64,000 nucleotides of DNA from Balamuthia mandrillaris (lineage: Eukaryota > Discosea > Longamoebia > Balamuthiidae), in contig JAVKOQ010000116.1 of assembly GCA_031835245.1 (NCBI GenBank), positions 96,001 through 160,000 on the forward strand, in the 5' to 3' direction. The notes under the pieces were generated by a model. That model had not been told where the DNA came from, made no database searches, and worked only from the letters and a program-made list of their open reading frames with translations. Position 1 is the stretch's first letter; every line of letters begins with the position of its first letter. Position numbers and translations under genes: made by a program. Below are positions 1-64,000 of this stretch, in pieces.

Positions 1-670
1 GTGGTTAGGCTCCAACAAGATAACCCGTGTGGAGGTACCTCCAGCTGCACCTATGCTTGTTTTTCTTTGCTCCTCTTCCGTTTCTAGAAACTCATGCTCT
101 CCCTTTCATTTATGGCTTTAGGGATTGCAACACCTCACCAGTTTAAAGAAGTTGAGTCTGCAGGTGAATTTTTTTTTAAAATGTTTGCTGTAAATCGTTT
201 CACCTAACTCCGCGGTACCAATCTCAGAGCAATAGGCTTACAGAGCTTTCCGGTTTTGAAACGCTCATTAACCTAGAGGAGCTTTATCTCAGCCATAACG
301 GTATCGCTACTATACAGGGCCTTGAAACTTTGGTGCCTATTCTATTTGATCTCTCCCTTTCTCCCTCTCTCTCGCCAGAAGATGCTCTCTTTAATCTTTG
401 AGACCTGAGCTTTGCGTGCTGAAATACAAGCAACCCTGATGGCGACTTTCTCTTTTTTTTTTCTTCTTGTATTTTGGTTATTCTTTATCTGACTACTTCT
501 TACTTTACTTGGCGGTGATTCCAATGTGTTATTCCACAGACCTCGTTGCAGATTTTAGATATTTCGTCGAACCGGATTGCTCGTCTTGAGAACGTGACTC
601 ACCTCTCCTCACTCCAAGAGCTTTGGGTATGGTTTTATGAGCTTTTCCTCCTGGCGTCCCTAATTTGAGC

Positions 671-705
<35 letters not shown>

Positions 706-915
706 GTCTCTTCGTTCTCCAAAAAGATGAACAACAACCAATTGGAGAGCTTTGAGGAAGTGGAATCGTTGGTATGCTTGAAGGAGCTGGAGACAGTCTA
801 CTTGCATGGCAACCCGCTGGCCCAGGACACCCAATACAGGCCTAAAGTTATACGTGCACTTCCCTCCCTCACCCAACTTGATTCCAGTATGGTCATTCGT
901 AACATTCCCAAATGA
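1..915 (+). CDS. SDS22/PPP1R7-like leucine-rich repeat protein, 3' part
   Basis: Partial gene; the 5' end lies outside the window. Exons <1..34, 122..163, 228..332, 540..626 and 727..915 (stop TGA) join in one frame and give consecutive SDS22-type leucine-rich repeats (LGSNKITRVE, NRLTELSGFETLINLEELYL, SNRIARLENVTHLSSLQELW) ending in a cap with ETVYLHGNPLAQDTQYRPKV and LPSLTQLDS. That cap is characteristic of PPP1R7/SDS22, the conserved regulatory subunit that binds protein phosphatase 1 catalytic subunits in nucleus and cytoplasm. Introns are GT-AG, 64-207 nt, one carrying a (CT)n tract just before its acceptor. The gene is convergent with the PARP gene, 152 bp away. Family assignment is strong; function is inferred from the family. 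Confidence 0.85.
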
Positions 916-1067
916 TGTGCTTATCTCATTTACTCTCCTCTCTCTCCTCTTCTTCTTCCCTAAACTAAAAATAAGATAAGGCATTCAATGTATAAACGTT
1001 TTATTCATACGACAAAAACAAGGAGTTAAACGAACTCGTAGTTGAGTAGGAATGCATCCTTCCGTGG

Positions 1068-4000
1068 CTAAGGGAGTGTATAAGTGATGAGGTAGTCAGG
1101 GTAGGCGTGGTTAAGAGTGTAAATCATGAAGACCTTGCTACCGTTCGTGTGGCCAGAGACGCTGTCATAGTCCTCCACAAAGCCAAGCGAGTTAGAGGTA
1201 CTTTTTTGTGGCGGTTTGGTGAGAGCCCGGTTGCTCTGTAGCTCAACGTTGTCACCTACCAACACCTTGACGAGGAACATCTGTTTGAGATTATCGCTGG
1301 TGGTGTGGGCATAGTCGTGGGAGTAGCTTGCGTTGAGAGCAAAGTAATTGGCCAGACCCCATAAGCCCTGACGACCGGAAACGCGCATATCGAAGCCCTC
1401 CTGTCCGTTGTAAATGCAAGAGGGATGGGCAGTGCGTGTACCATGGAAGAGAAGGCACTCGTTGGCATCCCCTCCGTTCTTAAGAATAAGAACGGAGATG
1501 GCCTTGCAGTTGGCGTATTTCTCCCACAGCCATTTGTTTTGCACTCGCTCAACGCTGCGGATGGAGACCGTCGGCATCGTGATCTTCATTTGTTTCTCCA
1601 CTTGCTGCCACTCCTCACCAGTCGGCTGGATGGGGACCAGCACACAGGTTTGGGTTTGTGGCTCCCATTGTCGTGGGAATGCTACCCTGTGGGATCCGAT
1701 GGCCTTGTAGACCAGAGGGGTTATTTCGGATTTGGCCTGTTGGAGGGTGCTTTTGGGGCCTTCGAGCTGAAGCGCGGGAGAACCATCCAACTTCTTGCAA
1801 ACGCTTATTGTCACGAAGAATCTCTGGGCAGTTCTCTCAAGTTCCTCAAGGTGGGCGTTGGTGAGCTCTCCTGGCAGCTCGAGTTGAGTGGTCGAGCGTT
1901 GCTTTTGCAGCAATGTTTCGAATTTGCTTAGCCCTTTGGAGAGTTCCGTTTTGAGCCCAATGAGTTCCACCGGCACCATCTTTACCCGTTCTTCCGCCTG
2001 GAGGCGTGGCGTTTGAGTGCCATCGTCTTTAGCTCTATCACCACTGCTGGCCTCAATGTAATCCAGCAGTTCCTGTTCCAGGTTGCGTGCCCTCCGCCGC
2101 ATACGATAACGGGTGCCGCTGGCATCAATGATGTTATGAGCAAAGATGGCTTTACATTGCACCGCGTGCCAACTGAAAAGAACCTCAGTAAAGTTGCGAT
2201 TCACAGCAATCTCCAGCTGTTGCTGTTCCATGGGACCAAGCGCCTCCCACCCTGCTGAGGTTTCAACCTCCCACACGAACTGGCTGGCAACGTCCTTGGG
2301 GGTACGTTTGATGGGTCTTGGGTTGGCTCGGTACTTTGTGTTGATCTCGGGCATGGCGTCGAAGTCGATCTCATAGGTGAACCCGTTCTTTTGTTTGAGG
2401 AGGTCGCCTGTGACCTCCACCTTGCCTCTTCCCTGCTGCTTGTTGTAGGCCACTTCAATCTGGTAATTCTGGTCTGGATCAAAGTCGGTGAAGGTGCCAT
2501 CATTTTCTCGCCAAGACCACTGATAGGCCAGTTCTTCAGGAGCTTTCAGCTGGGACACAGTCCGCACCTTGCACGTCTGTCGCAAGTTTTTGGCTTCTTC
2601 GTGCAGGTTGGCTTGCCAGAGGGCCACCACGGACGGCTTTACGTCGCACAGCCTAATGGTCTGCAAGGTGGAAGCCGTATTACGTGTCAGGTATGTCAAT
2701 ACAGCCTTCACTATCGTTTCAGCGCAGAGAGCCTCCGGAATGCCATAGATCCCAGAGCCGTTAGCGGGGAGCGAAACAGATTGCCAACCCTGTCCATCCG
2801 CCTCTCTGAGTGAGGCCGTAACTGCCTTTTGCAACAGCAGCAGCTCCTTCTCGCCTCCATTTCCCCAAATTGGAGCAACGGCGTGGATCACCCCTTTGAT
2901 GGGAGATGGGAGATCCCCTGCAGTGGTTACCACCGCTTCTCCTGTCGCAACTTGGCTGCGTTGCTGAATGAGGCGCTCACATTCCTCCCTGAGAGCATTA
3001 CCGGCTTTATCTGCAATCTTCTTAGCAACGCCGCCTACATGGTTAAGCTTACTATTGGCAGCGTTGACGATGCACTCCACTTGCTCCTTCAGCAGATTGC
3101 CCTCCACGACTTGAACGGTGCAGGTGCGGTCAGAGAGAGCCCTATACGTCAGCTCAGCAATCACTCGATTCTTGTCATGCTCCGGGAAGTTGAGATAGAT
3201 GCCAGTTTCGTTGAAGAACTTGTGCGCCTTCCGCCAACCATTCTTCGTGAAATTCCTTGCCACAATTGTGAGAATCTATTTTGCAACCAAGAATGACAAA
3301 AGCAACCTCGTCAGAAAAAAGCTAGCTAGCTTTCAGAAGAAAATAGAGATAAATAACCTGTGTTGTCTTCGTGCCAACAGCGGCGCGCAAGTCTTGCAGC
3401 AGATCCTGAAGCGCGCGTCGTGCGGTTTTAACGTTGTCTGGAGTTCCACGCAAAAAGATCTCTCCACTTCTGAGCTTGTGTTGACGGGCAAAGGCCACAT
3501 GGCACTGCTTTTGTATGTCCATATAGCGTCGATTGAAAGTTGACACCTGTCTGTTCTCCAACAGGTTGTGAAGATAGGGGGGAGTGAAGCCAAAGGGCTC
3601 TGATATCACTCTTGTATTTGCCAGTAAAGCTTGTAACGCTTGAACAGCTTCGGTTGCATCATCTGGATTGCGTGACCTCAACTCGACAGCCTTGTTGTCG
3701 TCATCCAGTCTCAACCACGTGAGGTTCCATTCCTTTTTGAATTTGTAGAGATCGATCTTCTTTTCTTTCCATATTAACCTAGCAAGCTGGGTGTAGGTGG
3801 AGGGGTCTTCGGGCTTCCAAACCATAGGTCCTGCGCAGAGTTTTTTGATCTCGTCTTCTACTTCTGCTATCATTTTGTCGTTGGTACCAAGTATTGTGAT
3901 CTGCATAATAAGCTAAACCTATAAGTCGTACGTCCCTCAAAGTCATGGAGGAGGTGGAGGAGGAGGGGGTACCGTGAAGCCCTTTGTTCTGCTTTCCTCA

Positions 4001-7000
4001 ACATTGATGTACACGTCGTAATTGTCTTCCAGCTCACGTCTGGCTTCTTTAATGTCGTTCCTATCCACCTTTTTCTTGGGGTCGAAAGAGATAACTCTGG
4101 GAGAGCGAAGTTTCTCGCACATTCGCAAAATGTCTCTTTTAGCTTGCTCCACATTCGATCGAAAGCCTTTCATGGTGAACAACTCGCGTGACTTGTCCTC
4201 TTTTGGGCCGAAGAACAGGTTGTGTTGGCTTTTGAGGCTGCGAATCTCCTCCTTTCTCTTTGCGTTGAGGTACTGGAAGCGTTCTTTCGTCAGGGTGACC
4301 TCTTCTTCTACCACGGTGCCTTTGTCAATAAAAGTTCTTATCTCTCTCTCCACAGTCTCAACTGATTCCGCAGAGAAACCCCTTAAGTCGATGCGTCCCT
4401 TCAGATTTTTGTTGACCATAACAGCATGCCGCTTCACGCAAAGCGAGGTGTTGTATCGTTTGACAGCAGGATGTTCTCTAGAGGTGAACGAGATAGAGGA
4501 ACTGGTAACAGCTAAGCTCTCCAGCAACTGCTTCACGTGAGCCTGACTTCCCATTGGATGATAAACAAGCGCCGTCACTGTCGCTGAGCGAGCAGTTCCG
4601 AATCTGGAGTAGGTTATTGGCTGGCTGTTTCTATAACAGAAATCCTTTTTGGGCACCGTCGCATAGCGAATGTTTTGCAGTCCTTGTTCTGCTTCGTCGT
4701 CATCTTCTTCTTCTTCTTCGTAAATCTTTTCCTCTTCCTCCTCTTCATTTTTGTAGAAAATAGAGGGTGTGCTGTGTTCGGCAGATTTGTCACGGAAGAC
4801 GACTACCCTAGCGGGTACCTTTCCACGTAACTGTTGCACCAAGAATGCCTCGAGAACCGGCACAAGAGGGCCACTCACCCCGCTCACCTCTTTTCTCGTC
4901 TCAAGAATATCGTTGATGAGGTGCTGCAACGTTGGGTTTAGGTCCGTTAGGGCGTCGCGGGGACCTTTCAGGCAAACTTGGTCAGGTTTCGGAAACAGCA
5001 CCTTCAAGCCCTCTAGTTGCCCTCTTCGGACTAGCTCCGGCAAAGCATACTCCTTAAAGAACATGACCTTTCCTGGAGGCATCGAAAGCCTTAAAAACCC
5101 ATCCGTCGCGCCCAAGAGCTCGCGTATGCTCGCAAGGCAGGCAACCACAGCGTCTTGGGTCCCCGCCACGGCCAACTGCCCTGTTTCGCGGCAGTGTTGG
5201 AGGTTCACATCGAACTCTTTGGCCAGTTTCTGCAAGTCCTGGGAAAGGCGATAAAAGTCTTGCGGAGGAATGCACTCTGTCCGGTCCACTACCAACTCGT
5301 TACGTAGCTGGGTAGCGTAGCCTTGGATGGACTGCGCCTCCTCGGCTTCTCCTCGAAGAACGTAGGAGATCTTGTTGCCGTCTCGCCAGCTCACCAAGGC
5401 GGTCGTCTTGCTATCTACGAATGAGCGACCCGACCGCCTCTGGAGGAGCCTCGCTTACTCGAGGAATTTCTCTTCCTACCACCAAGATTTATGGTGCCAA
5501 GTTTGGATGCTCCATCGTTATCGAGTGGATAGGATGGTGATCGGGTCGGTGATTTTGGTGAGGAGGGCTTGGTAGGAGTGTTAAGGAGTATGGTTACGTT
5601 GTATTGCTCTTCGGTTGCTTTTATTTCAGCTCGCTTCTTCTTTAAGTAGTAGATCTGAATGGCCTCCAGCGTCTCTGTTTTTATCGCCCTCTTGTCCGAC
5701 AATCGTCTCCCTGCTTCAACAGTTACCTGTAAATGGAGAGTAAGCATTGAGTGGTTGCACTCTATAGAGAGCGGGATTGTTTATATTTACCTCAGTACCA
5801 AACAGAAAAAGCTTTCTCGCACGGCCCAAAGCAACGAATGCTTGCTCATTAGAAACAGGGACTCTAATACTGTCGGACCCTATTTCAATTTGTCCCACTC
5901 GAGATCCGGGACTAACAGTGGTAAATGCTTGTATGACGGCAGTGGATACTTGTCCTTTAGGCTTATCTGGAAAAGAAGGAACTAGCGTAACCACCCAGTG
6001 AGGCACTTCGCCTTCAAATGGAGAAATTGGGATCTGCAACGAAGAGAGATGCGTTTGAATATGAATGCTCGGGTGATAAGATGCATGTAGGTTCAAACCT
6101 TCATTCCTAGGACGTCAACATGCTTTTTGGTAAGGAGCTGTTGATAGAGATTGTGGTCACTTATTTCTACGTATACTTTCCCGTTGCGATGGGTTATGAA
6201 TGCTTTCTTGTCCGACGCAAGCAGGACGGCTTGGAGTGCACTGATTCCTTCCGAGTTCATTGTGGGAGGGAGAGCTGCCACAAGTTTTAGGCTTGCTCTT
6301 GTAAAAGGGTTGAGAGGTCGGGCAAGCGGCTCCTGTATTTGCAAAGGGTTAGTGACATAACCAAAAATAGGATAACCCAGCTTGTTACCTTCTGTTCTGG
6401 TGGGGGTGATTTCACTGTGGTTATTGAAGGGGCGCTCGAGGGGGATAACACACGTAGATGGAGCAACCTAGCTTTTGCTTCGGTAGTTCGCAGATGAAGA
6501 AACGCTTCGTTCCTTCTTTTACTATAATACAATTCCTCAATTGATTCTTGCTCGATGTGCTGCATGACCGCAGCAGAGAGCATTGCTTCAGTTAGGTTTA
6601 GGTGAGAGGGTATTTGTAGTTTTACTCTCAGAGAAGAGCGCTTTAGCACTTTGACCTAACGTAAAAGTGAGCAACGTATTTTGGATTACAAGGTTTGATG
6701 AAATAGCAATACCTGCTCCCCGCGCAACAAGAAGGTTTGACCTGTAATTTCGTTAAACTCTTTTGTGGACAGCTTTATGAAGGCCTCGGCGTTTTCGTTA
6801 GTCTCCACATCATCCTCTTTCAATTCAACTCCAAAGCAGTTCAACCACATGTCAACCATTGTTTTGGCATCCATAGGAACAGGGAGGTAGAGGCAAGCTT
6901 CCTGCTTAGTGGCTGACTCTAAGGAAATGGAAACCTGCAAAACGAACCGTAAAGCAGTGTCATTAAACCTCTGGTTGCGCACCAAATAGCAAGCGTTTAC

Positions 7001-7523
7001 CTTGTTCCCCCTGATTATTATTTCTTTCAACTGAAGCAACATTTTTTCTTCGTCAGGAGAAGAAGGAATGATGGCAACCTTGCCTGCTGCGAGATCCAGG
7101 CGGATCTGTTCGCACGAAAGGTTAACGTCCTGGTAATAAAAGACCTTAGCAATTCCTTCCACCGTTGTCATGGGAGGTACATTGCTTAGACACACATGTT
7201 TGGCATCAGGCCTGTTTTTGTTCGAAGGAGAGCTAGTGGGAGTCAAGCACCATGTCAGAATACATAATGAGCAGGTTCAACGACCAGTTTACCTGTGTTC
7301 CTCGATACCGAATGCTCTTCTTGGATAGAAGCATTTCCGCATGCTCTTGAGCTTCAAACATAAGCACAACCTTTGCGCCCTCCTTATTAGCGGTTACCTT
7401 CATACCAAACGTCACTTCCACAAAGTCAACTAGTTCTTGAACTGTTCCACCAGACCATCCACTGACACAAACTTCAGCTAAGGAGTTCCTTTGATCCTTC
7501 TCCAGAACATCGTGAACAAAAAT
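1068..7523 (-). CDS. PARP14-like mono-ADP-ribosyltransferase (RRM-KH-macro-WWE-ART)
   Basis: Exons (read from high to low): 7523..7309, 7232..7001, 6934..6713, 6655..6389, 6332..6099, 6033..5791, 5726..5459, 5414..3973, 3900..3358, 3275..1068. They keep frame at every junction and give about 1957 residues. Order: RRM-like N-terminal segments, a long series of degenerate RRM/KH-like modules, an acidic stretch, a proline run, one macro domain (motif VNAANSKLNHVGGVAKKI), two WWE domains (YQWSWREND, SQFVWEVET) and a C-terminal PARP catalytic domain (LLFHGTRTAHP, GLWGLANYFALNASYS, VFMIYTLNHAYPDYLITY). This is the PARP14/PARP10 layout. The triad reads H-Y-V, with no glutamate, so mono- rather than poly-ADP-ribosylation is inferred. 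The donor of exon 7309 (CG|GTATCG) was chosen because it alone fits the frame well; an alternative extending the RRM by about 10 residues is possible. An AATAAA lies near 1000 on this strand. Confidence 0.85.
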
Positions 7524-7703
7524 CTGACAGTAAAAACAAATGGCGTAAGCGCCGATCAACTATTATAAGAAAGAAAAGAAAACTAGCAGAAGAAGAAGAA
7601 GAAGAAGAAGAACAAGAAGAAGAAGAAGAAGAACAAGAACAAGAAGAACAAGAACAAGAACAAGAAGAACAAGAACAAGAGGAAACTTGAAAGCATAACT
7701 AAC

Positions 7704-7831
7704 CCAAATTGAGTTCCGTGCGACTTAGAGGATGGAATTGTCTTGAAAAAATAGTGCTAAGAAGCAGAACAACGCTGTTCTTCCTGGATTTTAAAAAAAA
7801 AGGAGTCGACATTAGTAAAGAGGCAAGAGAG

Positions 7832-7863
<32 letters not shown>

Positions 7864-7988
7864 AGCAACGGACCTGCCGCAAGTCCTGACTTGAGTGAAG
7901 CGCAGAAGATCTAGAAGGTCGTGCAACGCTCTATCTAGACCTCCTTTTACTGTAGTGCCGAAAGCAAGTTCGTGTACCAACGCTATAT

Positions 7989-8028
<40 letters not shown>

Positions 8029-8151
8029 CGAGAGAGAAAAAAGACAATCGTCTACGATACTGTCAGGTGTTCTCCAAAGATTGGATGCTGCCATGACGGG
8101 TATTTCGTTTGTATCCAACTCAGGTAAGGCGCTCGAAAGCAGATCTTCCAT
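7704..8151 (-). CDS. Probable 5' exons of the PARP14-like gene
   Basis: Three candidate exons (8151..8061 from an ATG, 7982..7874, 7783..7704) join in frame with each other and encode MEDLLSSALPELDTNE..., then VHELAFGTTVKGGLDRAL..., then SVVLLLSTIFSRQFHPLSR. They carry good donors (GTATCG, GTCCGT, GTTAGT) and acceptors after pyrimidine tracts. The last exon ends in phase 1 while the next PARP exon at 7523 enters in phase 0, so the final junction does not fit by one base. Either an exon is mis-chosen, a small indel exists, or the PARP gene starts elsewhere. The intervening intron holds a GAA/CAA array (7587-7682), and two GA arrays lie inside the other introns. Confidence 0.4.
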
Positions 8152-8531
8152 TATCAACTCTCGTTTCCTTCGCTCGTTATTTCTTCTGCTTCTCCTGCTT
8201 TCCGTGCCTCCTCTTTCATCGTTCCATCTCCTCTCTCTTGAAACCTGGTCTAGCTAAGTTCATTTGTTCTCTTTGCCCAACTTCAACGAACATGTTTCCA
8301 CCACTTGTCGATCTCGCGCTTGAGAAAGTTTTACTCTTCCAAGTAACGATGGTTAATTTATAGATCCCTTTGGAAAGTGTGGAGTGAGTGAAATGAGATT
8401 TCAAAAGGAACAAGGCAAAGAAAAACTCATTTCGCAATAGTCGCTTTTTGGTTGATAGATATAACAAAGTAATGTCAGCTCGAGTGAGCCTCAACACAGA
8501 CAAGAAGGGAAAAGAGAAAGCAAGGTTATCT

Positions 8532-11500
8532 TCAATCATAGAGGATCTTCTTCCACCCCTCCTCCTTTTCCACAGCTTCAATGTCCTGCACCCATTTGTT
8601 TCTGTTGCTTTCAGTAGGTAAAAAGAATGTAAATGCAGAATGGGGTTGCCCTGCCTTCGCCAGTTTAAAGCTATTGCTTTCTGTTTATGGTTAAAAAAAG
8701 AGTTTTAGCGAAAAATCAAATGAAGGAAAGAAGAGAAAGAATAAGAGAGCTAACCTGAAGAAGGTTCGAGTTTATAGCCATCTTTGAAGCGAAGAGACTC
8801 TTTGTACTTGGTTTTCGGTCGTGCCTCCATAAAAGTGCCACCTTTGGCTTTGGTTTTCATTCTTGTGACGACTAGCATGTCACTGAAAAGATACAAATAC
8901 TCGCGGTCCTCTTTCTTCCTGTTCGGGAATAACACTTCTGCCACGCCCTCTCTTATGAATCTGCGATGCGCCACATAAAGGGCCTGAGAGAGAGAGAGAG
9001 AGAGAGAAGATGAGTTTCGAGTAAGTAGTTTTTATCAGTAGTAGTCTTACGCCAATGCCCGATATGCTCTTTTGTATGGATTGTATGCTGCGGCGATTGT
9101 CTTCATCCTTCTTCTTTTTGTCCACGTGAAGATTGAGTTCTTTCACTTTGTCCAATGCAGCTATAATGTTGCCATAATCGACATGTTCTTGGCATGTGTA
9201 CTTCAACAAGCTCTGAAATAATTGAAGAGAGATAATCAGTTAGTTGAGAAAGAGGAAAAGGAACAGAAGAGACAAAACAAACCTCAAGCAAAATCTCATA
9301 ACGTGGAAGTCTTTGCACAGGAAGAATAAGGTAGTTAGCAAGTGACATTTTAGATTTAACGCCCTATAAAAATTTTCAAACGTTAACGAGGTTTAGCCAA
9401 CGTTAGTTACTCAATCACCAATTATTCTGCTGCATCAGTGGCGATTCGCTGAAAGGTTACCTTTAGGAAAGCAACAAAAGCAGGTTTCTTCTCCAACTCA
9501 GTGAGTACTTGCACTTGACGTTCGTAATTGTTGAGATATTCGGTGTACAATCTGAGCACAGGGGCCTAGGTTTCATTACCGAATCGTTAGAACGAAAAAA
9601 CTGAGGGAAAGCAAGCACTAAGCAAAGCAGGAGAACAGTTGTTACTTTTTGTATGAAAATATCAGCAAACCGACAGTCGCTAGGCCAAGCGTCCATCCGT
9701 TCTTCCATCGCTTCCAAAATTTGTGTATTAAGACCGATAATGCTCTCAAGATTGGAAAATAGTTGTGTTATTTCTCTTTCCGTGATAAATGAGTGTGAAG
9801 ATCCTCGTAAAGGCGAGATAATGGCCTTTAAGATAGTGCAAAATCAGAAACAGAGTTTTAGAAGTTCGATTAAAGCCAGCATTTAAAAAATAAGCAACAG
9901 AGGGAGAAGGGGGAGAGGGAGGGAGGGGCAAATAGTCTTACCCTCTCCAAATCCTCGAGATTGGCCACGTACGACCTTTCTGTGGAGACTATCTCCCACA
10001 AGGCCATACTTCTCTTCCGCAATCTCTCCGATTCCGGTGCGATCAAAAAGTCAAGGGCTGCATTTAAAACACAAAAAGAGGAAAAGAAAAAGAGGAAAAG
10101 TTACAAATAGTTAATTTCGATTTGCTGAATGTGAGTAGAAAGAGAAACAAAAAGCAAAAGCAAAACTGAAAACAAAAAACAAAAAAAAACAAAAGTGAAG
10201 ACTAGAAAAATATAGAGTACACTGTACCTAAATTGCGGAACTTTTGGACTCGCAACCAAGACCGTATGTGTCGCTGGAGAATAACAATCTTACTGGTATC
10301 ATTTGCGTACCTCGACAAGTCAACGCTCTTTTGGGCTCGTGGCTGGGTGGTCTGCATGACCCTGCGTCGCATTGTATGGCCACTATTGAGAGGCCCTTGA
10401 TGCTGCAGATGCTGCTTTAGTTCTTGAAGCTGCTCCATTTGTTGGGCGGTTAACTTTTGCTTGTTTCTCAGCGTGCCTTTTCGCAGCGTGCCGATGGCAC
10501 TTGTTTGCTCGTCATTTTGGCTTGGAGCGGAGACAGCAGTGACAGTAGGTACGCCATTAGAGGAGTTGGAGAGTGATAATGGTTTCTGTAGCTGTGATGG
10601 TGGTGCTGGTGGTTGTGGACGAGAGCCCAAAGAGGGGGAACTGGCAAATACTCTCATAGAGCCTATACGAGATCCAGTGGAGGAAGATAAGGACAAAGGG
10701 CGTTGGGTGGGTAGGTTTGTAGTGGAAGCGGGCCTAGCGTTGCCTAAGGTAGGAGAAAGGCCTTGTTGGGCCTGAGCTCGCCGAGAAAGTGAGGGTGAAG
10801 CGGATTTGGCTGAGGGAGGAGATTGAGGCTGTGAGGTGTCTGGTTCTTCATCTGCCAGAAGACGAGCACGCACGATTTCTTCGGTGTTTGTGGAGCGAGC
10901 GGAGAGCACGAGATCATGGAGGACTTGAGCCACACGATCCCTCGCGCTTTCAACTTTCTGTCTGGCGGCAGCAGCACCGCTCAATTGGAAGCTTTCCTTA
11001 GCTGCGGAGAGTAGATTGTAGGTGGCTTCCTTGAGGTTCTCCTCTTCCTTAATGCGAAGGGCATGAGAAAAGTCGAGCAGCTGCTTCAGAGCGTTCCACG
11101 CGTTCTTGGCGATCTGCACAAAGGCGGTCTCATCTCCACCGGGCTGAATGGCGGCTGTGACCAGGTCCTTGACGGCAGTGGAACCTACTTTGGCGAGAGT
11201 TACAGTTTTGACTTGGATCGCTTTGGAGAGTTCCTCCGCCTCTGCCTCAATCCAACCTTCCTCTTCCTCTTCCTCCATTATCTTAAGCTCCTCCGAGGCA
11301 TCTATCACTTTTTTGATGGCGAGTGCCACTTCCTTGCAATGGGTCTCCAACAGCTGTTGAGTGCGAGAGGTTGTGGCAGCCGACTTTATCCGCCACACGG
11401 AGACGGTAGCCAATCGCACCAAAGGAAAGACAGAGTCCTTGACCGCCTTGGCGCTTGTTCTGAGGTCCTCAAAGAGGTCCAGGTAGTCCCGGTCGTTGAG

Positions 11501-11749
11501 GTAGAAACCCTTGTTCTCGTTGACAAAGGTGTGCACCATCACCGTCAGCTTGGCCGAGGTTTGCGGCACCCGCTTGGCGGCCTCCACGAAGGCATCCTTC
11601 ATAGCCTCGTTGTTGGTCTCATCTTCGGTGTTGATTCCGTTCACTGTCTCTACGATCTTTTTACAGTCCTCAATGATGCCCATGGCTACCTCTACTATAC
11701 TCTCGTAGAAGTAGTCATTGTCAGGGGGTAGTTCTAGCTCTTCTTCCAT
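8532..11749 (-). CDS. RhoGEF (DH-PH) with helical N-terminal region and IQ motif
   Basis: Exons 11749..10228, 10057..9942, 9825..9646, 9565..9461, 9363..9283, 9212..9051, 8983..8755, 8680..8532 (stop TGA) splice in frame to 847 residues. The first ~310 residues are all-helical and resemble a vinculin/talin-like bundle; then a Ser/Pro/Gln-rich linker, an IQ calmodulin-binding motif (ILQRHIRSWLRVQKFRNL), a Dbl-homology domain (SMALWEIVSTERSYVANLEDL at its start and the signature MSLANYLILPVQRLPRYEILLE) and a PH domain (YLYLFSDMLVVTRM, ending FLPTESNRNKWVQDIEAVEKEEGW). DH-PH pairs catalyse GDP release from Rho/Rac GTPases at membranes. Start: first ATG of the long exon; upstream codons open without an ATG. 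Which GTPase it acts on cannot be told. Confidence 0.88.
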
Positions 11750-12432
11750 TTCGCGATTTTTGTTTTTTTTAAAAAAAATCTTTCGTTGTTTTAGTTCACC
11801 GGCACTATTCTTGTTGTCGCTTCCTTCGATCGACACCGTTTTATTGTCTTTGAAGAACTTGCGTGAGGCCTTGTGTAGAGGAGAAGGATGATCAGTACCG
11901 TTCAAGATGAGGAACCAAAAAGAAAGGAGTAGCGTAGAACAGAGGGATCATCACGAAAAGGGAGAGAGAAAAACCAAGCCTCCAGATGAAAAATAACACG
12001 GGAAGAAACAAAAATAAAGGCACAGATTGAGGAAGGAGGGACACAAACCTACCAACTCAGAGAACCATCAAAGAGAAAGAAGAAGCCTTTGGCAAGCACT
12101 CAATGCTCTCGTTTCTTTTTGTCTACGAACAAAAAAAAAACAAAAAGATATCCACCGCAAATACCTCCTCCTCCACCTCTCAGATAGTCGCAACTATCAG
12201 TCGGCCAGCGCGATTGTCTTTGGTTGTTTGCTGCTCTCTTTTCCCCAACACAACCACACAAACCCAAAAAAAAAAAAAATAATAAAAGCACGGAAAGGAA
12301 ATGTCCGTCCCTCCTCCTCGCTTTGTTGCAGGACAACAACAAGGGACAACCCAAAAATTGGACCGTAGAGGGGAAGACAGTTTTGACTGTAGACACAACG
12401 ACAACCCAATTTAGTTGGGATTTGTGCAACAA
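11750..12432. other. Intergenic spacer between RhoGEF and tRNA-Leu
   Basis: No gene is supported here. The RhoGEF promoter should lie in the first part on the minus strand. Poly-A and poly-T runs occur (for example 12265-12285). Open frames are short and lack similarity to any family I recognise. Confidence 0.5.
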
Positions 12433-12516
12433 GCAAGAGTGCCCGAGCTGGTCAAAGGGGGTAGACTTAAGATCTACTGCGGTAACGCTTCGTGGGTTCG
12501 AACCCCACCTCTTGCA
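12433..12516 (+). tRNA. tRNA-Leu (anticodon UAA)
   Basis: Cloverleaf read directly: acceptor GCAAGAG pairs with CTCTTGC, discriminator A; anticodon stem GTAGA/TCTAC encloses loop CTTAAGA, so the anticodon is TAA (decodes UUA). A long type II variable arm with stem GCG-GTAA-CGC and T arm GTGGG-TTCGAAC-CCCAC are all present. The long variable arm agrees with leucine. No intron and no encoded CCA. The T-arm sequence GGTTCGAACCC is a good RNA polymerase III B box. A run of Ts (CATTCTTTTTA) follows 6-8 bases after the gene and can act as Pol III terminator. Confidence 0.96.
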
Positions 12517-12592
12517 ACATTCTTTTTATACTTTCTCAATTCAGGGATTTCGAGAATCGTGTCGTCCCAAGAGTTTTGCCTGGCAGGGTTGC

Positions 12593-12636
12593 CCCTAAGG
12601 CGGCGCAAAGATCATAAGATCTAAGGACAACGAAAA
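12593..12636 (+). repeat. Left terminal inverted repeat of the Fanzor element
   Basis: Two blocks: 12593-12614, a 22-base match to the right end that includes three bases of the target duplication, and 12625-12636. The right copy is exact in both blocks. The GC-rich outer block and A-rich inner block are separated by an unconserved spacer, as in TIRs with bipartite transposase sites. Confidence 0.85.
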
Positions 12637-13179
12637 AAGAAATCACGACATTAGTCTTTTGGGCCAATGAGCATGTTTCCCGCCAAAACAACCCTTCCTT
12701 CTCCCACGTCTCTGAAGGCAAAGTGGTAGGGTGGGGTGTACGGAATGGATGCTCATGCTGCTGCTGCCGCCAATAAACTTTTGGTACTCGTCATTCGCCT
12801 TGACACTTTTCTGCTACTCGTTTTCTTTTCTTCTCTTCTTTTCTTTTCATTTCTTTCTTTTCAAAAGTAAACACACAGACACACACATCCACGAAGCTCC
12901 ACGCACCACCGTATTTCTCATTGCTACGCTTCTACTACACAAGGAGGAAACCAGCGGAAGGAGGCAGAGGTGGAAACCGAAGCGGTTCAGCCGCAGGCAG
13001 GGGCACTGCTCCGATTGAAAAGGTAGTGTTCTTTTTTCTCTGCTCGCTCACTACATTTTTTGATGATGGAAAAAAAAATGTGTTACCAACCTCTCGCTAA
13101 TGATTTCTTTTGTTTAAAAAAGAACAGCATCACGAACCTCTGTGCGCCTCTTCCACAACGCTGCTGGAAGCTGGCCTGA
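12637..13179 (+). promoter_or_regulatory. 5' region of the Fanzor gene with a probable leader intron
   Basis: No protein gene is supported. A likely untranslated leader exon ends before GTAGTGTTC at 13022, and an acceptor AAAAAGAACAG ends near 13127, so the mRNA may be spliced before its start codon. A pyrimidine-rich block (about 12810-12862) precedes the leader. Transcription start is not determined. Confidence 0.35.
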
Positions 13180-14919
13180 ATGGCAAGTTGCCCACAGTGC
13201 GGAAAAAAGTTTGCTACCTCTCACGGGTTGGCCATCCACTTCGGTCGGGTCCACAAGGAAGGGGGTCGCGCCACTACTTCTGCTACTTCCACTGCTACTC
13301 GGAAAAGAAGAGCGGAAAACGCCCCAGCGGCACCTCAGGCAAGGGCACAGAAGCGTGGAAGGCCGCAGGCTGCACCCGCCCAGCCCTTTTGGAACCAGTT
13401 TTCCAGCTTAATCGGGAGAAGATTAATACGCCCGGAAGCCTTGTGCTTGGAAGAACCCTTTGCCTGTGGTTCAGGATGGTTCACCGCCTGCAAGCACATT
13501 CCTAACGGAGAAAAGGTGTTGGAGGAGGAGGAGGAGAAGAAGGAGAAGGAGAAGAAGGAGGAAGAGGAAGAGGAGAAGGAGAAGGAGAAGGAAGAAGAGG
13601 AGAAAAACCAGAAAGGCTTGTTAGGCCTCATCGAGGGACTCGTTCCGTCTCGCCCAGCCGTACAGCTCACCAAAAAAGGCAAGAACGGAGAGGAGAAACC
13701 GGTAGTGGGGCGAGTGGAGAAGATCCGCCTTTATCCGCGCTCAGAACAAAAGAAGACGCTGGCCAAGTGGTTCGGCACAGTACGATGGACCTACAACAAG
13801 GCCGTGGAGTTCCATCGTGAACATAAAGGAATGCCTCTTAAGGAGATGAAGGAACAAGTCAGGGAGAAATTCCTGAATAACGGCAATTTCAACGGAGAGG
13901 ACAAGAGCCTTGCGTGGGTGTTGGAAACTCCTCGATACATTCGCAGTGACGCTGTCGATGATTTCTTCAACGGCGTGAAAAGCAGCTTGGCGGCGGGCAG
14001 AGGCACGACTGGATTCCAGATGAAGTTCCGTGGTAGGAAGGACAAGAGCCAGTCTCTCAGCATCCAAGCCAGGGAGTGGAACCACAACAACTCTATCCGC
14101 CAACTCTTCTTCGGGGAGGCGCGAATCAAAGCGAGGGACAAGAACTACAAAGTTCCGTCAGAGGTGCTCTATGCCGTTCGTCTGGTGAAGGACACTCGAC
14201 TGGGCCATTACTACCTCTGCGTGCCTCAGCCTTTGAAGCTCATGGGCGAGAGCCAAGCCCGTGAGCACCGAAGGAGAGAGGCAGGCATCATCGCCTTGGA
14301 TCCAGGAGTGCGCACATTCATGACCACCTACAACGGCTGCGGGGAGGTCACCGAGTGGGGCAAAGCGGACATCAACGAGATAGGCAAGCTGTGCCACCGC
14401 CTGGATCGCATGCAGAGTAAGGGCACCAAGGGCAACCACAGGCAACGGCGCCGTCTCCGAAGGGCCGCTGCTCGGCTTCGCCAGAGGATCCGCAACCTGG
14501 TGGATGACCTCCACAAGAAGCTCGTGTCTTGGTTGGTCAGGAACTTCTCCCTCATCCTTCTGCCAGAGTTCAGGAGCCAGCAGATGGTGCGGCGAGGCCA
14601 CCGCCGCATTGGCTCACGAACGGCCAGAGCCATGCTCACCTGGTCCCACTATCGCTTCAGGCAGAGGCTCCTCAACAAGGCCCAGCAATTTCCGTCCTGT
14701 ACGGTCTGCCTCTGCGATGAGGAATACACCTCCAAGACCTGCGGCAAGTGCGGCCAAGTCCACCACCAGTTGGGGGGAAACAAGACCTTTCGGTGCCCTC
14801 AACCCGAGTGTGGCTACCAGGCGGATCGAGATGCCAACGCCGCCCGAAACATCTTGATCCGCTTTTTCACTTTACAAGCACTTACCACCTCCTCCTCCTC
14901 CTCTGTGAGGGGGCGGTAG
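13180..14919 (+). CDS. Fanzor (eukaryotic TnpB-family RuvC nuclease) with N-terminal C2H2 finger
   Basis: Intact single-exon ORF of 579 residues. Residues 4-25 form a C2H2 zinc finger (C4, C7, H20, H25). A basic Ala/Pro-rich segment and a Glu/Lys tract (about 112-142) lead to the TnpB core: the N-terminal RNA-binding part (KIRLYPRSEQKKTLAKWFGT, WTYNKAV), RuvC-I ALDPGVRTF with D374, RuvC-II LLPEFRSQQM with E463, the arginine-rich helix MVRRGHRRIGSRTARAML, a zinc ribbon (C521, C524, C539, C544) and RuvC-III ADRDANAARN (D549/D551). All catalytic carboxylates are kept, so it looks active. These features match Fanzor2 and giant-virus TnpB, RNA-guided DNA nucleases using an RNA from the element's right end. 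The ribbon's second pair is C-X4-C rather than the usual C-X2-C. The finger could help target DNA; that is inference. Confidence 0.93.
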   Translation: MASCPQCGKKFATSHGLAIHFGRVHKEGGRATTSATSTATRKRRAENAPAAPQARAQKRGRPQAAPAQPFWNQFSSLIGRRLIRPEALCLEEPFACGSGWFTACKHIPNGEKVLEEEEEKKEKEKKEEEEEEKEKEKEEEEKNQKGLLGLIEGLVPSRPAVQLTKKGKNGEEKPVVGRVEKIRLYPRSEQKKTLAKWFGTVRWTYNKAVEFHREHKGMPLKEMKEQVREKFLNNGNFNGEDKSLAWVLETPRYIRSDAVDDFFNGVKSSLAAGRGTTGFQMKFRGRKDKSQSLSIQAREWNHNNSIRQLFFGEARIKARDKNYKVPSEVLYAVRLVKDTRLGHYYLCVPQPLKLMGESQAREHRRREAGIIALDPGVRTFMTTYNGCGEVTEWGKADINEIGKLCHRLDRMQSKGTKGNHRQRRRLRRAAARLRQRIRNLVDDLHKKLVSWLVRNFSLILLPEFRSQQMVRRGHRRIGSRTARAMLTWSHYRFRQRLLNKAQQFPSCTVCLCDEEYTSKTCGKCGQVHHQLGGNKTFRCPQPECGYQADRDANAARNILIRFFTLQALTTSSSSSVRGR

Positions 14920-15103
14920 GCGGTAAGGTTGCTTTGGTGCCGGCACCGTTGCTTATAGCGAGTCGTAAGACAAGCCGTGATTAGGCACGCCGGAGGTGGG
15001 TTGTTTTTTGTGTCTGTTTTTTTGTTTTCCTTTTTACTAATTTTGCTTTATTTTCGTTGTCCCATTGATCGGCTTGATCTTTGCGCCGCCTTAGGGTTGC
15101 CCC
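14920..15103 (+). ncRNA. Candidate guide (omega/f) RNA region at the right end of the Fanzor element
   Basis: TnpB and Fanzor guide RNAs derive from the 3' end of the nuclease gene and the right element end, with the guide read from flanking DNA. This non-coding stretch fits that position. It contains the perfect 12-base palindrome GGTGCCGGCACC (14936-14947), flanked by GTTGC-type repeats, and the conserved right TIR. If the model holds, the guide would begin just after 15093 or 15103. Position and family knowledge only; no expression evidence. Confidence 0.45.
15051..15096 (-). repeat. Right terminal inverted repeat of the Fanzor element
   Basis: Reverse complement of the left end: inner block 15051-15062 and outer block 15075-15096 are both exact. 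Immediately outside are GGGTTGCCCC and then the telomere-like run ACCCTAACCC near 15109-15119. Confidence 0.85.
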
Positions 15104-15218
15104 ACAAAAACCCTAACCCTTGCCGCTGAGCGAGTCGTAAGAAGGGATGGAATTTATTTTCTGAATCATTTTTTTTATTATTATTAACGTTAATAATAAT
15201 ATAAGTAATGTGTTACTA

Positions 15219-16440
15219 CTACGAGTTGTTGTTCTGTGCGCGAATGCTGCCAAGAAAAGCATCCACAGACTCAGTTGTAGTAGGCAGTGTTGCAGCTGGT
15301 GGCTGTGATTGCGAAGCATGGTTATAGTAGGCAGATTGTTGGGCATAGTAGTAGTTGAAGGAGGGAGCGGTTGGCGTTGAGGTAGCGGTAGCATAAGCAG
15401 AAGAGGCTGCCATGCTCGTGGCTGGTTGTGTGTATGGAAAGGAGGGCTGCTGTGACATTTGTCCAGAGTAGGAGGGAGGAGGATAATAAGGTGGTTGCGA
15501 AGATTGTGACGGAGGTTGTGTGGGATAAGGGGCATAATGGTACGAAGGATAAGGGTAAGGATAGCCATAAGAAGGATCATATGAATAGTGCATAGGATAG
15601 GCATTACTGGCATCGTAGTTTGTGATAGTAGGACCGGAAGAAGAGGAAGGAGACACCTGTGCTGCTGGCGTTGATTCAGGTTTGGGTGTAGAAGGTGCAA
15701 AGGAAGTGGTAGGTTGTGGTACAGTTGTGTTGACTTGAGGGCGTGCTTTGGTTGTTTCATTTTCGTAACTATAATGAAACTCTTCAGTGTCACTGTCCTC
15801 AGCCTTGTTTGCTTCCGCAGATAGCCGTTGTTGCTCCATTTTTGCTTTTTGCTCAGCCTCTTCTTTATGTCGTCTCTCTTTTTCTCGTGCTTCCGCCTCT
15901 TCTTGTTGCCTCCGCTTCCGCTCTTCCATCTTTCTCTTTTCTCGCTCCTCTCTTTCCAAACGAAGCTTTTCTTGCCGTTCTTCTTCCTCTTGTTGATGGG
16001 CCAGATCTTCCTGCAGCTCTTGCAGGTTCTTCTTTTCCTCACCTTTTTGTTCTGCTCGTTCTTTGATCTTTCTTAGCCTTTCAGCGTTTTTCATCTTGCG
16101 CTGCTCTTTCAACAGCATGTGTTGCTCTCTTCCTTCTTTTGTCTGCTGTATCAGCTGATCTAGTACTCTTAAGTCCTCCCGTTTCTTTGCTTCCTGCATT
16201 CCTTCCGTATCTATTTCCTTGAGTGCCGCACGTTCCCATTCTCTTCTTTCTTGTTCTCGTTGGAGGTCTTTTGAATAGAATTCTTTTGACTCCGTGACCT
16301 CCTTCTCTTCCCTATCCCAGCTTTTCTTTTCAAAGTCTACCAAGAAATTGGCTCCTTTCTTCTTGCTTCCATCGTCAGTAATGTCCTCTCCAGCCGCTAT
16401 TTTCTGATATAGTTAGAGTCACAAAGAAAGCGAGCGAGCG

Positions 16441-16489
<49 letters not shown>

Positions 16490-16970
16490 AGAATGAGCAA
16501 GGAGAGCGAAGGTGAGCAGGGTGAGGGAGAGAAGAAACTACAAACCCAAACGTTCATACAAACGACTTTTCTCCCTCATTCTGGCTTGACTGATGTCCAA
16601 CTTCTCCGCTTCGGAGGGCGTAGTGGATGCCAGCACGTCCCTTTTGGCTCTCTCCTCGATGCCTTTGTTCGACTTTTTCCAGGGATCCTTGGCAGCCTTT
16701 TTCGCCTAGTAGTGTGCGCGTTAGAAACAAAACCTTTGTCATTGGAGTGAGACAAACCTTGGCAGTAATGGGAGCTACGCCGGTGGCCTTGAACCGCTTT
16801 CGATCCTGTTGAGCCTGGAAGAGGACCGCCTTTAAGCCGACCATCTGTACGCGAAGAAACAAAAAACATTAGTTTGTGGTTCGCATAGAGTCATGGTTCT
16901 GTTTTTCAAAAAAAACCAAACGTACCGAAGACTGCGAAACGCCTTCAATCTCTTTTCTCTTCTTCCACAT
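15219..16970 (-). CDS. CCDC174-like coiled-coil protein
   Basis: Exons 16970..16926, 16844..16758, 16705..16546, 16396..15219 (stop at 15219) join in frame to 489 residues. The start (MWKKRKEIEGVSQSS then MVGLKAVLFQAQQDRKRFK), RAKRDVLAST, MREKSRLYERL and ANFLVDFEKKSWDREEKE line up with human CCDC174 segments (SSLVDLKAELFRKQEEFK, EKAKLYEKM, YLVDFTQK). CCDC174 is a nuclear protein reported with the exon junction complex, so an mRNA-processing role is inferred. The middle is a long Glu/Lys/Gln coiled coil. The C-terminus has a Tyr/Pro/Gln/Ser-rich low-complexity tail and ends VDAFLGSIRAQNNNS. The acceptor AATAG|CGGCTGG at 16396 is required by phase. The 148-nt intron before it carries a (GA)n run of about 43 bases. 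Divergent from PI3K. Confidence 0.8.
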
Positions 16971-17310
16971 GCTTTAGCCGTTCCGTAAGGGCTTCTCTTC
17001 GCTCTTCTCTTTCGCTCTTCTCCTTTCTTTTCTTTTCTAGAATGAAAGAGTTTCGCTCTTTCACCTATTAGGTCAACACCTATCTAATACCTTAATACAT
17101 GACGTCATCATAAGATCAAGATCGTATGACGTGTGCTCCGATCGCTAGAGGAAACGAGAGAGAAAGAAGCGGCAGAGAGGAAGAGCGCGAGGCAAAAAGA
17201 TAGAACCATCGTTCTCCCCACACTTGTTCCGTGGCTGTGTCGTTCGTTGGTTCCACGCGCGTCGCTTGCTAACCAAAGTTGCGTTGCTTGCTTGTTTGAG
17301 GAAAAAAAAA
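16971..17310. promoter_or_regulatory. Divergent promoter of CCDC174-like and PI3K genes
   Basis: Start codons are 340 bp apart on opposite strands, so both promoters must lie here. A perfect CRE/ATF palindrome TGACGTCA sits at 17100-17107, and a half site ATGACGTG near 17124. CT-rich sequence lies on the CCDC174 side. No TATA box is obvious. Confidence 0.5.
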
Positions 17311-18731
17311 ATGGAGAACGGGCCAGAGCAATCACCGGCAAGCAGTAATGCCTCCCTCTCCAGCTCTCCTCCTGCCACTGCTGCCGCCCTTCATATCACG
17401 CGACCGACATTTCAACTTATGGTTCATTCCCCATCTTCTCTTTGGATTTATTTCTTCTCTCTTCTCATATTTGTTCTTTTCTTTTGTTTTTGTCAGGTGG
17501 TGTATGCGGAAGACGGAACACAGGAAAGCTTCACCCTGTCGACGAGAGCAACGGTGGACCATGTCAAGACGCACTTGATCAACCACTCTGTCAAACTCGC
17601 CAACCTGACTCCACAACAAAAGCAACTGCTCAAACTGCAGTTGCCTCATGTTCGTTGCTGCTTGCTGTTCTTGTTCTTGTTCTTGTTCTTGTTCTTCTTC
17701 TTGTTCTTCTTGTTCTTCTTCTTCTTCTTCTTGTTCTTCTTCTTCTTCTTCTTGTTCTTCTTCTTGTTCTTCTTCTTCTTCTTGTTCTTCTTCTTCTTCT
17801 TCTTCTTCTTCTTCTTCTTCTGCTTGTTCTTCTTCTTGTGGTTATCAATTCTTCTTGTTCTTGTTCGCTTCCTCCTTCTTCATTTCTTTGTTCTTATTCT
17901 TTGTTTACTCTGGATAGGGCGAAATATTGGCGGTGGAGTTTGCAAGGTTTGCCAACCACAAGACTCTCTATGAGTCCATATTGCTCAGCGGGCAAGCCAC
18001 TATACACTGCCTCCTGCAACACTCTTCTCCTGCGGACCGCTCCTCCTCCTCTTCCTCTAAGCCTCCTTTTCTTCGCTCTACCTCCACTAGCACTCCAATT
18101 TCAACGCCATCAGCAACTGCAAACACAACAGCAAAAGCAGCAACAGTAACAATATCACCGACAAAAGAAATTGCTATGGAGCAACAACAACAACTAGCGA
18201 ACAACAAGGTTGAACATCAAAGTGGCCAAAAGCGGATAGAAAGAGAGGCAACAGACCTTTCCGCAACAAGGTCTACTTCTGCTTATTTGTATTCCTTCTT
18301 GTCCTCATCTCCACGAAATTCATTGGGAGACGGAGAAACAGAGAAACGAGAAGTAGAAATAGAGTTAACTATTCCTCCTCGTTGCGGTGCCTCTTCCTCT
18401 TCTTCTCTATCCTCTTTGCAGCTCCGGTGCGATACTACCACTACCCTTAAAGAACTCAAGGTCTCCTGTCTCTTCCTATATTATTGTTCCTTGTTCTTTC
18501 TTTCTTTCGTTCTTGTTCTCTATTCTTCTCTAGCCCCTCTTCTTGCTTACGTTCTTTCCTTTTGTTTTGTTGGTTGGTAAATAAAGGAACTGGTGACCAG
18601 AACGGCACATGACTCAAACATTGAGTTTCAGTCTCCATTTGCCATCAAAGTTTCCCGAACGCATCAGTACCTCAATGGAGATACCACACCACTGTATCCT
18701 TAACATTATCACGCTTTTTTCAAAGTTCTGT

Positions 18732-18766
<35 letters not shown>

Positions 18767-21700
18767 CCTCCCTCCCTCTCCACATGATCTTTTTCTTTCA
18801 CCCTAAGGCTTATGACAGCCACGAGTTTCCTGTTTTTCAGTTTTGCCTGAAGAAAAATCGCACCGCACGACTTACCGTTGTGGAAAGAGGACAAAGCAAA
18901 CAGGTTTCATCTCCCTCCCTCTCTCTCCCTTCCTCTCTCCCTCTCTCTCTTGCTGCTTGGCATGCACGCATGAACATGGAACAAAACTATTGAACAAAAA
19001 CCAATACAGGAAAAGTTAGCATCTCTGCAAATAGGCTCGCTGATAGGCAGGCCTTTGTGTTGGGACAGCACTGACAACAATCAGACTACTTACTTTCGTA
19101 GTAGAATGCACGAAGCACTTTCTGTGCGACATTCTCGCAAAAAAACTCGAAAAAGCAAACCCAGCAACGAAGGAGAAGAAGAACACGAACAACTGGACGA
19201 AGAAACACGCATCCCTCCTCCTACTCAAACCAACGGTGTTTATGCCAAGCTGACATTTGCTCCGTTACCTCCCGACTTCCCTGAAAAGTTTCTCATTCGC
19301 GTCTACTTGCCCGATGGCAAAAGCTTCAAAACGTTGGACTGCATCGCACAGCAAAAGATTGAGGATGTGCTGTTACAAGTACGACGCAAAGCTCATCGCT
19401 ACGAATTAAATGCGGATGGAGAGTATTTACTCAAGATAAGTGGTTATAGACAGTACGTTCTTCCTCATGAGAACCTGAGGTTGCAACATCTCGAGTATGT
19501 TAGGGAGTGCTTGAAGCGGAGACAAAAGGTCACTCTGGTGGTAGTCTCTACCGATGGACTGGTTTTGGAAGAGGCACCCAGTTACTATTTGGAAGCACTC
19601 AACCAACAATATAACCAACTACCCGATTCTAACGATAAAAACAGTAACAACACCAAGCAATCAGCTCGAACGAGCTCAAAAGCGAGGAAATCGGGCCATG
19701 GACGGAGCAACGAAGAAGGAGAAAAGGGTTTTGCCAAAGTATATCGCTATCAGAGCGCGCTTCCATTGTTTGCATTAAAGAGACCCTTCGAAATCAAGGT
19801 TTGTAACGCTGACAACGTTTCGGTTACGACCAATGCAGAAGACTCCGCCATTATTTCCTATTACGTTGAAGCGGCACTGTAATTATCTCTTCTCCTTCCC
19901 TCTCCACTCTCTCTCTCTCTCTCTCTCGCTCTTCATTGAATTTTTAATGTCATATTTAGATACTTTGGTGATAAGGCTTTGTGCTCGGAACAATGCACCT
20001 TTAGTGCAACCCCCTCCACTGTGCAGAGCATTACTTGGAATCAGTGGCTTCGTTTCAGCATTCCAACTTGCGATCTACCATTGGTATCTCTATCTTTCTA
20101 CCTCTATTCTCTTCATCGTTCTTTTCTCTTCACCTTCTGCTCTGCTCTGTTCTCTCTCTATCGCGTATATTCCCCTGTCTCGTCCTATTCTCTCTTGTCT
20201 TGTTGCTGATACTATGAATGTACAGGGTACACGTCTTTGCTTTACATTGAATGGGAAAGACAGCAGAAACACGGTAACACCAATAGGTTGGGTCAACCAC
20301 TTACTCTTTGATTATGACAAAACGTTGTGTACTGGAGATGATTATGCTCGTCTCTGGCCAAACGCCGCCGCTAATCCTATTGGTAGCTTTTTTGATTCAT
20401 TGCTTTCCTTTCTTCCATTCCTTCAGAACCAATATCAACCATAACCCAAATAACAAACACCAAAAGGGACTTGTGTGGCCAATTCAACTTCAAGAACAGC
20501 CGCCGTTTTGCACTTCCACTTTACGGCATATCCGGAGCCGGTTGCCTTTCCTGACCTGCTGGCAAATGACCTGCCGCTCACCATGCCCCAGCAGCCTTCC
20601 CCCTCCAGCCATTCTTCTTTCAATAGCATACCAATTCCTTCTCAACAAGAACAACAGTTACTACAGAAACTTGCTTCTGGAGGTAAGTATCTAAGTTTGG
20701 CTTTAAGATCTTGTTGCATGTTGTGCTCATGAATGTGGAGTAGATCCATTACTGCAGCTGTCTTCCTCTGACAAAATGCTGCTGTGGAAGTATCGGGCGT
20801 TTTGTATGGAGTTAAACCCTTGCTCTTTGATTAAAATCATGCAAAGCGTGCCATGGACAGAGCCCACACAAGTCCGCTACGCCTATCGCATGCTGGAAGA
20901 ATGTCCTCTTTTGTCTCCGGTCGATGCTCTTGAGGTCTGCTTACATGATTTCCTTCTATTTTTCACCTTCCCTTCTCGCTCATGTTCTACCCTGACAGTT
21001 ACTGGATGCGAAGTTTGCTGATGAGAAAGTTCGCAAATACGCTGTTCGCTGCTTGCAAGAGCTACACGATGAACAGCTAGCTGCCTTTTTACCCCAACTT
21101 GTGCAGGTGAATTGCTGATCTCTTCTTATTCCTCCTTCCTCGTTCCTCTTTGTTAAACTCATCGCATTTGATGACTGGTAGGTGTTGAAATATGAACCTT
21201 ATCATTACTCTGAGTTGGCTCGTTTCTTGTTGGAACGTTCTCTCAAAAGTCTTATCGCTATTGGTCACCACTTCTTTTGGCATTTACAAGTATGTATTTC
21301 TAGTGTTCTTTCTTGTAGTTTCTTTCTTTCTTTTAGTTGTATTCATGAGTTTGGGTTTGTAATAGGGAGAAATGCATGTTCCTGAAATCAACGAGCGTTT
21401 TGGCCTGTTGCTTGAATTTTATTTGCGAGAATGTGGACCAACTCACCGGCAGCGATTGCTGGAACAAATGGATGTTATAAAGAAGATGCAAAGAGTTGCC
21501 ATCTCCATGAAGAGCGTGCCTCTTGCTCGACGGAATGCTGGCTTGAGAGAGGAGCTTGCAAAACTGGAACTTCCTTCTGTCTTCGCTCTGCCTTTAGATC
21601 CTACGTATGCCCTTCTCTTACATTATCGTTTCTTCAGCCACGATCATTGAGACGCTGCCTTGAAACCGGCTTACTCTTGTTTATCGTTTTTTGCCTCTCT

Positions 21701-23295
21701 TTTCTATGTGTTTTTACTCGGCTCAAAGGATCGAGGTGACTGGAATTCAGATGGATAGATGCAAGTGCATGGATTCTGCCAAAGTTCCGCTTTGGCTGGC
21801 CTTCAAAAACGCCGATGCAACAGCGGATGAACCTGTTTTCGTCATATTCAAGAGTGGAGATGACCTGCGGCAGGATCTCCTCACATTACAAATGCTACGC
21901 ATCATGGATCACGTACACTTTCTATCCGTTGCTCCACTTTATGTCTCTCATAAATTAACAAGGTCCATGTTATTGACAGGTCTGGAAAGTGGACAACTTG
22001 GATCTACACCTAACTCCTTATAAATGCATTGCAACTGGCGATTCGATGGGCATGATTGAAGGTTTGTTTTCCCTCTGTTACACTCCTCCTCTATCGAGTA
22101 AGCTAACAAGTCATTTTCCTTACTACCATTAATTAGTGGTGCTGAACTCCGATACGGTGGCAAACATTCAAAAGGCGGCCGGTGGAGCAACAGCTGCTTT
22201 CAAACAAACTCCACTTTCCGATTGGCTTCGCCAAAACAATCCAAATGGTACTTTCATTCTTTATGATTCTATCTATTTGGTTATGTTTGCTAAGAAAGTC
22301 TTATTGTTTACACAGAAAAAGACTACGATGAAGCCGTTAGGAATTTTGTTCGCTCCTGCGCTGGATATTGTGTACGTTGATTCTAACCAGTTAGTTCCAA
22401 ACCTTAACAACATTTTTCTCTCTATTCTTTTATGTAGGTTGCCACCTATGTGCTTGGAATAGGAGACAGGTTAATTATTTATATATGTCTTCTCTCTCTC
22501 TCTCTCCCTCTCTGACACATTTGTTTGTTGTACAGACACAATGACAACATCATGATCAAAAAGGATGGTCACCTCTTTCACATTGGTAACTTATCTACTC
22601 TCTCTCTCTCTCCTCTCTCTCTCTTCTCTTCTCTTCTCTTCTCTTCTCTTCTCTTCTCTTCTCTTCTCTTCTCTTCTCTTCTCTTCTCTTCTCTTCTCTT
22701 CTCTTCTCTCCTTCTCTTCTCTTCAATAGACTAACACCTCTCTCATTTTATATCAGATTTTGGCCATTTTCTTGGAAACTTCAAGTCATGGAAAGGTATT
22801 CGGCGGGAGAAAGCGCCTTTTGTATTAACACCAGAGTTTGCCTATGTGATGGGAGGCAAAGACCACAAAGACTTTGAGCAGTTCATCTCGCTTTCCTGTC
22901 AAGGATACAACATCCTCAGACGGCACGCCAACATCTTCATCAACCTGTTTGCTATGGTACCTCCATTACGGACCTTTGGTTTCTTGATACTTTCCGCTCG
23001 GTTTTAATACTTTGTTCTTCTTTCTCTTCCGTTCCGTTTTTGTTAGATGTTATCGACGGGCATTCCTGAACTTCAGAGTACGTCCTTCCACTTGTGTCTT
23101 CTCCTCTCTTTTCCATTTCTTTCCTAACACACGAAAATAGGTGAAAAGGACATAGAATACTTGAGAGATGCGTTTGCGATGGACTTGGGCACAGAGGAAG
23201 CAGCGCAGGCCTTCACCACTCTTATCTTCGAGAGTCTCAACACGATCGCCACGCAGCTCAACTTTGCCATTCACATCATGGCACACCGTAAGTGA
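17311..23295 (+). CDS. Class I phosphoinositide 3-kinase catalytic subunit
   Basis: Exons: 17311..17421, 17497..17649, 17918..18460, 18587..18693, 18819..18903, 19010..19878, 19960..20083, 20226..20382, 20467..20682, 20744..20934, 20999..21106, 21182..21289, 21366..21604, 21729..21912, 21980..22061, 22137..22247, 22316..22371, 22438..22469, 22536..22585, 22757..22956, 23047..23077, 23141..23295 (TGA). All phases fit; 1303 residues. Order: ubiquitin-like N-terminal domain, a Ser/Thr-rich linker, a first RBD-like fold (FAIKVSRTHQYLNGDTTPL), a clear Ras-binding domain (LLKISGYRQYVLPHENLRL), C2, helical domain (LNPCSLIKIMQSVPWTEP) and kinase domain. Catalytic loop GIGDRHNDNIM, DFG in IDFGHFLG, and activation loop KSWKGIRREKAPFVLT with the basic box typical of class I enzymes that make PIP3. 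C-terminus NFAIHIMAHRK. Intron 2 carries a 210-nt TTC/TTG array. Confidence 0.93.
17657..17866 (+). repeat. TTC/TTG composite microsatellite in PI3K intron 2
   Basis: About 210 bases built only of TTC and TTG triplets in irregular order. The same class occurs, in one or the other orientation, at 7587-7682, 23392-23515, 32903-32955 and 37715-37830. It acts as a very long pyrimidine tract ahead of the acceptor at 17917. Confidence 0.9.
22590..22722 (+). repeat. TCTCT/TTCTC microsatellite in a PI3K intron
   Basis: A tandem array of a 5-base pyrimidine unit lies in the intron between the exon encoding GDRHNDNIM and the DFG exon. It ends close to the acceptor at 22756. Length polymorphism is likely. 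Confidence 0.9.
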
Positions 23296-23344
23296 TGGAA
23301 AACTACAGTTTCTTCTTCGTTTTTGTTTGTTGTAGCTAGTTAAG

Positions 23345-24782
23345 TTATTTATTTTTGCTCAGGTCGATCCGTTCCATTTTTTCCTCCAAAGAAGAAGAAG
23401 AAGAAGAAGAAGAAGAAGAAGAAGAACAAGAAGAACAAGAAGAACAAGAAGAACAAGAAGAAGAAGAAGAAGAAGAAGAAGAAGAAGAAGAAGAAGAAGA
23501 ACAAGAACAAGAAGAATCGCCGCGCAATGCAACAGCCAATTCAGCAGCAGATTTTTGTATCATGGTCCTCACGATGTTGATCAGCTGTTGAGTCTTTGGA
23601 CGAGCCGCCAGAGAGGCATTGTCCTGCAGCACAGCCAGCAGCCCCTCCGTTGCAGCGTGCAAAGTGAGGACCGGCCCCTCAACGGAGGAAGGCTCGAAAG
23701 GAGGGTAGAGGGCTGCTCCAACGTCGTCCACGTTGCTGCTCACCCGATCAACAGCCTTCAGCAGTGCCTTTAGCCAGTCCCGCAAATTCTCGTCCTCTTC
23801 TTCTGTATCTTTAGGTTCGTTTTCTTGGTGTTTTGTTGGAGAGCCGAATGAAGAGAGTCCACTCAAGTAGTTGACGAGGCCATAGGCGCTCTTTATCGCT
23901 AACATGCACCCAGGCACTACTTTATGTTCTTCCGCACTCAACCTCTCTTCTTCTCCCTCATCCTCCTCTTCCTCCTCTTCTTCGTCATCATCTTCTCCTC
24001 CTTCCACCTCCTTCTTCTCTTTCTTCCTTCCCCTATCCTTCCGTTCTTCCTCTTCGGCAGGCGAGAGCGGCTTCTGTTTGACCAACAGAGTGACCTCATC
24101 CAGAGCGTCCTTCAGGGTGGACTTCCACAGGGCGAGCTCCTGCAGCGTGGCTGTCGTGTTATCATAGGGCAGGGCAGCGAAAGCATCGCAGGCCCTCCAC
24201 ACAAGGCCGCAGAGGCTGGCGCTCACGTCTTCCCCCTTTTGTTGTTGGAGGAAGGCCAGGAGGAGGCCGTCCACCGCGTCGATCAAAGTGGAGAGGGCTT
24301 GGTGGAGGCGCAACGGGATGCGGCTGCCAGGACCCCAGCAGGTGGGCGCCTTGAGGCGGATTAGCTCCGTGGCGGTGTAGACCAGCACTAGGACGGCCTT
24401 TTCCAGCATTTCGATGAGCGGAGCGGCCACTTCTGCCTTTGGACAGCCTTTCAAGAAGAGAGTGACTGTGCGGATTGGAGGGAATGTGTGAGTGAAAAAG
24501 AGCGGAACAGGGGGAAAGAGAGACACCCAGAGGGAGGTTTTGGGTGGCATTAAACGAACACTTTGTGGATAAGTCAGAGAGATGCTTGGCGGCGGCGCAC
24601 ACGCCCTCTTTGCTCACCGGCTGAGCGCCGGCGGAGGCCGCTTGCGGTCGTGGTCGTGATGACGATGATTGTTGCACTTGAAGGACGGTTGCCTGGACAT
24701 GCTGATTCAGCGCCGAAAGCACCAGAGACAAGTCGGTGAGCAGCTTCCGGGTGCCCGCCTGTTGCGCCGGCAGTTTTCCCAT
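23345..24782 (-). CDS. CCNDBP1/GCIP-like cyclin-D-binding protein homologue
   Basis: Two exons, 24782..24527 and 24465..23345, join in frame to 458 residues. Segments LVWRACDAFAALPYDNTTA, LKDALDEVTLLVKQKPLS, VVPGCMLAIKSAYGLVNYL and NVDDVGAALYPPFEP match the order and spacing of human CCNDBP1 (SVWVACQQMPQIPRDNKAA, VKDAHEEMEQA, IIPCLALVRASKACL, VDDLALSIYPPM). The family (also GCIP, HHM, Maid) is all-helical and binds cyclin D or bHLH proteins; a growth-control role here is inferred only. A long Glu/Asp-rich loop sits mid-protein. The C-terminus has an odd Ser/Cys-only run of about 42 residues encoded by a GAA/CAA-type microsatellite (23392-23515). The stop is 49 bp from the convergent PI3K stop. 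Confidence 0.82.
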
Positions 24783-25196
24783 TCCCTTTGTTCCTCGCTT
24801 TCGTCTCTCTTCTCTCTTTTTTTTTCTTCTCTGTCGACGGAAAAATCTAGTGCCCAGCAAAACCTTTGGAGCATTTGAGTACGGAAAAACGTGTCCGCAA
24901 AAATAAATGTCTACAGAAAAGCCACTATTTGCAGACAAACAAAAAACTGCGGCCCAGCTTACCGAAAGTTTCAAACCACCAATCAAAAATCAAAACATTG
25001 CCTTAAACTTACCATAAAAAGGCCTTTTCTGTTGTTCTTTGTCTTATCTCTAGAAGTGATCTTTCATTTCATGTCGACAAAAATTTCGAGACCAACAAAG
25101 AACACGTACACCAAGTCGACACTTGTGGTAGCGGGGAGTACTGGTGGAGGAGTAGAACAAAAGGAAATAGGTAGGCTGTTTGCTGTTTGTTTGGGC
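24783..25196. promoter_or_regulatory. Divergent promoter of CCNDBP1-like and CIA2 genes
   Basis: The two start codons are 414 bp apart and divergent. The spacer contains three GTCGAC palindromes (24833, 25073, 25115) and a dispersed 92-bp repeat (24959-25050). No TATA box was recognised. Confidence 0.45.
24959..25050 (+). repeat. Dispersed repeat, copy 1 (promoter region of CIA2)
   Basis: Nearly identical to 36404-36500. Both contain GAAAGTTTCAAACCACCAAT, a stretch with AATCAAAA, then TTAAACTTACCATAAAAAGG, and end in a TTTGTCTTATCTC or TTTGTCTCATCTC tail. No coding potential. Could be a small mobile element or a shared promoter block. Confidence 0.8.
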
Positions 25197-26260
25197 ATGT
25201 GGCAGCCGTCTCTGATCAATCCGAACCCCGTGCTGTACCCGGCAAAGCATGAGAGGAAGGCAGGACCCTTGGGGCTGGCGTCTTCTTCTGCTTCCGAGCC
25301 ACAACGACAACAATCGAAATCATCTGCCGAGCTCTCATCGTCTTCCCCGTTGTTAGACGCTGTTGATGTCTACGGTAACCGCTTTTTTTTTCCCTACCTC
25401 CTCCTTGCTTCTTTTGTTTCCTAAAAACTAACGCGTTGCTTTACAAATGCTGACAGACATAATACGAGACATCAAAGGTTGGTTTTGCTTCTTCAAAAAG
25501 CTTTTCTGTCTGCGGCTTTCTCATTCTTTTCTCTCTTTCTCCTTCTCTTTTCTCCTCTTCTCTTTCACTCTCTTCTCTGCTTCTCTTTTGTTCTCTGTTG
25601 TTCCTTTCGCTCCATGCAATAGACCCAGAGCATCCCTACACATTAGAGCAGCTGAACGTGGTGGAGGAGGGCCTCATCAAAGTAACCCACTCCAACAACG
25701 GCGCCACCTGCACCATTCACATCGAGTTCACGCCAACGGTGCCGCATTGCAGTTTGGCGACGCTGATAGGGCTCTGCCTGCGGGTCAAACTGGAAAGAGA
25801 GCTGCCGTTTAAGTGTAAAGTCGACATATTTATAACTCCTGGCAAACACTCCACCGAAAAAGAAAGTTCGTTTTACAAGCAGCCAGCACCTCTTTATTTC
25901 TCTTTTCTTCTGCTATTCTCTCCTTTGCTCTTTCTGTGCTTTTTACGTTCTTATTCTTGTCGTTTCTTTATAACTCTCTATCTTTCTCCTTTCTTCTGTC
26001 GCTCTCTTCATGTTTGTCATTGTATCTTATGCTCTTTCTTGTTGGTTTTGTTCTATTGTCAGTCAACAAGCAGATAAATGACAAGGAGCGGATACAGGCC
26101 GCTCTTGAGAATCCCTACCTTAGACCTCTCGTGGAAGGTGACCTGTTATTGCCCATCTCTTTTTTTGTTCCTCTCCTCTTCTCTTTTGCTGACCACCATC
26201 CCAACGCTTTATTCGTTTCTCATCTCTGCAGCTTGCATAAAGGAAGCAGAGGACTTGTAA
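25197..26260 (+). CDS. CIA2/MIP18-family cytosolic Fe-S cluster assembly protein
   Basis: Exons 25197..25374, 25457..25477, 25623..25865, 26063..26137, 26232..26260 join in frame to 181 residues. Exon 2 is a micro-exon of 21 nt. The product has the complete MIP18/FAM96 (DUF59) domain: [26 protein letters not shown], the reactive cysteine region [30 protein letters not shown], then [44 protein letters not shown]. It joins CIA1 and MMS19 in the CIA targeting complex that inserts Fe-S clusters into cytosolic and nuclear enzymes. The N-terminus ([15 protein letters not shown]) has the conserved NPNP motif of CIA2B proteins, which supports this start. Confidence 0.93.
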
Positions 26261-26618
26261 ACTATTGTTTGTTATTATTGATGATAAGGCGAGGAGGCTC
26301 GCGAAGAGGAGGTCTGTAGGGACGGGCAGAGATGAGACAGCTCTTGCCCTTCTTGTGCTACGCCCTCCTTTCGAGCAAGGGCTGCCTGTATGCCTACCTG
26401 CCTGCTTCCCTATTCTCTTCTGTCTACCAAACGAGACTCAAGAAGGGCGGAGGAAGCAGAACTCAAGTGAAAGAAGGCATCCATCCATCCATTATCATCA
26501 TCGTCGTCGTCGTCTGTACAGTAACGTGTTAACGTATTATTATTTATCATTAACAACAGCGCCCATCGGAGGAGAACTCCTTTTTCTCTTCCTTTCTTTC
26601 TTTCTCTTTTTTTCTGTT

Positions 26619-27329
26619 TCACTTGAAGAGAGCCCAAGGGATGGAGCAGTACTCCTGGTGAGTGATGCCAGTGGCCTTCCCCAACAAGCCAACCAACCAA
26701 CTGTCGTAGCTCTCCCCAGCGCCCAGCACGTTGTCCACGTAGACCCTCTTGCCGAGAGCTGCCGCCATGCCGATCTCCGCGTAGGCAAAGGGGCACTCGC
26801 GCGGATCCCCAGGCAGCCGCGCGTAGACCACATCGCACTTGGCGATCTGGTGCCTGAGGTTGAGAAAGATCTGTTCCCGCTCGCGCTCCTCCACGTTGAA
26901 CTCCCGTTGCATGGGGGAGAGGGAGGCCACGGCGGCGGGGTCCTCCATGGCCGCCAGGTCATCCCCGCCGTAGAAAAAGTCGCAGACGTGCTCCTCCAGC
27001 TCTGGCTGGGAGGCCGGGTTGAAGAAGAAGGGTCCGCAGTAGACCCAGTTCTCGTCCAAGTCCAGCTCGAGGTCGTGAAAGTGCTGCAGCTTGGTCGCTC
27101 GGTCTTCGCCTGGCTCCAGCACCAGCTCCTTGAACCGCAGCAAGCCCCTCCAGTCCCTCGTTGGGTGTGTGTAAAACATCATTTTGCCACAAGCATAAAT
27201 CTTTTGTTTGTTTCTTCCGGAACCGCTGCTACCCGCATGCCCATCCCTTGTCGATGGTGGTGCGGAAGAGGAAGCAGACCATGTGCCTTCCTCCCCTCTT
27301 TCTCCACTTTCACTAGAACTTGGCTGCAT
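26619..27329 (-). CDS. Nucleoside 2-deoxyribosyltransferase-like protein
   Basis: Intronless gene of 236 residues, unusual among its many-exon neighbours. After a low-complexity Ser/Gly N-terminus (about 40 residues) comes KIYACGKMMF, then WVYCGPFFFNPAS, a segment with REREQIFLNLRHQIAKCDVVYARL, and FAYAEIGMAAALGKRVYVDN. This is the layout of the nucleoside deoxyribosyltransferase (NDT)-like Rossmann fold: the strand-loop GPFF, a second strand reporting the bound ligand, and the conserved Glu of the E-[IL]-G-x-A motif. Such proteins cleave N-glycosidic bonds of nucleosides or nucleotides, but many relatives are uncharacterised. Substrate is unknown. The strand is GC-rich and possibly acquired by transfer, which is inference. 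The divergent partner is the HMMR-like gene, 315 bp away. Confidence 0.65.
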   Translation of the reverse strand: MQPSSSESGERGEEGTWSASSSAPPSTRDGHAGSSGSGRNKQKIYACGKMMFYTHPTRDWRGLLRFKELVLEPGEDRATKLQHFHDLELDLDENWVYCGPFFFNPASQPELEEHVCDFFYGGDDLAAMEDPAAVASLSPMQREFNVEEREREQIFLNLRHQIAKCDVVYARLPGDPRECPFAYAEIGMAAALGKRVYVDNVLGAGESYDSWLVGLLGKATGITHQEYCSIPWALFK

Positions 27330-27644
27330 CTTTGGTTTTTGGCTTCTCTTTCCGCAGCTTCTTTGTTGGGGTTTTTTTGGCGGGAGATGATGTCATCGCC
27401 ATCACGTACGCGTGTCGACGCGACCAAGTCGACAAATAAAACATTCCCGCCAAAAAAAAAAAGGTTTTCCGTTGTTGCCGTTAACGCAGGAGAAACAGAA
27501 AATCATCTACAGCGTTTTCCAAAGTATTGCCTTCCCTCCGGGACAAAGAAGAAAGAGAGCCGAGCCCCCGAGTGGTGGAACGTTTGCAGGTAAGACAAAC
27601 GCGAGAAGTGGAGACGAAGACAGCAAGGCAAATTAGAACAGAGG
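27330..27644. promoter_or_regulatory. Divergent promoter of NDT-like and HMMR-like genes
   Basis: The 315-bp spacer between opposite start codons carries a CRE-like TGATGTCA (27388-27395) and two GTCGAC sites (27414, 27428). A run of As follows at about 27452-27461. Confidence 0.45.
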
Positions 27645-30600
27645 ATGTACTCGCGAAGCGAACGTTTTCCAAAGCCAAAAAACGCGGACCTGCCGGGCGT
27701 CGGCACCTACAACCCCAAACTGGCCGACCATGTGCCGGCTCCTTACATTTCTCAAACACAACGCTTTCGACAGCGGAGAGGTTTGTTTCTTTTATCATTT
27801 ATAATAACGTTTTTGCCTCCCTGCTTACGGATAACGGTTATCCTCTGCAGAGACGGTGGCACCTGCTTCGCAAGCCGTCAACGAATCTATGCGTAAGGCT
27901 GATGAAGACAAACGCAGAACAACAGGTTTAAAACACTTTCGCTCTCGGCTTTTTGTTCTCTCTATGCTCATAGACTCTTTGCTAGTGGTCGCAAATGATC
28001 TTGAATTGACGCAAGCCCGTCTTGAACTTAACGAACTCCAGCAAAAACTCAAGTCTCAAACCCAACTGGTGAGCCCCGACTGTTCTTTTTAAAACATACA
28101 TGACGAACAAAAATAAACCTGACTCGAAAAATACACTATTACAGGTTCAACAATTGACCAAAGAAAAGGATAATGTGGAGGAAACGTTGGGCCAAGTCCA
28201 GAAGCAGTTGACGAGCCTGCAGGGCAAGGCCGCTTTGGTTCAACGAGAAAAGGCTTCTTTTATCTCTGAAAAGGCTTCTCTGGAGAAAGAACTGCGAGTA
28301 CGTTCTTCCTGTTCCCTTTCTCCTTTCTTCTATCTACGTTCTTCATACTTTCTATTTCCTCAACTATGTCTTTGCTCACACAAGTGATAACCATTCATAG
28401 GAGTTGAGTGTAAAGAATCAACATTTGGAAAAGGAGTTGGAGAAAGAACAAAAGAAAGCGGTCGTTAAGGCACCCCCCACTGTAACGCCCAGCGAGCTCA
28501 CTGTAAAGACTCTGAAGAAGACCATTAAAGAAGGTCGCCTAGCTCTCGACGCCACCAACACCAAACTTCAGAAAAAGCAAAAGCAGCTTCAAGACCTTCA
28601 AAAGGAGCTCGGCGAAAGAACCAAAACCGAGTCTCTTCTCAAGGAACAACTCGAACGAATCTCTCTTCAACTGAAACAAACAAAAGAGGAGAATGCCGCC
28701 CTATTGGAAGCGAAAGAGGGACAGTGGAAGGAGGCAAACGAACAGGTCGCCAAGTGGCGCTCTGAGACACAAGAGCTCAAACTCGTGGGTGAGAGTCTTG
28801 AGCATCGTTTGAAAGCGCTTAACGGCGAGAATCTTCAACTTAACAAACAACTGGAAGCTCAACGTTGTGAATTGGATGCTGAGAAAGAAGCCAAAGCGAC
28901 CACCTCGAAACGGTTGAAAGAGGAGCAACTGCGATGCAACGAGTTAACAGAAGAAGTGCAGACCTTGGAAGAACGTTTATCGCAACAGGAAGAGGAGGTG
29001 AAAAAATTGGAGAAAGATGTTGATAATAAGACCGAGGAATGTGTTCAGTTGGAAGAACGTGTGGCAGCTCTTAAGGCTGATCTCTCTTCCAAAGAAGACG
29101 CGTTGGAACAACAACGAGAGGAATGCAGTCGTTTAAAGGGAAGTTTGGAGACCGCTTTACTTCGTTCACGAGAGTTGGAGGAGCAACTCGCTGAAGAGAA
29201 GCAGATAGAGGAGCAGCTCCATTCTCGCCTTCAATCTCTGTCCGATTCTTTGACGGAGGCTCAACGGCATCACAAAGAACAATTGGAGCAACAAAGAGAA
29301 CACCTCGAAGAAAGCAAACGTTTGGTGGAACGCGAGTTGGAGTCTGTTCGGGAAGAGGCTACATTGAAGCAACGCTCCTTTGAAGAAGAGATGGAAAGAT
29401 TGGTTTCGGAGCAACAAATGCAACAAGCACAATACCAAAGCGAAATGTCTCTTTTGAAGGAAGAATGGAAGAAGAGGTTGAGCGATGCAGAGAGTGACCG
29501 AAAGCAACAGTTGAAGCAATTAGAAGAGGAACTTGCCCTGGAAGCTGCTCAGAAGGAGGAGGCAATGAAGAATGACTTTGCGGAAGAACGAAAGAAGATG
29601 GCGTGTGAAGCACTGGAAAGAATGAAGCAGCGAGAAGCTGAGTTAAGAGCTGAAAGCATCGAAGAGACGTCTCGCAAACAGAAAGCACTGTTGCTTCAAC
29701 ATGAAGAGCGACTGAATGAAGAGCTTCTCACACTCTCTCAACGCTTGAAAGAGGAACATGAGAAGAAGGTGAGGAAGTTGAAGGAAGAGCATGACGACAT
29801 TCTCTATACGCTCCGTCAAGATTTGGAGAGCAGCCTGCTCGCCAAGCAACAACACTATGAACAAATGTTAAGAGAGCAAGAAGAGAGCATCAACGCTCGT
29901 TGGCAACAAGCAAAGATCCAAATGAAAGCTCAACATGAAGCTCGATTGAAGGAGGTCGAAGAGGAACATGAACAAGCAATGAACCAACAGAGAGAAGAGC
30001 TACAACAGCAACACGACAAGAAGTTGGAGGAAGAACTTTTCTCTGCAACTGAAACGTGGAAGAAAGAAGCGATAGAGATGACGAACTCGTTCGAGAAACA
30101 AAAGAACCGAATGAAGGAAGAGTTTGACGCATCGCTGCAACAACAAGAACGAGAGCTGAAGGAACAGCTTCGCATCGTCTTCGAAGAACGCGCCGCCGAA
30201 GAACAACAATGGCAACAACGACTGCAACAAAGCATGAAAGAAGCCGAAGAGAAGCATCAACAAGAGTTGAAGCAACAGGAAGAAACTTTGCTGCTTCGGT
30301 GGAAACAATCGGAGGAGCGGCTGATGAAAGAGCACAGCGATAGAATGGAGGAAGAGAAGCTTCGAATGGGACACTCTTTGAAGCAACAGAGGGAAGAAGC
30401 GGAGAGGGAAAAGGAGGAAGTGCTCCAGCGACAACTGGAAGCTCAGAGGAAGACTTTGATGGAGAAGCAACTCTTGCTAGAGCAACAATGGCAACAACAA
30501 ATGGCGGAGAGAGAAGAGAAGTTGCAACAGGATCATCAGTCTCTTCTCCTTCAACAGAACGCTGAGATGAAAGAAGAGCAACAGAGGGTCATCGAGAAAG

Positions 30601-31592
30601 CCAGAGAAGACGCAGAGAAGGTTCTGCAAGAAGCTGAAGAGCGGCACAAACTCCTCCTTCAACAACACGAAGAAAGACTCAAGTCAGAGGTAACAAGGCA
30701 AAAGCAAAAGGAACAAGACGCCCTTCTGCAACAGCAAAAGGAGGAGATGAGACAACAGCACGAACGAGCTTTGTCCTTGCTGAGAGAACAACTTCAACGG
30801 GCAGCGGCTGAAGAGAGAAGCCAGCTCGAACAACAGCTTAGAGAAGCGGAAGAGGCTTTGTCTCACCGTTCTCACGAAGATCAAGAAGAACGAGAGGAGA
30901 GAGAGCAACGAATGTCACTGTTGGAGAGCCGTTGGAGAGAGGCACAAGCGGAGGTGGAAAGCTTGCGGGAGGCCCTGTCTGATGCTCAACTGGACCATGA
31001 AAAGGCTCAATACTCTCTGACCTCTCTTTTGGAGCAAGAACGCGAACGTGCCGAGTCCTTGCAAGAACAACTGGACGTAACTTTGCAACGATTGGAAGAA
31101 CAGCTGCAACAACAAAAGGAGGAGGAAGAGCAAGAAGAGCAAGAGCAAGAAAAGGAGATGGAGGAAGGTCAGAAGATGGCCATTCTCCAGAAAAAGCTCC
31201 AACGAGCAAAGAAGGTGAACCAGAAGCTTCAACAGATGTTGGATAACGCGACGCAGGAGAACGCTCGGCTCGTTGGACAGAACAACCTCAAACAAAAGAT
31301 CCGGCTGCATGCCAAAGTCAAAGAAGAGAATCACCGCCTCAAACAGGAGAACACCCTCTTGTTGGAAAGGTTGAAAGAGTATCAGCAAGAGCTTGCTGCT
31401 TCCTCCACTTCCAACAATAGCAAAGAAAACGAAGCACCATCGTCACGAAGAATGACAACCACAAGCATGTTGAGAGTGAACACAGGAGGAGGGCACACGA
31501 CGCCGAGCAAAGCAACCGTTTCGAGCAAGCTGTTTGCTGCTTCCTCTGCTTCAAGAGAGCCATTTGCGCTTCGTAGTAACAACCTGCGTTAG
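27645..31592 (+). CDS. HMMR/RHAMM-like giant coiled-coil protein
   Basis: Exons 27645..27780, 27851..27925, 27974..28068, 28145..28297, 28401..31592 join in frame to 1216 residues. The N-terminus MYSRSERFPKPKNADLPGVGTYNPKLADHV has a SHIPPO/PGP-type motif followed by SQTQRFRQ, the arrangement seen at the start of hyaluronan-mediated motility receptor (HMMR: PSPGAYDVK, FQKSQRFKQ). The rest is one nearly unbroken coiled coil rich in Glu, Gln, Lys and Leu, with a Ser-rich basic tail. HMMR-type proteins bind microtubules and spindle poles; a cytoskeletal or centrosomal role is inferred. The homology rests on the short N-terminus and architecture. The exon 3 acceptor could instead be at 27987 with the frame unchanged. 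Confidence 0.72.
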
Positions 31593-31722
31593 CTTGTGAG
31601 AGTTGAAACAAAGATAGGAGTTCTTGTTTTTAAAGTGTAAACATCGATTGGAAATTTAAGTTAGTACAAAACAACTACAGCGAACGAAGAGAAGAGAGAG
31701 GCCGAGAGACAGAGAATGAATT

Positions 31723-33844
31723 TCATTCAACAACGTCCATCGAAGTTGTTGATGATGATTCGCTTTCTTCTGTTTCAATTTGTTGTTCTTGTTCTTGTTG
31801 TTGTTCTGTTTCTTTGGTGGAGTCATCGTTACTCCCGGTAATAGAAGAAGAGGAAGATCCCAAAAATGGTGAAGAATGAGGCGAAGAAGAAGCAGAGGAG
31901 GAGGACGACGAAACAGCGGACAAGAAATCAGAGAAGCTCTCCGCTTTTGGTGAAGAAGTAGAAGGAGCAACAGCAGAAGTTGAAGAACAAGTAGGACAAG
32001 ATGGAAGAGGAAGAGAACCATCCACACAAGTAGAGTGAAAGGTGTGAGCACAGGGAAGAATGGCTCTTGTCTCTCCCACCTTTAGTCTGCGCCGACAAAA
32101 GTCGCAAGGCGGCAATGGTGGTCTCGCGTTGGCGTCAAAGTTGAGGAGATAGTCCCATAGTGCATCTGGTGTTCGGTTGCTCAGGAGGCGATGAGCCCGT
32201 GGGTTCCTGTTGATGTACTCGGTTCGTTTGCGTTGCGGTATTGTTGCTGTTGTTGGCGGTGGTATGTTTAGGCCACCACCTCTTCCTCCTCTGCCTGCCC
32301 GTCCTCCTCTGCCGCCACTCCCAAACTACAATCGTTTCGTGTTGTTGGCAATCTACGAAAGGAAAAAAGAACTGAAAAGGAAGATAGCAAGCGTACAGGA
32401 ATAGCAGATTTGGCTGGATTGTGGCGAAGGCTAAGATGTCCAGGAAAGTCTCTGCTGACATAGTTAGGATTTCCTCCTGGCCGCGCTGCACATACCGGAC
32501 AAACCTATGATCAAAAAAGAGGTAATAAGCAGAAGTTCTCACAAGAAGAGTGGCTGATAGCGATAAACGTACAGCTCTAATTGGAGCCCCAGAAGAGTTC
32601 TCTTCAGAGTTTAAGTGATGTTCTTCAACGTGAGGCAGCAAATCCAGCTCACCAAAACCTGCTTTTTGGCACAAAGGGCATGCATAGGTGGGACCGGTTG
32701 ATGAGCCGGCCTGCTTCTCTTCTTTCTTTTGCGTTGGTTCTTCCGCCTCCTCCTCCTCCTCCTTCTCTAATTCTTCCTCTTCTTCCTTCTCCTCTTCTTC
32801 TTGTGTTGATTCGCCTTCTTTCTTGGTTACTTTTTTCTTTTGTTGTTTCTTTCCTGATTTACGCAAGTTGAGAGAAGAAGATAAGTATTAGTCGGTTTCA
32901 ACAACCGGAGTAGAAGAACAACAAGAAGAAGAACAACAAGGACAAGAGCAAGAAGATCAAATAAGTGAGGACTAGCAGAACATACGGGTGGTTTTCTTGG
33001 GGATAGAGGTTGTGATTGTTGACGTTGATGTGGTCGTCGTTGTCGAGGTCGTTGTGGTAGTTGATGTTGGAACAGAGGCAGATGGAGAAGAAGCATAAGA
33101 AAAACCTATAAATGGCGACGACGGTGATGATGACGAGGAAGCAGATGGAGGGAGTGGTATAGGCTGAGGAGAAGAAGAAGAAACTGGAGGAGGTGGTGGT
33201 GGAGAAGAGGAGGAAGAAGGAGAAAAGGGGGAGGAAGGAGGATAACGAGGAGGAGGCGGCGTGGAAGGCCCGCTGCCGCTATACAAATCTGAGTAAGAAG
33301 CATAAGAAGAGAAAGAGGAATAAGAAGAGGGAGGTTGAGGAGGAGAGTAATAGGAAGAAGAAGGCTGCGGTTGCCAAGAACTGTAGTAACCTCCTCCTCC
33401 TCCTCTGCCTCCTTGGCTGCGTTGAAGACGCGCCTCTTCTTCCTCCATTTGTTGCAAATGTCGTGCCAAATCTGAGTCGCTGCCAAACGCATGATGAGCA
33501 CTGTAGCTGGCTCCTCCTCCTCCCCTTCCTTCGGCCGCTGCTTTTTCCTCCTCTTCAAACTGTTGTTGCAGCCTGCGCGCCAGTTCAGAGTCGGAAAGCA
33601 GCTGTTTGGTCTTCTCGTCTTCCTCCTCCTCCGCTTTGTCTTTGTGGGTGGCGGTGGTGGTCTTTTGAGGCCCTTCTTCTGCTTCTTTCTCTTCTTCTTC
33701 TTCTTGATTCATAGGCGAAGGCTCTTCCACGTTGACGTCTGTTTGAGGCTGACCTGGTGGAGCAGCAGTAGCAGAAGAAGAAGAAGATGAAAGCAAAGGT
33801 TGCTGTTCAGCTGGTTCTTCTTTGTCTGGTTCAGAGGAAGACAT
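31723..33844 (-). CDS. RING-H2 / Di19-type zinc-finger protein (probable E3 ubiquitin ligase)
   Basis: Exons 33844..32986, 32853..32573, 32504..32397, 32325..31723 join in frame to 616 residues. Two UIM-like repeats come first (DSELARRLQQQFEEEEKA, DSDLARHLQQMEEEEAR), then a Pro/Ser/Tyr/Thr-rich segment, a Lys/Glu tract, and paired C2H2-like fingers of the Di19/KCMF1/RNF114 type (YACPLCQKAGFGELDLLPHV and VCPVCAARPGGNPNYVSRDF before HLSLRH). Next is an RGG-rich stretch and a C-terminal RING-H2 (CDFCRRRLKVGETRAILPC, AHTFHSTC, CPTC). Di19 plus RING occurs in RNF114-like ubiquitin ligases but in the reverse order. Ubiquitin binding and ligase activity are inferred from the domains. The acceptor GATTGTAG|TTTGGG at 32325 is the one that keeps frame. 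Confidence 0.82.
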
Positions 33845-34204
33845 TGCCAGGTTTGATTGGGGAGCGAGTTTGATGATTTTAAATGCAGAAAAATAAATAG
33901 GCAAAAAAAATCGCACACAGCAACAGCCTGTAGTCCAAAGGCTAGCTCTTGTTTTTCCCTTCAAAAAAAAAAAAAAAGAACACAACAACGAAAGGAAGGG
34001 CAGCGGCGTGGAGCAAGTCTTCGAAGGCAGCAGTAGCAGCCGACCACTTGGCTCTCTCTCTCTGCAGTTTTTCTTTTTATTGCTTTATGTTTTCTACGAA
34101 GTCGACATTATTTATCTTTCTTCCCCTCTTCTACGGGACGACATGAGAATTTTCTCTAAAATTTTCCTGGAATTATTTCTGTTGAAAAAAAACTTACTTA
34201 AAAG
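33845..34204. promoter_or_regulatory. Divergent promoter of RING and coiled-coil genes
   Basis: The start codons are 360 bp apart and divergent. A GTCGAC site is at 34101-34106. A poly-A run sits at about 33964-33977 and a T-rich stretch near 34150-34190. Nothing else is clear. Confidence 0.4.
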
Positions 34205-35198
34205 ATGAAGCGCAAAACAAAGAGCAGCGGCGGACCACAACCAACCTCCTCCTCCTCCTCCACCAGCAGAAGAAGACAGCTGAAGAAGCTGAAGGAGCAG
34301 GCAATAAGCTCAGAAGAAGAAGCAGAAGCGGAAAAAGTAGAAGTTGCAGAAGAAGTGGAGGGAGAACCAAGCGAAGAAGAGGAAGAGGAAGAGGAAGAGG
34401 AAGAGGAAGAGCAGGACGGTGACTACACGCCGCAAGCCTCCGCTGCTACCGCCGCCAACGGCCATCAAAACTCGCGCACAACTACCGCTAACAAATCACC
34501 GCTGCCTCGGCCTGCCCAGCGGAGCGCTGCTCACGCTACCGCTACCGCTTCCACCACCAGGAAGCTGACAGACGACGCCAAAGGTTTAGCTCTCTCCCTC
34601 TTTCGTTCTTGCGTAAGGTCCGTTCGACTTCTCTCCTCTCTCCTCTCTTCACTCTCTCCTTGCTCTCTCCAGCACACCCATACACACACTCACTCTCTAC
34701 TCTTGACGCAAACCGGCCCTCCAGTTCCTCTCTTGGAATACAAGTAGGCGAGGAGAGGGCACCGCAACAACAACGGCAACAACGGCGGCGGCGCTCGCAA
34801 TCGGATGCCTCTGAAGTGGCGGAGCTGCAACGAGTGGTGGAGAGAGTGTTTGCGGCAGCGCGACAAAACTTGGCAGCGTTGGATATACCCAAGAAATGTC
34901 CCCCTGATCCTTACTTTACTTTGGATGATGAGACGGTTCTCTCTCTCTCTCTCTCTCCCTCCCTCCCTCGAAAGAGATCTAACGAAAGGGCTTCCCAACA
35001 AACTTTGTAGGCACAAATCCAAAAGAGCTTGTTAACGGACTGCATACCGAGGCTTGTTCGTATGAAAGAGCAGCGGAGGGAGGTAGAAAAGGATTACGAG
35101 GATGAACTTCACTTCTTCACGACGTTCCAACAGGACAGCGAAAGTTTTCAAAAGCAGCACCGTGGTTTACACAATAAACGGGTAAACCTTGCTCCCTT

Positions 35199-35245
<47 letters not shown>

Positions 35246-35656
35246 ATCACTGCTCTGCTTCTCTGTTTTCTTTTCTTTTTCAAAATAGCTAGTTCTCACT
35301 TTAATCTTTCTTTCTCTTATCAGTTGCATCCAGCGCTAAGAGCAGACTTGCAAAAAGACCGAGAAGCTGCAGAGGCAGCAGAAGAAGATTCCTACTCATC
35401 TATCAAAGAACTTTCCTCGTGGTCGTCGTTACCTTCCATCACCTCCTCACCCGACAAAGAAAACGAGAAGAACGAAGAAACCGATGAAATAGAACAACTG
35501 CGAGATAGCTTCATTGCGATGTTGGACGAGTTGGATGAACGAATGGCTCCTCTTACGGACAAAGCGAACCAGGTGATGAGAACCGCCATGCAGGTACGAC
35601 AATGTCTGTTGGACAACCTTCCCGAGGAGGAGACGTTATCGCTTCGGTTCGCGTAA
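34205..35656 (+). CDS. Acidic/coiled-coil protein, possibly CENP-Q-like
   Basis: Exons 34205..34583, 34745..34935, 35011..35181, 35324..35656 join in frame to 357 residues. The N-terminal third is low complexity: basic, then a Glu run, then Ala/Thr/Ser-rich. The rest is helical: ELQRVVERVFAAARQNLAAL followed by DIPKKCPPDPYFT, then QKSLLTDCIPRLVRMKEQ, a coiled coil, LHPALRADLQKDREAAE, and a C-terminal helix. Order and feel recall the kinetochore protein CENP-Q (basic tail, coiled coil, a short HPxL-type motif), but identity is low and I cannot confirm it. It might be another small coiled-coil chromatin or motility protein. Introns contain long (CT)n arrays, for example 35199-35242. Confidence 0.6.
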
Positions 35657-35884
35657 GCAAAGTCTATTTTTTTTTTTGTACTGTATTCTTATTGCATTGC
35701 TGAAAGCGAGTCTCGAATGTTCCACTGCGCTTCAAAAAGACTTTGCGACCACGCCCAAACGCTTTCCACGCGGCCTCTTCATGTTCCTTTTCAAATGTGT
35801 CCATTCCCACAGTGAAGACAAGGGCCACACGCAGACGTGGTCTCCGCGGTCCCGATCTCATTTTCCAACTCCAGCAGCAGAGTT

Positions 35885-36400
35885 AGCCCTGGCCGTGCTC
35901 TCTCTGCTCTCTGCTCTCTGCTCTCTGCTCTCTCCTCTCTCCTGTCTCCCTTGCTGCTCTCCGCATTTCTCCTTTCTCTCTCTCTGCTCTCTGCTCTCTG
36001 CTCTCTGCTCTCTGCTCTCTGCTCTCTGCTCTCTGCTCTCTGCTCTCTGCTCTCTGCTCTCTGCTCTCTGCTCTCCTCCCCTCTCTCTTGTCTCCTCCTC
36101 TCTCTCTCCTCTCTCTTCCTGTCTCCCTGTCTCCTCTCTCCTCTCTCCTCTCTCCTCTCTCCTGTCTCCTCTCCTCCTCTCTCCTCTCTCCTCTCTCCCT
36201 CTCTCCCTCTCTCCTCTCTCTCTCTCTCTCTCTCCCTCTCTCCTTGTCCCTCTCTCTCCCTCTCTCCTCTCTCCTCTCTCTCTCTCCTCTCTCTCCTCTC
36301 TCCTCTCTCTCCTCTCTCCTCTCTCCTCTCTCCTCTCTCCTGTCTCCTCTCTCCTCTCCAGGCTCCTCTCCTGTCTCCTCTCCTGGCTCCATGTTTTGAT
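35885..36400 (+). repeat. CT-type satellite: TGCTCTC array followed by CTCTCCT array
   Basis: First part (about 35897-36075) is a near-perfect 7-base TGCTCTC tandem. It then changes to CTCTCCT and CTCTCTC variants up to about 36380. A further short stretch is at 36496-36545. No gene is supported in it. A complementary (GA-type) array of the same unit types lies at 40321-40552, on the far side of the kelch gene. Confidence 0.92.
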
Positions 36401-36403
36401 CTG

Positions 36404-36500
36404 TTACTGAAAGTTTCAAACCACCAATCAAAAATCAAAACAAAGGCTTAAACTTACCATAAAAAGGCCTCATCTGTTGTCTGTTTCTTTGTCTCATCTC
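36404..36500 (+). repeat. Dispersed repeat, copy 2 (upstream of the kelch gene)
   Basis: Second copy of the element at 24959-25050, same orientation. It lies within the CT satellite and about 400 bp before the kelch start codon. The two copies are close to identical apart from a few substitutions and a 5-base length change near the 3' end. Confidence 0.8.
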
Positions 36501-36793
36501 CTCTCTCCTCTCTCCTCTCCTGGCTCCTCTCTCCTGTCTCCTCTCCGTCGAAGCTTACGTCAGGGGTGACGGGATTTGCTGATGCATGACATCATTAAAA
36601 AAAAAAGGAGATCACAGCTGCAGTAGCACTGCACTACCGTTGCACAAATCTGGACCCCAAAAAAAAAAGATAACGATAATAACCGGGGCGGCCCGTTCGG
36701 CTCACCCCAACCACCATCACCACCACCACCCCAACCACAACACATCCACGAAAAAAAAAAGAAAAAAGAGAGCTCGCTTTGCTTTCGCTTGTG

Positions 36794-36838
<45 letters not shown>

Positions 36839-36901
36839 GAAGACCAGAGAAAAGCAGAACAAAGAAAAACAAAATTGCGCGCGCCTCACCCCTTGGGAGA
36901 G
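36501..36901 (+). promoter_or_regulatory. Promoter and leader region of the kelch-SAM gene
   Basis: Contains a CRE-like site TGACATCA (36587-36594), an ACGTCA half site near 36557, poly-A runs, and a (GA)n array at 36799-36840 in the probable leader. Start of transcription is not determined. Confidence 0.35.
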
Positions 36902-39900
36902 ATGAGGCGTTCAGCTGGGGGTAGCGGTTCTTCCTCCCCTTCCCCTTCCTCCTCTGCCTCGTCCTCGGCCACGAACTCTTCCTCCTCCACCGCAACCACC
37001 GCTTCTCCTTCCTCTTCTGCACCGCCCCCCTCTTCAGCCAACCAGCAGCCACAACAGCAACAGCAGCAACAACGAAAGACGGTATGGACGCGGCCAAGCG
37101 TGAGCGGTCCTGCCCCCTCTGCACGGTGCGCCCATTCCACCACCGTCGTGGCCAGCAACGTCTTCATCTTTGGTGGGTGGGATGGTAACAAGATGCTAAA
37201 CGACTTACACATGCTGCATACCGGTTAGTTGTTTTTTTAAAAAGTTTTCAAAACTTTCTTTTTTTTTTGGGATTTTTTTCTGTTTCTTCTTTTTTTTATT
37301 ATAACAATGATTTGTTTCAATCCATCCCTTTTTTTTTAAAAAAAAAAACAAACATAAAATAATTTAACAAAAAAAAAAACATTAAAAAAACAACAGACCT
37401 GGTGAGCAGTTCCACGCCCAGCCTGACGTGGAGCAAGCCGATAACGACGGGAATAGCGCCAGGTCCAAGGGCTGGCCATACCGTGGAGGCCGTCGACACC
37501 AAGCTCTACCTCTTTGGTGGTGGCAATGGCGTGCGGTACCTTAATGACCTGTATACCCTTGATGCTGGTTTGTATTATTTTATCGTTGCTTTCTTTCACG
37601 TTGTTTCTTTTTTGCTTTCCTTTCTATAATTCTCTTATCTCTTGTTTCTTATTTCTTGTTTCATGTTCTTCTTCTTGGTGGTGGTGGTGTTGTCTTGTTC
37701 TTGTTCTTCTTCTTGTTCTTGTTCTCCTTGTTCTTGTTCTTGTTCTTCTTGTTCTTCTTGTTCTTGTTCTTCTTCTTCTTCTTGTTCTTCTTCTTCTTCT
37801 TCTTCTTCTTCTTCTTCTTCTTCTTCTTTCTTCTTTCTTCTATCCTCTATCTTTCTTCTTCTTCACTTGCATTATTATAATAATAACAAAAAAAAAAAAA
37901 AGAAACGATGAGTTGGTCGCAAGCATATGTGGCAGGGACTAGTCCTGCCGCTCGATCGAGACACACAATGACTCTGGTGGCTGGGCTGGACGGCACTGCT
38001 AAGTTTGTTGTAATGGGTGGTGGTGATGACACCCGTGTATATAACGATGTTTACGTGCTTGATACTGGTACTCTTTCTTGTCCTATGGCTCTCTCTATTC
38101 TCTGTTCTACTTCCCTCCCCATCTCTCTCTCCCTGTTCTCTGCTTCTCATTGTTCGTCTTTAAATTTGTGATTTCATAAAAGGAACGATGGCATGGTCAC
38201 GGCCAGTAACGAAAGGGGCTGCTCCGGTGGCTCGGTGGGGTCACACAGCTACTCTCATCGGCACGAATCAGATATTTATCTTTGGTGGCCATGACGGCAC
38301 CCGCATGCTCAACGATCTCTTTGTCCTAAACACGGGTTCCGTTTCTCTCCTCTTCACTTTTTCTTGCCAACCTCTCCTTTGCTTCCGTCTCATCCTGTTG
38401 ATGAAACTCTTTTAGACACAATGACGTGGCAGCAGATCTCGCCACATGGTACTGTTCCTTCAGCACGAGCAGGTCACACGGCCACTGCCATCATGGACAA
38501 GATATTCATCTTCGGAGGTGGCGATGGAACGCGCATTCTGAACGATCTCTACTTGTTCGATCCCAACACGTTGACCTTCACTCGTCCCAACATATCCCAC
38601 ATGGCTCCTGCTGCTCGCTGCGCGCATACTGCCACTACTCTCGAGCTCAAATCACTGCTTTTTTACGGTGGAGGTACTGTCGTAGTTGATGTTTGCTGTG
38701 TTTCTTATTTCTTTTGACTCTGTTGTTTGTTGTCAGGCGATGGTACCAGGCGATTTAAGGACTTGTATTTATTGGATGCTGGTAAGCCCTCTCTCTCTAT
38801 CTCTCTCTTCTATCTCTCTCTCTCTCTCTCTCTCTCTCGCTTGCACGATAAGATCCAGTTGTAAGTTATTTCTCTCTCCTCTCTCTCTAGAATCGGTGCT
38901 GCGAATGGAGGCTCGCACCAAAGAAAAACAGAAGCAATGCAAAGGCCAACACAACAGACGGAATGATAAGCCTCAAGACCATCTCGTCAATGCAAAATGT
39001 ACACTTCAGTCTTTGTGTGTCGTCCTACTCCCTAAACAAACACTTATCTCCTTCTCCTTCTCCTTTCTCAGCATTGGCGCAGTGGTTGAATGGGCTTGGC
39101 ATGCGCCAGTATGTGGATAATTTTACGCGGGAAGAAATTACTTTGGAGGTTGTCCCTTTGCTAACTGAAACTCACTTGGAAAAATTGGGTGTGTCGACCA
39201 TGGGTGCTCGGTTGCGCATCCTCTCTGCTATCGAGGAGTTAAAGCAATACCGGCAGTCCAAACAAGGTTTTGTTTGCTGTTTTTGTTTGTTTGTTTGTTT
39301 GTTTTTTGCTTGCAAATCTTTCTGCTCGTTCTCGTTCTCGTTAATTCTCTCCTTGTAGCTGACACCAGCTTCTTTTGGAATAGAAGATAAGCCAGATGAA
39401 GCAAGACTGCCGAAAGCCTTGAAGCAAATTAACCAAAACCTCCAACAAATAACAGCAGGATTGGAGGCCCTCAACAAGTCGTTGCTCACCTTCGCACCTT
39501 TCGCGGGTCTCCTGGCTCAAGAGGAGGCTGAGATCTCCGAATCCGAACACGAGGACTCAGACGAACCTTCCTCTTATCTTGCTCATCACTCTTCTTCAAA
39601 TTATAGTGACTCAAACCATCCTTCTTCTCCTTCACAACAAACTCAACACTATCACAACAATAACAACAATAACAACAATCCTACGCACCACAACAACATG
39701 AGCGGCGGTACTCAACATCCTCCACCTCCTTCCACTTCTCCTTCCTATCAACACTATCATCATCATCTCCATCATCTCCCTTCTTCCTCCTCTTATCCCC
39801 CTTATCAACCGCCTCCCTCATCATCCTCCAACAATACAACGATGATGGTTGGTCATCGCTCTCCCTCCCCTCCTTCTCCCGCCTCCATTGTTAACGCGGT

Positions 39901-40204
39901 CGCAGCCGCTGCACGTGCTTCCTCCTCCTCCTCATGCCCTTCTTCCTCTGTTACTTCTCCTCGTGGCTCTCCTTCCTCCTACGAGCATCACGTTCCACAT
40001 CAACCAGTGCACAGCAACACTTCTTCTCCTTCTTCTGGTTCCTCTTCTTCTGCTTCTTCTATCTGTAATAATGGCAGCTGTACTCATCCTCAGTCCCATC
40101 AGCAACATCATCTACATCAACATCATCAACATCACCAACAACAACAGCAGCAGATGCAACATCATCCACAGCAGCAGCATCAGTACCAGGAGAATTCTTC
40201 ATAA
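36902..40204 (+). CDS. Six-repeat kelch protein with SAM domain
   Basis: Exons 36902..37223, 37397..37567, 37903..38067, 38183..38335, 38416..38673, 38737..38781, 38891..38998, 39072..39266, 39369..40204 join in frame to 750 residues. After a Ser/Pro/Gln-rich N-terminus come six kelch repeats of the form HT-(x)-FGGGDGTR-LNDLYLLD, then a short basic linker, a SAM domain (LAQWLNGLGMRQYVDNFTRE to GARLRILSAIEELKQ), a short coiled coil, and a Ser/His/Asn/Gln-rich tail. Kelch propellers and SAM domains both bind proteins, so a scaffold role is inferred. Introns after repeats 1-4 and 6 fall at the same phase-1 spot in LD(A/T)|G, which indicates repeat-by-exon duplication. The acceptor ACACCAG|CTTCT at 39369 avoids a stop. 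Intron 2 has a TTC/TTG array. Confidence 0.88.
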
Positions 40205-40764
40205 AAAGTGGGTGGGACTCAATCTGTTTTTAAATATTTTTTGTGTGTGTGTTTAGACAAGAAAGCTTTTAGCATTATTGAAAAGACTTCAGCTTTTCCA
40301 TGGTTTGAAAATAGTGCAGCGAGAAGAGAGGAGAGAGCAGAGAGCAGAGAGCAGAGAGCAGAGAGGAGAGAGGGGAGAGGAGAGAGGAGAGAGGAGAGAG
40401 AAGGAGAGGAGAGGAGAGGAGAGAGAGGAGAGAGGAGAGAGCAGAGAGAAGAGAGGAGAGGAGAGAGGAGAGAGGAGAGAGGAGAGAGGAGATAAGGAGA
40501 GAGGAGAGGAGAGGAGAGAGGAGAGAGCAGAGAGGAGAGAGGAGAGAGGAAAATGAACGACAAATTTTTCAAAAAACGAATTATTCCGAATAGTGCGTGG
40601 CTGTAATAACGGAGGAGACAAGCAAGGCCATACGAACAGAGAAGCCTTCTCTTTTTCCTTTTGGCTGTAGTAACGGAGGAGGCCTGTCCTGTTTAACACT
40701 TGGTCAAGTGTGTGCGTGTGCTCTGTTCAAACGTTTGAAACGTGCAAAGAAGAAGAAGAAGAAG
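40205..40764 (+). repeat. GA-type satellite and spacer between kelch and C2-TPR-PH genes
   Basis: The array AGAGGAG/AGAGAGG with AGAGCAG units runs from about 40321 to 40552. It is the complement of the 35.9-36.4 kb satellite, so the kelch gene sits between inverted arrays. The remainder up to the next ATG holds no gene. Confidence 0.85.
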
Positions 40765-43700
40765 ATGGCTTCTTCACAAGAAGTCGGTGGCCGGCTATAT
40801 TTGACCGGTTTGTTCCTTTCTTCTTTTGTTCTTCTTCCGCTTTTTTCAACTCTTTCCTCCAGGGTTAATCCTTTTCATTCTTTCTTCTCTCTTCTGGGTG
40901 TGTTGTTTCTATTGGGTGGATCGGATATTGTTGAAAAAAAAAAAGTGGTGGGAGGACGAAACCTTGCCAGTCAAAGACCAGTGCAAGGTTCCATCGATCC
41001 CTACTGCATCATTTCTGGCGGCAGAGAAAAGTACAAGACGCAAGTACAGGAAAAGGTTTTCTTCTTCTTCACCGCTAGCTTCTCGCTTTTTTTAAATGCT
41101 TTGTTCTTATATTTTCTAAATGCCAAGACGAACTCGCCGCAATGGAATGAAGACTTTCAGATGTACAGTACCTTCTTCTTTTCGTTTCGCCTATGCGTGA
41201 CTTTCATCTTATTCTCTCTCTCTCTCTCTCTCTCAACTGGTTTTTGCAACCGAAGAAACGTTTTGGAGCCATTTACAAAGCTGGAGGTGAGCGTGTGGAG
41301 CCATGGCAGTGAAGACTTTTTAGGTTTGCAAGTCCTGCTTTGCTTTTTCTTCCTCTTCTGTTTGTTTTGTCGTCGCTTTCTTGTAGTGTGGTTCATTCTC
41401 TCTCTTCTCTCCTCTCTTCTCTCTTCTCTCTTCTCTCTTCTCTCTTCTCTCTTCTCTCTTCTCTCTTCTCTCTTCTCTCTTCTCTCTTCTCTCTTCTCTC
41501 TTCTCTCTTCTCTCTTCTCTCTTCTCTCTCTTGTTTTTCCAAATGAGCAGGAAAGGTGGTGTTGCCGTTAGTGGATTATAGCGAGGACGCTGCTGCCCAG
41601 AACTGGTTCACTCTGCAGCCACGCAGCGAGGCTGACACCTCTGTCACTGGTGATATCGAGCTTAAGCTTCAATACAAATATGTTCGGGTATGTTATCTTT
41701 TCTTCTTATTATTTCTTCGGTGTTCGTTTTTCTCGTTTACTGAGTCTTACCTCCATGCTTCTCTGTTTCTCTATTTCCTCCATTTCTTCTTCTTTCACTT
41801 CTTGTTATCTCGTTCTTGCTTTGATGATACTAATGCGATTGGTCATGATAATGTGAAGGAATGGGAGATATTATATCAAGGAATGCAGCAAATGAAACGA
41901 CAGGATTGGAGGGGCGCTTTGCAGAGTTTGACAAGAGCTATTGATCAGTTTCCTGATGAGGAAAACCTCTATAGTTCGCGCTCAGCTGTCTGCGTGGAGC
42001 TAAAGATGTCGCAGGAGGCTCTTGCTGATGCTCAGAAACTCATCAACCTTAATCCGAATTCTGCTGAGGCATGATCCTCTTGCTTCTTCTTATTCTTCTT
42101 CCTCCTTTCCCTTCCTCTTTTTCTTCTTCCCTCGAAACTAACACATCTACAAATAGGGCTACTATAGGACAGGAATGGTTTATATGGCGGAGGAAGAGTA
42201 CCTTCACGCGGAGGAGGAGTTCTTGAAAGCTCTCCGTTTCAATTCGCGTGATAGTCGGGTGAAAAGTGCCCTTGATGACATCAAACATCGTTCCACGAAG
42301 CACAGAGTAAGAGAGGCCATCGCCAACGGTAAAGCCGCATTCACCGAGCGAGGAGACTATAATACTGCTATTAAACATTTTACAGACGTATATCTCTCTT
42401 CTCCACATCTTCGCTCTCCCTGATGAGTAACAAACGTCTTATAGGCACTGGAAGGCAACCCACATAACTGTGCGCTTTATACGTACAGAGCGACCGCTTA
42501 CATGGCTTTGGGAAAGCTGGAGGAAGCCGCTTTGGATGCTATGAAGATTGTTCAAATAAATCCCGATTGGCCCAAAGTACATTCCACCCTATGTTATTCC
42601 TCTGGATTTTTCTTGTCTTCTTTCTCCTTTTTCTTGCTTCGTTAACACGAATACCAATAATTACAAGTCTGAAAGCACAAAGAGTGGTTATTTGGAGAAG
42701 AAAGGCAAGATCAACGTAATGATGCGCCGCCGTTGGTTTGTCATGAAGCATTACTTCCTCTACTACTATAACACCGAAAAGGTTTTTAATCTTTTGCCCT
42801 TCTTTTTTAAAAAAAAACCTCTCAACTTTAAACATAGCACAAAAGAAGACACAGACCTGACTTTTCTTTGTTGCTGGTAGGACGCAGAACCGAATGGAGT
42901 GGTCGTATTGGCCAACTTTCGGCTGAAACGACGACGTGGCAAAGGCTTTGCCTTGAAGACACCAGGTAGAGCCTACGAGCTGAGGGCCGATAGTGAGTTG
43001 GAGAGCGATGCTTGGGTGGACGTCCTCCAATCAGTTAGCGGGCCTAGGTTCATCCTTCCTGTGGACAAGAGCGACAGTGTCATTTACTTCCGCACTGCTC
43101 AGGATCGTACCAGCACTTATACAAAGATCAATCCGTTGAAGGTTAGTCTTGTTTCTTTCTGTTTGTGGTTCCTTCCTATCTTTCTTCTCTCCCTCCCCCT
43201 CTCCTCTCTCTCTCTTCTCTCTCTTCTCTCTCTTCTCTCTCTCTCTCTCTCTCTCTCTCATAATGACCTTGTGCAGTTGGCCAACTCCGTACAAAGAAAA
43301 TTCAATAGCGCGGTAATTATACTTCCTCCAGTTGCTTCTCGTCTCTCGCTTTGCTTGTTCTCTACTCTTTTGTTCTAACATTATTCTTCCCATAAACAAA
43401 ACCAAACCTAACTAACCTAACCAGATGACAACAATAACACTGCAAAATCCGGATTGTATGGGATGGTTAGAAAAATCAGGAGAGTATAGCGATGTCTTCC
43501 AACGCCGTTGGTTCATCCTCAAAATGAAGACTCTGTTCTATTTTGTAGACCAACAGGAGCCCAATCCTCGCAACGTCACTCCTAAAGGACAGATCGCTTT
43601 GGAGGGAGCTCATTTTCAGACCATCAGCGAGTTGGGCCATCAGTTCAGCATTGTCACTCCTGACAGAACGTTTCAGTTGAGAGCAGATAACGCGGAGGAG

Positions 43701-44351
43701 TATGCCAAGTGGAAGAACAAGCTGTTGCCAGTTTGCCCAGAGACTCAAGTTCGAGAGGAGACATTGGAGGAGAATGAAGAAGCGGAGGGTGCAGGAGAGA
43801 ATGCAGCAGGAAAACAAAAAGAGAAGCGGCAACAGGAGTTCTTTGACGGCTCAGCTGCATCTGCATCTCCACGAAGATCATTCTTCATGGATGTACAATC
43901 GAAAGGAGCAGAGTCGCAGCAGCAACAACAAAGCAGTGCCCGCTCCAAATGGGGAAGTCAACAAGAATCAGTGATAGACTCTTCTCCTCAACAGTACAAA
44001 CCACAAAGAGAAGATACAGGAGGAAGCTCTTTGGAGGATCTCATCAACCATTCCTCCTCTTCCTCTGCCTATACTGCCTCTTCCCGAGGCAGAAGAGGAA
44101 ACGACATCTCTTCCTCTGAAAACAGATACTTTCAACGTTTTGGCTTGAACTCGCCCATGTCTTCTGATGTGGAGACCGTAAATCCTTTTGGTTCTTCTTC
44201 TTCGCTTTTGTCTTCCTCTGGCGGTGGCAGTCATCATTCTTTGAAGGACTTGAGCAATCTTGGAGGAGTAGACATTGAAACGCCGTTGTTAGGCGATCAT
44301 CATTACCACCAAAAGCAGGATGGCTGTTGTTCCCATTGTCTCCTTTGCTAA
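40765..44351 (+). CDS. C2-TPR-PH-PH domain protein
   Basis: Exons 40765..40807, 40946..41055, 41128..41162, 41256..41323, 41551..41687, 41859..42068, 42157..42387, 42445..42576, 42668..42781, 42881..43141, 43277..43312, 43425..44351 join in frame to 767 residues. It begins with a C2 domain (GRLYLTVVGGRNLAS, SIDPYCIISGG, NSPQWNEDFQ), then TPR helices (RQDWRGALQSLTRAIDQFPD, GYYRTGMVYMAEEEY, ALYTYRATAYMALGKLEEA), a first PH domain (SGYLEKKGKINVMMRRRWFV ... WVDVLQS), a second PH domain (GWLEKSGEYSDVFQRRWFIL ... YAKWKNKLLP) and a Ser-rich tail ending in a Cys/His cluster. Likely a phospholipid- and Ca2+-responsive membrane adaptor. The intron after 42068 uses a GC-AG donor. A TTCTCTC array (41397-41528) fills the fourth intron. 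I know no characterised protein with this exact order. Confidence 0.85.
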
Positions 44352-46577
44352 GTAACTGAAGTAGTCAACATAAAGAAAATAGAATGGAATGCGTAATCTG
44401 AATACTTTTGTTCCACAGGCGCACACAACCCGTGCCACTCTGGTGGTTGATCGGACTAGGTGTTCAGAACACCTTCTTCTGAACACTGGGAACACTGACA
44501 TTGTTAACAACAGCAACAGCTTCACTAAAGTTGTTGGATAGGTTGGTAGCAAAGGCAAGTTGGAGCTTTGAGAGATAAAGTGATTGAAAAGATTGCTTTA
44601 ACTGAGGTGCACAGAACGCTTGCAACATGGTTAACAAGGAGGTAGGTCAAGGTGGAATAGAGCCTAGCAGATGGATTAACAATACTAGCAAGTTATTCTA
44701 GTGCTCTTCTTTTATTGGGGTTGAGGTCATGGCAGCTTTTTCAATATCCTCTGTGTCAGTTGAATCCAACCTTAGAAATAAAAGAGTTGGTGGCAAGACA
44801 AGAAGTGTATTCAAGAAAATAGGAAAGGAACAACAAGAGTGAATCTCTGATGTTGCTTTGATTGAGAGAAATATTTAAGATAATTAAAACATCAAACACT
44901 ATGTCTTATGATATTTGTTGAAAAATAAAACAATTTCTTTTCTTTCATATATATCAAGTTATATATTTTCACACACTGGTTGGTGTATTGAGCAGCAGGA
45001 AGAAAATGTGTCAGTGGGTCTATTCATTATTCATTGGCTCAGGGGTAATAAGCTAAGTTGAAATGGAGTTCAAATCCAAGAAAACATGGATAGAAACACT
45101 CCTTAACTGCTTTATACAAAAGGGTATCATAGTGTAAAGACTTTGTTAGTTGAATCCAACCAAAGAACTAAAAGATTCAAAGACAAAAAAGAATAAGAGT
45201 GAATCTCCTACATTGCTTTTCTCTCCTTTCACCATTTCTCTCAGTGTACTTTGATTATGTAGGGTTGAAGAGTGTCTTCCTGGTTCCTCAGTTTTAAACT
45301 CAGGAAGGCAGGAAAAAGATCAATAATGACTGGCATAAGCTAATTGACAGAAATGAAAAAAGGAATGAAAAATGAAATAAAGAAAGAGTTGGCTATGTTG
45401 GCAGTTGCCAACATATACATGTGTACACTTCCTTTCTTTCTTTTCCATTGATTTGCACATATATATACACTTTCTTCTTTTTCTTTTTCCTTGTTTGTGC
45501 TTAGGTCATATTTTTTCCATACACCTCTAGTAACAAAGTGGCTATAATAAGTCTTTCAGGTATAAGAAGAAACAAAGGAAAATGAGAAAGAGAATACAAA
45601 CAATATAGTTTTTTTCTTGACAAAGACCTGTTCACATCCCTTTTTTGCCTTTTTTACCTGATAAGCAATCAGGGAAGGGGTGTGCCAGTGTAAGGATTTT
45701 TTTCCTTTTCTTGATAATAGCTATGACAACTTTCTCATCTCCTCCCAAACAACTCTATTCTTCACTTTTCTATCCATGATGATGTCACTCCTCCTTCCTT
45801 TTTCTTTGCCCACAGTACCCACAAAGAAGAGATGATAAAAAAATCATGCCCATCTACAAAGAAGAGAGGGATTGTGAGCCATTTCACTTGTAAAGAAGTG
45901 AGAATTGAAATGATTGCAACGAATACAGAGAAGGTTTGTGAATGACTTCCCTTGATGGAGAAGAGGGATTTCCTTTCAGTGAGTGTGGGAATGAGCAGTG
46001 ATCCTTCCTTCCTTCAGATTGGCAACTCGTGTGCCAGTTCTTTCACCGTCATCTCAACTCACAATGGCCTACCTGTCTTCGCATAGGCGAAGAAAAAGGA
46101 AGAAGGGAGTGATATCATCATCTTTGTGGACAGGAAAGAGAAGAAAAGTGTTGTGTGAGAAGATAAAATAGTTGTCATCAGCTGGTTGCTCAATTCTTTC
46201 TTCTTACATGTGACAGTGGTTCACAATCTCTCCCTTCTTTATAATTGAAATTTTTTCATAATTGCTCTTCTCTTTGCTAAGGGCAACACAAAATGTTTAG
46301 ACAAGAAAAAAGGTTTGCAAAAAACATGTTCTAAACAAAAAAGGGCACCCCTTTTTGAAAATTATAATAAAATCCATTGTTTTATTATTTATAAAAATTA
46401 TTTATTTATCTTTGAAAAAGAATTTAAGAGTAGTATATATATTTTTATGTCCTTTGAAATTATTTAAACAAAATCTCATTATTTAAAGAATATAACTTTA
46501 GATATTTGCTTACAATTTTATTTTTAATTATGTTATACTACTTATGCAACTACTTGAAGAATATAGCAAAAGACCTT
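44352..46577. other. AT-rich spacer with decayed LTR fragments
   Basis: No gene recognised. Fragments related to the LTR at 56119-56354 occur at about 44752-44875 and 45143-45265 (shared core GTTGAATCCAACC and GAGTGAATCTC). A reversed fragment of the TGTTGGCAACTGCCAACA family is at about 45390-45412. From about 46315 to 46400 is a copy, in reverse, of an AT-rich repeat seen also near 58620 and 63750. Confidence 0.6.
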
Positions 46578-46740
46578 TGTTGGCAACTGCCAACATAACC
46601 AACTCTTTTCTTCTTGTTCTTCCTTCTTTCTTTCTCTTCGGTCTATTTCTGCTGACAACCAACATCACCTCTTCGATCAATCTTGTCAACACCGAAAATC
46701 AACTTGTTGTTTCCAGTCTTTTCCCCTGTAGCCCCGCCAT
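46578..46740 (+). mobile_element. Truncated LTR of the TGTTGGCAACTGCC family
   Basis: Begins TGTTGGCAACTGCCAACATA and continues as in the complete solo LTR at 50754, then similarity fades. Its 3' end is missing, probably lost when the neighbouring transposon arrived. Confidence 0.6.
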
Positions 46741-46916
46741 CATTGCTATTGGCCCAAATGCTTTGATTTACTATTGGCTTAGTAATAGGAATTTCATTAG
46801 TTTGAAATTATTCCTCGAATAAATTGATTAGGGTTACCACAGGCAGCTATTCCTTTTTCTTTTCGCTCAACAAACTACACGAACAAACAAACAAACAACA
46901 GTGTTCCAAACAAACC

Positions 46917-47651
46917 ATGCCCCGACAACGACGCCCACAAGTTTTGTGTAAGAACTGCAAAAAACGTTTCACGCCACACTACAAAGGTTGGTGCTACACT
47001 TGCTTATCCAACCAAAAGGAATTCAATGGGCGCAAGCGCTGCTATGCTGCCAGGAAGCGCAACAAAGAACGTCAACGACGGCTACTGGAACAACAGCAAC
47101 AGATGGCAGCGGAGACTATGGAGCATGTTGCACATGAGCAAGAGCCTGAGTTGGAAGAGGAGCAGCCGCCTTCCATGGAGGTTCCTTCAAGCCCACCCGA
47201 GCAGCCCTCTCGCCGCCGCTCTCGAGCCAACCGCAAGGCCTTCCCAGACAATGAGCATGCCTGCTTTGCAATGCTACGAGCTCAATGCTTGACCAGCGCA
47301 GAGGCTGGCGCCAAAGCTTACAAAGCGGTCCTTGCTTGCCATGGCATTTCTGTTTGTCAACCTTCTGCGGATACCATCCACCGAGCTACTGTGGAGGGTG
47401 GGATCTTGGCCGACTATGCTATGATTCGTCTGTTGGTAGAGTCCAAAGACCTCTGGGTAGGCATTGATGAGTCTTCCAAAGTGAATGGCCGGTCTTTTGT
47501 GGAGATTGAATTTGCTGGCTCTCACCCTAAGCTTGGCTTTGTTCTCTACCCTGCTGCTGTTATAGAGGTTATTTCTCACACTTCTGAAAACATGCTTGGC
47601 TACATTGAAAATACTTTAGCAGGTACTTAACGTCTCTCTTCCTGTTCGCCT

Positions 47652-47682
<31 letters not shown>

Positions 47683-49521
47683 TGCTCTCTCTCTCTTTAA
47701 TCTCTTTATCTCTCTGTCCTCTTTTTTTCTCTTTGTTTACTCTTGTTATGCTACTCTTTCTATTAAAGAGCTAAACCAAAAGGGATTAGAACAAGGCCTT
47801 TCTGCTATTAAGCTTTGGGAATTCCGTTCCATAACATTTGATCTCACCAGCTCCAATTCTGGAAGGATTGGTGGCCTTGGACACTTGCTCAATGAACGGC
47901 GGAGACAGCTATGGGAGCAAGAATCCACACCAAAGCCTCCTTTCACACCGCTGCTGGTCAAAGGTTGCGATGATCACATTGCTGCCTTGATTCTTAATGA
48001 ATTCCTCCGCCGTACAAACAAGCTTGCAACTGGGTGAGGTGCTGCTGACCTACTTCAAGCCAATGCGATGGAGGAGAATGAAGAACATGTGGCTGCTGCT
48101 GTCAACGAGAGCAATGGTGTTACCACGGCTTTGAAAAAGCTCTCTTGTTTGTTGCGTGGCCTTTGGAACGCTGATTGGATGGGCTTTGTGGAGCATGAAA
48201 AGGAACACAACCCTAACTTGGTCTCTCACAAGAGCAGGGCCATCCCAAAAGCCTCAAAGACACGCTATGCATCCTATGCTCTCATGGCACGCTTTGTGGA
48301 GGATCATGAAGAGCTTTTGCATTGTTTCCTTGAGAAAAAAGTGGGTGAGCATGCCTTCGCTGATGAAATCCAGACAGGATTGTTTGGCAACTCTCTTGCT
48401 GTGGCAATGCGCAAAGTTCTTGTTTGTGGCTTAAGGTATGCATATTTATTTATTTTTGTTTTTCCCTCGCTTGTGTTTTTCTTAGTTCTTATTTCATCTT
48501 TTTAAAAGCCAAGTGTTGTTGCCGTTGATGCACATCGGTAATCATCACCGAGAACTTCTTCCTTATCTTCATGACTTTCGGTTGCTGCAGCGCCATCTCT
48601 TGGCCTTGGCCTCCAATCCGTTGATGCTGCAACAGTGCTTTGCCTGTCCTGTGCAGAGCTATGCTTCGCCATTGCTGTCAAGCGAGGTTCTACCAACAAT
48701 GGAAAACTTTGCTGCACAGTCTTGGACGGCTCCAGGAGATGACGGAGATCTGCAAGCGCTGCTGGCCAAGGAGTTTATCTCCAGCGCTCTGTTTATGCTC
48801 TACAAGCATGCGGGACAGTTCATGGAAATGAGAGAGGAAGAAGAGGAGGACGACTGGGAAACCTACAGCTTAACACCGAGTCAAGTGGAGGCGGTATACG
48901 AGGCGGAGAAACAAAAGGAAACAGAAGAGGAGTTGCAGGAGCAAGAAGAACAGCAGGCGATGATGATGACGGATGCTGCTACAATGGACCCGCTGGCGGA
49001 GAACCTTGCCGCCTTTTGTCCTACTAATCGCTCTGGAGAAACCATCTTCAGCATGGTCAACCGCCTTTGGCGTGACAACCGCCTCATGAGAGCGCCCATC
49101 ATGCAAGCAGTGGTGAAACTCCGCGCCCTTCCTGACCTCCCCGAGTTCGAGCTGCCAGCTTTATTCCAGCGCTTTGCGGCACGGTTCAAAACTCGCACTC
49201 AGGCCAGAAATTTGCTGGATGAAACGCCTTCCTGTGCTGAAATCACCCGAACTCGCTACGAAGGTCGCTTGGAGCAACAAGAAAGCACGCGAGCACGGAA
49301 CCAGCGCCGTCAACAAGATGATCACAGGGAGAAGCCCATTTGAGACTTCCTGCAGCAGCGCTATGGCTTTGTCCTGCCGTCTGGCAAGCGCCTCACTGTG
49401 AAGCACATGAAGGACCACATGCGGCGTGTGAAGGGTGACTATCCCCAGCTTCGACTTTGCCTTGGCAACCAGCGAGAGGAGACAGTGAACAACTTCCTGC
49501 AGTTCCTGGAACAGCTTGGCG

Positions 49522-49557
<36 letters not shown>

Positions 49558-49598
49558 TCCTGCAGCCACCGAGGCGGTCTCAGCAGCAGCGACAGTAA
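46917..49598 (+). pseudogene. DDE/RNase H-like transposase gene, three exons, two in-frame TGA
   Basis: Exons 46917..47622, 47769..48435 and 48509..49598 join in frame over 821 codons but contain TGA at 48035-48037 and 49341-49343. The N-terminus has a Cys-pair zinc motif (CKNCKKRFTPHYKGWCYTC). The core shows LWVGIDESSKVNGRSFVEIE, then FDLTSSNSGRIGGLGHLLNE, then LLVKGCDDHIAALILNEF, a pattern like D...D-T-x-x-N-[ST]-G...C-x-[DH]-H of some eukaryotic RNase H-fold transposases. I cannot place it in a named superfamily. A Glu-rich segment and Gln repeat follow, ending at TAA 49598. Since neighbouring genes use TGA as stop, the two TGAs indicate decay. Terminal repeats were not found. Confidence 0.6.
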
Positions 49599-50519
49599 CT
49601 CCTACTGCTCTTCTTATGTATTGTTTCTCCTTCTCTGCAGGGTGACAGTGTGCCACAGCATCTGTTAGCACTTTGACCTTACATTAGACGTGAGTGGAGA
49701 TGGCAACGCAAGACTGTCTAGTGGAGGGGGTGAGGAGAGGTTTATTCATACGGGTGGGCGTCGACGCATTAAGTGGTGGTGGCGGTTTGGGTACTGTGCG
49801 CACGGACCTTTACTTAGCTCCCCACGCCCTCTCTTTACCCCTGAAGCTGGATGGTGGCGGGTTGTTGTCTTCTGCTTGCCCTTTTGTTTTGAGATGAGTG
49901 TGAAATGGCGCTGTTGTGGTACTCTGCATCCTTGTTGTCAGCCCAAAAAGCAGAACTGCAATGGAAAGGAGCCAAGACATGGGGTTCAAGAGCACGGAAG
50001 AGGCGCCGTGTTCTTGGGCTTCGCCTCTCTTGTCTTGTGCTTTCTTTCTGTGCAGGGAAGCTGAAGTGGTGGGCAGCAAAAAAAAAAGTAAAAATAAATA
50101 AAGAATTCATCCAAAATGGTGACTATGTCATAAGAGCAAAGAGAGAGACAGAGAGACAGCGAGACGGAGAGACAGGGAGAGGGAGAAATGGAAAAATGAG
50201 AAAGAGTGGAAGGAAGAGAAGAGAAGAGAAGAGAAGAGAGAATGTAGACAGAAATAAAGCAAAAAGTGTAGGTTAGGGCTAGACACAACTCTTTTAAAAA
50301 GGAAAGTGCGATGAAACGACGGGGTAGTGGACACAACGGTAGACATAGGCCATCTACCAATAGAAGTTCGATTTTTGAGGTATTTGATTGAAATTTCTGT
50401 ATTTCTACCCTATAGACTTTCATATAAAGTCGCAGGGCTACAGTCTTTTCCCCTGAAGTTTCTTCAAGTTTAGAAATTGAGAATTGGCAATTTCGCTGAT
50501 GGACCCTCGAACTCTGGTC
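49599..50519. other. Spacer without recognised gene
   Basis: Nothing codes convincingly here. A GA-rich tract lies at about 50133-50250. A GGTTAGGG run occurs near 50271. This may include the 3' end of the transposase element. Confidence 0.5.
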
Positions 50520-50708
50520 CTTAAGGTTCCCTTCCTAACTATAAATTGGTTCTTCTTTCATTTTCTTCACTTGGGGTTGCAGTTCACAAACAGAGGACAA
50601 ATATACACACAATCACACACTTATCTTTTCTCTTTCATGCATTAAATTACATTGGGCTCTCGTCACTCTGTTGTTTCTTTTCTTTGTTCTATTCTCTTTG
50701 TCTAACAC
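50520..50708 (+). mobile_element. Diverged partial LTR, same family as the 50754 solo LTR
   Basis: The order ACTATAAATTGG, CACACACTTATC, ATGCATTAAATTAC, GTCACTCTGTTG, TCTAACA parallels ACTATAAATACT ... CTCATTAAATACG ... TTCTAACA in the next LTR. It ends in CTAACA at about 50708. The 5' end is not clear. Confidence 0.5.
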
Positions 50709-50753
50709 CTTTAATAAAATGAGAGAAAGCATAAAAAAATAGGGGATCTCTAT

Positions 50754-51144
50754 TGTTGGCAACTGCCAACATAACCAACTCTTTCTTCGTTTCTTTCTTC
50801 GTTTCTTTTCTCTTTTCTGTCGACAATCTCACGTCAGCTATCATCGATCTTTTATATCGACACCAAGCCATTCCGAAGATCTTTCTCCTGCCTTCCCTGG
50901 AACTTTCCCGAGCCTAGAACTTAAGAACAAAGAAACCAAGAAGTCACTCCCCAACCCCGAGCCCCTTTCCTTCCTTGGTTGCCTTCTCAACTATAAATAC
51001 TTTTCCCACAACCAAGAACAGACAGACGAACAAACAAAGAAACAACATACTTACAAACACACTTGTTTTCTTCCTCTCATTAAATACGTTTGGCTCCCGT
51101 CTTTCTCTTGGTTCCTGTCTTGGTTCTATGCTCAGGTTCTAACA
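50754..51144 (+). mobile_element. Solo LTR with 4-bp duplication CTAT
   Basis: Starts TGTTGGCAACTGCCAACATA and ends GGTTCTAACA, giving the TG...CA ends of LTRs. CTAT precedes (50750-50753) and follows (51145-51148). Inside are a TATA-like CTATAAATAC near 50991 and ATTAAATACG near 51080. No internal retrotransposon sequence is attached. Confidence 0.8.
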
Positions 51145-51351
51145 CTATTAATAATCAAAATACTGCTTTTCTGTGTATTGATTGTTTGTGAAGAACAGAT
51201 TTTAATAATCTTATAAGGTCCTCCTTTTCAACTATATCAATGTTTCTCAGACTCACCAATTAACATTATCTTGGAGTGAATGAGTACCAAGTTCCTTCAG
51301 TTCTCTATGTTACTTCTGTATCTTTTTTTGCATTGCAGGAAGCAGTATTAA

Positions 51352-51590
51352 ATGTATGGTAACATCACCAACACTTATCTCAAGACTCCTCATGTTGGAT
51401 CCATCCCGGACCCTCAACTCTCCTTTCTTTTGTATCCCCCATCCTTTCTTTCTCTCTTTTCCCCTTTCTCTCAGTGTACTTTGAAGCAATGTCGGAGATT
51501 CACTCTCGTTGTCCTTCCTCTATTCTCTTGAATACACTCCTTGTCTCGTCACCAACTCTTTCCTTCCTAAGGTTGGATTCAACCAATATA
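51352..51590 (-). mobile_element. Decayed solo LTR, inverted copy of the 56119 LTR
   Basis: Reverse complement of 56119-56354 over nearly its whole length, sharing for example CGGAGATTCACTCTCGTTGT and AATACACTCCTTGTCTCGTC. Its ends have mutated (TGTATGG and CCAATA instead of TGTTGG and CCAACA), so it is older. Confidence 0.8.
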
Positions 51591-53326
51591 AGCACAGGTA
51601 CTTGAGTGCCATGAATGAGTAGTTGTGACACCTGTGAAAGAAAAGAGGAAAGGGCAATAGAGCTGTTGATAGAAAGGTTAAAACCATCAACTAGTCTGGC
51701 TTTCATCCCATGAAGTCTTGTTGTTGTCAAAGAGGTGTTGACTTTGTGTTATCAACATTTGTTAAAGCTCAAGAAAAACGAAAAATGGTAGAGAGAAAAT
51801 GATTTGAGGAAGTGCACATGCATGTGCAGATTGAAGAAACATAAAAAGATAGCGGAGAGAAAATGATTTATAGGAAGTGTGCATACATGTGCAGATTGAA
51901 GAAAAAGATTACCTCACCAACTTGAAGTTTGCAGCGGGCAGCAGACAACTGAAGCACATTTCCTATTTTCTTCTTTCCTTTCTTTTTTTCCTTTTCCCCC
52001 TTTTTTCTTTTGCTTATGTCGACAAAAATCCAACTGGACACTGATGGAAGTAGGTAGCGATCTGCCAATCCTTTATTTCTTTATGATGGCATTTATCAGT
52101 GAGCTTCATGGTTATGACACTGATGGTAGTACCAGCACTCCTTATTCTTCTCATAGTTTGTGTTCTTTTCTCTTTCTTCTTTGTTTCTCTTTTTCCTTTT
52201 TTCTTTCTCTTTTTTCTTTTATCACTCTCTCTTGTTTTCTTGCTCTTGCCACATTCTCTTCTATATCCCAAGTATTTACTATGTTTTCCCTGCCCATGAC
52301 CAGGAGGAGCTCAGCAGTGGTAAGAGAGCATAAGCACACTCTGGCACAAGGACTTGTCCTGAAGGAACAAAGGATCTGCTGTAGAGTCTTCAAGGGCCTT
52401 GCTACCAGGAAGGAAAGGGTAGAGGAAGGATGGTCAAGGCCTTGTTGATAGCTAAAGTGGTTCCACCAGGAGAAATGCAGTGACCTACATTTTTTTTAAG
52501 TGCAGTGACCCTATAAGCTAGTACAACACAGACCAGGACTTTTGATTCTGGCCATCATCCCAGTGAAAAACCGCTTTTTTGAAGGGAACCACACTGGTAG
52601 TATTATTATCAAAGGTCTTACAATTTGTATCCTAGGCAATGTTATAAAATACACAAATGTTATCAAAAGGGATAATACTTTACATATTTATAAAGTTGGT
52701 AACAGGTTAAGTGTTTTTTTTATCTTTTAAAGATACTTTATTGATATCTTGTTTTCATCTAAAATACATTTCTTATGTTCACTTTTTTGTTTCTTTTGTT
52801 AAATCAAGCTTTATAAACATTTTTTAAATTTACTAGTAAAAAGTTTCTTTTTTCTCTTTTTTAAAACAAAATGAACATCATTAAATAACTTTGTTTTTAT
52901 TTTTTATTAACATTATAAATACTAGAAAACCCGTCTCGCATTGCTTCGACCCCTCTGGCAACAAAAAAAAGCAAAAAAGAAAAGGAAACAACATTTAATG
53001 CTGTGGGCAGGTAGAGGAGTGAACAGCATTACAAAACTCATCACAATGAAGCGCCTTTTCCATGTGATTCTCGACCAAGGCCATCTTTACAACAAACATC
53101 AGCCCAAGTTCCACCATCATCCTCCATTCAACCCTCTATTTCTACACACCAACCATTCACTCCTCAGCGACCTCCTCCACCATGCACTCTCACCATTCCG
53201 CCATCTTCATTCTCTTTTTTTGTTGAACACAATTTATCCCCATGTCAACTGTCAACTCCTCAATAACCTCCCCCTCCACTATGCACCCTCACTTTTCCAC
53301 CAACATCCTCTTTTGTAGGGCACAAT
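51591..53326. other. Spacer with a short tandem duplication
   Basis: No gene is supported. A unit of about 70 bp is repeated twice at about 51790-51905 (shared GAGAGAAAATGATTT and ATGTGCAGATTGAAGAA). From 52.7 to 52.9 kb the DNA is very AT-rich. The part from about 52980 may be a decayed extension of the Helitron helicase, but no motif is left. Confidence 0.5.
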
Positions 53327-56300
53327 TTATCCCTTCTTCAACAACCTTTGGCTTCCCAATGATTTCCTCCTCCACCACTGTCTGTGGGCGCAGTTGAAGG
53401 CGTCCCAATGTGCCATCACGCCTTCATCCCAGAGGAACAAAGATGCGGTTCTCAAGACTTGAGCATGGCTGGAGTGGATGGAAATGGTGGATGCAAAAGT
53501 TGAACTTAGGGGAACTAGAATGCCGATTGTTGAGTGGGCAGTGGATCCTCCAGGGAGTAGGGTTGCAGCGATGCCACTGGAAGCCATGGCTAAGGCACTC
53601 CAACCTCTTACGCGAGCAGATGCTAACAAAGCTCGAGCCACGAATGTCTTTCCAGTGCCTGCTGTGGCATGCAACAGGAACGTCCATAATTGCTGATGAT
53701 CTGCTGCTGCAACCACAGCATCATTGACCTAATGAAACACTTGAAGTTGGTGTTCGTTTGCATTTTGTAGGAAGTGTTCCAATATCTTCAGTTGCTCCTG
53801 CGGAGTAAAAGATATGGGGTAACTGGCCATCTTTGATGATGGTTCGCTTTCATTCTCGTCATCATCAAGACCTTCAGTTGGCAAGCCAAACTGCTCCAAT
53901 ATGAGGTTTTGTTCCAGAAGCATCTGTCGAATCAGGCACAATGCTCACCTGTGGTCCGCTTCATTCATTGGAGGAACTTGCCCACCGCTTTCTCTTCTTC
54001 ATGCATGTGCAAAATCATCACTCATGTAGTCGACGTGTCTTTGCCACAGGCCAAGAGGATTGGAAGGTTGATTATTTGCAAGAATGTAGACAAAAAGGCG
54101 TCGGATGTGAACCAGCAACTCCGTCTCTGCAGCTTCTTGTAGGTAATTGTTCCACTCCTGGTTGTTCTCAAGCAGACCACAGCGCAGACACGCAGACTGA
54201 AACGTAGGGCACACCTCTCCGTTCACAGTCCGAACATCCTCAAAGCACGTGGCTCCAGGAACTTGTGGAAGCAGAAGGCGAAGGAAGTAGTGCTCACCAG
54301 CTCGAGGATGACATGACGCCAAACGGGTGACTTGCTGTGCAGGCCGTTATGTGCGTCTTCTCCATTGCTTCTGTTGCTTTTGCCACGTGTAGTACTGGGG
54401 AAACATGGGGTAGGTAAGTTTGCTGGCAGGAGGCCCAAAACGATTGTGAGGAGGAGAGGTTTTCCTGGTCTCTGCTGCCACTGTTGCAAAGTACCCAGTT
54501 AGCATTGTAGATTCATTGCACTGTAGAGCTTGTGCTGCTCCGGCGCGGCTTCCATTATGTACCACTGTCTGAGCTCCTGGAAGATGTACTAAGAGCATAT
54601 GCACCACATGGCTTTTTGCAAAGAGATCAAACTCGAAGATTCGCCAAACTGCTTCCTCTGGAGCAACATACCTTCCATCCACAAACATTTGAATCTCATC
54701 CACGTGTCCTTGTTCTTGATGGTCGTTGTTGTTGTCATTACCTTGTTGCACAGCAACTCTCATGTAGTCAGGACCCTTGTAGATGTATTTGAACAGATAC
54801 TTGATTGCTCCAACCGAGGTGCATAATTCCACGTTTATATGGCAGTTGTAGCGAAGACTGAGCCAGGGGTTGTATGGCACCACATGGCGGTTGTCAAATG
54901 TCGTACCACTTGACGATCTCCATTCTCTGCCGCCATCAGCCAGAGCTCTTCTCCGATAGGTAATGTAAGTGGCATCCTCAGGATGAGTTGTCAGGGAAGC
55001 GAAGTCCTTTGGAAAGTACTTCTTGCAACTTCCATCATCAGCATGACAGTGGGCTCCACAATTGTGCAGATTATTTCAAGTGATGACTGCATAGAGGCGA
55101 GGTTGGGTAGAAGGATTGGGGATCTCAGCAGAGACAAAGGCATCATACTCATCCACTGAAGGGCGGTTCACCAACCAGATGATAATATGGGCATGAGGTA
55201 GACCCCTTTTTTGGAACTTGATCACACAGACGTGGGCAACTGCTTGTCCAAGGACTCCATGCTTGTAGAGGTCGTCAATAAGGGCTTTCTTTCTCATATG
55301 AAAGACCCTTGCGATGAGGTTGGCTCTGTCCGAGGGAGACATCCCTGGGTGCAGGTTCTGTTGAATCTCTTGCCAGGATGGATTCGTCGTCACTGTGATA
55401 AAAAGTGAAGGCAAGCCAAAGGCCCTACAGATGGTCATTGCATCCAGATAGCGCGTGCACATGTCTTGAGGGCCACCAACAAAAGGAGTTTGGAAGAATC
55501 ACACGTCTTCCTTGCCTCCCTACGTCCTCATCCTGAGCCATTGCATCCATCAAACCTTGGTAGAGTTCAGAATGGAGGTCATCTTGATGCAAAAGTAGAT
55601 AGTTGAGCCGAAATTCTTCTAGTTTGCAATAGTGGTCCACCACAAACTGCTAAAAACGTCGTCCACCAAGATGCAATATGTCCTGTACGTTTTGTTCCCA
55701 TCCTCCTAGAAGACTTTCTGGATGGAGCAAGGCATCTGAAGAGGGATAAATTCCAAGGCGGACACGAAAGTGAAGTCGATAGGCATAATACTCTCGTGTT
55801 GTTACATTTTCTCTGCAACTCGTGTTGTGTTGGTGGCAAGGAATACAGAAATGCCATCCTAAACCCTTTTCACTTGGTGTAAACAAAACATACACCAACA
55901 GGTCATAGTCTTGATGCAATGAGGAGATTCGTTGAAGCACACCATGCTCACTGGCTCTATATTGTATGATAATGTTCCTTGATGAAGCAATCCCTTGCTG
56001 CCCTGTTGTCTCAATGACCATTGCAACGTTGTCTGTTTGAGGACAAGCATACTGCCGTTGTCCCCAGTCATCCAAAACCACTAACTGCAGTTGAGGGTGC
56101 CTCTCTCCTGTTTCTCTTTGTTGGTTGAATCCAACCTTAGGAAGGAAAGAGTCGGTGACGAGACAAGGAGTGTATTCAAGAGAATAGAGGAAGGACAACG
56201 AGAGTGAATCTCCGACGTTGCTTCAAAGTACACTGAGAGAAAGGGGGAAAAGGGAGAAAGAAAGGATGGGGGATACAAAAGAAAGGAGAGCTGAGGGTCC

Positions 56301-56885
56301 GGGACGGATCCAACATGAGGAGTCTTGAGATAAGTGTTGGTGATTTTACCAACATCTTGCTTCCCTGATATGCTTCGTCACCGTTAAGAACCCTGTATAA
56401 AAGCAATTCGCACTTGTGATCACTTCTTCCAGCACTTGCAATATCCTTCCTTCTACTTCAGTTCTATGCAAGCCTACCACCTCAAAGCGTCTTGGGGCAC
56501 GTGCTTGTTCATCAAGAAAGTAGATCTACAGGAAACGGGCTTGGGCACTGTTGTTTGGTTGCAAGGGGCCAATCAGATGGTAAAGAGATCCTTGCACACG
56601 AAAGGTGGGAGGCCCATGTCTGGGAGGGGTAACTTCACAGCAAGCCAAAGACGCAAAAGTCATACATGAGTTGAACTGCCATATGTGTTGCCTGAAGTAG
56701 GTAGCCTCCTGAGTGTTTGCAAGAAACAGCTACAGCAAATGTGGATCAAGCGGAGGGAGCCTCTCAAGTTGCACCTGGCTGTTGTGGCAACATGGACACT
56801 GGTTTCCTTGCTTTACCTCTCCAATGAAAAATAAGGCTCCACAGAAGAAGCAAGGGTCATCTTGTAAGGCAGGTGGCAGATAGGT
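53327..56885 (-). pseudogene. Helitron Rep/helicase pseudogene, truncated at both ends
   Basis: Read on the minus strand from 56885: Cys-rich start (CFFCGALFFIGEVKQGNQCP), FRVQGSLYHLIGPL, QLVVLDDWGQRQYACPQTDN, REYYAYRLHFRVRLG, FRLNYLLLHQDDLHSELYQG, RRVILPNSFCW, the Rep domain with the HUH motif KFQKRGLPHAHIIIWL, CHINVELCTSVGAIKYLFKYIYKGPD, a segment with GEHYFLRLLLPQVPGATCFE and GLLENNQEWNNYL, then PIF1 helicase Walker A ATAGTGKTF and motif II LFLWDEGVM. This order is diagnostic for Helitron RepHel. Several stops and at least one frameshift (near 55465) break it, the helicase ends after motif II, and a solo LTR sits at 56119-56354. Non-functional. The Helitron ends were not identified. Confidence 0.88.
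56119..56354 (+). mobile_element. Solo LTR inserted in the Helitron, 4-bp duplication TCTT
   Basis: Begins TGTTGGTTGAATCCAACC and ends TTTTACCAACA, with short inverted ends TGTTGG/CCAACA. TCTT flanks it on both sides (56115-56118 and 56355-56358). Removing the LTR plus one TCTT rejoins the Helitron reading frame, which confirms the insertion boundaries. Related copies lie at 51352 (inverted) and in fragments near 44.75 and 45.15 kb. Confidence 0.88.
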
Positions 56886-56886
56886 C

Positions 56887-58098
56887 TCACAGTCGTCTTC
56901 CTGAAAGTCCCAGCTTTGTTACAAAGGCCATGATAGTAGCCTCCAGGTGCTCCGTTTTTTTTAGCAACTTGACAATCTGTTGCTGCTCCTTAGTGCAGCC
57001 TAGGAAGTCTACATCTTTTTGTTGCCCACCGTCACCATCTTGGTTGACACTGGCGGAGGCCGTCAACACGCCAATAACCTTTTGCTTTGAGTAACGGAGA
57101 GGGGCTTCCAACTCTTTAGCGATCCGTACCGCTTGAGAGAAAATGGTCAGCTGCCGTAGATTCAGGCTGTGCTGGAGGTTGACAGGGAGCTTCAAGATGA
57201 ATGCCTGAATCTGTTGATGTTCCGTATAGTTGTGGGGGATGACCGCCCGAAAACGTGGTATGAACTCCATAACAGACTCGTTTTTACCCATCTCCAAGGA
57301 ATACAATGCACTCAGCACTTTGGCCTCATTGTTTTCCTCGAAATAGTTGGCCATTATTGCTGAACACGTGGCCCAACTTTGAGTGAAGAATAGATCATTG
57401 TCACTATCAGTGACCTTCTTGACAGCACCGTCCATTAGTTGGAGGGCAACGGAACACCACTCGCAGATGGGGATGCCTTGTTGGTCTGCTATGAGTTCGA
57501 ACCTGTCAATCCACTGGCAGAAGCTAGTAGTTCCGTCATATTTCTGGAAACGCTTCCAGTCAATGTGAACAGGTTACTGCTGCTGCTGGTGTTGTTGGCG
57601 CCTGGGGGGTGAGTCTTCCTCTGGTTCCTCGTTAGAGGAACTTGCCTCCTTCTTGCTGCCAGAGGGAATCTTAACAAATGCCCTCTGCTGTAGCACTGGT
57701 GCGGTTGCTGGGGGCCGATATGGGGAATCATTCTGCTGCATCTGCACTCTTTGTTGTGGAGGGGCTGAGCCTGCCACCCCAACTCTTTCGAGCCAGCCAA
57801 GGTCCATGCCCAATGGAGTAAAAGCGGCCATGCGCACACCAAGCACGGCAGTACTGTCATGGCTCCTAGCTCTCATTTGCTCGTGCTCAGACTCCTCCTC
57901 CTCCTCCTCGTCATCCACTGGGGGAAGGCAGCAAACATCTGACTGCGCCTCCGTCAGCATCCTTCTGTCGTTAGGGCATCGCTCCACAGCCAGAGCCGCT
58001 AACTGTGCAGTACTGTTAGCGGCTGCTGCTGAGCATGGAGAGTTGTCCCAAATCACGAGCAGGAGAGTTGTCCGAAGATACGCCACAAACACGGTCAT
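56887..58098 (-). pseudogene. Gag fragment of an LTR retrotransposon with an in-frame TAA
   Basis: Minus-strand frame from an ATG near 58098: an acidic and Pro/Gln-rich first part, TAA at 57574-57576, then in the same frame a retrotransposon Gag core (KYDGTTSFCQWIDRFELIAD, SVMEFIPRFRAVIPHNYTEH, AFILKLPVNLQHSLNLRQLT). It ends at 56887 next to the Helitron fragment, so protease, RT and integrase are absent. Gag forms the particle that packages element RNA. Truncated and broken. Confidence 0.75.
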
Positions 58099-58340
58099 TG
58101 AAAGGGGGCTCCATATCGCAATCTCCACAAAGGAATGATTAAATCTCACTCAGGAAAAAGTAATAAAAAAAAATAAAAATGTGGGGGCGAAATCACACTG
58201 AAACAGGGATCCCAAACAAAACACTACACAATCTGCTAAGCCGCTTGGGCAGATGAAGCAGGGCGAACGGAAGATCGGAAAACAACACTCCAATAGTTCA
58301 GTCACCCAAGTATTAGGATGACTACTCTGATGTCGCCACT

Positions 58341-58593
58341 TGTAACGGTGATCACGTCACCTTGTGTTTATTTGTAGGAGGGGATATGTGTGTAACAGTG
58401 TAAGTCTCTCTGTATGTGTGTGAGCATCGTTGATCACCTTTATATCTTTCTCTTCTATTGAGGGTTCTAAGTGATTCTCTCTTGTTTCTCCATGTCGTCA
58501 TATTCCGTTGTCAATGGTTGGTCACTGCTTGACTCCGATGCAGCTGACTCTATTCTTGTAGACTTATGTGACGTATCTGTCGACACTATCACA
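58341..58593 (-). mobile_element. 5' LTR of the truncated Gag element
   Basis: TG...CA-bounded region TGTAACGGTGATCACG ... CACTATCACA. Directly inside it, read on the minus strand, is AGTGGCGACATCAGAG; TGGCGAC two bases from the LTR end is a typical tRNA primer-binding site. Gag follows. No second LTR is in the window. The outer boundary is approximate because inverted ends are weak. Confidence 0.55.
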
Positions 58594-59141
58594 CATTAAT
58601 TATTTTTCAAAAATAATTAATAAATATTTATCAAAAATAATTTCCAAAAAGGGATGCCCTTTTTTGTTTAGAATATGTCAAAATTGATTTTTTTTTCTAA
58701 GTATTCTGTTATTTCATCAGTAAGAGGAGTGAGAAACAAAAGATGAGAAGAAGAAGCTTTCTTTCTTACAACACTCACAAAGGAGAGATAAGATTGGGGT
58801 GATTCTTGGTTTGCTCTTATCAAAAAGACCTGTTTATGTGTGCAGTTTCTCTCCCTAGATATGTTATTCTCTGCTTTTTCTCCATTTTCCCTTTCACCTT
58901 AAGTAATGTAATACTTAGAGATTCTGTTGATTGGCTAGTTGATGTCATCCTATTAATCAGACTGAAATTGCACCACATGACACATTCATACCATACTTTT
59001 TGACACCTCTTATTCCCTTGTTAAAGAAGATGAAAATTGTGATGCTTAAGAAAAAGAAAAAAAGGTGAATTGTCTACAAAGCAAAGTCAGGAAAAAAAAC
59101 CAATAAAAGAAACATAACCATTCTTAAAAATATCCACAAAG
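58594..59141. other. AT-rich spacer
   Basis: No gene seen. At 58610-58685 is one copy of an AT-rich dispersed repeat containing TTTCCAAAAAGGGATGCCC, also near 46330 (reversed) and 63755 (diverged). Confidence 0.5.
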
Positions 59142-59350
59142 TGTTGACAGGGGATAAACCCTACGGATCAAGAAAGGGACGGCACGTAAGCGACTCTGGG
59201 TTTATTCACAGGAAAAGGGGTGTGGACCAAAGTGTGCTTTGAATGTGTCGTCAGGAAAGAGGGAAAATAAAAGGGGTGAGAAAATGTGCGGATAATCAGG
59301 GAAAGTGTCGACAGGAAGTCAAAATGAAGTGAATCGTTGGTTTTCCAACA
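59142..59350 (-). repeat. 3' LTR of the chromodomain element
   Basis: TGTTGACAGGGGATAAACC ... GGTTTTCCAACA. Same length as the partner LTR. On the minus strand it follows the integrase stop codon at 59372 and a purine-containing stretch (TTTGGGAAGGCAGTGA) that may serve as polypurine tract. Confidence 0.9.
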
Positions 59351-59371
59351 TCACTGCCTTCCCAAAGAGAA

Positions 59372-60125
59372 CTAACGCCGTTTGCGACGTTTCTTAGAGT
59401 ACTTCTTCCCCCAGTAGGTGGAGATGGGTCGCTGAGAACCGAAGTCCTTGGCTGCAACCCAGGAGTTGTCCAAGGCAGGGTATCCTTTCCATTTTACAAG
59501 GTAGTAGCGGTTGGAAGGCGGGCCGTCATGATCGAGGACCTTTTCGACTTCGAAATGCTTGTCTTCAAAAGGAGTGTCGGGATCAACAAGTTTAAGAGCA
59601 CTCGGAGGAACCTTGTCAGGGAGTATGTCGCCTGTGATGTCTTGAAGAACGTAGGCTCCGTTATTGGTGCATTGGTGGATGATGAAGGGGCCGAGAAATT
59701 TCGGATTGGTTTTAGAGTTTGCTGACGAGTTTTTCAGCATTACCTTGTCCCCAGAAGAGAAGTGGATTATTTTGTTGTTGGCATTGAAATGCCTTTCAAC
59801 GTTGGCAGAGTATTTGGCGACCTTTTCGTAGATGGAGGGGTAGACGATTTGTAGCATGACCTTGGTGAGAGAAGTGATCTCACGTGGAGTTTTGAGCTTG
59901 GAAATGCTGCTAAAGTAATTGTCTGGATAAGAGAGAGGTCTGCTGAAGAAGAGCTTGAATGGTTTGGAGTCTGAGCGACGGGATATTCGCTGATTTAAGG
60001 CGAATTGCGCTATGGGTAGGAAAGTAGACCAGTGTTCGAGATCACCTTTGAGGGATTTCAGGAGCATGGACTTGGTGAGCTTAACGTGGCTTTCTGCAGC
60101 ACCGTTGGCTCACAGGTGGTGGATC
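59372..60125 (-). pseudogene. Integrase C-terminal remnant with chromodomain
   Basis: Open from the deletion scar near 60125 with ANGAAESHVKLTKSML, the conserved end of the integrase core, then LPIAQFALNQRISRRSDSKP, the Gly/Pro-linked C-terminal domain (GDKVMLKNSS, KFLGPFIIHQC, GAYVLQDITGDILPDKVP) and a chromodomain (VEKVLDHDGPPSNRYYLVKW, KGYPALDNSWVAAKDF). Chromodomains direct Ty3-type elements to marked chromatin. The catalytic D,D of the integrase lies in the deleted part. Confidence 0.85.
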
Positions 60126-61137
60126 TGTCGCCTAGTGTGATCTCCATGTCGTTGATGTGGGAGATGACAGTATGGTGGCGTTCACAGGATGCTGGATGGA
60201 GGTATTTTTCCACTGCTGCTGGAGATATAAAAGAATGTGAAGCACCAGAGTCTATGAAGGCTGTGGCGCACTGACGGTTGAGGAGGATGGGAGCCGTAAT
60301 GGGAGGTTCCACTTTGTCCTTGCAGTCGTCTTCCACGTCGTCATCGTCTGTGTCCAGACTTTCCACATAAATAGCTTCAGGAGTACCTAAACTAGGATCC
60401 TCCGTAGCAGAGCCAGAAGCGTTACCAGAGTCCAGGAGGGCGTTGAGGTCAATGGTGGCAAGCTCTACGTTGCCTTGAATCTCCCAGGCCTGACGGACTG
60501 CATCCCAGAACACTTGCTTAACGGTAGCATCCAATGCATTTGTAGATGGCTGATTGGTGCCAGAAGGAGGCGAAGCTTGTGAAGGAAATGGTGACGAAGG
60601 TGGCGAAGGTGCCGAAGCCGGTTGCTGAGACGATGATGTCTGAGCTTGGCTGGAGTTGAGTGCTGCAGGCTGGCGGGGTTTACATTGATGACCAGGATGC
60701 CAGGGCGCTGAGCACTTACGGCATGTGTTCTTGCTTCCCAATGGGGGTTGTCCTGATGAAGAAGAGGAAGATGAAGAGGACCCGTTGTTGTTGCCGTTGT
60801 GGCGTTGGCCAGTGTAGGCCTTGCTAGGCGTAGGGGTTCTGTCCTTCACCTGTTTGTTTTGGTTGCTGTCAGCTGCTGAGTGACCGGATGATGTTGGGTG
60901 ATGAGGGTAGCTGGAGCTAGAGGGAGTTTTGTGCATGTTGAGATTAGCTTTGATGCTAAGAGCTATCTGCACGGCTTCACTGTACGTAACTGCATTCCAT
61001 GAGAGTAGTACGTTACTGACCGATTCCAAGAGGCAAGGGTTGAGGCAGCGTTTCAGCGCGGCTATTTTTTGGGCCTCAGATGGCTGCTCAGTCATCTGTT
61101 GAAGGATGTTGTCAATTCTCTCGATGACCTTCCTCAC
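60126..61137 (-). pseudogene. Gag C-terminus, zinc knuckle and aspartic protease remnant
   Basis: The frame carries a Gag capsid-like end (EAQKIAALKRCLNPCLLESV, WNAVTYSEAVQIALSIKANL), a linker, a knuckle-like CRKCSAPWHPGHQC (C-X2-C-X5-H-X3-C form) and a retropepsin-type active site AFIDSGASHSFIS. Downstream sequence ends at the deletion scar near 60110-60125, where frame changes to integrase. Confidence 0.8.
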
Positions 61138-62063
61138 CGGTTCCCTTGGTCGGTGGGTAAGCTTGAAGAACTCGTCATGTAGACGGGTTTGAAGTTCTGC
61201 GCTGCCAAAATGGGTAGCGTAGACGTCTCGTGCCTAATGCCAAGGCAAACGAGGTAAGACGATGTTGGTTCCGGGTCGCCGTCACGTTCAGGATTGTAGG
61301 CGGGTAGACCAGTCGGAATCTTGGAGGAAAAGGAAGGAGAGTCCGTAGAGGTAGGTCGTGTTGAAGAGGAGAATAACGGGTGCTCTGTGTAGGGTGTGTC
61401 AACCGCACGGTAAGGGGTATCCGTTACTTGGTATGGGCTGACGTAGAAGAGGCTCTCTTCGTCTTCTTTGACCTTGTCGGGCTCGGTGTGTTGTACTGGG
61501 TGGTGGCCATCAGGGGAGTGTGGCCTTTGCCGTTGGGCTATAACTACCTGGTTGAGCTCGATACACTCAAGGCGGTCTAAAACCTTGTTGAGGGTTTGAG
61601 TGAGGGTGTCCAACCGTTTGTCCGCGCGTATGACGGTGTTGGTAACGGTGGACTCAAAGCGCTCAAAGACGGACCCGTCGGTGCGCTTGAGTAAAACGTC
61701 AACAACCTCTACAAGGTAGAATATGTTGGATGTTTGGTGCTCGAGGCTGTCGAGCCGTTTGGAGAGGTATAGGGGGTCCTTCCATTCCGCTTGCTGTAGA
61801 GTGTGATCCAGTTCCTGGATATGTTGCTCTGCGGAGTAGAGTTCCTGTTTGGTGGCCGTAAGTTGGGTGAAGAGTTCCTCCTCGTTAGTCGTCTGGTGTT
61901 TGCCCAAAGGTTCGAGGAGCTTGTCCCGTGTAGCCTTAAGGTGTTCGATGGAGGCTTGCTCCTTTTCGATAAGTGAACGAAGTTCCGCGGGGAATAAATC
62001 GTCCAAAAGTTGAGCGCTGCGCTTGTCGTCGTTGCTCATTGTGATGGGGTTGACTGTTCTTGC
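61134..62063 (-). pseudogene. Gag N-terminal part of the chromodomain element
   Basis: Starts at an ATG near 62063 (MARTVNPITMSNDD), 25 bases inside the 5' LTR. Long coiled coil (EKEQASIEHLKATRDKLLEP and beyond), then a Pro/Ser/Thr-rich part. The reading frame stops at 61134, overlapping the next frame; the capsid appears split by a frameshift around 61135-61230. Could also be a programmed shift, but decay is simpler. Confidence 0.65.
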
Positions 62064-62087
62064 CATTAAGAGTTCGCTTAAAAAAAA

Positions 62088-62296
62088 TGTTGACGGGGGA
62101 TAAACCCTACGGATCAAGAAAGGGACGGCATGTAAGTGACTCTGGGTTTATTCACAGGAAAAGGGGTGTGGACCAAAGTGTGCTTTGAATGTGTCGTCAG
62201 GAAAGAGGGAAAATAAAAGGGGCGAGAAAATGTGCGGATAATCAGGGAAAGTGTCGACAGGAAGTCAAAATGAAGTGAATCGTTGGTTTTCCAACA
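62088..62296 (-). repeat. 5' LTR of the chromodomain element
   Basis: Partner of 59142-59350. Differences seen: A/G near base 8, C/T at two sites near bases 45-51, and T/C in GGGGTGAG versus GGGGCGAG. Confidence 0.9.
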
Positions 62297-63514
62297 AAAG
62301 TTTATGTTGTCATATTCTAGTCAACAACATCTCATAAACTTTTTTATCATCCTAATGAGTTATTAGAATATCTTTGTTAACTTCTAAACAATTAAGACCC
62401 ATGTTATGAATCCCTGTGATTTCTCTTACAACCTTTATCCATGCTTTGTCAATCAAAAAAATAAAATTTCTCTACTAAATTAGTAGGACAAAAATCTTTG
62501 TTATCAACATAAACAAAAGAAAGGGAGATTGCAACAAAAAAAACAAAAGAAAAGTGTTTGCACAGCCAATGAATGCTCAAGCTCAATGAAGTAGATACTA
62601 TGGAAGAGAAAAAATGAAATGAAAAAGAAAAAAGATGAAAGAAAGAACAAAAGAAGAGTGCAAAGATATTGTTGCTAAAGACTGGTTAAGTTCCAAGGTC
62701 ACACAACCGTAAGTGACGTTTTCTTGATGTTGTTGTCACCTTCTGTCCTAGTAATATGTTAAAAAGAGCTTGGAAAGCAGCACATGAAAGTTTATAAAAG
62801 AAAAAGTGGACATTAACGAAAATCTACTAAAGCATTGCCATCAACAGTACCCAATAAAGGAAGGAGAATATCATAACAAGATGAAATAAGGTTGGCAATA
62901 TGTGGTACAGGAGTTTAGAAATTGTTTGGTTATCCACTTCTAACAATACCTTCCATGTCATTACTATAGTAAAGAAAGTACCTTACCATTGTATTGCTAA
63001 GATGAATTCGTTCAAGTTTGCTTCTTGTCACCTGGGAGTAAAGCTAAATGACTTATACCAATGGGCAGGCATGAAGAATAGTCAAATAGATAAAGTAGCT
63101 GTGATGAATAGGAGCTTAGAAAAAGGGGTTGGAAAGAAGTTATACTTCACAATACTTTGACCATTTGAGTTGAGCTCCATTTCAAACAAACACAAGAGTC
63201 CAAAAAGATGACTCTTATATAGCTCAGCAAAGAGCTGTACAGACATACAAATAAAGGTGACCTACTATTATCACAGTAATCAACACTTCCATTTTTTTGA
63301 AAATCAAAGATTTTTTTCCTACTAGTTTAAACAAAGAAATTTTATTTTTTTAATTATTGGAGTATGAGAGAAGGTCATAAGGGAAATTACAATCAAAAAA
63401 GCATTACAACAAAAGATAAAAAAGATATGGTAATGATGAATAAAATAAAAAAGGTTTGTTATTTATTATTAGCTTCTACTCAATAAATTTTGTTTTTCAG
63501 TAAATTCCAAAATA
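62297..63514. other. AT-rich spacer without recognised gene
   Basis: Open frames are short and have no recognisable motif (the longest begins near 62900, about 86 residues). Composition matches the 44.4-46.5 kb spacer. Confidence 0.5.
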
Positions 63515-63725
63515 TGTTGATAGGGAATAAACTCTATGGATTAAGAAAGGGACAACACGTAAGCAACTCTGGGTTTATTCACATGAAAAAGGAGTGTGAA
63601 CCAAAGTGTGTGCTTTGAATGTGTCACTAAGAAAAGAGGAAAATTAAAGGGTGAGAAACTTTGGAGATATCCAGGAAGAGTATCAATAAGAAGTCATAAT
63701 GAAAGATATTGTTAGTTTTCCAACA
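63515..63725 (+). mobile_element. Decayed solo LTR of the chromodomain element family, duplication AATA
   Basis: TGTTGATAGGGAATAAAC ... TTAGTTTTCCAACA, alignable along its full length with the LTRs at 59142 and 62088 but with many changes. AATA lies on both sides (63511-63514 and 63726-63729). The many changes, largely toward A and T, mark it as older. Confidence 0.85.
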
Positions 63726-64000
63726 AATATTTATTTATTGTTTTTTTTAAATAATTTCCAAAAAGAAGTATCCTTTTAAGTTTAAAATGTGTTTTAAGTA
63801 TTTTGGAAAAATTTGAAACATTAGAGTTATATACTTATTAAATCAGTAATGAAGTAGTTAAAATGTCAATAAAAACTCTTCTTTGGATAGAAACAGTATG
63901 AGTTTATTGGATTTCAGATTGTTAGTTAATAATTTACATTTGCATTTGCCTTAGTAAAGCAGTCAGGAGGTGCTAGATAGGAGCTGGGCCAAACCTGGTT
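63726..64000. other. AT-rich window end
   Basis: Contains a diverged copy (about 63750-63800) of the AT-rich dispersed repeat. No gene seen. Confidence 0.5.

Follow-up and report, generated by a model that had tools for sequence, protein, structure and literature searches.

A 2,498-bp element in Balamuthia mandrillaris (12596-15093 of the window, the 64,000-nucleotide stretch of DNA that was analysed) is an intact member of a young family of TIR transposons with many copies, and across the genome most left ends of this family lie beside an orientation-locked CRG motif. The only gene recognised in it encodes a predicted RNA-guided nuclease. The sequence fingerprint, tree and fold of its product support assignment to Fanzor2, and the proposal of the initial annotation, that it is a candidate active RNA-guided nuclease in a cut-and-paste TIR element, holds at the level of a candidate drawn from sequence. 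We judge it fairly probable overall that this is a nuclease of the Fanzor2* kind in a TIR family that is moved in trans, with a guide RNA read from the right end and CRG as its TAM.

The element is bounded by exact 19-bp TIRs, TAAGGCGGCGCAAAGATCA, at 12596-12614 on the + strand and 15075-15093 on the - strand, inside which a 12-bp block, GGACAACGAAAA, lies at 12625-12636 (+) and, inverted, at 15051-15062 (-). Both repeats, already described in the initial annotation, were located at both ends, and the interval it gave, 12586-15103, is exactly the element plus the two perfectly matching copies of a 10-bp TSD, GGGTTGCCCC (12586-12595 and 15094-15103, both +), that were identified from the sequence and from analysis of end pairs. 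A single open frame of 579 aa, intact as had been claimed, occupies 13180-14919 (+) and is recognised as Fanzor2 from the ORF list, profiles, tree and fold; a possible 5'-leader intron (GT...AG, 13023-13127, +) is predicted from sequence only. No recognised transposase lies inside the element, in which the next longest ORF in the ORF list is 147 aa on the opposite strand, and the earlier view that it is not IS607-like agrees with the presence of TIRs and a TSD and with the failure to recognise a serine recombinase in it. A tRNA-Leu is situated about 80 bp away from the window copy. Insertion directed by tRNA was considered and dropped, as a tRNA was found at only 1 of 38 other scanned loci (some overlapping).

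The active site needed one correction. The initial annotation had named D374, E463 and D549/D551 as the RuvC carboxylates; D374 (RuvC-I, DPG motif, 14299-14301, +) is present in 120/120 listed homologues and the last aspartate, D551 (RuvC-III, 14830-14832, +), in 116/120 with four gaps, but position 463 is E in only 30/120 and K in 38/120. Judged from the alignment, the catalytic RuvC-II glutamate is E514, not E463 (14719-14721, +; 119/120 listed homologues and one gap), which is the alternative "Ealt" position, and the available part of PMC10711439 gives an alternative glutamate in ExxxxxxCxxC as the Fanzor active-site rule. The resulting fingerprint, DPG plus ExxxxxxCxxC, is found in the window protein and 117/120 listed homologues with the allowed spacing widened to 175 residues; in the window protein 137 residues separate D374-P-G from E514. 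The zinc ribbon is borne out by PF07282 (E 2.4e-16), PF12323 also matches, the TnpB-like HTH_OrfB and TNB domains are kept, and NCBIfam guided_TnpB scores 125.7 bits (cut-off 100).

The proposed C2H2 finger at residues 4-25 (CPQC...H...H, 13189-13254, +) fits the pattern CxxC-x12-H-x(3-5)-H but falls short of the Pfam zf-C2H2 cut-off of 25.2 bits, with 16.1 bits for the whole protein and 21.1 bits for its first 63 aa. Residues 1-63 have pLDDT <50, the finger is not folded in the predicted structure, and its pN/pS of 0.86 comes from four variants only. Two possible origins of this region gained no support. Finger-like matches that might have pointed to a transposase (in C27, C202 and C219) belong to a repeated ORF that precedes RING/SWIM-like sequence, as judged by eye, and have no paired TIRs of the Fanzor2 family. 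A tnpA vestige at the N-terminus was abandoned after BLAST gave low-complexity matches only (shuffle test 6/1000) and the stretch PFW...WF proved to be a motif common to the aligned Fanzor2 homologues.

Could the protein instead be a Fanzor1, or a TnpB from a bacterial contaminant? Carriage by a TIR transposon is the classical Fanzor1 setting (PMC3627910), but the HTH_OrfB domain, the many copies spread over contigs of a eukaryotic assembly, and a nearest match by both sequence and fold to mimivirus Fanzor2 (9b0l; TM 0.69 by target length), with SpuFz1 only at rank 28, leave this with hardly any probability. In a tree made mostly of metagenome proteins and including no named Fanzor1 sequences, the protein falls inside Fanzor/TnpB, within a 42-row clade (SH-aLRT 98) that holds all 38 database rows, which are Fanzor2-type proteins, the genome's two IS607-type proteins and one viral contig; all 29 bacterial rows lie outside it.

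The family is abundant. With up to three mismatches the TIR occurs at 205 sites in the 64.8-Mb genome (the reversed pattern at none), so that the other TIR copies anticipated in the initial annotation exist, and at least 17 copies with near-full-length open ORFs are 97-100% identical; among 87 match rows, at least 15 run without a stop over residues 1-579 and at least two more over 11-579. The TSD is exact in 7 of 23 close end pairs and has one mismatch in four more; it is an exact 10 bp in six pairs, and in 11/23 it measures 8-10 bp with no more than one mismatch. The remaining 12/23 have no recognisable common TSD, so many loci appear to be rearranged.

Twelve intact copies differ by 44 synonymous and 33 non-synonymous variants, and the pN/pS of 0.214 shows that they are under purifying selection; 12 of 21 loci were usable, and picking copies by their open frame biases the sample towards intact ones. 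The catalytic and zinc residues that were checked, eleven in number, are kept in 11/12 copies, the twelfth being without D551. These values speak against the nuclease gene being inert cargo in decaying copies, which we consider improbable in spite of the many truncated and frame-broken copies and of five whose match to the finger region starts only at residue 9 or 11.

A full-length transposase between the TIRs, which the initial annotation had proposed to look for, did not turn up in the searches made. Among 30 convergent end pairs less than 60 kb apart, the seven longer than 2.6 kb share no TSD; L059-L061, examined as autonomous candidates, contain ORFs between their ends that by eye resemble host genes, and three L060 ORFs had no Pfam match. 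The TSD length of 9-10 bp is a MULE-like trait. The PF00872 profile found no match and the closest that any of 68 PF10551 matches comes to an exact TIR end is 42.7 kb, so TSD length is the basis of the Mutator assignment; 20 retrieved PF10551 loci (2-3.3 kb each) contained no paired TIR and two lone 6-mismatch matches, and viral contigs contained no exact TIR. Since no matching MULE transposase with the same TIRs was found, we do not class the element as a MULE.

The same genome holds IS607-type Fanzor2 paralogues (L062-L064) that are 40-57% identical to the window protein over the aligned parts. In two of them, L063 and L064, an overlapping ORF encodes a serine recombinase (PF00239), unlike the window element, where TIRs and a TSD are present and no recombinase was recognised. 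Capture from a resident IS607 Fanzor2 was considered, and the evidence points different ways: the quick tree places the window protein beside the metagenome protein P0005 (support 89), but constraining it to group with L063/L064 gives a better likelihood (p-AU 0.679). The boundaries of the IS607 elements, from two copies only, showed no common motif for TAM comparison. The presence of an IS607-type Fanzor2 with its recombinase and a TIR-borne Fanzor2 in one genome should help the study of carrier change.

The flanking motif was counted as follows: Every end with an exact 18-base core, 141 in total, was taken and identical flanks were counted once, which reduced the left flanks from 74 to 67 and the right flanks from 67 to 62. 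The right end of the window copy, which has the left-type base, was assigned by hand to the right set. C[AG]G starting at -14 to -9 was found in 58/67 distinct left flanks and 15/62 right flanks (Fisher 2.8e-13), and at most 24 shuffled left flanks carried it in 2,000 rounds; at -12/-11 the counts are 49/67 and 8/62. One of the 15 right-side matches is the CAG flank of pair C7, which has a TSD between two right-type ends. Eleven listed ends with a core mismatch were left out of the count; among seven of these, five have C[AG]G at positions -12 to -10. In 10/11 TSD pairs C[AG] immediately precedes the TSD and TSD base 1 is G. Thus the CRG at the left end is locked to the orientation of the element.

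CAG|G resembles a proto-splice site. The pattern could on that ground reflect splicing, with introner-like insertion, in place of a TAM, and the right end does read TTA followed by G. We regard this as very improbable: 15 of the 58 motif-bearing left flanks have the CGG form, only 25/67 left flanks have, as the final base of the TSD, the G needed for a GTAAGG donor, use of the motif as donor would cost one base and shift the frame, and the window copy appears, from ORFs and tRNA, to be intergenic.

We propose instead that CRG is the TAM, and that the guide runs from the right-end TSD onward. In the window copy the candidate TAM is CAG at 12584-12586 (+), its G being TSD base 1; the position comes from the flank counts and the function is conjectural. 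Published TAMs of Fanzor2 and IS607-TnpB nucleases also end in G, namely CCG for NlovFz2 and TAG for MmeFz2 (available part of PMC10432273) and GGG for ISXfa1 (available part of PMC10711439), a series of three enzymes only in these excerpts; the Fanzor1 TAMs CATA, TTAAN and ATN given in the same excerpts are not of this type.

The proposed mechanism is as follows: The transposase that would mobilise the element in trans is probably a DDE enzyme of the Mutator type, producing TSDs of 9-10 bp. Most likely the RNA bound by the nuclease is transcribed from the right end, with a putative scaffold (14920-15093, +) made of a post-stop block (about 14920-15000), a U-rich spacer and the right TIR, and the guide would be the DNA immediately outside, TSD first, with a predicted start at base 1 or 2 of the right TSD copy. 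The predicted TAM is 5'-CRG. In an empty site CRG would stand directly before the guide's target; in an occupied site the left-hand target would be interrupted, and the right-hand one would follow TAG, not CRG. Because TAM and target would meet only in the empty site, the enzyme should cut only chromosomes without the element, whether it was lost or was never there, and repair from the occupied copy would restore or spread it. The 100-base bin that holds the post-stop block is 0.99 conserved over 16 full elements, and the right-end region folds no better than shuffled sequence (z 0.11).

The left-only CRG could stem from such retention or homing of TAM-bearing insertions, or from an asymmetric transposase. 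The former would make it the genomic footprint of RNA-guided homing, in which each insertion guides the Fanzor to its own empty site, and insertions lying correctly oriented beside a TAM survived and multiplied as empty chromosomes were cut and repaired from the occupied one; we hold this only tentatively. A slightly less probable reading is that CRG reflects the target choice of an asymmetric transpososome with unlike ends (A/C at TIR base 12, subterminal sequence) that nicks at CR^G and always places the left end downstream; in that case the Fanzor would be a passenger and its TAM need not be CRG. The motif does adjoin the TSD edge, where the transposase cuts, and the two ends differ in most copies, the window copy being an exception at base 12. 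It is nevertheless unusual for a two-end DDE transposase to insert at an asymmetric 3-bp motif in one orientation only. The motif is also present in internally deleted copies without the post-stop block: in the CRG-bearing copies L065, L066 and L068 this block is all or nearly all gone, so they may be unable to make a guide of their own. Loss of the block once they had inserted would account for these three copies, which give the homing model no support. Against the transpososome reading, the left-end motif of Spu-1 is also part of its nuclease's TAM (available part of PMC10432273); Spu-1 has putative TA TSDs (PMC3627910).

The question behind these data is why eukaryotic transposons keep an RNA-guided nuclease. 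Because the family offers many insertions, a clear TSD and a motif locked to orientation, TAM and guide start can be predicted from genome data alone, and this makes the retention/homing idea testable. If true, it would be population-genetic evidence for the role of Fanzor in a eukaryotic DNA transposon whose transposase supplies no TAM.

How does the element compare with known systems? The arrangement is less novel than the initial annotation suggested, because TIR/TSD elements with Fanzor2* and MuDr-like elements with Fanzor1 are already published (PMC10711439, PMC3627910). The following comparisons with Fanzor2* and Spu-1 are limited to the available parts of PMC10711439 and PMC10432273, respectively. 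Like Fanzor2*, known from Chloropicon primus and molluscs such as Mercenaria mercenaria, the element carries a Fanzor2 with DPG and Ealt in a cut-and-paste transposon with TIRs and TSDs (PMC10711439); it differs in its host group, its N-terminal C2H2-like finger, its many near-identical copies and the apparent TAM at the outer edge of its 9-10-bp TSD. That position would make the TSD mostly guide and not scaffold. Yoon et al. predict the TSD within the Fanzor2* RNA scaffold (PMC10711439), whereas here only its first G would belong there, as the motif position argues that only the first base is fixed. Fanzor2* elements are also expected to have a right-end RNA with a pseudoknot. Spu-1 of Spizellomyces punctatus, which encodes SpuFz1, is likewise bounded by TIRs and lacks a transposase, and it has numerous copies, some full and some internally deleted ("ghosts"); the motif conserved on the upstream side of its left repeat (CA, within TAM CATA; PMC10432273) belongs to the TAM, as is predicted in Balamuthia. 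Spu-1 differs in being a Fanzor1 with a TA TSD and a CATA TAM, and its ghosts form a conserved family, whereas the eight short Balamuthia copies examined have unique breakpoints. The fungal Fanzor1 elements ROr-4, PBl-3 and MCi-4, ascribed to the MuDr superfamily (PMC3627910), share the lack of a transposase and a long TSD (9 bp), but their TIRs resemble known MuDr elements and no matching autonomous element was found in Balamuthia. Mimivirus Fanzor2 (PDB 9b0l, L79) is the nearest solved structure and has the same domain order. The Balamuthia element is set apart by its long TSD, by a weak C2H2 finger at the N-terminus and by the motif that recurs across the genome.

The window (C115:96001-160000, in an assembly of 64.8 Mb and 775 contigs) carries the whole element at positions 12596-15093: it is 2,498 bp long, has exact 19-bp terminal inverted repeats (TIRs) at both ends and is bordered by a perfect 10-bp target-site duplication (TSD), GGGTTGCCCC, with a tRNA-Leu about 80 bp upstream. 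The inner 12-bp inverted block described in the initial annotation is indeed present, and the only long ORF (the runner-up is 147 aa) is that of the predicted 579-aa nuclease at 13180-14919 on the forward strand. The 14-mer AGCGAGTCGTAAGA, part of the conserved block that follows its stop codon, lies at 14957-14970 and again at 15129-15142, in the right flank 36 bp beyond the element; genome-wide it occurs 56 times, and 31 of those sites are no more than 400 bp away from an exact TIR end.

The nuclease contains the Pfam domains Cas12f1-like_TNB (2.4e-16) and HTH_OrfB_IS605 (4.6e-10), scores slightly below the cut-off for OrfB_IS605, and reaches 125.7 bits with NCBIfam guided_TnpB (cut-off 100). 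The top solved structure by sequence (4.6e-27) is 9b0l, labelled as a mimivirus Fanzor2 complex. A fold search made with a predicted model of mean pLDDT 80.1 likewise puts it at the top (E 1.6e-21; TM 0.69, normalised by target length); SpuFz1, a Fanzor1, first appears there at rank 28. Yoon et al. (PMC10711439) define a Fanzor fingerprint, DPG and an E six residues ahead of the zinc ribbon, which the protein has at D374 and E514; once the permitted spacing is widened to 175 residues, 117 of the 120 listed homologues have it too. The catalytic assignment of E463 in the initial annotation did not hold up: among these homologues that position is E in 30 and K in 38, and position 514 is E in 119. 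The catalytic E of a classic RuvC lies on the loop joining the fifth strand to the TNB domain (PMC11423790), a placement with which E514 agrees.

A quick tree of 91 rows puts the protein inside a 42-row clade (SH-aLRT 98) that takes in all 38 database proteins supplied (including four from Lipomyces and one labelled Lygus), one viral contig and the two IS607-type proteins of the same Balamuthia genome. None of the 29 bacterial rows falls inside it, and 15 of them sit in a cyanobacterial group. Three Fanzor2 paralogues (L062-L064, on C71, C27 and C774) are 40-57% identical to the window protein across the aligned parts, and because L063 and L064 have an overlapping serine recombinase ORF (PF00239), IS607-type Fanzor2 elements share this genome. 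The C2H2 finger proposed earlier at residues 4-25 matches the pattern and scores below the Pfam cut-off, and the predicted model, built without zinc from an alignment that is sparse there, has no folded finger. Such a motif occurs in the first 150 residues of only one of the 120 listed homologues (P0002, from Balamuthia); in five genome copies the match begins only at residue 9 or 11, and the selection estimate for this region rests on only 4 variants among copies. We treat the finger as a real, possibly dispensable, lineage-specific addition.

Other TIR copies do exist in the host genome, at 205 sites with up to three mismatches (the reversed pattern gave 0). Matches to the protein fill at least 87 rows (of 514 candidates, 75 were scored), with stop-free copies at 97-100% identity in at least 15 rows over residues 1-579 and at least 2 over 11-579. 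In the 12 of 21 loci whose ORF could be anchored by script, pN/pS is 0.214 (44 synonymous changes at 387 sites versus 33 non-synonymous at 1,356). Eight shorter copies that were inspected have internal deletions or rearrangements, and since each breakpoint is unique and some contain filler DNA, interrupted gap repair in place appears to fit better than an amplified miniature family. Three loci (L019, L020 and L029) belong to a second subfamily, whose ends differ slightly. On C82, a 36-bp remnant (L004, 1503-1538) is hardly more than two TIR tips, flanked on both sides by the 10-bp duplication GTGGCTGACC; and at L060 (C82:26500-29800, 228-831) the element's first 591 nt, including leader and start codon, stand directly upstream of a 206-aa ORF with no Pfam match, possibly donating a promoter to it.

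What moves the element? No transposase was found between its TIR ends in the end pairs and fetched PF10551 loci checked. Of 68 genome matches to PF10551, even the nearest lies 42.7 kb away from an exact TIR end, 58 are on contigs with no such end, and 16 of 20 fetched loci have another TIR family's ends; a PF00872 search of the genome gave 0 matches. On the precedent of Bao and Jurka (PMC3627910), who placed in MuDR those Fanzor1 elements that have MuDR-like TIRs and TSDs of 9 bp, the TSD length suggests a Mutator-type mover, with no membership claimed. At three of the 20 loci (L040 on C4, L043 on C45 and L048 on C7) the very end of the contig is occupied by a MULE-domain transposon whose ends read CAAAAATGGTAGATATCCCACCCC, and several further PF10551 matches begin some 1,290 bases into a contig; these are either assembly breaks or chromosome-end elements.

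Among 23 close end pairs, 7 have an exact 8-10 bp TSD (10 bp in 6), 4 a TSD with one mismatch and 12 none; of the 11 pairs that have a TSD, 10 (all but the one on C26) show C[AG] immediately before it and G as its first base. At C98:144215-144590, C114:105380-107888 and C16:393920-394533 the flanks are, by eye, mutually inverted repeats with no TSD. After identical flanks were merged, the 141 exact ends gave 67 distinct left and 62 right flanks. The start of C[AG]G falls between -14 and -9, a six-position range picked after the flanks had been inspected, in 58 of the left (CAG 43, CGG 15) versus 15 of the right (Fisher 2.8e-13, assuming independent flanks, among which older shared duplications may persist); over 2,000 shuffles per flank the left side averaged 14.0 (maximum 24) and the right side 7.8 (maximum 18). 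At -12/-11 alone the counts are 49/67 versus 8/62 (P 2.9e-12), and G is the first base of 54 of the 62 right flanks. Because left flanks are far richer in C[AG]G, the motif (CRG) is linked to the gene-upstream end.

TnpB and Fanzor systems have their TAM in the motif on the element's left and their guide in its right flank. Either of two processes may lie behind the CRG pattern: a transposase that favours CR^G in a single orientation, or insertions lacking a TAM being more often lost, or not driven. In plasmids, TnpB is reported to act on insertion sequences as a gene drive (PMC11870625). In Spu-1 elements, full and ghost alike, a CA is conserved upstream of the left repeat, and CATA is the TAM of SpuFz1 (PMC10432273), a parallel that favours a nuclease link over transposase preference, although the CRG pattern comes from a single genome assembly, which does not separate that preference from loss or drive. 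As a candidate TAM, CRG fits a series of three published TAMs from the nearest kinds, all ending in G: CCG for NlovFz2 and TAG for MmeFz2 (PMC10432273) and GGG for ISXfa1 TnpB (PMC10711439); the Fanzor1 TAMs CATA, TTAAN and ATN have no terminal G (PMC10432273, PMC10711439, PMC11423790). At the occupied right end T-A-G precedes the putative guide in place of C-R-G, so that self-cutting there would not be expected and the element would be spared it.

In the open-access literature searched, Fanzor together with Balamuthia was not found; Fanzor with MuDR appeared only in the 2013 paper (PMC3627910), and none of the matches listed for Fanzor plus Mutator-like terms contained Fanzor. Fanzor2 inside cut-and-paste transposons (Fanzor2*) is already published, in an alga and molluscs (PMC10711439), and for these reasons we judge the element a variant of that kind. 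The G that is TSD base 1 here parallels the fixed right-flanking nucleotide that serves ISXfa1 TnpB as part of its RNA. The kind of element is thus known; its set of insertion sites is unusually informative.
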